In this document: positions 1-38,100 of the stretch, piece by piece
How positions within the stretch are numbered: position 1 is the stretch's first letter
How the letters are laid out: every line of letters starts with the position of its first letter
NCBI GenBank assembly: GCA_902797265.1
Contig: CADBSF010000088.1
Location: forward strand, 1-38,100
Length of the DNA stretch: 38,100 bases
Reading direction: 5' to 3'
Source of the DNA: an uncultured Erysipelotrichaceae bacterium
GTDB lineage: Bacteria; Bacillota_I; Bacilli_A; RF39; UBA660
Program-made: the position numbers and the translations under genes
The notes under the pieces: model-generated
Told to the model about the DNA's origin: nothing
The model's database searches: none
Seen by the model: the letters and a program-made list of their open reading frames with translations, nothing else

Positions 1-29
1 GGAATTACCAATCCAGGAAGGTGTAATGG

Positions 30-203
30 ATGAACAAAGTAGAAGATGAAGAGTTAACAGAAATAAAAGGAGGAAATACCACAATTAGTGGTCCAATTAT
101 TAATGCCCTTGTTAGTGTTATTAATGTCTTAAAAGATGCAGGATACTCTTTAGGTTCAGGAATCAGAAGAATTAGCGAAAACAATATATGTCCTCTAAAG
201 TAG
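30..203 (+). CDS. Double-glycine-leader peptide (bacteriocin-like or signalling peptide precursor)
   Basis: This is a 57-residue ORF. Its first 15 residues, MNKVEDEELTEIKGG, match the double-glycine leader pattern cleaved and exported by C39-peptidase ABC transporters: hydrophobic or acidic spacing (EELTEIKGG) ending in GG. The predicted mature part is 42 residues, with a hydrophobic Gly/Ser/Ile/Val/Leu stretch, an SLGSGIRRI segment and a single Cys near the end (CPLK). A good ribosome site, AGGAAGG at 15-21, lies 8 nt before the ATG at 30; the ATG at 26 runs into a stop after seven codons. The stop overlaps the next small ORF by 16 nt, so the two are probably translated together. No transporter or kinase is visible because the window starts here. 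It could be a class II bacteriocin, a pheromone, or another exported peptide. The GG leader is visible; the function is inferred. Confidence 0.7.
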   Translation: MNKVEDEELTEIKGGNTTISGPIINALVSVINVLKDAGYSLGSGIRRISENNICPLK

Positions 204-331
204 TCAAGAAAATAACAGTCATCTATTTGATATTAATAGGAATCCTTTTTCTCCCAATTGGATTAAAGTTTTTTATGAATTTTGGGTACTATATAGGATT
301 ATTTCTACGAAAAATGTATTATTTCCTATGA
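188..331 (+). CDS. Small membrane protein overlapping the GG-leader peptide gene
   Basis: A 47-residue ORF starting at ATG 188 inside the end of the GG-peptide gene. After a short basic N-terminus (MSSKVVKK) it has a hydrophobic segment around residues 9-32 and a second aromatic/hydrophobic part ending in basic residues, so one or two membrane passes are likely. The 16-nt overlap without its own clear ribosome site suggests translational coupling. Bacteriocin genes are often followed by small membrane immunity proteins, so an immunity or accessory role is plausible but only inferred. I do not recognise a family. It ends about 28 nt before the rpsU -35 box and has no visible terminator. Confidence 0.5.
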   Translation: MSSKVVKKITVIYLILIGILFLPIGLKFFMNFGYYIGLFLRKMYYFL

Positions 332-358
332 AAATCAAAAAAAATGTTGAAAAAACGG

Positions 359-387
359 TTGAAAATCAACTAATCTTTTGATATAAT
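359..387 (+). promoter_or_regulatory. rpsU promoter
   Basis: TTGAAA at 359-364 and TATAAT at 382-387 are separated by 17 nt, a near-consensus housekeeping sigma promoter. The ribosome site AAGGGAGGG (405-413) and the ATG at 421 follow. Confidence 0.85.
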
Positions 388-420
388 TCATTTTAGTTAA
401 AGCGAAGGGAGGGAATAGAA

Positions 421-624
421 ATGGCAACTAAAGTAACTGTTAGAGGAAATCTTGATCAGGCTCTAAGAAAGTTCAAACAAAAAGTGGCAAGAGATGGTGT
501 CCCTTCTGAATGGAAAAAAAGAGAAGCTTACGATAAACCAGGAGTAAGACGAAGAGCAGCAAAAAAAGAAGGAATTAAAAATTCTAGAAAAAGAGATCGT
601 GCAAATAGAAGTAAAGATTATTAA
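421..624 (+). CDS. rpsU: 30S ribosomal protein S21
   Basis: A 67-residue, very basic protein. The N-terminal part (VRGNLDQALRKFKQKVARDG) and the following region with KKREAYDKPG and an Arg/Lys-rich tail are typical of bacterial S21, which binds the 30S platform near the 3' end of 16S rRNA and helps translation initiation. Length is slightly above the common 57-60 residues because of the basic C-terminus. It has its own promoter and a hairpin terminator that starts in its stop codon. The neighbour yqeY is the usual rpsU partner in Firmicutes. Confidence 0.97.
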   Translation: MATKVTVRGNLDQALRKFKQKVARDGVPSEWKKREAYDKPGVRRRAAKKEGIKNSRKRDRANRSKDY

Positions 625-650
625 TAGTATCCAATATGGATACTATTTTT
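623..650 (+). terminator. rpsU terminator
   Basis: Perfect 10-bp stem AATAGTATCC / GGATACTATT with a 5-nt loop, followed by a T run. The stem starts inside the rpsU stop codon. Confidence 0.85.
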
Positions 651-652
651 GG

Positions 653-681
653 TTGAATTAAGAGATTTTTTACAGTATAAT
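653..681 (+). promoter_or_regulatory. yqeY promoter
   Basis: TTGAAT (653-658), 17-nt spacer, TATAAT (676-681). The predicted start of transcription falls at about 688, where the ribosome site GAGGTG (688-693) begins, giving a leader of only about 13 nt. Confidence 0.75.
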
Positions 682-700
682 AAGTACGAGGTGAAAAGAA

Positions 701-1147
701 ATGGTAGAAAAATTAGATAAAGATATGATAGAAGCAATGAAAGCAAAAGATAAAGATAAATTAACTGTTATTCGTATGGTAAAAGCTTCCTTAAAACAAG
801 AACAAATCGATCATAAAAAAGAAATCAATGATGATTTATTAATTGAAGTAGTCAATAGACAAATTAAAATGAGAAAAGATTCTATTCAAGAATTTGAAAA
901 AGGAAATAGACAAGATTTAGTAGAAAAAACACAAGCAGAAATTGACGTATTAATGAATTATTTACCAGAACAATTATCAAAAGAAGAAGTAGAAAAAGTA
1001 ATTGATGATATCTTTTTAGAATTAAATCCATCTGGACAAAAAGATATGGGGAAAGTAATGAAAGAAGCTACTGCAAAATTAAAAGGAAAAGCAGATATGA
1101 AAGAAGTATCTACTATCATAAAAGATAAATTAAGTGAAAAAGAATAA
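701..1147 (+). CDS. yqeY: YqeY/GatB-tail family protein
   Basis: A 148-residue protein with the YqeY signature: KDKDKLTVIRMVKASLKQ near the N-terminus, the region with EKTQAEIDVLMNYLPEQLS in the middle, and a C-terminal GKVMKEATAKLKGKADMKEV segment. YqeY is a small helical protein related to the tRNA-binding tail of GatB (amidotransferase subunit B). Its exact role is not settled; a link to tRNA or translation is usually assumed. Length is normal for the family. It lies just after rpsU, as in many Firmicutes, but has its own promoter and terminator. Confidence 0.92.
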   Translation: MVEKLDKDMIEAMKAKDKDKLTVIRMVKASLKQEQIDHKKEINDDLLIEVVNRQIKMRKDSIQEFEKGNRQDLVEKTQAEIDVLMNYLPEQLSKEEVEKVIDDIFLELNPSGQKDMGKVMKEATAKLKGKADMKEVSTIIKDKLSEKE

Positions 1148-1171
1148 TCAATTGATTATGCTTTTTTTTTC
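1144..1171 (+). terminator. yqeY terminator
   Basis: The 16-nt perfect palindrome ATAATCAATTGATTAT (1144-1159) overlaps the stop codon and is followed by a T-rich tract. As a hairpin it has a 6-bp stem and a 4-nt loop, so it is only moderately strong. Confidence 0.6.
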
Positions 1172-1204
1172 TTTCTAATCATATAGTTTTATAGGTGATA
1201 ATAG

Positions 1205-1450
1205 ATGAAGAGATTAACAAGATTTTATAACTATATGGAAGACTTAGAATTTCGTTTTACTGTCTATGAAAATAAAATTCATATTGTAAATTATACTAAA
1301 ATAATAGAAATTGATAAGGAAAGTATACGAATAAAAAGTAGAAATAAAATATACTCTATAAAAGGAAATAATCTTTTCTTAGAAAAAATATTAGACCAAG
1401 AATTATTAGTTAAAGGAATCATTACTAAGATAGAGGTAAATGATGTCTAG
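1205..1450 (+). CDS. yqfC: YabP/YqfC-family sporulation protein
   Basis: An 81-residue beta-rich protein with the YabP/YqfC pattern of alternating hydrophobic strands (FTVYENKIHIVNY, RIKSRNKIYSIKG) and a C-terminal LLVKGIITKIEV strand; the last part resembles 'i.G.I..i.f'. In Bacillus, yqfC and yqfD form a sigma-E-dependent mother-cell pair used in sporulation. The same pair order is kept here, and the gene overlaps yqfD. The ribosome site AGGTGAT at 1193-1199 supports the ATG at 1205. A CATATAGT box at 1180 has only weak sigma-E likeness and no clear -35. Confidence 0.7.
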   Translation: MKRLTRFYNYMEDLEFRFTVYENKIHIVNYTKIIEIDKESIRIKSRNKIYSIKGNNLFLEKILDQELLVKGIITKIEVNDV

Positions 1451-2597
1451 TCGAATAAAAATAAGAATTAGAGGAAGAAATCCTCAAATAATTGTGAATG
1501 AAATTATTAAAAGAAAAATTAATATTTATAGAATGATTCAAAAGAAACAAGAGATTGATTTAATTGTTGATGAACAGGATTATAAAATAATAAAAGAAAT
1601 TAAAACAACTTATCAAATAAAAATAGTAGAATGGTATGGAATTAGTAAATGGAAAAGAATCTTAAAGAAACATAAATTTTTTTTATTACTAATTATTTTA
1701 GGTTTCTTTATTAATCTATTCTTATCCAATATCATATTTTCTATTGATATTATTCACAGTAATGAAAGATTAAAAGAAAGAATTTTAAATGATTTAGAAG
1801 AAGCAGGAATTAAAAAATATCATTTTGTAGTATCGAATAGAAAAAAAGAACAAATTAAAAGAATGATTCTAGAAAAAGAAAAAAATGATATCGAATGGTT
1901 AGAAATAGAAAGAATCGGAACAAAATATGTCATTAAATTGGAACAAAGAAAAGAAAGAAAAGAAGAAGTAGAATGTTTACCAAGAGATATTGTTGCGAAA
2001 AAAAATGCAACTATCTTAGAAATAAAAGGGGAAGAGGGTGAAATTCTAGTAAAAAAGAATGATTATGTTACAAAGAATCAAGTGTTAATTAGTGGTCTCA
2101 TTCATAATAAAGAAGAAGTGATGGCAAAAAGATGTGCAAAAGGAGTTATTTACGGAGAAGTATGGTATAAAGTACAAGTAAGTATTCCAAAATATAAGAA
2201 GAAGAAAATCTTAGGAAAAGAGAAATCTTATAGTATGAACTTAACGTTAGGAAAGAAAAACTATGAATTGTTTAAAAATAAAGATAAACAGACAATATCT
2301 CAGTATAATATAATAGAGAGTAAATTAATACCTTTTCAATTATCTATTCATAAGAATCAAAAAGTGCAGGAAGAAAAGATATTATATGAAGATAAAGAAT
2401 TAGAAATACTAGCATTTCATAAAGTAGAAGAGAGTTTTCAAAAGAAATTACAGGATGAAGAAATGATATTAGAGAAAAAAGTTTTGAAAAAGAGTGAAAA
2501 AAATAGTAAAATAATAATAGAGGTATTTTTAAATGTGAAAGAAAACATTACCGATACAAAGGAATTAAAAGAAGAAATAATCGAAGAAACGGAGTGA
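1443..2597 (+). CDS. yqfD: Sporulation protein YqfD
   Basis: A 384-residue membrane protein. The N-terminal about 75 residues form a small domain (basic, with IVDEQDYKIIKEIK), then a single membrane segment at about residues 77-102, then a large extracytoplasmic or intermembrane part. That part includes a beta-barrel-like region with EILVKKNDYVTKNQVLISG and the APC-like phrase CAKGVIYGEVWYKVQVSIP typical of YqfD. The family is known from spore formers as a mother-cell protein acting around engulfment. Two ATGs are in tandem (1440 and 1443); AGAGG at 1432-1436 is better spaced for 1443. It overlaps yqfC by 8 nt. Confidence 0.85.
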   Translation: MSSRIKIRIRGRNPQIIVNEIIKRKINIYRMIQKKQEIDLIVDEQDYKIIKEIKTTYQIKIVEWYGISKWKRILKKHKFFLLLIILGFFINLFLSNIIFSIDIIHSNERLKERILNDLEEAGIKKYHFVVSNRKKEQIKRMILEKEKNDIEWLEIERIGTKYVIKLEQRKERKEEVECLPRDIVAKKNATILEIKGEEGEILVKKNDYVTKNQVLISGLIHNKEEVMAKRCAKGVIYGEVWYKVQVSIPKYKKKKILGKEKSYSMNLTLGKKNYELFKNKDKQTISQYNIIESKLIPFQLSIHKNQKVQEEKILYEDKELEILAFHKVEESFQKKLQDEEMILEKKVLKKSEKNSKIIIEVFLNVKENITDTKELKEEIIEETE

Positions 2598-2601
2598 TTC
2601 T

Positions 2602-3213
2602 ATGTTAAAGCCATTAACCAATACTTTGCAAAATGTAATAAATTTTACTTGGCCAATGGTAATTATCTCTATTGTCATTTTAGCATCTTTTCGTATTTGT
2701 TTCTTGATAAAGACAAAACAAAAAATTGTATTATACAAAGAATTATCTATGTTAATCTTTGGAGTTTATATCTTAACACTATTCCAAGTAGTTACTTTTC
2801 AAGATGATGTTTCTTGGTCAAGTAATAATTTTATTCCTTTTCGAGAAATAATGAGGTATAATATCACAAGCCGTTTATTTATTAAAAACGTATTAGGAAA
2901 TATGATTATGTTTTTACCATTTGGATTTTTTACAAGTTATTTTTTAAGAGTAGAAAAAATTCATTTACCGATTATTTTAATATTAATAGCTTCTATTTCC
3001 ATTGAAATTGTTCAAATGATTATTGGAAGAGTATTTGATGTAGATGATATTTTATTGAATATTATAGGAGGAATCCTAGGATTCTTTGTGTATAAGATGT
3101 TTCGATTGTTTAGTAAGAAATTTCCCAATATTTGTAAAAAAGAATGGTTTTTAAATTTGATGTCTGTAATCGTTTTAATAAGTTTAATCATACTAATAGT
3201 AATTATTTTATAG
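2602..3213 (+). CDS. VanZ-family membrane protein
   Basis: A 203-residue integral membrane protein with about five hydrophobic segments. It carries the VanZ signatures: NFIPFREIMRY, NVLGNMIMFLPFGFF, EIVQMIIGRVFDVDDILLN and IIGGILGFF. VanZ is best known from teicoplanin resistance clusters, but most VanZ-family proteins have no known function; related proteins affect lipoteichoic acid-binding antibiotics. The start follows yqfD by 4 nt and is preceded by GGAGTGATTCT. In relatives, phoH and a 7TM-HD phosphohydrolase gene usually stand between yqfD and ybeY; here only this gene does. Confidence 0.9.
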   Translation: MLKPLTNTLQNVINFTWPMVIISIVILASFRICFLIKTKQKIVLYKELSMLIFGVYILTLFQVVTFQDDVSWSSNNFIPFREIMRYNITSRLFIKNVLGNMIMFLPFGFFTSYFLRVEKIHLPIILILIASISIEIVQMIIGRVFDVDDILLNIIGGILGFFVYKMFRLFSKKFPNICKKEWFLNLMSVIVLISLIILIVIIL

Positions 3214-3221
3214 GAGAAATT

Positions 3222-3680
3222 ATGAATAAAGTAGAAATATTTAATAATGTTCAAGAAGAAATTGAGGAATTAGATACTGTAAAAAAAGTATTAGAATCCG
3301 CTATGAAAAAAGAAAAACTAGAAAATACTGTTTTTAATGTAATTATTGTAGATAATCCGTATATTCATCAATTAAATAAAGACTATCGTAATATTGATAG
3401 AGAAACCGATGTGATTACATTTGCTTTAGAAGATGAAGATACGATTGTTCTTCCTAATGAAGAAAGAATATTAGGAGATATTTATATCTCAATTGATAAA
3501 GCAAAACAACAAGCACAAGAGTATCGTCATTCTCTATTAAGAGAATTATCATTTCTAGCAGTACATGGTTTTTATCATTTATTAGGGTATGACCATGAAA
3601 CAGAAGAAGAAGAAAAAATTATGTTTACAAAACAAGAGGAGGTATTAAATTCTTATGGGATTACTCGAGAGATTATTTAG
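3222..3680 (+). CDS. ybeY: Endoribonuclease YbeY
   Basis: A 152-residue protein with the YbeY zinc motif HGFYHLLGYDHE (H..H....GYDH) and the upstream TDVITFALEDED and RILGDIYISIDKA blocks. YbeY is a single-strand-specific RNase involved in 16S rRNA 3' maturation and ribosome quality control. The ATG at 3222 is chosen because AGGAG (3212-3216) lies 5 nt upstream; a longer reading frame from 3144 would overlap the vanZ-like gene by 70 nt. Its end overlaps dgkA by 26 nt. Neighbour order ybeY-dgkA-cdd-era matches Bacillus. Confidence 0.96.
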   Translation: MNKVEIFNNVQEEIEELDTVKKVLESAMKKEKLENTVFNVIIVDNPYIHQLNKDYRNIDRETDVITFALEDEDTIVLPNEERILGDIYISIDKAKQQAQEYRHSLLRELSFLAVHGFYHLLGYDHETEEEEKIMFTKQEEVLNSYGITREII

Positions 3681-4080
3681 AAAATCACCTAAGAGAAATA
3701 AAGAACAAGGAAATGCTCTAGAAAGATATGCTAAGAGTTTTATCCATGCTATTGATGGTTTTATCTATTGTTTAAAATATGAGCACAACATGATTATTAT
3801 CTTCATTGCCACAATTCTAGTATCGATTGCAGGAATCTACTTTTCCATTTCAACAGTAGAATGGCTTTTTATCGTAGGAATTTGTGGAGGAATCTCTGCT
3901 TGTGAGATGATTAATTCTTCCATCGAAGCAACCATAGATTTATGTACAACAGAGATTCATCCTTTGGCAAAAATTGCGAAGGATACTGCATCTGCTGCGA
4001 CTTTAATTTTATGTATCACATCTCTTGTAGGAGCCATCCTTATCTTTTTACCAAGAATATTATCAATGTTAGGAGTTTAA
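3655..4080 (+). CDS. dgkA: Undecaprenol/diacylglycerol kinase family protein
   Basis: A 141-residue protein with a basic cytoplasmic N-terminus (about 40 residues) and three membrane helices. The active-site block runs CEMINSSIEATIDL followed by HPLAKIAKDTASAA, matching the DgkA family (E..NTAIE..VD...........AKD..AAAV). In Gram-positive bacteria this enzyme usually phosphorylates undecaprenol to recycle the lipid carrier for cell-wall synthesis. The start overlaps ybeY; AGAGGAGG at 3635-3642 is 12 nt upstream, a little far. cdd follows after 1 nt. Confidence 0.93.
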   Translation: MGLLERLFRKSPKRNKEQGNALERYAKSFIHAIDGFIYCLKYEHNMIIIFIATILVSIAGIYFSISTVEWLFIVGICGGISACEMINSSIEATIDLCTTEIHPLAKIAKDTASAATLILCITSLVGAILIFLPRILSMLGV

Positions 4081-4081
4081 T

Positions 4082-4468
4082 ATGATAGAGAAGTTAATCA
4101 ATTTACAAAAGAATAGTTATAGTCCTTACTCTAACTACCAAGTAAGTGCCATTGTCGTTATGAAAGATGGAAGAGAATTTGTAGGAGTAAATGTAGAAAA
4201 TGCTTCTTTTGGAGCAAGTATTTGTGCTGAAAGAAGTGCTATTTTAGCTGCTATCTCAAATGGTTATAAAAAATATGATTTTAAAGAACTATATGTAATG
4301 GTATCTTCTGGTGAAATAGGAATGCCTTGTTTTCTATGTAGACAAGTTATTTCTGAATTATTTGAAAAAAATGCCATCATCCATTGTTGTTCTACAAAAG
4401 GAGAAGTAAAAGATTTCACAGTAGAAGAAATTTGTCCTTATCCCTTTGGAAGTGAGGATTTAAAATGA
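4082..4468 (+). CDS. cdd: Cytidine deaminase
   Basis: A 128-residue protein with the zinc and catalytic motifs of homotetrameric cytidine deaminases: NVENASFGASICAERSAI (Cys-Ala-Glu) and MPCFLCRQVISE (PCxxC). It converts cytidine and deoxycytidine to uridine and deoxyuridine in pyrimidine salvage. The second motif has FL where many enzymes have GA or GM, but all three zinc cysteines and the catalytic Glu are present. The C-terminus (VEEICPYPFG) is typical. It overlaps era by 4 nt (ATGA), indicating translational coupling. Confidence 0.95.
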   Translation: MIEKLINLQKNSYSPYSNYQVSAIVVMKDGREFVGVNVENASFGASICAERSAILAAISNGYKKYDFKELYVMVSSGEIGMPCFLCRQVISELFEKNAIIHCCSTKGEVKDFTVEEICPYPFGSEDLK

Positions 4469-5352
4469 AATGCGGTTTTGTAAGTATTGTAGGAAGACCT
4501 AATGTAGGAAAAAGTACACTACTAAATAGTATTCTAGGTTTAAAACTAGCTATTACATCGGATGTAAGTGGTACAACAAGAAATGTCATAGAAGGAATTT
4601 ATAATGATGATGATTCTCAAATAATCTTTGTAGATACTCCAGGTATTCATAAACCTAATAACAAATTAGGTTCTCTAATGAATAAAAAAGCCTATAATCA
4701 TTTAGAAGGAGTAGATCTAATTCTATTTATGGTAGATATCTCCAAAGGATTTGGAAAAGGAGATAAATTCATATTAAATAGAATTAAAGAAAAGAATATT
4801 CCTGTATTTTTATTATTAAATAAAATAGATTTAGTAAAAAATAAAGAAAAGTTATTAGAGGACATTAATATTTTAAAAGAATATCATGATTTTAAAGAAA
4901 TCATTCCCATATCTTCTTTGAAAAAAGATAATATCGAATTATTAATAGAATGTATTAAAAAAGAATTAAAGGATATGGATCGAATTTATGAGGAAGAAGA
5001 ATTAACGAATGTTACAACTAGATTTATTATGGCAGAATTTGTAAGAGAAAAAATATTAGAATTAACTCATGATGAAATTCCTCATACAGTAACTTGTTAT
5101 GTAGAAAAGTTTGAAGAGGAAAAGAATATTATCAATATTCATGTATTAATTGTTGTTGATAGAGATAATTTAAAAAAAATAATTATCGGAAAGAACGGTT
5201 CTTTATTAAAAGAAATAGGAAAAAGAGCAAGAATTGACATGGAAAACTTTTTAGGAAAAAAGGTATATTTAGAAACTTATGTTAAATCGATTAAGAATTG
5301 GCGTGATGAAGAAAAGTACTTTTTAGAGTTAGGATTAAAAGAAGAGGAATAA
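4465..5352 (+). CDS. era: GTPase Era
   Basis: A 295-residue GTPase. The G1 motif is GRPNVGKST (about residues 10-18), G3 is DTPGIH, G4 is NKID, and the C-terminal part carries a KH domain (IIIGKNGSLLKEIGKRAR). Era binds the 3' end of 16S rRNA and is needed for 30S assembly. Length and order are typical. It is in an operon with cdd (4-nt overlap) and is followed by the tiny yqzL and recO. Confidence 0.98.
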   Translation: MKCGFVSIVGRPNVGKSTLLNSILGLKLAITSDVSGTTRNVIEGIYNDDDSQIIFVDTPGIHKPNNKLGSLMNKKAYNHLEGVDLILFMVDISKGFGKGDKFILNRIKEKNIPVFLLLNKIDLVKNKEKLLEDINILKEYHDFKEIIPISSLKKDNIELLIECIKKELKDMDRIYEEEELTNVTTRFIMAEFVREKILELTHDEIPHTVTCYVEKFEEEKNIINIHVLIVVDRDNLKKIIIGKNGSLLKEIGKRARIDMENFLGKKVYLETYVKSIKNWRDEEKYFLELGLKEEE

Positions 5353-5395
5353 TTTTTAAAAAAAATCATCAATATAAGTATAGAGGTGATTTTTT

Positions 5396-5485
5396 ATGAG
5401 CGAAAAATTATTATGGGAATTATTTAAAAAAACAGGAAATATCAAATATTATAACCTGTTACAGCAAATTAAAAAGAAGGGATAA
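5396..5485 (+). CDS. yqzL: YqzL-family micro-protein
   Basis: A 29-residue ORF, MSEKLLWELFKKTGNIKYYN followed by LLQQIKKKG. The pattern WxLFxKTGNIxxYxLxxxI is that of YqzL, the very small protein between era and recO in many Firmicutes. GAGGTG at 5383-5388 is 7 nt upstream of the ATG, and recO begins 2 nt after its stop. Function is unknown. Both position and sequence support the call. Confidence 0.85.
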   Translation: MSEKLLWELFKKTGNIKYYNLLQQIKKKG

Positions 5486-5487
5486 CG

Positions 5488-6228
5488 TTGAAAATAGAAA
5501 GCATAGAAGGAATTGTTCTAAGTGAAACAAACTACAGTGAGTCTAGTAAAATATTAAATATTTTAACGAAAGAACATGGACTAATTGGAGTTATGTCAAA
5601 AGGTTGTAGAAACTTAAAAAGTAAATTACGAGGAGTCAGTAGAAAATTAATTTATGGAACAATTCATATTTATTACAAAGAAAAAGGAATATCTACTTTG
5701 ATTGGAATCGATGTAAAAAATACTTTTTCTACTACCTTAATGAATTTAGAAAAAATATCCTATGCTTCATTTATTTTAGATTTAACTCTTCAAGTAGTGA
5801 GACAAAATGCCGAAGAAGAAATCTTTGATTTATTAAAAGAAACATTAATAAAAATAGAAGAAGGTTTAAATCCACAAGCATTAACCAATATTCTAGAATT
5901 AAAATACTTAGATTATCTAGGAGTATCTCCTTCTTTAGATAGTTGTGCAAATTGTGGATCAAATCAAGATATTGTAACTTTATCAAAAGATCATGGAGGA
6001 TATCTTTGTAAGTCTTGTTATCAAAATGAAAAACTAGTCAGTGAAAAGGCAATTAAAATGATTAGACTTTATTATTATGTAGATATCAGTAAAATAACTA
6101 AATTAGAGGTAAAGAAAGAAGTTTCAGATGAAATAAATGCTTTTTTAGATGATTATTATGAAAAATACACAGGACTTTATTTAAAAAGTAAAGATTTTTT
6201 AAAACAAATAAATCGTCTAAATCAATGA
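5488..6228 (+). CDS. recO: DNA repair protein RecO
   Basis: A 246-residue protein with an N-terminal OB-fold (EGIVLSETNYSESSKILNIL, LIGVMSKGCRN) and a zinc-finger CANCG...CKSC in the C-terminal half (about residues 153-177). RecO works with RecR and RecF to load RecA on SSB-coated single-stranded DNA. It starts with TTG at 5488; AGAAGGG at 5475-5481 is well placed and no nearby ATG fits. Normal length. The glyQS or other genes often downstream in relatives are not here. Confidence 0.95.
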   Translation: MKIESIEGIVLSETNYSESSKILNILTKEHGLIGVMSKGCRNLKSKLRGVSRKLIYGTIHIYYKEKGISTLIGIDVKNTFSTTLMNLEKISYASFILDLTLQVVRQNAEEEIFDLLKETLIKIEEGLNPQALTNILELKYLDYLGVSPSLDSCANCGSNQDIVTLSKDHGGYLCKSCYQNEKLVSEKAIKMIRLYYYVDISKITKLEVKKEVSDEINAFLDDYYEKYTGLYLKSKDFLKQINRLNQ

Positions 6229-6245
6229 TTCATACAAGCTTTCCC

Positions 6246-6273
6246 TTGCAAAAACAGAAGAATATGATATAAT
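6246..6273 (+). promoter_or_regulatory. Promoter of the 6298 gene
   Basis: TTGCAA (6246-6251), 16-nt spacer, TATAAT (6268-6273) inside the sequence TATGATATAAT, the extended -10 form seen repeatedly in this window. Confidence 0.75.
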
Positions 6274-6297
6274 AAAAAACCTGAAAGGGAGAGAAGT

Positions 6298-6687
6298 ATG
6301 AATAAAATATATCGATTAATGGGAACCATGTCTAATTTTAAAGAAGAGAATAGCTTTGTATATCCAATCTTTGAACAAGGAGGAGATTACTACTTTGAAC
6401 ACTCAGATTCTACTCTTCATATTCAATCATTTGAAAAAGTAGATGGACTAGATCACATTAGTAAAATAAAAAGATTAGAAGAAGACAAAGTAGTAGGAAT
6501 TACGAAAAGAGAATATCAAGTAAATGAAGAAGCTATCCTAGCTTATCAAGAAGATGATAATCATCTATTTATTGGTACTATGGATGATATGATAGCTTAC
6601 TATGATAATATGAATTCTAGTAATCCATTAACAAATATGGTTGTTAATAATATGAAAGAACAACAAAGAAGAAGTAAAAGAAAATAA
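6298..6687 (+). CDS. Uncharacterised cytoplasmic protein
   Basis: A 129-residue protein without signal peptide or membrane segment. It is acidic in the middle and ends in a basic tail (KEQQRRSKRK). No motif I recognise. AAGGGAGAG at 6285-6293 supports the ATG at 6298. It has its own promoter and terminator and so is a single-gene unit between recO and the EIIB-like gene. Confidence 0.75.
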   Translation: MNKIYRLMGTMSNFKEENSFVYPIFEQGGDYYFEHSDSTLHIQSFEKVDGLDHISKIKRLEEDKVVGITKREYQVNEEAILAYQEDDNHLFIGTMDDMIAYYDNMNSSNPLTNMVVNNMKEQQRRSKRK

Positions 6688-6703
6688 CTCTTTTCTTTTT
6701 TTT
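6676..6703 (+). terminator. Terminator after the 6298 gene
   Basis: AAAAGAAAA (6676-6684) pairs with TTTTCTTTT (6691-6699), 6-nt loop including the stop codon, then T run. The stem is almost all A-T. Confidence 0.5.
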
Positions 6704-6713
6704 CAAAATAATA

Positions 6714-6719
6714 TATAAT
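6714..6719 (+). promoter_or_regulatory. Possible -10 box of the EIIB-like gene
   Basis: TATAAT at 6714-6719, no convincing -35 box. The ribosome site GGTGAT (6726-6731) is 7 nt downstream, so the leader would be about 9 nt. Confidence 0.4.
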
Positions 6720-6734
6720 GATATTGGTGATAAA

Positions 6735-7049
6735 ATGAATTATTTACAGTATATTGTAATAGGATTAGTTCTAATTGTTGTCTTATTCGCTATTATTAAA
6801 GCTACGAAGAAAGATGCTGGACTAGATTTTAATAAATTAGTAGAACTTTTAGGTGGAAAAGATAATATTATTAATACAGAGAGTAATATGTCAAGATTTA
6901 AAGTAACCCTAAAAGATGTGACAAAAGCTAATAAAGAGGGAATTCAAAAACTAGGAGCAAAGGGAATTGTAGAAATTGACAATCAATTAAAAATAATTCT
7001 TGGAACAGATTCTAAACAATTAAAAAAATACATTGATGAGATCAAATAG
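6735..7049 (+). CDS. Membrane-tethered PTS EIIB-like domain lacking the phospho-cysteine
   Basis: A 104-residue protein: one N-terminal membrane helix (about residues 4-22), then a domain that reads like the glucose-family EIIB (LVELLGGKDNIINTES, RFKVTLKD, IQKLGAKGIVEIDNQLKIIL, ending GTDSKQLKKYIDEI). In active EIIB the loop is usually like DACITRLRV, where the Cys carries the phosphate. Here it reads ESNMSRFKV, with Asn51 in the Cys position. No EIIC or EIIA lies nearby. It probably cannot phosphorylate sugar and may be a sensor, scaffold or regulatory protein; that role is inferred. The fold assignment by eye is fairly secure. Confidence 0.75.
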   Translation: MNYLQYIVIGLVLIVVLFAIIKATKKDAGLDFNKLVELLGGKDNIINTESNMSRFKVTLKDVTKANKEGIQKLGAKGIVEIDNQLKIILGTDSKQLKKYIDEIK

Positions 7050-7062
7050 ATCTCTTTTTTTT
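7038..7062 (+). terminator. EIIB-like gene terminator
   Basis: GAGATC / GATCTC stem (7038-7043, 7049-7054) with the stop codon in the loop, followed by eight T. Confidence 0.75.
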
Positions 7063-7160
7063 GGCAATTAAGTGACAAGTAAAAGAAAAAAAAGAAGAGA
7101 AAAAGAAAAATCGACAGAATGTCTTATATCAGATGATTAAACTGGATAATGGTGATTAAA

Positions 7161-7823
7161 ATGGAAAAAGTAAATCAGTTATTTGAATTAGACAGTAGTA
7201 TTCATAGATTGTTACATGAAATAAAAAATCCATTAACAGTAGTATCTGGATATTTAGAATTAATGGGAGAAGGAAAGAATAATGAAAAATTCTATAAAAT
7301 AATAGAAGAAGAAGTAAATAGAACATTATCGATTATCAGTAATTATTCTTCTAACCAAACACTTGAAAAGGAAGAAATAGAATTAGCTTGTTTCATGGAA
7401 GAAATGAAAGCTTCTTTAGAAGAATTATATTTACAAAATAATACGAATATTATTCTTTTAGGAAAAGAAGAAATCTATTTATGTACAAATTATTTAAAAA
7501 TAAAGCAAATTGTTACCAATATTATAAAGAATTCCTATGAAGCAAGAAAAAATCATTTAGATATTACTATTGATTGGTATGAAGAAAAAGAGAATCTAAA
7601 AATAATCATATCTGATAATGGAATAGGTATGACAAAAGAAGAATTATCTCATATTGAAGAAGAATATTATACAACAAAAGAATATGGTACAGGATTAGGA
7701 ATTCCTTTGATTAAAGAGATGATGAAACAATTAAATGGTAAGATGGAAATTACTTCTAAGAAAAATATTGGAACAGAAGTAACTTTGATATTTCAAAAAG
7801 AAAAAAACTCCGAAGAGTTTTAA
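7161..7823 (+). CDS. Soluble sensor-less histidine kinase
   Basis: A 220-residue protein consisting of a HisKA-type dimerisation helix with LLHEIKNPLTVVSGYLELM (phospho-His at about residue 19) and an HATPase domain with QIVTNIIKNSYEA (N box), DNGIGM (D/G1 box) and GTGLGIPLIKEMM (G2 box). There is no membrane segment and almost no N-terminal sensor. No response regulator gene is adjacent, so it is an orphan. The H-box resembles those of sporulation kinases feeding Spo0F/Spo0A, but that is only suggestive. The ATG at 7161 is chosen because GGTGAT (7151-7156) precedes it; ATG 7149 lacks a ribosome site. Its end overlaps the convergent minus-strand gene by 4 nt. Confidence 0.88.
   Translation: MEKVNQLFELDSSIHRLLHEIKNPLTVVSGYLELMGEGKNNEKFYKIIEEEVNRTLSIISNYSSNQTLEKEEIELACFMEEMKASLEELYLQNNTNIILLGKEEIYLCTNYLKIKQIVTNIIKNSYEARKNHLDITIDWYEEKENLKIIISDNGIGMTKEELSHIEEEYYTTKEYGTGLGIPLIKEMMKQLNGKMEITSKKNIGTEVTLIFQKEKNSEEF
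7797..7821 (-). terminator. Terminator of the coat-like gene (inside kinase 3' end)
   Basis: On the minus strand: AAAACTC, loop TTCG, GAGTTTT, then a T run. The C(TTCG)G tetraloop makes it strong. It is encoded within the last codons of the convergent kinase gene and could also stop plus-strand transcripts weakly. Confidence 0.8.
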
Positions 7824-8074
7824 TAATAATAATTGGTATTACTAGAATAGGTTGGATAAGCAGGATAAACGGTTGAATACATAGGATAGATTGGATACAT
7901 TGGATATACCATTTGATTATTATTGTTAGATGCAAGACCATAACCTAAAGCTGTCCCAGCAAGACCACCAAATAAAAAAGGTGCTAGTAAAAAGCGGTCT
8001 TCTTCTCCATTTTGAAAAGTAGAAGTAGAATAAGGATAATTATTAGGAATAGGTCCTCTCATATTCGAATACAT
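7820..8074 (-). CDS. Tyr/Pro-rich small protein, possible spore coat or surface protein
   Basis: An 84-residue protein. The N-terminus is Asn/Pro/Tyr-rich, the middle is hydrophobic and Gly-rich (FLLAPFLFGGLAGTALGYGL), and the tail is a low-complexity array of Tyr-Pro units (VYPMYPIYPMY, VYPAYPTY) ending in NYYY; 14 of 84 residues are Tyr. Such tails occur in spore coat and surface proteins of Firmicutes, which can be cross-linked through tyrosine. No defined family recognised. A strong AAGGAGG (plus coordinates 8081-8087) precedes the ATG. The upstream sequence matches sigma-K/sigma-E promoters (see separate entry), which fits a mother-cell coat protein; this is inference. Confidence 0.7.
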   Translation of the reverse strand: MYSNMRGPIPNNYPYSTSTFQNGEEDRFLLAPFLFGGLAGTALGYGLASNNNNQMVYPMYPIYPMYSTVYPAYPTYSSNTNYYY

Positions 8075-8092
8075 AGAATTCCTCCTTCATAA

Positions 8093-8119
8093 TAGTGTAT
8101 GAAAAATACAAAAAATCGT
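8093..8119 (-). promoter_or_regulatory. Sigma-K/sigma-E-like promoter of the coat-like gene
   Basis: On the minus strand: AC (8119-8118, within GAATAAC), 16 nt, CATACACTA (8101-8093). This fits the sigma-K consensus AC-N16/17-CATANNNTA and also the sigma-E -10 CATACANT. No sigma-A-type pair fits equally well. The predicted transcript would start at about 8086, at the ribosome site, which is short but like other genes here. Confidence 0.45.
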
Positions 8120-8148
8120 TATTCATTCTAGTAAAAAAGCAAAAAGTA

Positions 8149-8157
8149 TGATATAAT
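8149..8157 (+). promoter_or_regulatory. rluB promoter (extended -10)
   Basis: TGATATAAT: extended TG plus TATAAT at 8152-8157. No clear -35. It overlaps an in-frame ATG at 8156, which argues that translation starts later, at 8186. Confidence 0.65.
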
Positions 8158-8185
8158 GTATGCCATTAAGGGAAAGAGGGATACT

Positions 8186-8902
8186 ATGGAAAGACTTCAA
8201 AAAGTTATGGCCCAAAGAGGAGTTGCGTCAAGAAGAAAATCAGAAGAATTAATCACCTCAGGTAGAGTAAAAGTAAATGGCGAGGTTGTAAAAGAATTAG
8301 GAACAAAGGTATCCGATAAGGATATTATTGAAGTAGATAATGTTTTAGTAGAAAAAGAAGACAAAGAATACTATTTACTTTATAAACCTAGAGGTTGTAT
8401 TTCTTCTACAAAAGATGATAAAAATAGAATAACAGTAGTTGATTTGATAAACACTAACAAAAGAATATTTCCAATTGGAAGATTAGATTATGATACAACA
8501 GGAGTCTTACTATTAACAAATGATGGAGATTTTGCAAATATCATTATGCATCCAAATAATAAAATAGAAAAAGTCTATCTTGCAAAAATAGAAGGAATCT
8601 TAAAAAAGGAAGATATTAATCAGTTAAAAGAAGGAATTGCATTAGAAGAAAAAACAGTAAAAGCAAACAAAGTAAAGTTAAAAAAATATGACTTAGAAAA
8701 AAATACTTCTTTAGTAGAAATAACTATTCAGGAAGGATTAAATCATCAAGTGAAAAGAATGTTTTCTGCTCTTGGATATTCTGTTATGAAACTTACTAGA
8801 AAGAGAGTAGGAATCTTTACATTAGAAGGATTACATTCCAAAGAATATCGAAAATTAACACCAAAAGAAGTTCAAATAATCTATAGTTATAAAGAAGATT
8901 AA
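8186..8902 (+). CDS. rluB: Pseudouridine synthase of the RluB/RsuA family
   Basis: A 238-residue protein with an N-terminal S4 RNA-binding domain (MERLQKVMAQRGVASRR... KVNGEVV) and a pseudouridine synthase domain with the catalytic block GRLDYDTTGVLLLTNDG (catalytic Asp) and GLNHQVKRMFSALGY. It modifies rRNA; B. subtilis RluB acts on 23S rRNA helix 89/90 region. RsuA (16S) cannot be excluded by eye. The start at 8186 is preferred over 8156, since 8156 lies in the promoter; GAGGGATACT precedes it. The glycosyltransferase gene follows after 22 nt. Confidence 0.93.
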   Translation: MERLQKVMAQRGVASRRKSEELITSGRVKVNGEVVKELGTKVSDKDIIEVDNVLVEKEDKEYYLLYKPRGCISSTKDDKNRITVVDLINTNKRIFPIGRLDYDTTGVLLLTNDGDFANIIMHPNNKIEKVYLAKIEGILKKEDINQLKEGIALEEKTVKANKVKLKKYDLEKNTSLVEITIQEGLNHQVKRMFSALGYSVMKLTRKRVGIFTLEGLHSKEYRKLTPKEVQIIYSYKED

Positions 8903-8924
8903 AATTAAATAGGGGGTAGGAATT

Positions 8925-9953
8925 ATGGCAAGAATTAGTATTATTGTGCCAGTATATAATTGTGAAAAGTTTATAAATAGAGGAATTGAATCTTTAACGA
9001 ATCAAACTTTAAAAGATTTAGAAGTGATTCTAATCGATGATCAATCAACAGATAACAGTTATGAAAAAGAAATATTTTTACAAGAAAGATATCCAAAACA
9101 AATAAAATTAATCAGAAATCAAGAAAATAAAGGAGCCGGTTATTCTAGAAACAAAGGTTTATCAATCGCTTCAGGAGAATATATTGGTTTTTTAGATGCT
9201 GATGATTATGTGGATAACAGAATGTATGAACGATTACTAGATGGAATAGAATCTGAAAAGGCAGATATCGCAAGAAGTAATCGAAAGATTGTTTTTCATC
9301 ATTTTGATGTATCTTTCTTAGGTAGAAAAGGAAATATGAAAGATAGGAAGATTATTATTCCAAAACAAGAATTATCTTATCTACATGAAGAATATCCAAA
9401 TGTAACGAATAAATTATTTAAAAGAGAATTAATAGGAGATTATCAATTCAGTGAAACATTAAAATGGGAAGATTATCCTTTTACAATACCTTTGTTATAC
9501 AAATCAAATAAAGTTGTATCAGTAGAAGACGCTATTTATTATTATAGTATGAATCTATCAGGTACCACTTTAAATGATACAAAAAAAATAAGTCCTAGAT
9601 TATTAGATATCATAAAAGGAAATGAATTAATTAGAGAAGAATTGAAAGAGTATATGACGGATCAAGATCTAGTAAATGAATTAAATTTCCTAGATATTCA
9701 AAATATTCTACAAAGAATAAGAGATATCTTATATAGTAAAATATCTCTTAAAGAGAAAAAAGAATTAATTACTTTATTCTTTCAATATATAGATGAAAAA
9801 TATGGTTCTCATCAAGAAAATGATTACTATCAACAATATGTTGATAGTAGAAAACTATTAAAATTTAGAATGATGCTTGCTGAAAGATTATATGATGAAA
9901 AATATCAAAGAGAAAATCCATTAGAAGAAATTAATAAAATACTTACAAAATAA
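8925..9953 (+). CDS. Family 2 glycosyltransferase
   Basis: A 342-residue GT2 (GT-A fold) enzyme. The N-terminus ISIIVPVYNCEKFINRGIES, the nucleotide-sugar part EVILIDDQSTDNS, the GYSRNKGLSIASGEYIGFLD segment and the DXD-type DADD at about residue 92 are classical. There are no membrane segments. It probably adds a sugar to a surface polysaccharide, teichoic acid or glycolipid; donor and acceptor cannot be read. AGGGGGTAGG at about 8911-8920 is the ribosome site. It is cotranscribed with rluB and ends at a bidirectional terminator. Confidence 0.93.
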   Translation: MARISIIVPVYNCEKFINRGIESLTNQTLKDLEVILIDDQSTDNSYEKEIFLQERYPKQIKLIRNQENKGAGYSRNKGLSIASGEYIGFLDADDYVDNRMYERLLDGIESEKADIARSNRKIVFHHFDVSFLGRKGNMKDRKIIIPKQELSYLHEEYPNVTNKLFKRELIGDYQFSETLKWEDYPFTIPLLYKSNKVVSVEDAIYYYSMNLSGTTLNDTKKISPRLLDIIKGNELIREELKEYMTDQDLVNELNFLDIQNILQRIRDILYSKISLKEKKELITLFFQYIDEKYGSHQENDYYQQYVDSRKLLKFRMMLAERLYDEKYQRENPLEEINKILTK

Positions 9954-9955
9954 AA

Positions 9956-9978
9956 CTACTCATTCGAGTAGCTTTTTT
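9956..9978. terminator. Bidirectional terminator (glycosyltransferase / ferredoxin)
   Basis: CTACTC / GAGTAG stem (9956-9961, 9966-9971) with a 4-nt loop, C then six T on the plus side and TTTTATTTTG on the minus side; it serves the two convergent genes. Confidence 0.8.
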
Positions 9979-10165
9979 ATTCGATTTCAATTGCTCCAGT
10001 TGGACAAGATTCTTGAGCTTCTTTCGCAGCTTCTTGTTTTTCTTCAGGAACTTCTTCCATTTTTACTTCAGAAAGTCCATCTTCATTCATTTCAAATAAA
10101 TCTTTTCCAACAGAAAGACAAGCTCCACATCCGATACAAGCATCGTGATTTACTTTAATTTTCAT
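9977..10165 (-). CDS. Single-cluster [4Fe-4S] ferredoxin
   Basis: A 62-residue acidic protein. Cys10, Cys13 and Cys16 (ACIGCGAC) and Cys54 followed by Pro (SCPTGAI) form one [4Fe-4S] site; this is the short monocluster ferredoxin of Bacillus/Clostridium type, with a long acidic spacer. It carries electrons for unknown partner enzymes. The ATG at 10165 is chosen because AAAGGAAG lies just upstream (plus 10172-10179); a longer frame to 10213 would start inside the leader. Confidence 0.95.
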   Translation of the reverse strand: MKIKVNHDACIGCGACLSVGKDLFEMNEDGLSEVKMEEVPEEKQEAAKEAQESCPTGAIEIE

Positions 10166-10196
10166 ATATCTCTTCCTTTCTCCATTTGATATATCT

Positions 10197-10225
10197 ATTA
10201 TAACGAAAATCATTAAAAACGTAAA
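10197..10225 (-). promoter_or_regulatory. Ferredoxin promoter
   Basis: On the minus strand TTTACG (10225-10220), 17 nt, TATAAT (10202-10197). Confidence 0.65.
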
Positions 10226-10238
10226 GAAAAAATATATG

Positions 10239-10262
10239 TTGACATAGTAGTTTACATAATAA
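10239..10262 (+). repeat. Imperfect 12-bp tandem repeat between divergent genes
   Basis: TTGACATAGTAG followed directly by TTTACATAATAA (9 of the first 11 positions identical). Both units begin with a -35-like hexamer, but no -10 box sits at 16-18 nt. It could be a protein-binding site or chance in AT-rich DNA. Confidence 0.3.
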
Positions 10263-10294
10263 AAGCGGATTATGCTTTGTTTTATCTAGTAGTA

Positions 10295-10303
10295 TGATAC
10301 AAT
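10295..10303 (+). promoter_or_regulatory. Extended -10 promoter of the 10326 gene
   Basis: TGATACAAT: TG motif at 10295-10296 and TACAAT at 10298-10303, in the context TAGTATGATACAATAAAA. No strong -35. Confidence 0.55.
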
Positions 10304-10325
10304 AAAAATAAGAAGGTGGATTAAA

Positions 10326-11195
10326 ATGAGGCGAATGGATCGATATAATGAAGACAATAATAATAGATTAAGTAGATTAGAAAAAAACCAAGAGTTATAT
10401 CAAAATTTATCTACAAATGCTATCTATACCAATATTACAGATGTAACAAATGCCAATGCTTTTGAAATCCCAACAACAAAAGATAATACTACACATACAA
10501 CTAGAGAAGCTTATCAACAGATGAGTAAATATCAAAATGTAGAACAAATACCTAAAACAAAGAAAGAATTAGAAGATTTTAAATATGTTTATCCAAAAAA
10601 AGAAAATAAGATATATGATATTAATAGTGTTATAGAAGAGGCAAGAAAAAATAGAAAAGATGGAGATCAACTAGAAGAAAAAAGAAAATTAAAAGATAGT
10701 AATTATAATATTTTAACAAGTAATAATAAAGAAGCATTAGAAAAATATAGAGAAGAAAAGAAGAAAAGAATATTAACTCCTGAAGAAGAAGAGATAAGAG
10801 AAATTATAGATACCATTGCGACAAAAACACTAGCTGGAGAATTAGATAAAGAAACTACTGTAGATTTATTAAGTGATTTAATGGCAACCAATCTATTAGA
10901 TAAAGTAGAAGGAGTAAATTCTAATAGTGAGGAAAAACCAACAACAGAAGAAATTGAAGTAATAGAAAAAGAAATTGAAGTAGCAGAAAAAAAAGAGAAT
11001 GAACCTACAAAACGAGTAAAAGATAAAGATATAGAATTTTATTCAAAAAGTATGGATTTAACAGAAAAAGATTTTGAATTAAGTGATGAATTCAAAGAAA
11101 AAGATTTACCGTTACCTTTAAAAGTATTTATCTTTTTCCTAGTAATTGTAATAGTAGGAGTAGCGGGATATTTTATTTTTCAAAGAATACATTAA
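10326..11195 (+). CDS. Tail-anchored acidic/coiled-coil protein of unknown function
   Basis: A 289-residue protein, mainly charged and helical (Glu/Lys/Asn-rich), with a single hydrophobic segment near the C-terminus (about residues 264-285, LPLPLKVFIFFLVIVIVGVA) and only a few residues after it. That makes it likely to be tail-anchored with a large cytoplasmic part. The region near residues 155-200 (EIIDTIATKTLAGELDKETT...LLSDLMATNLLD) looks like a compact helical domain. No family recognised. AGGTGG (10314-10319) lies 6 nt before the ATG. Confidence 0.8.
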   Translation: MRRMDRYNEDNNNRLSRLEKNQELYQNLSTNAIYTNITDVTNANAFEIPTTKDNTTHTTREAYQQMSKYQNVEQIPKTKKELEDFKYVYPKKENKIYDINSVIEEARKNRKDGDQLEEKRKLKDSNYNILTSNNKEALEKYREEKKKRILTPEEEEIREIIDTIATKTLAGELDKETTVDLLSDLMATNLLDKVEGVNSNSEEKPTTEEIEVIEKEIEVAEKKENEPTKRVKDKDIEFYSKSMDLTEKDFELSDEFKEKDLPLPLKVFIFFLVIVIVGVAGYFIFQRIH

Positions 11196-11233
11196 AATAA
11201 GAGAAGAATTTATAGAACTTTTCTTATTTTTTT
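11195..11233 (+). terminator. Terminator after the 10326 gene
   Basis: A 12-bp stem with one G-T pair, AAATAAGAGAAG / CTTTTCTTATTT, 11-nt loop, then T run. Confidence 0.75.
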
Positions 11234-11259
11234 GGTATGATATTTATGGTGAAAGAAAT

Positions 11260-12081
11260 ATGAATACATCATTTATAGTAAACGATTATATTTTAATGTG
11301 GAATTTATTATTCCAAACATCAATACAAGAATCAATCTATAAAGTAAAACAAAAATTATGGAATACTTATAAAACAGAATATAACGCTATGTTTCAAGAT
11401 AAAAATCAAATATTAGCGGATTATAAAAATTATATTCCTAATAATGATACAATCTATAATCTATTGTTAGAAAATAAAGAATATGGAAAAATAAAAAAAC
11501 AATGTGAAAAATATCGGATTGATATCATGAAAATATGGGATAAGAATAAAAAAGAAACAGAATATCTCTATAAAAATATATTAAGATTAAAACTAGAAGA
11601 TTATACTTTCTTTATTATTAATAAAGAATTTAATATGATAGATGATACTAATGGTAATACTATGATTATAGGAAAAGATATTGATAAAAAAGAACCTTTG
11701 AGAATTCTCTATGATATCAATTACCATCTAGCAAACAAATCAATCAGAAAATATAAAGAAGAATATGATCAGTATAAGAAAGCAATCCTAGAACTAGCAA
11801 TCTTAAATGAATATGGAACTAGATTAAATAAAAGAAGTTGTTACCAAAGTGGAAATCCTTCTCTATCTTCTCTAAAAAGAAGAATTTATCCTTATTGGTT
11901 AATGTATTTAGGAATTCCTCAAGAAGAAATATTTAATTATATGATGAGAGATAAGATTGTATTTGAAATGAAGCATTATAATTATGAAAAAGATTTAAAA
12001 AAAATGAGTATCGAAGAGTTTATTGACTTTTGTATTCGAAATAGAAAGCATATGATGAAAGAAACAGAAGAGATTATTTAA
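11260..12081 (+). CDS. Uncharacterised protein upstream of polC
   Basis: A 273-residue protein, Lys/Tyr/Asn/Ile-rich, predicted mostly helical, without signal peptide or membrane segment. It has a conserved-looking C-terminal half with NEYGTRLNKRSCYQSGNPSL and YPYWLMYLGIP. I recognise no family. GGTGA at 11248-11252 supports the ATG at 11260. polC starts 20 nt after its stop with no terminator between, so they are probably cotranscribed, but a functional link to replication is not shown. Confidence 0.75.
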   Translation: MNTSFIVNDYILMWNLLFQTSIQESIYKVKQKLWNTYKTEYNAMFQDKNQILADYKNYIPNNDTIYNLLLENKEYGKIKKQCEKYRIDIMKIWDKNKKETEYLYKNILRLKLEDYTFFIINKEFNMIDDTNGNTMIIGKDIDKKEPLRILYDINYHLANKSIRKYKEEYDQYKKAILELAILNEYGTRLNKRSCYQSGNPSLSSLKRRIYPYWLMYLGIPQEEIFNYMMRDKIVFEMKHYNYEKDLKKMSIEEFIDFCIRNRKHMMKETEEII

Positions 12082-12101
12082 CAATAGGCAGGGTGATTCG
12101 A

Positions 12102-15100
12102 ATGGATGAAAAGATTAAGATTTTATTAGATAAAATAAATATTGATGAGAATAATTATCAATATTTTTTAGATGCAAAAATGAATAAAATTAAAATTAAT
12201 TCTAAGAAAGATAAATGGATAATCTATATCGAAAAAGAATCGTTATTACCATTAGAAGTTTTAAAAGAATTAGAAAATAAAAAAATGGAATTAGATAAAA
12301 ATGCGAGTAGTATTGATTTCTTCTTTACTATTCATCATCCAGATTTCAATATTTATTTATCATATTATCCATATCTTTTAGAGTTATTAAAAGAAGAATT
12401 AAAAGTAGTAGAAATCTATGAAGATTGTTTAAAAATAGAAGATGATTTCTTAGTATTAATAGCCTCAACAGAAATAGAAAAAGAAAGATTATCTGCTTGT
12501 ATTGATAAGATTAATAGTTTCTATAAAAAATTAGGATATCAATTTAATATTGATATTATCTTAAGACATGAAGAAAAAATCTTAGAAGAAATTCAAGAAG
12601 AATTAAATCAAATAGAAATACCAAAAGTAGAAGAAGAAAAAGTAGAAAAGACTCTTCCTAAGAAAAACTACCGAAGAGAACCAAAAGATGAAAATAGTGT
12701 AATTGGAAGAAGTATTAGTGAAGATGCGATTAAAATAAAGACAATTATTGGGGAATACAATAATGTTGTAATAGAAGGAAAAGTATTTGGAGTAGAATTA
12801 TTTGAGTCTAGTAAAACAGATTTCAAAATAATAACTTTAAAAGTTACAGATTATTCCGATAGTATTTATTGTAAAGTGTTTGCTAGAGAAGAAGAGGAAT
12901 ATAAAGCTCTTTGTAAAGAATTTAAAGAAGGTAATTGGTACAAGATGAGGGGGCAAGTTAAGTATGATAACTTTGCGAAAGAATTAGTTTTAAATCCAAG
13001 AGATATCTTAAAAATAGAAAAGAAAGAGAGTAGCATAGAAGATCATGCTCCTGTGAAAAGAGTAGAATTACATTGTCATACAAAGATGAGTCAAATGGAT
13101 GGAATTATTGATGAATGTGATGTAGTAAAATATGCTCAAAAGTTAGGAATGAATGCTGTTGCGATAACAGATCATAATGGGGTACAAGGATTTCCTCATG
13201 TCTTTAATATGGTGACTTCTTATAATAAGAAAAGAGAAGAAGGAACTCCTCCTTTTAAGGCAATTTATGGAGCAGAATTATTAATGATTGATGATAATGT
13301 TGATATTGTCATAAGACCAAATGATTGTACAATGTTAGAAGAAGAATTTGTTGTTTTTGACTTTGAAACAACAGGGTTTAATGCTGGTGGAGATGATTCT
13401 ATCATTGAAATTGGAGCCGTTAAAATAAAAGATGGTGTGATAACAGAACGATATGATGAATTAATTGATCCAAAAAGACCACTACCTAAGAAAATTGTTG
13501 AACTTACTAATATTACTGATGAGATGTTAAAAGGAAAAGATAGTGAAGAGGAAGCTGTTAAAAAGTTTATCAAATGGTTTGGCAATTGTCCAATGGTTGC
13601 ACATAATGCAAAGTTTGATGTTTCTTTTTTAGAAATGGCTTATAAAAAATATCAATTAGGTACTTTTACGAATCCAGTAATTGATACTTTAGAATTATCA
13701 AGAACTTTAGATAATACTTATGCTAGACATTCGTTATCTGCTCTAGTAAAAAGATATGATGTCCCATGGGATGAAGATGCCCACCATAGAGGAGATTATG
13801 ATGCCGAAGGAACTGCTTTGGTATTTCATAAAATGTTAAAGAAATTATCAAATCGTAATATTGATAAAATGAGTGACTTAAAGAAATTAGTTAGTAAAGA
13901 AGAAATTCATAAATATGGTAGAAGTCATCATATCAATCTTTTAGTAAAGAATAAAACAGGTTTAAAGAATCTATTTAAGATTATTTCCTATGCAAATACT
14001 ACTTATCTTTATAAAACACCAAGAATTCTTAGAAGTTTTATCGAAGAAAATAGGGAAGGTCTATTAATCGGTAGTGGGTGCTACGAAAGTGAAATCTTTA
14101 ATGAAGCAAGATCTAAAACAGATGATGAATTATCGAATTTAATTCGATTCTATGACTATGTAGAAGTTCAACCAATGGAGTGTTATAATCATTTGATTCA
14201 AACAGGAGATTTTGCGACTAAAGTAGAATTAGCTGCGAATATAGAGAAAATAGTAAGAGTAACCAAAGAAACAGGAAAAATAATCGTCGCAACAGGAGAT
14301 GTTCATCATTTAAAAAGAGAAGACAAGATTTTTAGAGAGATTATTGTGAATCAAAAAGTACCAGGAGGAGGAAGACATCCTCTTGCGAAAACGAATATTA
14401 AAGAAATTCCATCGAATCATTTTAGAACCACTGAAGAAATGCTAGAAGATTTTCAATTTTTAGGAGAAGAAGAAGCTTATCAAATCGTGGTAGAAAATAC
14501 AAATAAAATAGCTGATATGTGTGATATTGTAGAAGTCATTATTGATACAGGGGGAATTCCTTTTTCTCCAAGAGTAAAATCAGATGATGGAAATTCTTAT
14601 TTAGATTGTCCAGTAGTAGTTACGGATTTAGTCTATACAAAAGCCAAAGATTGGTATGGAGATCCTCTTCCTTATATGATTGAAGAAAGAATCGCAACCG
14701 AATTATATGGAGATATTGTATATCGTATTATTACTGAAGATTTAGAAAAAGAAGACTTAGAGGAAGAAGATAAAAATAGAAGAAGTCATAAAATGTTACA
14801 TGATATTATTCTAAAAGGAAAAAATGAAGTAATAGAGTTTGTAAAAGACTATATCAAAAGAACAAAAGAAGAGTTAGAAGAAAAGGACTTAGAGAAAGAA
14901 ACCAGTAAAGCTCTTGGAGGAGTCATTGGAGGAGGATTTGATCCGATTTATTTAATTGCTCAAAGACTAGTAAAACATTCGAATGATGAAGGCTATTTAG
15001 TTGGATCTCGAGGTTCTGTTGGATCAAGCTTTGTTGCGACTATGATGGGAATTACGGAAGTAAATCCATTATCTCCTCATTATCGTTGTGGAAAATGTAA

Positions 15101-16706
15101 AATGAGTTTATTTGAAGATGAAAATAAGCAATCATTTGGAGCCATTTATTCAACGGGATTTGATTTACCTGATAAAGAATGCCCAAATTGTCATATTCCT
15201 TTATTGAAAGATGGACAGGATATGCCATTCGCAACTTTCCTAGGATTTAATGCTGATAAAGTACCAGATATTGATTTAAACTTCTCGGATCTAAATCAAG
15301 CAAGTGCTCATGCTTATACGAAAGTATTATTTGGAGAAGATAATGTTTATCGTGCCGGAACTATTGGTACAGTAGCCGATAAAACAGCGTTTGGTTTTGT
15401 CAAAGGTTACTGTGAAGAAAAAGGTTTAGGTGAGATGAGAACAGCTGAAATTGAAAGACTAGCAATAGGCTGTACAGGAGTAAAAAGAACAACGGGTCAA
15501 CATCCAGGAGGAATTGTTGTTGTACCAGACTATATGGAAGTCTTTGATTTTACTCCATTCCAATTTCCTGCTGAAGATAGTGAAGCTGAATGGAGAACAA
15601 CTCACTTTGATTATCACTCAATTGATCAGTGCTTATTAAAATTGGATATTTTGGGTCATTCTGATCCAACACAATTAAGAATAATTCAAAATCAATCGAA
15701 TACCGATATTCTAAAAGTACCACTAGATGATAAAGAAACAATGTCCATCTTTACTTCAACAAAAGCATTAGGTGTTACAAAAGAACAAATTATGTGTAAC
15801 ACAGGTACTTTAGGAATTCCAGAATTTGGAACACCATTTACAATCAAACTAGTAGAAGATACCAAACCAACAACTTTTGGTGAATTGATTAAAATATCAG
15901 GTTTATCTCATGGAACTGATGTATGGCTAGGAAATGCGCAAGAATTAATTCAAAATAATGTCGTTCCTTTTAAAGAAACCATTGGCTGTCGTGATGATAT
16001 TATGGTCTATTTAATGTATCATGGAGTAAAACCATTAAAAGCATTTAAAATAATGGAATTTGTTCGTAAGGGAAAAGCATCCAAAGATCCAGAAGCTTGG
16101 AAAGAACATGTAAAAACGATGCAAGAAGCAAAGATTCCCGATTGGTTTATTAATTCTTGTGCTAAAATCAAATACATGTTCCCAAAAGCTCATGCCGCTG
16201 CTTATGTCATATCAGCCTTTCGTATTGCTTGGTATAAAGTACATATGCCAGTATATTTTTATTCTTCTTGGTATTCTTCTAAAGCAACGGATGTAGACGT
16301 TGAAAGTATGATGAAAGGATATTCTTCAATTAAAGCTAGAATTGAAGATATTCAGGCAAAAGGGTATGAAGCAACAAATAAAGAGAATGGACAAGCTGAA
16401 AGTTTAAAAGTAGCTTTAGAAGCTACTGCAAGAGGAATTCAATTCTTAAATGTTGATTTATATGAGAGTGATGCCACAGTATGGATTGCGAAAGGAGAAA
16501 AAGAAATCTATCCTCCTTTTAACGCCATTGATGGTTTAGGCGATACCGTTGCGAAAAACATAGTGGAAGAAAGAACAAAAGGAAAATTCATTAGTATTGA
16601 AGATGTTCAAAAACGAGCAAAAATATCTCAAACATTAATTGATAAAATGAAAGATATGGGTATTTTTGAAGGACTACCAGATTCGAATCAATTGACACTA
16701 TTTTAA
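12102..16706 (+). CDS. polC: DNA polymerase III alpha subunit, Gram-positive PolC
   Basis: A 1534-residue replicative polymerase, about 100 residues longer than B. subtilis PolC. Order: N-terminal domains with an OB fold (about 215-305), first part of PHP (VELHCHTKMSQMDG, about 320), inserted DEDD proofreading exonuclease (VVFDFETTGFNAGG at about 415, HNAKFDVSFLEMAY, HHRGDYDAEGTA), rest of PHP, then the polymerase with VGSRGSVGSSFVATM, a Cys4 zinc-binding part (CGKC...CPNC), PDIDLNFSD (catalytic aspartates, about 1053) and RTTGQHPGGIVVVP. All catalytic motifs seem intact. The ATG at 12102 follows GGGTGATTCGA; an in-frame GTG at 12093 is less likely. It ends at a strong terminator. Confidence 0.98.
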   Translation: MDEKIKILLDKINIDENNYQYFLDAKMNKIKINSKKDKWIIYIEKESLLPLEVLKELENKKMELDKNASSIDFFFTIHHPDFNIYLSYYPYLLELLKEELKVVEIYEDCLKIEDDFLVLIASTEIEKERLSACIDKINSFYKKLGYQFNIDIILRHEEKILEEIQEELNQIEIPKVEEEKVEKTLPKKNYRREPKDENSVIGRSISEDAIKIKTIIGEYNNVVIEGKVFGVELFESSKTDFKIITLKVTDYSDSIYCKVFAREEEEYKALCKEFKEGNWYKMRGQVKYDNFAKELVLNPRDILKIEKKESSIEDHAPVKRVELHCHTKMSQMDGIIDECDVVKYAQKLGMNAVAITDHNGVQGFPHVFNMVTSYNKKREEGTPPFKAIYGAELLMIDDNVDIVIRPNDCTMLEEEFVVFDFETTGFNAGGDDSIIEIGAVKIKDGVITERYDELIDPKRPLPKKIVELTNITDEMLKGKDSEEEAVKKFIKWFGNCPMVAHNAKFDVSFLEMAYKKYQLGTFTNPVIDTLELSRTLDNTYARHSLSALVKRYDVPWDEDAHHRGDYDAEGTALVFHKMLKKLSNRNIDKMSDLKKLVSKEEIHKYGRSHHINLLVKNKTGLKNLFKIISYANTTYLYKTPRILRSFIEENREGLLIGSGCYESEIFNEARSKTDDELSNLIRFYDYVEVQPMECYNHLIQTGDFATKVELAANIEKIVRVTKETGKIIVATGDVHHLKREDKIFREIIVNQKVPGGGRHPLAKTNIKEIPSNHFRTTEEMLEDFQFLGEEEAYQIVVENTNKIADMCDIVEVIIDTGGIPFSPRVKSDDGNSYLDCPVVVTDLVYTKAKDWYGDPLPYMIEERIATELYGDIVYRIITEDLEKEDLEEEDKNRRSHKMLHDIILKGKNEVIEFVKDYIKRTKEELEEKDLEKETSKALGGVIGGGFDPIYLIAQRLVKHSNDEGYLVGSRGSVGSSFVATMMGITEVNPLSPHYRCGKCKMSLFEDENKQSFGAIYSTGFDLPDKECPNCHIPLLKDGQDMPFATFLGFNADKVPDIDLNFSDLNQASAHAYTKVLFGEDNVYRAGTIGTVADKTAFGFVKGYCEEKGLGEMRTAEIERLAIGCTGVKRTTGQHPGGIVVVPDYMEVFDFTPFQFPAEDSEAEWRTTHFDYHSIDQCLLKLDILGHSDPTQLRIIQNQSNTDILKVPLDDKETMSIFTSTKALGVTKEQIMCNTGTLGIPEFGTPFTIKLVEDTKPTTFGELIKISGLSHGTDVWLGNAQELIQNNVVPFKETIGCRDDIMVYLMYHGVKPLKAFKIMEFVRKGKASKDPEAWKEHVKTMQEAKIPDWFINSCAKIKYMFPKAHAAAYVISAFRIAWYKVHMPVYFYSSWYSSKATDVDVESMMKGYSSIKARIEDIQAKGYEATNKENGQAESLKVALEATARGIQFLNVDLYESDATVWIAKGEKEIYPPFNAIDGLGDTVAKNIVEERTKGKFISIEDVQKRAKISQTLIDKMKDMGIFEGLPDSNQLTLF

Positions 16707-16710
16707 TGAG

Positions 16711-16735
16711 AAAAGAGAAATAATTCTCTTTTTTT
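16711..16735 (+). terminator. polC terminator
   Basis: AAAAGAGAA / TTCTCTTTT stem (16711-16719, 16724-16732), 4-nt loop, T run. Confidence 0.8.
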
Positions 16736-16783
16736 CATTTTCTAGAAGAAAAGCAGTGTATATTTATCATAGGAGTGATAATC

Positions 16784-17704
16784 ATGGAAGAAGAAAAAAA
16801 TAATCAGGTAATAGAACCACAATCAGTAGAAACACCAGAGGTAAATCAAGAACCTCAAATCATAAAATCAATACCAGTTGAAAAGAGTACTAAGGAAAAA
16901 AAGAGTAATCCTTTTATCATCATTTTATTAGTATTAGTTATCGTAGGATTATTAGGATATATTGCTTATGATAAGGGAGTGTTTAATAAGTTCATGAATC
17001 AAAAGACAGAAAAAGAAACTAACCATAAAGAGAAAGAAGAAGAAAAAAAGAAAGAAGAAGAAAAAGTAGTAGAATTATTAGCTGAAGAAATAGCCGAATG
17101 GGATAAGAAAATTAATACTTTGACGACTTATTTTGCTAATTATTATAAAGACAATAATATTACTAGTATTGATAATCAACAATTATTAAATTATGGTATT
17201 AGAACTGCAATGAAAGATAATATTGCGACAAAAGAAGATGTGGAAAAAGCAATTAAAGATTTATTTGGTAATTCAATAGTACCAAAACATGAGAATGTAA
17301 AATGTTTTGTTGCTTCTCATCCAGATGTATATCTATTTGAGAGTGATGCTTATCAATATAATAATAATCATCCAGGACATGGTGGATCAGAATTCTATCG
17401 TTATAATATCGTAAAATATCAATCTAGTGAAAAAACAAATACAACATTAAAATTAAACTATAAGATATTATATTATAATGAATGTAAAGATACTTGCTTA
17501 TTAGGTGAATTATATGCAAGATTAGATGATACAGAACCACTTGTTTCCTTTAAACAAGCAGATGGAAGTTATAGGGATGATGCAAAACTAACAGATGAAT
17601 TATATGAAAATATCAAAGATAAAGTACCTGTTACTACATTTACTTATGAAATCGATAAGGAAGGAAATTACAATTTAAAAAGTGTAGAAATCAATGAGGA
17701 GTAG
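16784..17704 (+). CDS. Signal-anchored extracellular protein of unknown function
   Basis: A 306-residue protein: a cytoplasmic N-terminus of about 45 residues rich in Glu, Gln and Pro, one membrane helix (PFIIILLVLVIVGLLGYIAY), a strongly charged Lys/Glu coiled-coil region, and an extracellular domain of about 220 residues containing two Cys pairs (VKCFVASHPD; NECKDTCLLGE). The last part probably forms a beta-rich domain. No family recognised. AGGAGTG (16771-16777) places the start at ATG 16784. Transcribed alone between two terminators. Confidence 0.8.
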   Translation: MEEEKNNQVIEPQSVETPEVNQEPQIIKSIPVEKSTKEKKSNPFIIILLVLVIVGLLGYIAYDKGVFNKFMNQKTEKETNHKEKEEEKKKEEEKVVELLAEEIAEWDKKINTLTTYFANYYKDNNITSIDNQQLLNYGIRTAMKDNIATKEDVEKAIKDLFGNSIVPKHENVKCFVASHPDVYLFESDAYQYNNNHPGHGGSEFYRYNIVKYQSSEKTNTTLKLNYKILYYNECKDTCLLGELYARLDDTEPLVSFKQADGSYRDDAKLTDELYENIKDKVPVTTFTYEIDKEGNYNLKSVEINEE

Positions 17705-17723
17705 AAATCTACTTCTTTTTTTT
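17696..17723 (+). terminator. Terminator after the 16784 gene
   Basis: GAGGAGTAG / CTACTTCTT stem with two G-T pairs, AAAT loop, then T run. The stem includes the last sense codons and the stop. Confidence 0.7.
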
Positions 17724-17742
17724 CATTTTCATAAAAAAAATA

Positions 17743-17751
17743 TGTTATAAT
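17743..17751 (+). promoter_or_regulatory. Promoter of the bactofilin-like gene
   Basis: TGTTATAAT: extended -10 with TATAAT at 17746-17751. The predicted start of transcription, about 17758, leaves a 12-nt leader containing GGAGGAG (17761-17767). Confidence 0.65.
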
Positions 17752-17769
17752 AAAAGAAAAGGAGGAGTT

Positions 17770-18825
17770 ATGAAAAAATTTATTAAGAGAAGTTTAGTAG
17801 TATTTTTGATTGGATTCTTTTTCTGTATTCCAGTCATGGCCAAAGGGCACAATGGATTTCATGTAGGAGATGATTTATCTTTAACCAAGAAAATCACATC
17901 AACACTTTTTTCAGCAGGAAATAATGTAGATGTATCTTCAGAGGTTGATGGAGCATCATTTATTGCAGGAAATAACTTAACATTATCTAGTAAGCAAGAT
18001 ATTTTATTTGCTGCTGGAAATAGTATTTCAATAAAAGATTTAGAAACAAAGGATGCTTTTGTTGCAGGAAGTAAAATTGAAGTCGAAAATTCTAAAATAA
18101 GAGACTTATATGCAACAGCTCAAACCATTCGAATTGATTCTGATATTTCTCGTAATGCTTATTTAGGAGGAGAAACAATTACTATCAATGGTACTATTGA
18201 TGGAGATTGTTATATTTCTGCTGAAAGTATACGAATTGGAAAAGAAGCAAGTATTACTGGTACCTTGAAATACCCAGAAGAAAGTAAAATTAGTATTTCA
18301 GAAAGTGCTAGTATAGGAAAAACAGAAACATATAAAGCTAGTGATGAAAAGAGAAAAGAAACAATTCAAGAAAAAATATCATCATTGTTCCTTTCTTTCT
18401 TAATGATATTAATAACAGGAATTATCTTCCTTGCTGTTGCTCCTAAAGTATTTAAGAAATTAGAGAAAATGGAATTTGAGTCTCCTGTTGTTATTAAAAA
18501 TATCTTCTTTGGTTTCTTATTATTAATAGGACTTCCAATATCTGTAATCATTGCTTTGATATCAGTCATTGGAATACCAATAGCTCTTATCGCTTTAGCA
18601 ATCTATTTGATAGCTATATATTTAACTTCTATTACAACTTCTTATTACTTAGGCTATCATCTATTAAAAGATAAAATTAAAAATAACTATTTACTACTAA
18701 CTTTATCCTTATTAATACTATTCTTAGTAAGATTAATACCATTCATTGGTGGATTAATATCATTCCTATCTATATGCTTAGGTTTAGGATTATTCTTAGA
18801 AGTATTAAAAAGTGCAAGAAAATAA
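17770..18825 (+). CDS. Exported polymer-forming (bactofilin-like) protein with C-terminal membrane domain
   Basis: A 351-residue protein. The N-terminus is a signal peptide (basic KKFIKRS, hydrophobic core, cleavage near PVMAKG). Residues about 30-190 are short repeating beta units (SAGNNVDVSSEVDG, IAGNNLTLSS, AAGNSISIKD, VAGSKIEVEN, YLGGETITINGTIDGD, ISAESIRIGKEASITG), like a right-handed beta helix of bactofilin/polymer-forming type. A charged linker then leads to about four membrane helices (residues about 205-345). Similar proteins with this layout are common in Firmicutes genomes and their role is not known; an envelope scaffold is plausible. Strong RBS GGAGGAG. Confidence 0.85.
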   Translation: MKKFIKRSLVVFLIGFFFCIPVMAKGHNGFHVGDDLSLTKKITSTLFSAGNNVDVSSEVDGASFIAGNNLTLSSKQDILFAAGNSISIKDLETKDAFVAGSKIEVENSKIRDLYATAQTIRIDSDISRNAYLGGETITINGTIDGDCYISAESIRIGKEASITGTLKYPEESKISISESASIGKTETYKASDEKRKETIQEKISSLFLSFLMILITGIIFLAVAPKVFKKLEKMEFESPVVIKNIFFGFLLLIGLPISVIIALISVIGIPIALIALAIYLIAIYLTSITTSYYLGYHLLKDKIKNNYLLLTLSLLILFLVRLIPFIGGLISFLSICLGLGLFLEVLKSARK

Positions 18826-18828
18826 GAA

Positions 18829-18872
18829 AAAGAGTATTTCTAGTTTTTAGAAATATTCTTTCTTTGTTTTTT
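18829..18872 (+). terminator. Terminator after the bactofilin-like gene
   Basis: A 14-bp stem (one G-T pair), AAAGAGTATTTCTA / TAGAAATATTCTTT, GTTTT loop, then T-rich sequence. Confidence 0.85.
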
Positions 18873-18887
18873 CTATTTTTAAAATAC

Positions 18888-18916
18888 TTGACATAGGAAG
18901 AAATGAACCATATAGT
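18888..18916 (+). promoter_or_regulatory. Promoter of the carboxypeptidase gene
   Basis: TTGACA (18888-18893), 17-nt spacer, TATAGT (18911-18916). Confidence 0.85.
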
Positions 18917-18958
18917 ATTATTAGGTAATAATAATGAAAATAGAAGAGAAGGAATAAT

Positions 18959-20185
18959 ATGAAGAGTAGAAAAAAATATCAATTAATGATAATTATCATA
19001 ATCTTACTATTAGGAAGAATGATTCCTGTATTTGCTTTAACTTATCCTGAGATAGATTCTAAGATTTTGGAAATATATGATTTAACAGAAGAGAAAGTAA
19101 TTAGTGAAAAAGATTCGAATAAAATTAGCGCAATTGCATCTCTAACGAAACTAGCAACTACGATTACGGCAATTGAATCAATTGAAAACTTGGATGAAGA
19201 AGTAACAATCACAAGAACTATTTTAAATACAGTAAGATGGGATGCTTCTGTTGCAGGATTAAAAGCAGGAGACCAATTAACTTATCGAGATCTATTATAT
19301 GCTTCTATGCTACCTAGTGGAGCTGATGCAACGAATGCTTTAGCTATCTTAAGTAGTGGAAGTATTGATCATTTTGTTGAAAAAATGAATGAACTTGCTT
19401 CTCGTCTTAAACTTTCGAATACTCATTTTGTAAATGTAACAGGATTAGATGCAGAAGGTCATTATTCAACTGCAAGTGATATGAGAACACTACTAGCTTA
19501 TGCTTTAAAAAATGAATTGTTTCGAAAAATCTATACTACTCGAGAGTATACTTTATCCAATGGATTAAAAGTACTATCAACGATTACAACTTATAATAAA
19601 AATTCATCCATTGATACTAGTCAAATATTAGGTAGTAAAACAGGTTATACAGGAGATGCTGGATATTGTTTATCTTCTTTAAGTAATATAAATGGTCATG
19701 AATTTATTATTATTGTATTAAATGCAGAACATAAAAATAATCTCTATTATAATATTGTAGATACAGTAGAATTAATAGACTTTTTACAGAAAAACTTTCA
19801 AGAAGAAACAGTAATAGAAAGTAATCAATTATTAAAAAACATACCTGTTAAACTAAGTAAAATCGATATCTATGAAATAAGAGCGAAAAAAGATATCAAG
19901 AAATATCTTCCTTCTGATTATGAAAAAGATAAAATAAGAATAGAGTATGATGGTTTAGAAGAATTATCTTTTCAAAATAAAATAGGAAAAAAGATAGGAA
20001 CAATCTCTTATTATTATGGTAATGAATTTATCACAAAGGAAACGATTTCATTAGATACTAAAATTGAAATCAGTATTCCTAAAGTATTAAAAGAATATTA
20101 TTACATATTAATTATTCTAATCATGATTGTTTTCTCTATATTTTTCGTTATGAAAAAAAGGAAAAGGAAAAAGAAGATTGCTTAA
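18959..20185 (+). CDS. Serine D-alanyl-D-alanine carboxypeptidase (DacA/DacF type)
   Basis: A 408-residue penicillin-binding protein of the low-molecular-weight peptidase S11 family. It has an N-terminal signal peptide, the SxxK active site SLTK (Ser61, Lys64), the SGN-like motif SGADATN (about residues 119-125), and the KTG motif in LGSKTGYTGDAGYC (about 225). After the catalytic domain comes a C-terminal beta domain and a final membrane helix (YYYILIILIMIVFSIFFVM) with a very basic tail. It trims D-Ala from peptidoglycan pentapeptides. The SGN motif has SGAD...N where classical enzymes have SGN or SAN. dacF-type genes may act in sporulation, but no spoIIA genes lie here. Confidence 0.93.
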   Translation: MKSRKKYQLMIIIIILLLGRMIPVFALTYPEIDSKILEIYDLTEEKVISEKDSNKISAIASLTKLATTITAIESIENLDEEVTITRTILNTVRWDASVAGLKAGDQLTYRDLLYASMLPSGADATNALAILSSGSIDHFVEKMNELASRLKLSNTHFVNVTGLDAEGHYSTASDMRTLLAYALKNELFRKIYTTREYTLSNGLKVLSTITTYNKNSSIDTSQILGSKTGYTGDAGYCLSSLSNINGHEFIIIVLNAEHKNNLYYNIVDTVELIDFLQKNFQEETVIESNQLLKNIPVKLSKIDIYEIRAKKDIKKYLPSDYEKDKIRIEYDGLEELSFQNKIGKKIGTISYYYGNEFITKETISLDTKIEISIPKVLKEYYYILIILIMIVFSIFFVMKKRKRKKKIA

Positions 20186-20192
20186 GTTTTCA

Positions 20193-20221
20193 TTTACAAT
20201 TCAAGCTTTTTATGATATAAT
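20193..20221 (+). promoter_or_regulatory. Promoter of the SGNH hydrolase gene
   Basis: TTTACA (20193-20198), 17-nt spacer, TATAAT (20216-20221) in the context TATGATATAAT (extended -10). Confidence 0.8.
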
Positions 20222-20275
20222 AGGAAACTAATTAACAACGGGATAGGCAGAGAAAAAGAGGGGGAAAGTAAATTT

Positions 20276-20968
20276 ATGACTAAAAAAGCAGTCTTTTTTA
20301 TGGTTAGTTTTATTGTTTCAACAGTTGCTTTAATAGCGTATGTTATCATTGATTTAACTTTTTTTGAACATCGTCAAGCTAATTATGTTCATAACATTTA
20401 TGATATGAAAATTAGTAGTAAAGATAATTTTGTCTTTTTAGGAGATTCTATTACAGCAGGATATCAATTAAATGAATTCTATGAAGGAATTCATGTTGTG
20501 AATAGTGGAATTAGTGGAAATAAAACAGATGATATCTTATCGGATATGGAAAATAGAGTCTATCGATATAATCCAACTAAAGTATTCTTATTAATTGGAG
20601 TAAATGATTTAGGTAGTGGAAAAACTGTAGAGGAAGTATTTGATAATATCAAAAAAATTATTAAGAATATTAAAAAGAATCGTTCTAATACAAAAATATA
20701 TGTAGAATCTGTTTATCCAATCAATGATAGAGGAGAAGAAGGGTTTATGAAAATTAACGTTTCTAATAATGATATTATTCGATTAAATAAAAAGTTAAAG
20801 AAATATTGTGAAGATAAAGATATTACCTATATTGATATTCATAAAAGTTTAAAAGATGAAAAGGATCAATTAAAACTATCCTATACAGTAGATGGATTAC
20901 ATATTTCATCATTAGGATATTTAAGAATAACTAGATTATTATTACCTTATCTTAGAAGTGATTATTAA
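20276..20968 (+). CDS. SGNH/GDSL-type hydrolase, membrane-anchored
   Basis: A 230-residue protein with an N-terminal membrane anchor (about residues 6-28) and an SGNH hydrolase domain: block I FLGDSITAGYQL (catalytic Ser58), block II Gly in VVNSGISGNKTDD, block III LIGVNDLG (Asn), and block V DGLHISSLGY (Asp, His). Such exported enzymes remove or transfer acyl groups on lipids, polysaccharides or peptidoglycan. The next gene is an acyltransferase, so the two may act together on a surface polymer. Ribosome site GAGGGGGAAAG precedes the ATG at 20276. Own promoter and terminator. Confidence 0.92.
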   Translation: MTKKAVFFMVSFIVSTVALIAYVIIDLTFFEHRQANYVHNIYDMKISSKDNFVFLGDSITAGYQLNEFYEGIHVVNSGISGNKTDDILSDMENRVYRYNPTKVFLLIGVNDLGSGKTVEEVFDNIKKIIKNIKKNRSNTKIYVESVYPINDRGEEGFMKINVSNNDIIRLNKKLKKYCEDKDITYIDIHKSLKDEKDQLKLSYTVDGLHISSLGYLRITRLLLPYLRSDY

Positions 20969-20971
20969 AAG

Positions 20972-20998
20972 AATACTACAAAAAGTAGTATTTTTTTT
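20972..20998 (+). terminator. SGNH gene terminator
   Basis: AATACTAC / GTAGTATT perfect 8-bp stem, AAAAA loop, eight T. Confidence 0.85.
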
Positions 20999-21005
20999 AA
21001 AATAA

Positions 21006-21034
21006 TTGCTTTTTCTAGTACAAAATACTATAAT
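21006..21034 (+). promoter_or_regulatory. Promoter of the acyltransferase gene
   Basis: TTGCTT (21006-21011), 17-nt spacer, TATAAT (21029-21034). It shows that a longer reading frame starting at 21006 is not the real gene start. Confidence 0.75.
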
Positions 21035-21068
21035 AATTTTAAGACATTATTGTAATGAGGATGGTACT

Positions 21069-22187
21069 ATGAAAAATAAAAATGCTCGATTTACTTTCTT
21101 ATATGCAATTGGTTCTATTTTAATCGTATCAGGCCATTGTTTTAATGGTGGAATTAATCTAGCTTTTGATTTCTTTCAACCATACTATTTTCATTTAGCT
21201 TTATTTACTTTTGTATCGGGATATTTTTATAAAGAAGAAAATGAAAATCATGTTTTATCCTATATTTGGAAAAAAATAAAAAAATTAATTATTCCTATGT
21301 ATGTTATCAATTTTTTCTTTGGTTTATTTGTTCTAATTACCAAACAATTTGGTTTTCAATTAGGTAGTGAATTTAATCTTTATAACCTTATCATTTCTCC
21401 CATAACGAATGGTCATCAATTCGTATATAATTTATGTTTTTGGTTTGTTGTACCTTTATTTTGTATTGAATGCTTCAATGTACTATTAAAAAAATATACC
21501 AAGAAATTTTCTTTTCTGAATGAATATGTCTATTTTATTATTTATCTGATTTTAGGAATTCTTGCTTTATGGATTTCAAAGAATGAAATAGAAAGTGGAA
21601 TATTGATTGCTTTATTACGTTTTTTATTCTTTCTTCCTTTCTATCAATTAGGAACTCTTTACAACAAGAAGATTGAGAAAAAAGATAACATGAATAATGT
21701 TCTTTATTTTACTATTCTATTTATGATTCAATTAATTATCTTCTTATCAATTAAACAAATGCCTCATTTTAATCCTGCTTGGTTGAAATTTGAAGGATAT
21801 ATGATATTACCATATATAGAAGCTATCTTAGGAATTGCTTTTTGGGTTAGAGTAGCCAAGATATTAGAAAACATTACCAAAGATAGTAAAATAATCAATC
21901 TTATTGCTGATAATGCTTTCGCTATCATGGCATATCAATTAATAGGATTCTTTGTTATAAAACTCTTATGTGAATTTGGTCATAATTATACGAGTTATTT
22001 TGTAAACTTTAATCCTTATGCTTTTAGAAATGATATGTGGTATTTCTATATTCCTAGAGGTGTTGGTCAAACCTTAATCGTGTATTTAGTAGCAGGAATT
22101 ATGATTCCAATTGGAATTCAAAAACTAATCAATATAGGAAAAGAAAAAGCCTTTTCTTACTATAAAAACAATAAGGAAACAAGATAG
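21069..22187 (+). CDS. Acyltransferase 3 family membrane protein
   Basis: A 372-residue integral membrane protein with about ten helices. The N-terminus reads NARFTFLYAIGSILIVSGHC, typical for acyltransferase-3/fucose-4-O-acetylase-like enzymes, with the conserved His in SGHC and the following FFQPYYFHLALFTFVSGYFY (PL-FFFVSGY-like) segment. These enzymes move acetyl groups across the membrane to sugars or lipids. The ATG at 21069 follows GAGGATGG and lies about 28 nt after the predicted transcription start. It follows the SGNH gene but has its own promoter. Confidence 0.85.
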   Translation: MKNKNARFTFLYAIGSILIVSGHCFNGGINLAFDFFQPYYFHLALFTFVSGYFYKEENENHVLSYIWKKIKKLIIPMYVINFFFGLFVLITKQFGFQLGSEFNLYNLIISPITNGHQFVYNLCFWFVVPLFCIECFNVLLKKYTKKFSFLNEYVYFIIYLILGILALWISKNEIESGILIALLRFLFFLPFYQLGTLYNKKIEKKDNMNNVLYFTILFMIQLIIFLSIKQMPHFNPAWLKFEGYMILPYIEAILGIAFWVRVAKILENITKDSKIINLIADNAFAIMAYQLIGFFVIKLLCEFGHNYTSYFVNFNPYAFRNDMWYFYIPRGVGQTLIVYLVAGIMIPIGIQKLINIGKEKAFSYYKNNKETR

Positions 22188-22204
22188 AACTTATTGTTTT
22201 TTTT
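22166..22204 (+). terminator. Acyltransferase terminator
   Basis: AAACAATAAG / CTTATTGTTT 10-bp stem with a 14-nt loop containing the stop codon, then T run. The distal arm also provides the TTGTTT -35 box of the next gene. Confidence 0.75.
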
Positions 22205-22222
22205 CATCTAATCCTTTATAAT
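22194..22222 (+). promoter_or_regulatory. Promoter of the 22257 gene
   Basis: TTGTTT (22194-22199), 17-nt spacer, TATAAT (22217-22222). The -35 lies within the preceding terminator. Confidence 0.65.
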
Positions 22223-22256
22223 AAACAGTTAGAAAAAAGGAAAAGGATGAAGTTAT

Positions 22257-25200
22257 ATGTTAACATACGAAGAATTATCAACGATTATTCCCAAAGAAAC
22301 CAAAGATTTTTTAGATATTTATTTACCATTAGAATATCATTATATTAGAAATTGTAATGTAGTACCAATTAAGAAAAGTACTATTACTCATCCAGAAAGT
22401 AAAAGATTCTTTCTAATGTTATATTCTTATTGTTTAAAAAAAGAGAATGCTTTATTATTCTCTCAATTTGGATTTCAAACAAAATCAATACCAGTAGAAG
22501 AAGATATAAAAGGCGATTTGGAAATGATTTATATGCAAAATCCAACTATTATTCCTTCTTTTAAAAATAAAGAAGACTATTCTCTATTAACTCCTATTGA
22601 TATCATTTTAAAAGCCTATAAAGAGTATGAATCAAAGGAAACAACTAGCATCTTATTTACATTTCTTTTACCAAGATTAGAATCAGAATCAAAATTTTTG
22701 ACTTTCTTAAAAAAGCAAAATGTAGAGGAAAAAGAAAGAATAGAATTATTATTAGAAAAAGAATTATTTAATAACTTTCCTATTTCTGTAATATCTTATT
22801 TAGAGACTGCTTCTAAGATCAGAAAATATATAAAAGAAGAAAAGAAAGAAGACAAAGAGTTAACAAAAGATAATAATCTAATTCCTTTATCTTTGTTCTT
22901 TGCAATTTATTTTTATCAAGATCCCATTACAGATACAAATGGAATTACAATGCAAAAAGTAATTATTTATTATTTAGAGAAAAAAGGGATTACTCTAAAT
23001 CAAATATCTTCTCAACTAGATCTATACTTGTATAAGGATGATATTGATAAAATAGAAAATAGTCTAATAGGAATAAAAGAATATTATCAAAAATATTATG
23101 ATAATCATTCTAGAGTAGAAGTAGTTGATATTGTTAATAATTTATGGAATAGAAAAGTAACAGAAAGTATTTATTTAGAAAGATTATTTGCTCAAGAAAA
23201 CTGTTATTTTGAAATGTTTCAAAATTTTTTAGAAGATATCCAAAAAGAATATGAATTTATAAAAAGAAAATCATATGAGAAGAAATTATCTAGTTTTTAT
23301 AGTAATATGAATTTAGATACGAAGGAATTTATTGAAACAACTTCTAAAATATATCTTTTATTATTAGATAAAATGAAAGAAGAACAACACAAGAAAGAAG
23401 TCTTAGAAAAAGAAGATGATGCGGATACTCTAGCTTTATTAATCGCTAGTTTTTATTATCAAACAGAAGTTAGTAAGTATTATGAAGATAATTCGATTAC
23501 GTTAGAGAAAATATTGGATTATTTAAAGATAACTATTACCAAAGAAGAAATTAAAAAAGTGGAATTGAATCCTATTGTTCTAATGAATCGTTTTAATCGT
23601 TTCATTAGAGAAGGAGTCAATAGTAGAAAGAAAATAGAGTCCATTACCGTCAATGATATTTCTTATAATCTATGTAATAGAGATTTTAATAAAAGTCTAA
23701 TCATGGAAAAATTATTTCATGAATTAAGTGATGGAAAAGCTCTATCAAATAATTTCTTATTGGATTTAAAGGGTCACTTACAACAAAAAGAAAGAGATAG
23801 AATCAATCAATTAAAACAATCTTTTTTTGGTAATATGCCCATAGAAACAATTCATTATTTAGAAGATGTTTCTATAATTTTTAAATCTCTTCAAAAAGAA
23901 GGATGCTTGGAATTAACAAAAAAGGAAAAGAAACAATTATCTTTATTAGTTGGTTTTTTTGGAGATGATCAATTAACAGAATTTATGGATTATTTACAGA
24001 TTGATTTAGAAGAGATAGAATCTTACTTTGATATTGATTTATCTAATATAGAAGGAGAATATGATATCGATTTCTTAGTAAAAGAATTTACTCCTTTTTT
24101 AGGAGAAGAAGAAAAGAAAAAAGAACTAACTCCTTATCAAATATTAATTAATGCTTTTTCTAAAGAAAATAATCGTTCCTATCATTTATCATCTTTATTG
24201 GATCATTTAGAATTACCAAGTAATTTATTGGAAACAATAGATAGTAAAGTAGAAGATTATAAGGACTATCAGGAACAACAAGAAGAAAAGAAATACTTAC
24301 AAGTATATCACATAAATACGATCCATTCTTTAGAAAAAATGCTTCATCTATATGAATTTATAAAAAATAAGAATACGAATTGGAGTCAAGAAGAAATCTG
24401 TGAATTATCGTTATTAATTATCTCTTATGATTCTTCTTTAATAAAACAGTTTTTAGAAAAACATCAAATATCTTTCAATCGAATATTAAAACTCTATGAC
24501 CTTGAAAAAATAAAAGAGATTAATTATTTAAATGATCCTAATTATCATTTGATAGAACCATTTAAGAAATACTTAGAAAAGGATTCGAATAGTAAAAAAT
24601 CGATTAGAGATATAAAAGATATTTGTAAAGTTCTTTTTGATGAAGAAATATCTCATAATAAAATACTAAAAAGTCTTTTGGAAGAAGAAGAGTATGAGAA
24701 ATTAAAAAGAGAGATATTAACTGAAAAAGATTATGAATCTTCTTTAACGATAAAGGAAAGAATATCTTTATTACAGACAAAAGAAATCCCTTCTATTGAT
24801 AGAAATAATATAGAAAGTATTCTTGAATTTGGAAAAGAACTAGTTCCTCATTCCCAATATATCTATGATGAATTACCTCGATTAGTAGAAGAAGATCAAG
24901 AAAAAAACACTTTACAATCTATTGAAGAAATTGTAAATAGTCTTTATCAAAAAGAAGATAGTAAGAAAACTAAAGGAATCTTTATGAAATTCTTTTCTAG
25001 TAGAGAAGAAGAACCAGAAATAAGAATGAATCAAGATAAAATAGAAGAATTAAGAATTACAATTGAAGAAAATATTACTGTTTTATCAAGAGAATTATTA
25101 GGATATGATGCTATTAGAAAATATATGGAAGAGTATCGAAAAAAGAATTTATCTTATTTAGAAATAGCAACAAAAGAAGTAGAATTATTAGAAGAGAATT

Positions 25201-25715
25201 TACAAGTATTAAATCCAGAAAATGAAGAAGAATACTTTCTTTATTTGAAATATGCTTCTTTATTACAGATTATGAAAGATAAGAAAAATCGTTTTCAAAC
25301 AACAAATCGTATCACTAGTCAAGAATTAGTAAGAATCAGTCAAGCAATTGTGAATCATTTTATTACGATAAATGCTTTAGAAATGGCAAAAAATGATTTA
25401 TTCCCTCTAATTGCTTCAGAACTTGCGATTGCGAAAGGAAGAAATACGGAAAAAGAAGCTTTAGAATTATCTCAAGGAGTAATAAATCTATTTCAAGCTT
25501 TATTAACAAGAAATGTGGAAGAAGCAAGCAATCATTTAGAATTATTAAATCATAGTAATCTTTCTGTCAATTTATTATCATCTCTACAAACAGATATCAT
25601 ATCTTTTACTAAAAATATTGCTGAATTAAAAGAATTAGATAGAAAAGCATCTAATTTTAAGGTAGATGATTTTATGGAAGAACAAGGAAAATCTCTTCAA
25701 AAAAGAAAGAAATAG
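22257..25715 (+). CDS. Large repeat protein with Clp-N-like modules and a TelA-like C-terminus
   Basis: A 1152-residue, all-helical, acidic protein with no signal peptide or membrane segment. It holds at least four diverged modules of about 165-177 residues. Matching pieces: NNFPISVISYLETASKI (172), SNMNLDTKEFIETTSKI (349), GNMPIETIHYLEDVSII (525); then ITLNQISSQLDL, ITLEKILDYLKI, IDLEEIESYFDI, ISFNRILKLYDL; then VDIVNNLWNR..YLERLF, NDISYNLCNR..IMEKLF, YQILINAFSKENNR..LLDHL. The last two pieces resemble the helical repeat of Clp-N domains (A..IL..A...H...HLL..LL). Residues about 925-1120 resemble TelA/KlaA (toxic anion resistance): ITIEENITVLSRELLGYDAI, SQELVRISQAIVNHF, PLIASELAIAKGRN, ALELSQGVINLFQALL. 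Function unknown; both domain calls are by eye. Confidence 0.7.
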   Translation: MLTYEELSTIIPKETKDFLDIYLPLEYHYIRNCNVVPIKKSTITHPESKRFFLMLYSYCLKKENALLFSQFGFQTKSIPVEEDIKGDLEMIYMQNPTIIPSFKNKEDYSLLTPIDIILKAYKEYESKETTSILFTFLLPRLESESKFLTFLKKQNVEEKERIELLLEKELFNNFPISVISYLETASKIRKYIKEEKKEDKELTKDNNLIPLSLFFAIYFYQDPITDTNGITMQKVIIYYLEKKGITLNQISSQLDLYLYKDDIDKIENSLIGIKEYYQKYYDNHSRVEVVDIVNNLWNRKVTESIYLERLFAQENCYFEMFQNFLEDIQKEYEFIKRKSYEKKLSSFYSNMNLDTKEFIETTSKIYLLLLDKMKEEQHKKEVLEKEDDADTLALLIASFYYQTEVSKYYEDNSITLEKILDYLKITITKEEIKKVELNPIVLMNRFNRFIREGVNSRKKIESITVNDISYNLCNRDFNKSLIMEKLFHELSDGKALSNNFLLDLKGHLQQKERDRINQLKQSFFGNMPIETIHYLEDVSIIFKSLQKEGCLELTKKEKKQLSLLVGFFGDDQLTEFMDYLQIDLEEIESYFDIDLSNIEGEYDIDFLVKEFTPFLGEEEKKKELTPYQILINAFSKENNRSYHLSSLLDHLELPSNLLETIDSKVEDYKDYQEQQEEKKYLQVYHINTIHSLEKMLHLYEFIKNKNTNWSQEEICELSLLIISYDSSLIKQFLEKHQISFNRILKLYDLEKIKEINYLNDPNYHLIEPFKKYLEKDSNSKKSIRDIKDICKVLFDEEISHNKILKSLLEEEEYEKLKREILTEKDYESSLTIKERISLLQTKEIPSIDRNNIESILEFGKELVPHSQYIYDELPRLVEEDQEKNTLQSIEEIVNSLYQKEDSKKTKGIFMKFFSSREEEPEIRMNQDKIEELRITIEENITVLSRELLGYDAIRKYMEEYRKKNLSYLEIATKEVELLEENLQVLNPENEEEYFLYLKYASLLQIMKDKKNRFQTTNRITSQELVRISQAIVNHFITINALEMAKNDLFPLIASELAIAKGRNTEKEALELSQGVINLFQALLTRNVEEASNHLELLNHSNLSVNLLSSLQTDIISFTKNIAELKELDRKASNFKVDDFMEEQGKSLQKRKK

Positions 25716-25720
25716 TATAA

Positions 25721-25749
25721 TTGTTTTTGAAAGAAAAAAATGGTATAAT
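25721..25749 (+). promoter_or_regulatory. Promoter of the vanY-truB gene
   Basis: TTGTTT (25721-25726), 17-nt spacer, TATAAT (25744-25749) preceded by TGG (extended -10). Confidence 0.7.
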
Positions 25750-25781
25750 TCACATAATAAAAAAGAAAATAGAGGTATAAG

Positions 25782-27179
25782 ATGAGAAATACAGTTTTAA
25801 TTAATAAAGAGAATAAGTGGCAAGAAAAATTTGCTTCTAATAGAAAACTAATCATAGTAGAAGATATTAATAAGAATAATATTTTAATAGAAGAGAATAC
25901 ATATCAAGCCTATTTTCAATTTAAGGAATTTTTAAAAGAAAAAGGAATTATCATTGGAATTACTTCAGCTTTTCGCTCTGTAGAAGATCAAGAGAAGTTA
26001 CGGAATGAACTATTAGAAGAAAGAGGAGAAGAATACGTAAAACATTATGTTGCGAATAAAGAGGAATCAGAACATACAACAGGTTTAGCAATCGATTTAG
26101 CTGTTTTCATTAATGAAAAGTATGAAGATGAAACAGAAGAAGCTTATACTTTATTAGAACAAACTCATGAATATTTAAAAGATTTTGGTTTTATTTTGAG
26201 ATATCCAAAAGAAAAAGAAAAAATAACGGGATATTCTTATGAACCATGGCATATTCGATATGTAGGAAAGATTCCTGCCAAAATAATAGGAGATAATCAT
26301 TTAACACTTGAAGAATACTTAAAATCATATAGTGGAGTCTTATACATTCATAAAGAAAAAGATATGACATCCTATGATGTTGTAGAAAGAATCAAAAAAA
26401 TCTATGGAATCAAAAGAGTAGGACATACTGGAACACTAGATCCAATTGCGGAAGGGGTATTAATCGTATGTATCGGAGAAGCTACGAAAATCGTAGAATT
26501 ATTAACAGCAGAAGATAAAGAATATGTAGCTGGAGTAAAGTTAGGAATATTAACAGACACTCTTGATAGTACAGGAAAGGTAATAGGAGAAAAAGAATTA
26601 CCTAATTACTTAGAGTTAGAAAAAATGATTTCATCTTTTCAAAAAACATACTTACAAGAAGTACCAATCTATTCAGCAATCAAAGTAAATGGAAAAAAAT
26701 TATATGAGTATGCAAGAGAAAATAAAAGTATCGAATTACCAAAAAAAGAGGTTACGATAAAAGAAATAGAATTATTAGAAGAAAATAAGAATACTTTTCT
26801 TTTTAAAACTCTTGTAACGAAGGGATGCTATATTAGAAGCCTCATTCGAGATATAGGAGAAGAGTTAAATACCTATGCAACGATGACTTCTCTTATTAGA
26901 ACGAAACAAGGAAAAGTATCCTTAGAAGAGACCAATACTTTAGAAGAAATAGAAAAAGGAGAAGCGATTATTCATACGATAGAAGAAGTATTGGATTATC
27001 CAATAATCACAGTAGATGAGGAAGAAGAAGAGAAAATTAAGAATGGTCTAGTTCTTGTTAATGAATGGAATATTTCTAATAAAGTATTATTTAAAAATAA
27101 GAAGAATCGATTATTAGGAATCTATCAAAAAGAAGAAAATCTTTTAAAAACTTGGAAAAATTTTAGAAATGACTTGTAA
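25782..27179 (+). CDS. truB: Fusion of VanY-type D,D-carboxypeptidase and tRNA pseudouridine-55 synthase TruB
   Basis: A single 465-residue frame. Residues about 1-165 are a VanY/DdcY zinc peptidase: TSAFRSVEDQ (61-70), SEHTTGLAIDLA (zinc ligands His98, Asp105) and EPWHIRYVG (Glu154, His157). Residues about 184-465 are TruB: SGVLYIHKEKDMTSYDVV, GHTGTLDPIAEGVL (catalytic Asp220), YSAIKVNGKKLYEYAR, CYIRSLIRDIGEEL. There is no signal peptide, so the peptidase half would be cytoplasmic, unlike normal VanY. No stop or frameshift separates the halves and I see no in-frame ATG, GTG or TTG at the usual TruB start; Met195 falls inside its first motif. truB is usually a separate gene after rbfA; here it precedes rimP. 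Both active sites look intact. Confidence 0.9.
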   Translation: MRNTVLINKENKWQEKFASNRKLIIVEDINKNNILIEENTYQAYFQFKEFLKEKGIIIGITSAFRSVEDQEKLRNELLEERGEEYVKHYVANKEESEHTTGLAIDLAVFINEKYEDETEEAYTLLEQTHEYLKDFGFILRYPKEKEKITGYSYEPWHIRYVGKIPAKIIGDNHLTLEEYLKSYSGVLYIHKEKDMTSYDVVERIKKIYGIKRVGHTGTLDPIAEGVLIVCIGEATKIVELLTAEDKEYVAGVKLGILTDTLDSTGKVIGEKELPNYLELEKMISSFQKTYLQEVPIYSAIKVNGKKLYEYARENKSIELPKKEVTIKEIELLEENKNTFLFKTLVTKGCYIRSLIRDIGEELNTYATMTSLIRTKQGKVSLEETNTLEEIEKGEAIIHTIEEVLDYPIITVDEEEEEKIKNGLVLVNEWNISNKVLFKNKKNRLLGIYQKEENLLKTWKNFRNDL

Positions 27180-27201
27180 ATATAAGATTTTATGATATAA
27201 T
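27174..27201 (+). promoter_or_regulatory. rimP-nusA-infB operon promoter
   Basis: TTGTAA (27174-27179), 16-nt spacer, TATAAT (27196-27201) in the context TATGATATAAT (extended -10). It overlaps the truB stop. Confidence 0.8.
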
Positions 27202-27213
27202 ACATCTAGAAAG

Positions 27214-27236
27214 GAGTGGGAAAAAAAGTCCCACTC
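27214..27236 (+). promoter_or_regulatory. Leader hairpin before rimP
   Basis: Perfect 8-bp GC-rich stem GAGTGGGA / TCCCACTC with loop AAAAAAG, starting about 6 nt after the predicted transcript start and followed by TTATTATTT, then the ribosome site GGGAGGTGA (27246-27254). It may be an attenuator, a 5' stabiliser or an autoregulatory site. The downstream T tract is interrupted, so full termination is doubtful. Confidence 0.6.
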
Positions 27237-27257
27237 TTATTATTTGGGAGGTGAACC

Positions 27258-27509
27258 GTGAAAGAGAAAATAGAAAGTCTAATAAAAGATTCTATAGAAG
27301 ACTTAAACGTATTTCTTGTAGATAGTTTTATCGATGAAGAAGAAGGGAAAAAAAGATTAAATATCGTCTTAGATAGTAATGAAATAATCGATTTAAATAA
27401 AATAACAGAAGCCTCAAGAATAATAAATAAATTATTAGATAAAGAAAAAAACATAATAGAGGATATTGATGAAGTAGATATTTATTCCAAAGAAAAAGGA
27501 GATGTGTAA
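27258..27509 (+). CDS. rimP: Short RimP: N-terminal domain only
   Basis: An 83-residue protein that matches only the N-terminal alpha/beta domain of ribosome maturation factor RimP (IESLIKDSIEDLNVFLVDSF, RLNIVLDSN, EIIDLNKITEASRIINKLLD, DIDEVDIYSKEKGDV). Family members are usually about 150 residues and have a C-terminal SH3-like domain that is absent here; the frame stops and nusA begins. RimP helps assemble 30S subunits. The GTG start at 27258 has an excellent ribosome site. Position directly before nusA supports the identity. It may be a natural short form or a reduced gene. Confidence 0.75.
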   Translation: MKEKIESLIKDSIEDLNVFLVDSFIDEEEGKKRLNIVLDSNEIIDLNKITEASRIINKLLDKEKNIIEDIDEVDIYSKEKGDV

Positions 27510-27510
27510 A

Positions 27511-28725
27511 ATGGAAGGCAAAGAATTTAAAAAAGCATTAGATAATATTGTAAAAGAAAAAGATATTGATCCAGAAATTGTTTATAGTGCAATGGAATTA
27601 GCCCTAACTTCAGCATATAAAAAGAATTTTAATTCAAAAACAAATGTAAAAGTATTATTTGATAGAGAAAGTGGAGATATTAAAGTATATTCTTATTTAA
27701 CAGTAGTACCAGATGATAAAATGACAAAAGAAGAATATGAAGATGCTTTATTTGAACAATATGCATTAGATGATGAACTAGATACAAAAAAGGAAGAAGA
27801 AGTAGTAGAGGAAGAGTCAACTGAGGAAGAAGAGAAAGATAAAGAAGAAAAACCTCAAATTTCATTCTTTAATAAAGAAACAGAAATTAAATTAAGTGAT
27901 GCGAAAAAGATTGATAAGACTCTAGAGATAGGAGATACTATTGATACAGAAGTTACTCCAAAAGATTTTGGAAGAGTAGCTGCTTCTACAGCAAAACAAG
28001 TAGTGATTCAAAAAATAAGAGAAGCAGAAAGAAATAGTATCATGGAAGAATTTGGAGATAAGCAAGATGAATTACTAGTAGGAACAGTAGCTCTAGAAGA
28101 TACGGATAATTATTTTATTGATTTAGGAAGAACAAATGGAATTCTTCCAAAGAAAGATATTATTCCTGGTGAAAAAATAGAAATGGGTTCTCAAATAAAA
28201 GTATATGTATCAAAAGTAGATAATAATGGAAAAAATATGCTTATTCTTTTAAGTAGAAGTCATTATGGATTTGTAAAAAGACTTTTTGAATTAGAAATTC
28301 CAGAAATCAATGATGGAACAGTAATGATTTATTCCGTTGCGAGAGATCCTGGAAATAGAAGTAAAGTAGCTGTTTATTCTGAAAAACCAAATGTTGATCC
28401 AATTGGAGCATGTATTGGCGAAAAAGGTTCTAGAATTGCTAGAATTATCACAGAATTACATGGAGAAAAATTAGATGTTGTAAAATATGATAAAGATCCA
28501 GCAATCTTTATTGAAAATGCACTTTCCCCAGCTAAAGACTTAACAGTAGCAGTAACTGATCCAAAGAAATTAGAAGCATTAGTAATTGCTGATGGAGATA
28601 ACTTCTCTCTAGCAATTGGTAAAAAAGGACAAAATGCTCGTTTAGCAACAAAATTAACAAAATTCAAAAAAATTGATATTAAAACAAGTGAACAAGCAAG
28701 ACAAGCAGGCATAAACTTTAGATAG
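27511..28725 (+). CDS. nusA: Transcription factor NusA
   Basis: A 404-residue protein. The N-terminal RNA polymerase-binding domain (MEGKEFKKALDNIVKEKDID...), S1 domain (GTVALEDTDNYFIDLGRTNG), KH1 (GACIGEKGSRIARIITELHG) and KH2 (LAIGKKGQNARLATKLTKFK) are all present. Residues about 66-112 of the N-terminal domain are an unusual acidic insertion with long runs of Glu, which explains the extra length over the usual about 370. NusA acts in pausing, termination and antitermination. The start at 27511 is preferred because AAGGAG (27496-27501) is 9 nt away; ATG 27502 is too close. Confidence 0.96.
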   Translation: MEGKEFKKALDNIVKEKDIDPEIVYSAMELALTSAYKKNFNSKTNVKVLFDRESGDIKVYSYLTVVPDDKMTKEEYEDALFEQYALDDELDTKKEEEVVEEESTEEEEKDKEEKPQISFFNKETEIKLSDAKKIDKTLEIGDTIDTEVTPKDFGRVAASTAKQVVIQKIREAERNSIMEEFGDKQDELLVGTVALEDTDNYFIDLGRTNGILPKKDIIPGEKIEMGSQIKVYVSKVDNNGKNMLILLSRSHYGFVKRLFELEIPEINDGTVMIYSVARDPGNRSKVAVYSEKPNVDPIGACIGEKGSRIARIITELHGEKLDVVKYDKDPAIFIENALSPAKDLTVAVTDPKKLEALVIADGDNFSLAIGKKGQNARLATKLTKFKKIDIKTSEQARQAGINFR

Positions 28726-28733
28726 AGGTTTTT

Positions 28734-28997
28734 ATGAAAACAAAAAAAATACCTTTAAGAACTTGTGTTATTACGAAAGAATCTTTACCAAAAAAAGAAT
28801 TAATTAGAATTGTTAGAACTCCAGAACAAATTGTAAAAGTGGATGAAACTGGAAAATGTAATGGTAGAGGTGCCTATATTAAAAAAGATTTACTTGTTTT
28901 AGAAAAAGCAAAAAAATCAAAGATATTAGAGAGAAAATTAGAATGTAAAATAGAGGATAGTGTATATGAAGAAATAAGAAAAATAATAGAAATGTGA
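28734..28997 (+). CDS. ylxR: YlxR/DUF448 RNA-binding protein
   Basis: An 87-residue basic protein with the YlxR motif RTCVITKESLPKKELIRIV and the GRGAYIKKD loop. It is the usual small gene between nusA and infB. The YlxQ (L7Ae-like) gene normally following in Bacillus is absent; infB starts right after. Reported roles include RNA binding and nucleoid-associated regulation, not certain for this species. Confidence 0.95.
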   Translation: MKTKKIPLRTCVITKESLPKKELIRIVRTPEQIVKVDETGKCNGRGAYIKKDLLVLEKAKKSKILERKLECKIEDSVYEEIRKIIEM

Positions 28998-29007
28998 GGT
29001 GGTCATG

Positions 29008-31146
29008 ATGATGACACTAGAAGATTATGCAATTGATGTAAATCTTTCCGTAGAAGAAATCAAAAAATTATGTGATAGAGTAGGTATCTCTTATGAAGAT
29101 GAAAATTCATTATTAGATGATATTAGTATTACTCTTTTAGATAATGCTCTTCAAGAAGAAGATACAGAAGAAGAATCTTTAGAAGAAGAGGAAGAAAGAT
29201 TACTAGAAGAAGAAGCAGTGGATAAAGCAGAAGAATTGGCATTTCATACGAAGATAGATTTAGATAATGAACAAAAATTTACAAAAGTAAAACAAAATAA
29301 ACAAGCTAAGAAGACTGATAATAATAAGAAAGATTTCTTAAAAGAAAGAAAGAAAATGTATAAACATCGTGAAAAACTTCAAAGTAATGAAGTAGCTCAA
29401 GATGAAAATATTATTCTTTATAAAGAAGGAATGACAGTGACAGAATTAGCTGGTTTATTAGAAGTTGGTTCTGTAGAATTAGTAAAAAAACTAATGGGCT
29501 TAGGAATTATGGCTTCTGTGAATCAATCTTTAGATTATGATACTGTAGAAGTAGTCGCAGCTGATTATAATAAAGTAGTGAAGAAAGAAGAAACAAGAGA
29601 TATTTCTAACTTTGAAAACTATGAAATCGAAGATAAGACAGAAGATTTAGTACCACGTCCACCTGTTGTTACGATTATGGGACATGTTGATCATGGTAAA
29701 ACAACTTTACTTGATTATATTAGAAATAGTGATGTTGTTAGTGGAGAAGCTGGAGGAATTACCCAAGCAATTGGAGCTTATTCAGTAACTTGTAATGGAA
29801 AAAAGATTACTTTTATCGATACTCCAGGACATGCTGCTTTTACTGAAATGAGAGCTAGAGGAGCTCAAATTACCGATATCGTAATTATTATTGTTGCGGC
29901 TGATGATGGAATTATGCCACAAACAAAAGAAGCAATAGATCATGCTAAAGCAGCAGGAGTTCCTATTATTGTTGCAATAAACAAGATTGATAAACCAGAA
30001 GCTAATATTGAAAGAATAATGACGGGATTAGTAGAAAACGGTTTAACTCCAGAAGAATGGGGTGGAGATATCATCGTTAATCAAATTTCTGCTAAAAAAG
30101 GAATTGGCGTTGATAAATTATTAGAAAATATTTTATTAGTAGCTGAAATGCAAGAATATAAAGCCAATCCATCTCGTTATGCCTCTGGTGCTGTAGTAGA
30201 AGCTCGAAAAGATTCTAAAGTTGGTTCAATCGCAACGTTACTAATTCAAAACGGTACTCTTCGTTTAGGAGATCCTATTGTAATTGGTAATTATGCTGGA
30301 AAAGTTAGAACTTTAAAGAATGATAAAGGACAAAATATAGTTGAAGCATCTCCGTCAACTCCAGTGGAAGTAACAGGAATTTCAGAAGTCGCAACGGCAG
30401 GAGATAAATTTATGGCTTTTGAATCAGAAAAACAAGCCAAAGATATTGCGGCAGCAAGACTTCTACGTTCCAAGAATGAAGATACCAACTTCAGTGGACT
30501 AAGTCTAGAAGATTTATTTGGAAGAATTAAAGAAGGACAAAAAGAAATCAAAGTTGTATTAAAAGCAGATGTCAATGGTTCTTTAGAAGCTGTTAAGAAT
30601 GCTTTAGAAAAAATTGATGTTGAAGGAGTCAAAGTATCCGTAATTCGTGGAGGAGTAGGAGCAATTACAGAAAGTGATGTCGTACTATCTTCTGCTTCTA
30701 ACGCTATTATTATAGGATTCAATGTAAGAGCAAATACAACTACACAAGAGATTGCCAAACAATATGGAATTGAAATTAAGACCTATGATATTATCTATAA
30801 AGTAGTAGAAGACATGGAAAATGCCATGAAAGGATTACTAGATCCAGAATTTGAAGAAAAAGTTCTAGGAACTGCTGAGATTAGACAAATCTTTAAATTC
30901 TCAAAAATTGGATTTATTGCAGGATGTCATGTAACTAGTGGAGTGATTAAAAATAACTCAAAAGCAAGATTAATAAGAGATGATATTGTAATCTATAATG
31001 GAGCAATTAATACTCTTCAACATGAAAAAGATCAAGTAAAAGAAGTAAAGAAAGATATGGATTGTGGACTTACTTTAGAAAACTGGCAAGACTATAAAGA
31101 AAAAGATGTAGTAGAAGTATATGAACTTGTTGAAATAAAGAGGTAA
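29008..31146 (+). CDS. infB: Translation initiation factor IF-2
   Basis: A 712-residue GTPase. The N-terminal part (about 1-200) is acidic and Lys/Glu-rich and includes an IF2_N-type domain (EGMTVTELAGLLEVGSVELV). The G domain begins with VTIMGHVDHGKTTLLDYIR (G1), DTPGHAAFTEMRARGAQ (G3) and NKIDKP (G4), followed by domains II, III and IV. IF-2 places initiator tRNA on the 30S and promotes subunit joining. Three ATGs lie at 29005, 29008 and 29011; GAGGTG at 28996-29001 fits best with 29008. Confidence 0.97.
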   Translation: MMTLEDYAIDVNLSVEEIKKLCDRVGISYEDENSLLDDISITLLDNALQEEDTEEESLEEEEERLLEEEAVDKAEELAFHTKIDLDNEQKFTKVKQNKQAKKTDNNKKDFLKERKKMYKHREKLQSNEVAQDENIILYKEGMTVTELAGLLEVGSVELVKKLMGLGIMASVNQSLDYDTVEVVAADYNKVVKKEETRDISNFENYEIEDKTEDLVPRPPVVTIMGHVDHGKTTLLDYIRNSDVVSGEAGGITQAIGAYSVTCNGKKITFIDTPGHAAFTEMRARGAQITDIVIIIVAADDGIMPQTKEAIDHAKAAGVPIIVAINKIDKPEANIERIMTGLVENGLTPEEWGGDIIVNQISAKKGIGVDKLLENILLVAEMQEYKANPSRYASGAVVEARKDSKVGSIATLLIQNGTLRLGDPIVIGNYAGKVRTLKNDKGQNIVEASPSTPVEVTGISEVATAGDKFMAFESEKQAKDIAAARLLRSKNEDTNFSGLSLEDLFGRIKEGQKEIKVVLKADVNGSLEAVKNALEKIDVEGVKVSVIRGGVGAITESDVVLSSASNAIIIGFNVRANTTTQEIAKQYGIEIKTYDIIYKVVEDMENAMKGLLDPEFEEKVLGTAEIRQIFKFSKIGFIAGCHVTSGVIKNNSKARLIRDDIVIYNGAINTLQHEKDQVKEVKKDMDCGLTLENWQDYKEKDVVEVYELVEIKR

Positions 31147-31148
31147 TT

Positions 31149-31490
31149 ATGTCAAGTATTAAAATAGAACGATTAAATCATACCTATCAACAAGAAATTA
31201 GTATGATTCTAATGAAAGAAATAAAAGATGAAGATATCAAATTTGTTACCATAACAGGAGTAGATACAACCAATGATCTTAGTTTTTCAAAAGTTTATTA
31301 TACGGTGTTAGATGAATCTAAAAAAGAAACAACAGAATTAGCTTTAAAAAAAGCAGCTCCTTTTATTAGAACAAAATTAGCGGAAAGAGTCCAAATAAGA
31401 CATACTCCAGAGTTAAAATTTATTTTTGATACTTCTATTGATTATGGAAATCATATTGAAAAAATAATAGAAGAAATTCATAAAAAGTAA
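31149..31490 (+). CDS. rbfA: Ribosome-binding factor A
   Basis: A 113-residue KH-like protein: IERLNHTYQQEISMILMKEI at the N-terminus, VTITGVDTTNDLSFSKVYYT in the middle and RHTPELKFIFDTSIDYGNHI at the C-terminus are RbfA signatures. It helps 16S 5'-end maturation. It starts 2 nt after infB with AAGAGG overlapping the infB end and closes the operon; the usual truB downstream is replaced by the upstream fusion. Confidence 0.96.
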   Translation: MSSIKIERLNHTYQQEISMILMKEIKDEDIKFVTITGVDTTNDLSFSKVYYTVLDESKKETTELALKKAAPFIRTKLAERVQIRHTPELKFIFDTSIDYGNHIEKIIEEIHKK

Positions 31491-31492
31491 AT

Positions 31493-31523
31493 AGATTGTT
31501 AAGAAATTCTTAATAATCTTTTT
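31493..31523 (+). terminator. infB-rbfA operon terminator
   Basis: A 12-bp stem (one G-T pair), AGATTGTTAAGA / TCTTAATAATCT, with loop AAT and a T run. Confidence 0.8.
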
Positions 31524-31590
31524 CTTTACTTTAAAATGTCAAATAAAAGTCATATAAATCGTCTTATTATATAAAAATTATATTATGTTG

Positions 31591-31596
31591 TATAAT
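31591..31596 (+). promoter_or_regulatory. Possible -10 box of the amidase gene
   Basis: TATAAT at 31591-31596 in a very AT-rich tract (31524-31620); no clear -35 hexamer. Nothing else recognisable in this stretch. Confidence 0.5.
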
Positions 31597-31633
31597 AGAA
31601 TTAACTACCTTTGTTAATAAGGATGTGAAAACT

Positions 31634-32410
31634 ATGAGCGAAACAGAAATAAAAGTATCAGATTATCAGTTGTTTGATAATGGAGTAGAAATTATCAATA
31701 GTTTTAAAGAAAAAGAAACATCAACTTCGAACAAGATTAATGAGATTGCGAATCAATTAAATGATGAATCGATTTTTTTAGGACCTGTATGTGATAATTG
31801 CAAAAGTGCAACAGATCAATTAAAGAAAAGTGTGGATACTAATATATCAAATCTTCAGACAATCAGTAAATTATTATCTGATATCTATACTTGTTATAAA
31901 AATTCAGATAGAGAAACTTTAAATAAATTATTAGGAATTACTAGTGCAACAGATACTACTACAACTGCAACATCTGCTAACTCACAAATTCAATCAGCTC
32001 TTAATTGGGCTATTGGAATTGCTAATGACAATTCTCATGGTTATTCACGAAATACTAGATGGGGAAATCCCAATTATGATTGTTCTTCCTTAGTAATATC
32101 TGCATATGAACAAGCAGGAATAAAGGTAAAATCTGCTGGCGCTAGTAGTACAAGAAATATGAAACAAGTTTTTACAAAATGTGGATTTCAATGGATACCT
32201 GGAGATCCTAAAAAAACAGGTTTAACATTACAACCAGGAGATGTTTTATTAAAGATTGGTAAACATACAGAGATGTATGTTGGAGATAATAAAAATGTTG
32301 GTGCTCATGATAACTATGATAATAAAAATGGTGACTCAAAAGGAAATGAAATCAGTATTAAAGCAAGTAAACATAGTTGGGATGGAGTATTAAGATACGT
32401 AAGATCATAG
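31634..32410 (+). CDS. WXG100-like peptidoglycan hydrolase (NlpC/P60, Amidase_5-like), likely type VII-exported
   Basis: A 258-residue protein without a signal peptide. Residues about 1-100 are helical and resemble WXG100/LXG substrates (SIFLGPVCDNC in the middle, heptad-like helices, and a YKNSD sequence at 88-92 that fits the YxxxD export signal). A Thr/Ser linker (about 102-117) leads to a cysteine peptidase domain with WAIGIANDNSHGYSRNTRWG, NPNYDCSSLVISAY (catalytic Cys150) and KHTEMYVGD (His211), most like bacteriophage-type Amidase_5. It should cut peptidoglycan outside the cell. AAGGATG at 31619-31625 supports the ATG at 31634. No type VII secretion genes are in the window. Confidence 0.85.
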   Translation: MSETEIKVSDYQLFDNGVEIINSFKEKETSTSNKINEIANQLNDESIFLGPVCDNCKSATDQLKKSVDTNISNLQTISKLLSDIYTCYKNSDRETLNKLLGITSATDTTTTATSANSQIQSALNWAIGIANDNSHGYSRNTRWGNPNYDCSSLVISAYEQAGIKVKSAGASSTRNMKQVFTKCGFQWIPGDPKKTGLTLQPGDVLLKIGKHTEMYVGDNKNVGAHDNYDNKNGDSKGNEISIKASKHSWDGVLRYVRS

Positions 32411-32437
32411 AAAAGAAAGAAAAAGAGGAGTGATATT

Positions 32438-33019
32438 ATGCGAAAGAAAAACGTCAATGAAGAATTGATGAATGAAAGTTGGATCTATATATTTTTATTA
32501 ACAACCGTATTAATCTTAATGGAATCATTAAAGACATATACTTTTGAATATCAAGGAATTACCTTATCTTTTACGTTATTCTTATTACCGTTTGTATATT
32601 TAATTTCTAATTATATAATGAAAAAATATGGGGTAAAGAAATGTGTATTGGGAATCTCCATATCTTCTTTATCATTAGTTGTTTTTTATGCAGTAATGAG
32701 ATATGTGGTAGCAGGTAGAGTAGATTTTACTAATATTGCAGGAGAATTTTGTGGATATATTTTAAGTCAATTAATCAATTTAATTATTGTTAATTTTTTA
32801 TTAAATAATACCAAGTCTCCAACTATTCTAATCTATTTAAATTACTTATTTGCAATTGTATTATTCTATTTATTTGATACCCTAATTAGTCTTCAAATGA
32901 TCATTCTAGATGATTTTTGGATTACTTATTTTGTAACATTAGGATTACAAGCAATTATTTGTTTACCAATTGCTTTAATTGATAAACATGTAAAAAGAGG
33001 ATTACCAAAAGAGAAATAA
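32438..33019 (+). CDS. Six-helix membrane protein, VUT/queuosine-precursor-transporter-like
   Basis: A 193-residue protein with about six membrane helices. The layout and the central AGEFCGYILSQLINLIIVNF segment resemble the VUT family (YhhQ/QueT-type transporters of queuosine precursors), whose members have a similar SQLIDVYIF-like motif. The substrate is not readable. Ribosome site GAGGAGTGAT precedes the ATG. It is 27 nt after the amidase gene and probably in its transcript. Confidence 0.6.
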   Translation: MRKKNVNEELMNESWIYIFLLTTVLILMESLKTYTFEYQGITLSFTLFLLPFVYLISNYIMKKYGVKKCVLGISISSLSLVVFYAVMRYVVAGRVDFTNIAGEFCGYILSQLINLIIVNFLLNNTKSPTILIYLNYLFAIVLFYLFDTLISLQMIILDDFWITYFVTLGLQAIICLPIALIDKHVKRGLPKEK

Positions 33020-33020
33020 A

Positions 33021-33056
33021 AAAACCAGGTTTACAAAACCTGGCTTTCTTTTTTTC
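33021..33056. terminator. Bidirectional terminator between convergent genes
   Basis: CCAGGTTT / AAACCTGG (33025-33032, 33036-33043), loop ACA, with a T-rich tract on each side (CTTTCTTTTTTT on plus; TTTTTTT on minus). It contains the stop codon of the minus-strand gene. Confidence 0.9.
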
Positions 33057-33381
33057 TAGAATAAATATAATAAGATCCATAACCTATTAAAGTTAATCCT
33101 ATACACATAGTAATTACATCACTAACAGATGTATCTGGAGTATCTATCAAAGATGCTTGATTATTTGTATTTGTATTTGTACTTGTACTTGATACTTGAT
33201 TATTGGTATCACTTTCACCTTTTTCATAAGAACGATCTATGGTAGTCGTTTCAATTGTTGTTTTCTTATTACCTTTTTTCTTTTTATCAACATTAACAAT
33301 ATTGGAAATGGCTACAATAAGTAAAACAATTACAATAGCTATAATTATCCATTTTAATATAGTTCTTAATAAATCAGACAT
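33031..33381 (-). CDS. Small two-TM protein with Thr/Asn/Ser linker
   Basis: A 116-residue protein: membrane helix at about residues 8-29, a basic patch, a low-complexity Thr/Ser/Asn linker (about 40-80), and a second hydrophobic segment (about 88-108) followed by a basic tail. The end, ITMCIGLTLIGYGSYYIYSRKK, looks like a small membrane anchor with a positive stop. No family recognised. The linker is encoded by a hexanucleotide repeat. It follows pnp after 23 nt and is preceded by AAGGAGATCT. Confidence 0.65.
   Translation of the reverse strand: MSDLLRTILKWIIIAIVIVLLIVAISNIVNVDKKKKGNKKTTIETTTIDRSYEKGESDTNNQVSSTSTNTNTNNQASLIDTPDTSVSDVITMCIGLTLIGYGSYYIYSRKKESQVL
33162..33191. repeat. Hexanucleotide tandem repeat
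   Basis: Five 6-bp units, TATTTG three times then TACTTG twice, encoding part of the Thr-Asn-Ser linker (STSTNTNTNN) of the minus-strand gene. In-frame unit changes would alter only linker length. Confidence 0.8.
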
Positions 33382-33404
33382 ATTAGATCTCCTTCACTAA
33401 TCAA

Positions 33405-35576
33405 TTATTCTTCTTCTTTTTTTGCTTTTTTTTCTTTTGGTTTAGGTAGGGCATCACGTCTTGAAAAGTTTTGTCTTCCTTTTTTATCTTCTCCTAAAGC
33501 TTTTACGATGATTTCATCTCCAACACTAACTACATCACTAGCTTTATTAACTCTTTCATGAGCAAGTTGAGAAACGTGAACAAGTCCTTCACAACCAGGC
33601 CATAATTGAACGAAACATCCAAAGTCTTCTACTTTTACAACTTTTGCTTCATATATTTTTCCAACTTCAACTTCTCTTACAATTTCTTCAATCATAGCTC
33701 TTGTTTTATCAATAATTTCTTGATTAGAGTGATAAATAATAACTCTTCCATCATCTTCAAGTTCTACTTTAACTGCATTTATGTTGGTAACTTCGGTAAC
33801 ATTAGAAGCTTCACAAATGATTTTCGTAATCATTTCTCCTCCTTTACCAATAACATCTTTAATCTTAAGCGGATTAATCATGAATGTTACCATCTTAGGA
33901 GCATACTTAGAAACTTCAGGACGAGGTTCTTTAATTTGTTTCTTAATTACTTTTAAGATTTCCATTCTAGCTTCTTTTGCTTGAGCTAAAGCTTCTTTTA
34001 ATATTTGTTCTGTAATTCCAGCAATTTTAATATCCATTTGAAGAGCAGTAATTCCATCTTCTGTACCAGCAACTTTGAAATCCATGTCTCCTAAATGATC
34101 TTCCATGCCTTGAATATCCGTTAGAATAGTGTATTGATCTTCATGAGTAATAAGACCCATAGCAATTCCTGCAACTGGAGCTTTGATTGGAACACCAGCT
34201 GCCATCAATGACATACATCCAGCACAGATACTTGCTTGTGAAGAAGAACCATTTGATTCTAATATTTCAGATACAACACGAATTGTGTAAGGGAATTCTT
34301 CTTCAGAAGGAATTACTTGAGCAAGTGCTTTTTCTCCTAAAGCACCATGACCAATTTCTCTTCTTCCAGGAGCACCATATCTTCCTGTTTCTCCAACAGA
34401 GAATTGAGGGAAATTATAATGTAACATAAATCTCTTTTGATCTTCCATAGAAAGACCATCAATAATTTGATGTTCATTTAAAGCTCCTAAAGTAGTAATA
34501 GATAATGCTTGTGTTTCTCCTCTTGTGAATAATGCAGATCCATGAGTTCTTGGAAGTAAATCAATATCAGTAGATAGTTTTCTAATTTCATTCATCTTTC
34601 TACCATCAGCTCGAAGACCTTCTTTTACTACGATACTTCTGAATAAATTGTATTCAATATCAGAGACAACCATTTGTACCTTTACAAGAAGTTCTTTTAA
34701 TTCGTCTTCTTTCATGATATCTTCATTTTCTTTTGTAAATAATTCATTCATTTCTTCTTTAATTTCATCAATAGCTGCATATTTCTTTAATTTATCTTTT
34801 ATTCGAAGAGCTTTATCCATTTTTTTTGTAATTAATCCACTAATTCTATCGATTAATTCTTCTTCTGGTACAAGAGTTTCATATTCCATTTTCTCTTCGC
34901 CAATTTCTTTGATAATTTTCTCCTCAAATTTAATTAATTCTTTAATTGCTTTATGTCCAAACATTAAAGCCTCTAACATGATATCTTCACTTACTTGTTT
35001 TGCACTTGATTCTACCATGTTAATCGCATCTTTTGTACCAGCAACTGTTAAATCTAATTCAGATACTTCTAATTGTTCTGGAGTAGGGTTAATAACAAAT
35101 TTTCCATCGACTCTTCCTACTTTAACACCAGCAATTGGTCCATTAAATGGAATCTTAGAAATAGATACAGCAAGACTGGATGCAAGCATAGCTGTTAATT
35201 CTGGAGAACAATCTTGATCTACTGATAAAACAGTAGAAATGATTTGTACTTCATTCTTAAAACCTTCTGGAAATAAAGGTCTCATAGGACGATCAATCAT
35301 TCTAGCTGCTAGAGTAGCTGCTTCACTTGGCCTTCCTTCTCTTTTAATAAAACCTCCAGGTATTTTACCAACAGAATATAGTTTTTCTTGATAGTTAACA
35401 GTTAACGGAAAAAAATCACTTAATAAGTTAACATTCTTAGAAACAACAGCAGCCGTTAAAATAACAGTATCATTATAACGAACAAGGACAGCACCATCAG
35501 CTTGTTTAGCAAGTTCTCCATGTTCAACAACTATTTTTCTACCATGAAAATCTAGTTCAAATATTTTCTTTTTCAT
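33405..35576 (-). CDS. pnp: Polynucleotide phosphorylase (PNPase)
   Basis: A 723-residue protein with two RNase PH domains (N-terminal [20 protein letters not shown]; the second with [20 protein letters not shown] and [15 protein letters not shown]), a KH domain ([12 protein letters not shown]) and an S1 domain ([20 protein letters not shown]). It degrades RNA 3' to 5' using phosphate. Ends in a Lys/Glu tail. It follows rpsO in the usual order. AGAGAGG lies about 10 nt upstream of the ATG and no promoter fits between the rpsO terminator and this gene, so it likely depends on read-through. Confidence 0.97.
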
Positions 35577-35596
35577 ACTACATATACCTCTCTTTC

Positions 35597-35627
35597 AAAA
35601 AAAATAGACACATCAAAACAGTGTCTA
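35597..35627 (-). terminator. Terminator/attenuator between rpsO and pnp
   Basis: On the minus strand TAGACAC / GTGTCTA 7-bp stem with 9-nt loop, then eight T. The stem starts in the rpsO stop codon and the structure lies before pnp. Confidence 0.8.
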
Positions 35628-35894
35628 CTTTCTTAAACCTAATTTTTTAATAACTTCACGATAACTTTGAATATCTTTCTTTGCTAAGTATTGTAACATA
35701 TTCTTACGTTGACCAACTTTCTTAAGAAGTCCTCTACGAGAATGATAATCATGAGTATGTACTTTTAAATGTTCAGTTAAATCGTTAATCTCTTTTGTTA
35801 GAATAGCAATTTGTACTTCACTAGAACCAGTATCATTTTCGTTCTTAGCAAATTCTTTGATAATAGCTTTCTTTTCATCTTTTGTTAAAGCCAT
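35625..35894 (-). CDS. rpsO: 30S ribosomal protein S15
   Basis: An 89-residue protein of exactly the normal length, with [40 protein letters not shown] and the basic C-terminus VIKKLGLRK. It binds the central domain of 16S rRNA. AAAGGAAG lies upstream of the ATG. The own promoter and an about 80-nt leader precede it, and pnp follows. Confidence 0.98.
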
Positions 35895-35973
35895 TTATAA
35901 CACTTCCTTTCTTATGATAATACACCGTAACAAAGAGTAAGTCGGAAATTCTTATCTCCTAGTAACGGCAACT
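35895..35973 (-). promoter_or_regulatory. rpsO leader, possible S15 autoregulatory structure
   Basis: The leader contains a short hairpin GGAGAT-AAGA-ATTTCC enclosed by a longer imperfect pairing CCGTTAC / GTTACGG with one T-T mismatch. Firmicutes S15 mRNAs often have autoregulatory leaders; whether this one binds S15 is inference. Confidence 0.35.
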
Positions 35974-35979
35974 AAATGT

Positions 35980-36008
35980 ATTATACTATATCTTTTTATA
36001 AAATGCAA
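35980..36008 (-). promoter_or_regulatory. rpsO promoter
   Basis: On the minus strand TTGCAT (36008-36003), 17 nt, TATAAT (35985-35980). Confidence 0.85.
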
Positions 36009-36013
36009 ATATT

Positions 36014-37315
36014 TTATGGAGTATATTTGGGAGTTATTCCAATTTGACTTCCTGAAGAAGTAACAAGAACATTTTTTTGTTTTGAAGTCGCAACAATATA
36101 ATAACTTTCTGCTCCGTTTTTCTTAATAGAATTAATGATAGAACTTGTAGGAAGATTCCCATTGCTAGTAGGAAAAATTACATATTTTGCTTTAATCATA
36201 CTATAAACAGTATCTCCCATATCACTATGATGGTGACCATTTTTTAAAACATCTACTTGTAGTTTTCCAGAATACTTACTATTAATTGTTTTAAATTCAC
36301 TATGGGAAGTATTATCTCCTGTAAACAAGAAAGAATTAGAACCATGATCAAGACGGAATATAATCGAATTATAGTTTTGATAACCATCTCCTCTAGCTAA
36401 ACTTTCATAGATTTTATTAGGTCCTAAACAAGTAATCATGGTATCTCCAAAAGTCATTGTTTTACCAGGATTCATAATACTATAAGAGACTCCATCTAAG
36501 CTGATTCCTTGTTCTCTTGCAAAAAGTTTTATTGTATACCAAGTACAAGGACTGTTTCCTGAATCATCACAAGTATTTCTCGCAACAATTACATTTTTAA
36601 TTCCATATTTTTTAATAATCTTAGGAGCTGCTTCCACATGGTCTTTATGAGAATGAGTTCCTAAATAATAGTCAATATGAGTTACTCCTATTTTATTTAA
36701 ATAATTGATTTCAACAGAAGCATTATATTTAAATCCACCGTCAATAAACATGGATTTATCTCCAGCTTTGATGTAAATGGCATCAACTTTAGAGCCACTA
36801 TTAATAAAATGAATTTCTAGGTTTCCTGAAACAGCAGGAGTTCCTGTTGAATCAGAACCATCATCTGTACTACTACCATCACTACTGTTAGAAATTGGAA
36901 CAGCAGGAGGACCAGGTTCTTCTTCTTCTCCTTTTTCATAATCATCTAAACTAAATAATACTTTACTTTTTTCTTCATCATCATCATTATATTGGAAATT
37001 AGAGGATTGCTTATATTGAATCGAATTCCAACATTTACTAATTGTAAAGGACTTATCCAAAAGACCCATAGTAATATTAATGATAAAAGCTAGAAAAAAT
37101 AAAATAATACACGCAAGTATAGAGTTCTTTATTTTTTTGATTCCTTCTTGATCATCAGGATTTATCGATAAACTAGTAAAACGTATAACTAAACTGATAA
37201 TTAAAACAATAGGAGCTAATAGCTGAATAAGTGTAACCATACTTTTTGCAATGGTCAAAAAATAACCCAAGATAGGAGAAGAACAAGTATTGGTAATTTC
37301 TAAAATATTTATCAT
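36014..37315 (-). CDS. TrbC/VirB2-like membrane module fused to ComEC-like metallo-beta-lactamase hydrolase
   Basis: A 433-residue protein. Residues about 1-90 hold two membrane helices around a short loop (PDDQEGIKKIKNSILACI), a layout seen in TrbC/VirB2-type small membrane proteins. An acidic Asp/Ser/Glu/Pro-rich linker (about 107-165) follows. Residues about 166-433 are a metallo-beta-lactamase fold: LGTHSHKDHVEAAP (His221, His223, Asp225, His226), LFTGDNTS and LKNGHHHSDMG metal-binding parts, most like the C-terminal hydrolase of ComEC/Rec2. The catalytic part is probably outside the cell, possibly acting on DNA or RNA or a phosphodiester; the substrate is inferred. GGAGAGG supports the ATG at 37315. 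Confidence 0.85.
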   Translation of the reverse strand: MINILEITNTCSSPILGYFLTIAKSMVTLIQLLAPIVLIISLVIRFTSLSINPDDQEGIKKIKNSILACIILFFLAFIINITMGLLDKSFTISKCWNSIQYKQSSNFQYNDDDEEKSKVLFSLDDYEKGEEEEPGPPAVPISNSSDGSSTDDGSDSTGTPAVSGNLEIHFINSGSKVDAIYIKAGDKSMFIDGGFKYNASVEINYLNKIGVTHIDYYLGTHSHKDHVEAAPKIIKKYGIKNVIVARNTCDDSGNSPCTWYTIKLFAREQGISLDGVSYSIMNPGKTMTFGDTMITCLGPNKIYESLARGDGYQNYNSIIFRLDHGSNSFLFTGDNTSHSEFKTINSKYSGKLQVDVLKNGHHHSDMGDTVYSMIKAKYVIFPTSNGNLPTSSIINSIKKNGAESYYIVATSKQKNVLVTSSGSQIGITPKYTP

Positions 37316-37337
37316 ATATCATCCTCTCCTTTACTCT

Positions 37338-37346
37338 AGTATAACA
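37338..37346 (-). promoter_or_regulatory. Extended -10 promoter of the 36014 gene
   Basis: Minus strand TGTTATACT: TG plus TATACT (37343-37338). An imperfect inverted repeat ACAC-N5-GTGT (37344-37356) overlaps it and could be an operator. Confidence 0.5.
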
Positions 37347-37394
37347 CGAATAGTGTAAAAAAGAAGACAAATTGTTTAAAATATAACAAAAGTA

Positions 37395-37403
37395 TGGTAT
37401 ATT
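37395..37403 (+). promoter_or_regulatory. Promoter of the CPBP gene
   Basis: TGGTATATT: extended -10 with TATATT at 37398-37403. The ribosome site GGTGG (37410-37414) starts 7 nt later, leaving a very short leader. Confidence 0.5.
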
Positions 37404-37418
37404 AATTATGGTGGTATA

Positions 37419-38099
37419 ATGAAAATTCAAAAAAGAATAGTGAGAAGCATCTTAGTATTTTTGATTTTTTGGAATAGTGTTTACTTACAATTAATTCCCA
37501 TCAAATTACTACATTTAAATGTTAATAATTTGTCTGCAACTTCAAGAGTTGCCTTATCTTGTTTTAGTAATATTATTTTGTTTTTCTTATTTTTCTTTGT
37601 TTACAGAAAAGAATTAAAAGAAGATTTCAAAAAGTTTAAAAATAATCTAGTAGAAAATATAGATACAGGTTTCAAGTATTGGTTAATAGGTTTAATCATT
37701 ATGGTAGTTACCAATCACATTCTTGCATTCTTTCTTGCATCAGGTGGCGCAAATAATGAGAATACTATTCAAAGTATGATTAAAGTATTTCCATTTCTCA
37801 TGTTAATTGATGGGGGAATGATTGCTCCTTTTGTAGAAGAAATTGCCTTTCGAAAAACATTAAAAGATGTGATATCAAATAAGTGGATATTTGTATTATT
37901 ATCTTTTCTTATTTTTGGAGGAGCACATGTCATATCAGGAGCAACTGTATGGACAGATTATTTATATATTATTTCTTATGGTTCCTTAGGAGCAGCCTTT
38001 GCTTTAGCTTATTATGAAACGGATACCATATTTACATCAATGACACTTCACATGATGCACAATACAGTATTAATACTAATGTCAATATTTATTTTATAA
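37419..38099 (+). CDS. CPBP-family intramembrane protease (CAAX/Abi-like)
   Basis: A 226-residue protein with about six to seven membrane helices and the CPBP motifs: FVEEIAFRKTL (EExxxR), FGGAHVISG (conserved His) and HMMHNTVLI (His...Asn). These glutamate-type intramembrane proteases process prenylated or other membrane peptides; in Firmicutes some act in bacteriocin maturation or self-immunity. The gene is complete, its stop being two bases before the window end. It is divergent from the metallo-beta-lactamase gene. Confidence 0.92.
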   Translation: MKIQKRIVRSILVFLIFWNSVYLQLIPIKLLHLNVNNLSATSRVALSCFSNIILFFLFFFVYRKELKEDFKKFKNNLVENIDTGFKYWLIGLIIMVVTNHILAFFLASGGANNENTIQSMIKVFPFLMLIDGGMIAPFVEEIAFRKTLKDVISNKWIFVLLSFLIFGGAHVISGATVWTDYLYIISYGSLGAAFALAYYETDTIFTSMTLHMMHNTVLILMSIFIL

Positions 38100-38100
38100 A

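Follow-up and report, generated by a model that had tools for sequence, protein, structure and literature searches.

A predicted cytosolic VanXY-like peptidase joined in frame to TruB in one family of gut Bacilli

A single open frame in the 38,100-nt stretch of DNA analysed here (the window) reads as two enzymes, a VanY-type zinc peptidase followed by the tRNA-modifying enzyme TruB. The locus raises the questions of whether this frame represents one genuine protein, where such a protein came from, and whether its two halves have anything to do with each other. The initial annotation had considered the fusion unexpected and had proposed that it could mark a lineage or couple control of the wall to that of translation.

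The fusion gene and its predicted product

The frame begins with ATG and contains no internal stop codons (Table 1). Pfam VanY matched residues 35-163 (E = 2.6e-29; 102.1 bits versus a gathering cutoff of 25), TruB_N matched residues 205-351 (1.3e-48), and TruB_C_2 matched residues 352-409. In addition, the NCBIfam TruB equivalog TIGR00431 scored 221.8 bits, above its cutoff of 151.45. These profile matches bear out the earlier reading of VanY and TruB in one frame, and the motifs quoted at that time, SEHTTGLAID, EPWHIRY, and GHTGTLDP, are all present. The peptidase half carries the M15B active-site set (zinc ligands H98, D105, and H157; catalytic E154; R65), while the TruB half contains D220, the catalytic Asp of GHTGTLDP, as well as the conserved Tyr and Arg. 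Sequence comparison with the PDB gave YodJ/LdcB 4ox3 as the best match to the peptidase half (5.8e-26), with VanXYg 4f78 and others also matching, and 1r3e, 1ze2, and 1k8w as matches to the TruB half.

Table 1. Positions of the fusion gene, its parts, and neighbouring features in the window
Feature	Position	Strand	Basis or comment
Extended -10 promoter-like TGGTATAAT, just 5' of the fusion gene	25741..25749	+	Direct reading; consensus match only
RBS-like AGAGG, ATG 6 nt further on	25771..25775	+	Direct reading
VanY/VanXY-type peptidase-TruB fusion	25782..27179	+	465 aa; conserved in 65 distinct homologues
Peptidase half, residues 1-180	25782..26321	+	Pfam VanY 35-163; Foldseek to VanXYc 4oak
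Junction LKSYS, residues 180-184	26319..26333	+	Alignment; ordered in AF2 model
TruB half, residues 185-465	26334..27176	+	Pfam, TIGR00431, and PDB matches; Foldseek
Catalytic D220 of TruB half	26439-26441	+	
Terminator-like hairpin, gap between fusion gene and rimP	27212..27238	+	
rimP (N-terminal domain)-nusA-ylxR-infB-rbfA operon	27258..31490	+	Names of nusA, ylxR, and infB taken from reading of the sequence

AlphaFold2 (AF2) predicted one ordered protein (pLDDT 93.1, pTM 0.87), with order extending through the junction. When this model was compared with known structures by Foldseek, TruB structures ranked first (1k8w/1ze2, TMt 0.80-0.85), and the top peptidase was VanXYc 4oak (TMt 0.82). 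Because RBS-like and extended -10-like sequences lie upstream and a terminator-like hairpin precedes rimP, the fusion gene probably forms its own transcription unit. Directly 5' of it, at 22257-25715, is a gene for a 1152-aa protein with no Pfam matches. No Rfam elements were found within the window.

Since the source genomes are metagenome assemblies, we asked whether the frame could be an artefact of assembly or a frameshift near 26320-26350, or whether it could yield two separate proteins. Either seems extremely improbable. A search of related genomes gathered 65 distinct full-length fusions, and the same in-frame joint of 5 or 7 residues recurs in all of them across independent assemblies and projects, ruling out an error at this position. 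Furthermore, no start codon preceded by a Shine-Dalgarno-like sequence was found in the fusion frame ahead of the first TruB strand; the sole in-frame ATG candidate for the TruB half is the conserved Met of GMTS, which lies within TruB itself. Synthesis of two separate products from this frame is thus unlikely, although the fusion protein could conceivably be cleaved by proteolysis.

Among peptidase equivalog models, the best match was VanXY (NF000380), with 130 bits over residues 6-181; as this is far under the cutoff of 250, we liken the fusion to VanXY rather than file it as a member. Like the VanXY enzymes of known structure (4oak and 4mur, VanXYc; 4f78, VanXYg), it has the H-D-H zinc set and the catalytic Glu, and it has no signal peptide, as judged for the fusion by reading its sequence. 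Unlike them, it is joined to TruB, and no van resistance genes were recognised in the neighbourhoods read. The fusion also shares the LAS zinc fold and Glu with LdcB/YodJ/DacB (4ox3, 4ox5), with a score for NF041194 of 85.6 bits, below the cutoff of 275. However, LdcB works extracellularly on peptides of the wall (PMC4087270), with tetrapeptides as its substrates, whereas the fusion has neither an export signal nor an anchor. Its N-terminus, MRNTVLINKENKWQEKFASNRKLIIVEDIN, read by eye, contains no hydrophobic stretch and no anchor, in agreement with the earlier remark that the peptidase is without a signal peptide. In contrast, the two further VanY-like ORFs found in this genome (G000, that of the window) encode a lipoprotein (L132) and a protein with a TM anchor (L133), and the fusion is the only cytosolic VanY-like protein found there. 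As a TruB (TIGR00431; 1k8w, 1ze2), the C-terminal half is full length; what sets the fusion apart is an N-terminal extension of 184 residues ahead of the strand with which standard TruB begins.

Distribution and origin

All 65 fusions came from one family of gut Bacilli MAGs. Among the 39 species of the window's genus, the fusion was full length in 23 and decayed in 3; nine had a stand-alone TruB, and no TruB was obtained for the remaining 4. The window's own genome yielded no TruB other than the fusion. Across the family, about 15 of 145 sampled genomes carried it, a sample of the order added further fusions from the same family, and a second public collection contained fusion loci in gut MAGs (goat, deer, sheep, and others). 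Outside the family, no fusion was found in a class sample (395 genomes; threshold E 1e-85) or a phylum sample (392 genomes; 1e-62), and no record in a plasmid collection had a single region that spanned 80% of the query. The suggestion of a lineage marker has thus held, the fusion being confined to one family in all samples. In one genome (G352; L142, L143), the fusion occurs together with a separate TruB on a short contig, either a second copy or contamination. We found no TruB-VanY or TruB-peptidase fusion in the literature searched. The component enzymes are both known, but their conserved two-enzyme architecture is new relative to that literature, and automated annotation is likely to label such genes 'TruB' only, hiding the peptidase.

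In a tree of TruB, the 65 fused and 4 decayed rows all fell into one 81-row set (SH-aLRT 90, a branch that is not decisive), with 12 stand-alone rows nested in or beside the fused ones. One of these 12, L061, is a contig-edge truncation whose frame begins NNWTLEEY. On this tree the state 'fused' needed 14 changes, and starred branches forced at least 6 changes; given these counts, a single gain of the fusion followed by several losses would be the simplest reading, albeit unproven. For VanY, a tree with the fused domains in one clade was not rejected (p-AU 0.61), and this clade sits among stand-alone, signal-less (cytosolic) homologues of the same family.

The gene neighbourhood was also read. 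In the basal fusions (L129, L130, L142), the fusion gene is directly 3' of rbfA, and several unfused relatives, including L126, L115, and L116, have the order rbfA-truB in the same slot. The rimP-nusA-ylxR-infB-rbfA operon is the ancestral neighbourhood of truB; in the window's clade the fusion gene now lies upstream of rimP. The RimP encoded there (27258-27509) is 83 aa long and matches RimP_N only, and RimP appears cut down to its N-terminal domain throughout this clade (relatives are mostly 82-100 aa).

We consider it probable that the fusion is a stable, lineage-specific, bifunctional cytosolic enzyme that arose by a single landing before truB and whose two halves most likely work independently. 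A stand-alone, signal-less VanXY-like M15B gene would have landed once before truB, at the rbfA-truB position, in the ancestor of part of the fusion-bearing family, with the last peptidase helix becoming joined in frame to the first TruB strand.

Conservation and decay of the peptidase half

In the 65 fusions, the zinc ligands H98, D105, and H157 and the TruB catalytic residue D220 are kept without exception; the peptidase residues E154 and R65 are kept in 61 and 62, respectively. The junction from LEEY to the first TruB strand is 5 residues long in 50 fusions and 7 in 15. For the two closest pairs, dN/dS was 0.26 and 0.33 in the peptidase half and 0.15 and 0.17 in the TruB half, values indicating purifying selection on both halves that is weaker on the peptidase. 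Judged by these residues and rates, both halves look functional in most fusions, and the peptidase half is predicted to be catalytically active.

Nevertheless, the peptidase has decayed repeatedly. Its catalytic Glu is lost in four fusions (L099, L012, L060, L017) and Arg in L046; beyond these, most of the peptidase active site is gone in the four decayed rows, so peptidase activity appears to be dispensable in places. Two genus members have nothing left of the peptidase active site (L059 and L062, which are the genes also numbered L123 and L125), yet they retain the last peptidase segment leading into TruB, IYVG.IPAKII..N.LTLEEYL.DF. AF2 predicted L059 to be ordered from residue ~56 and mostly disordered over residues 1-51. 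Together, the retained segment and this prediction suggest that the joint now helps TruB to fold. In several other species, the whole peptidase half has been removed and TruB kept. Intact, active-site-dead, remnant, and lost states occur on one tree as a natural series, which makes it possible to ask why a tRNA enzyme that is otherwise universal should have an unrelated enzyme fixed to it.

The retained segment of L059 and L062, the order predicted for L059, and the four further fusions without the catalytic Glu could also mean that the peptidase half now serves chiefly as an extension of TruB for structure or folding, with catalysis as a leftover. We think this unlikely as a general account. 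A pure scaffold would need neither the zinc ligands nor the Glu, both of which are widely kept, the peptidase dN/dS in the closest pairs is 0.26-0.33, and several species dropped the peptidase half entirely while keeping TruB. The earlier suggestion of a merely structural role consequently fits a minority, namely the catalytic losses and the two genus members that keep only the TruB-touching segment, and does not fit most fusions.

It was also proposed that wall and translation control are coupled. In such a coupling, tRNA binding by TruB and the activity of the peptidase would regulate each other and so link wall-precursor supply to translation. The predicted rigid joint of fixed length would be in keeping with this, as would the fact that most fusions have long kept both active sites. 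However, the peptidase active site or the whole half was lost several times with TruB intact, and the VanXY-like module also joins unrelated partners (L172, L181; L162/L146), both of which argue against an obligatory coupling; no regulatory evidence was found. The proposal is not supported so far, and we regard functional coupling as improbable. A specific allosteric or spatial form of it, for example gating of cytosolic D-Ala release by the state of tRNA or ribosome assembly, is still less probable; if true, such gating would be a direct physical link between wall precursors and tRNA maturation within one protein.

We therefore return to a bifunctional enzyme whose halves are most likely independent. 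Fusion would give co-expression and a rigid joint on which the folding of TruB may depend, and this dependence could account for the three outcomes in later lineages, which retain the entire protein, give up the active site while preserving the joint, or drop the peptidase half. In G425, whose TruB fusion is decayed, a signal-less VanY (L228:4164-4733) lies within the lipoprotein-VanY clade; it is possibly a compensation for the decayed fusion, and the contamination of this MAG is 7%.

Cytosolic relatives and the likely role of the peptidase

The initial annotation had placed VanY enzymes outside the cell or on the membrane face, and the peptidase half of the fusion, without a signal peptide, in the cytoplasm. 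The first statement is too narrow, since VanXY, the nearest named model, cleaves cytosolic substrates: it hydrolyses D-Ala-D-Ala and UDP-MurNAc-pentapeptide (PMC9866002) and is thought to be a branch inside the VanY carboxypeptidases of low-GC Gram-positives (PMC8698665). As for the second, the family has many stand-alone relatives without a signal peptide; we found 20 distinct short (~180-205 aa), unfused, signal-less VanXY-like proteins, a 21st (L225) being a fragment. With cytosolic substrates for VanXY-type enzymes and signal-less unfused relatives at hand, the puzzle of the wrong compartment mostly dissolves. These proteins point to a widespread, uncharacterised cytosolic VanXY-like peptidase, and in the neighbourhoods that were read no antibiotic-resistance genes were seen alongside it.

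The relatives have other partners as well. In L172 and L181, the VanXY-like module is fused in frame behind a C26/GATase-like domain. This domain was named from its sequence and from Pfam matches to the C26 genes of L210 and L213, where the C26 and VanXY-like genes are neighbours but separate. In L162 (L146:6753-7958), the C-terminus of the peptidase is joined to a HAD-like domain, for which Pfam HAD_2 fell just under its cutoff, and in L211 the VanXY-like gene adjoins an M19 dipeptidase gene. The C26-VanY and VanY-HAD proteins thus resemble the TruB fusion in having the same cytosolic peptidase domain fused in frame, but with different partners and in only one or two genomes each. Such unrelated partners, C26 amidase-like and HAD-like, suggest that the VanXY-like module is simply fusion-prone, and the C26, HAD, and M19 associations hint at peptide or muropeptide salvage.

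On the reading that the halves are independent, the N-terminal half probably takes D-alanine off a small cytosolic peptide, for which UDP-MurNAc-pentapeptide, D-Ala-D-Ala, and an imported muropeptide are candidates, and the C-terminal half would make pseudouridine-55 in tRNA. The two halves most likely do so independently. The genomes resemble those of RF39-type uncultured Bacilli, an order for which m-DAP peptidoglycan is predicted along with the absence of some precursor steps (PMC10868615). For the window's genome, we rejected a supply of D-Ala owing to absent Alr or Ddl, as both domains are encoded there. An LdcA-type S66 peptidase is encoded by 34 of the 39 genus members, including the window's genome, so muropeptide trimming would not require the fusion specifically, and replacement of LdcA by the fusion does not hold as a simple story; the genus has separate C26 genes as well. 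Stand-alone cytosolic homologues seemed to be absent where the fusion was intact; this complementarity is suggestive but not significant by Fisher test (family sample, p = 0.13; genus, p = 0.16).

In L219, L220, L221, L224, and L227, the stand-alone vanXY-like gene is directly 3' of a UvrD/PcrA-type helicase gene, and in L214 it is flanked by a polA-like and a mutM-like gene.
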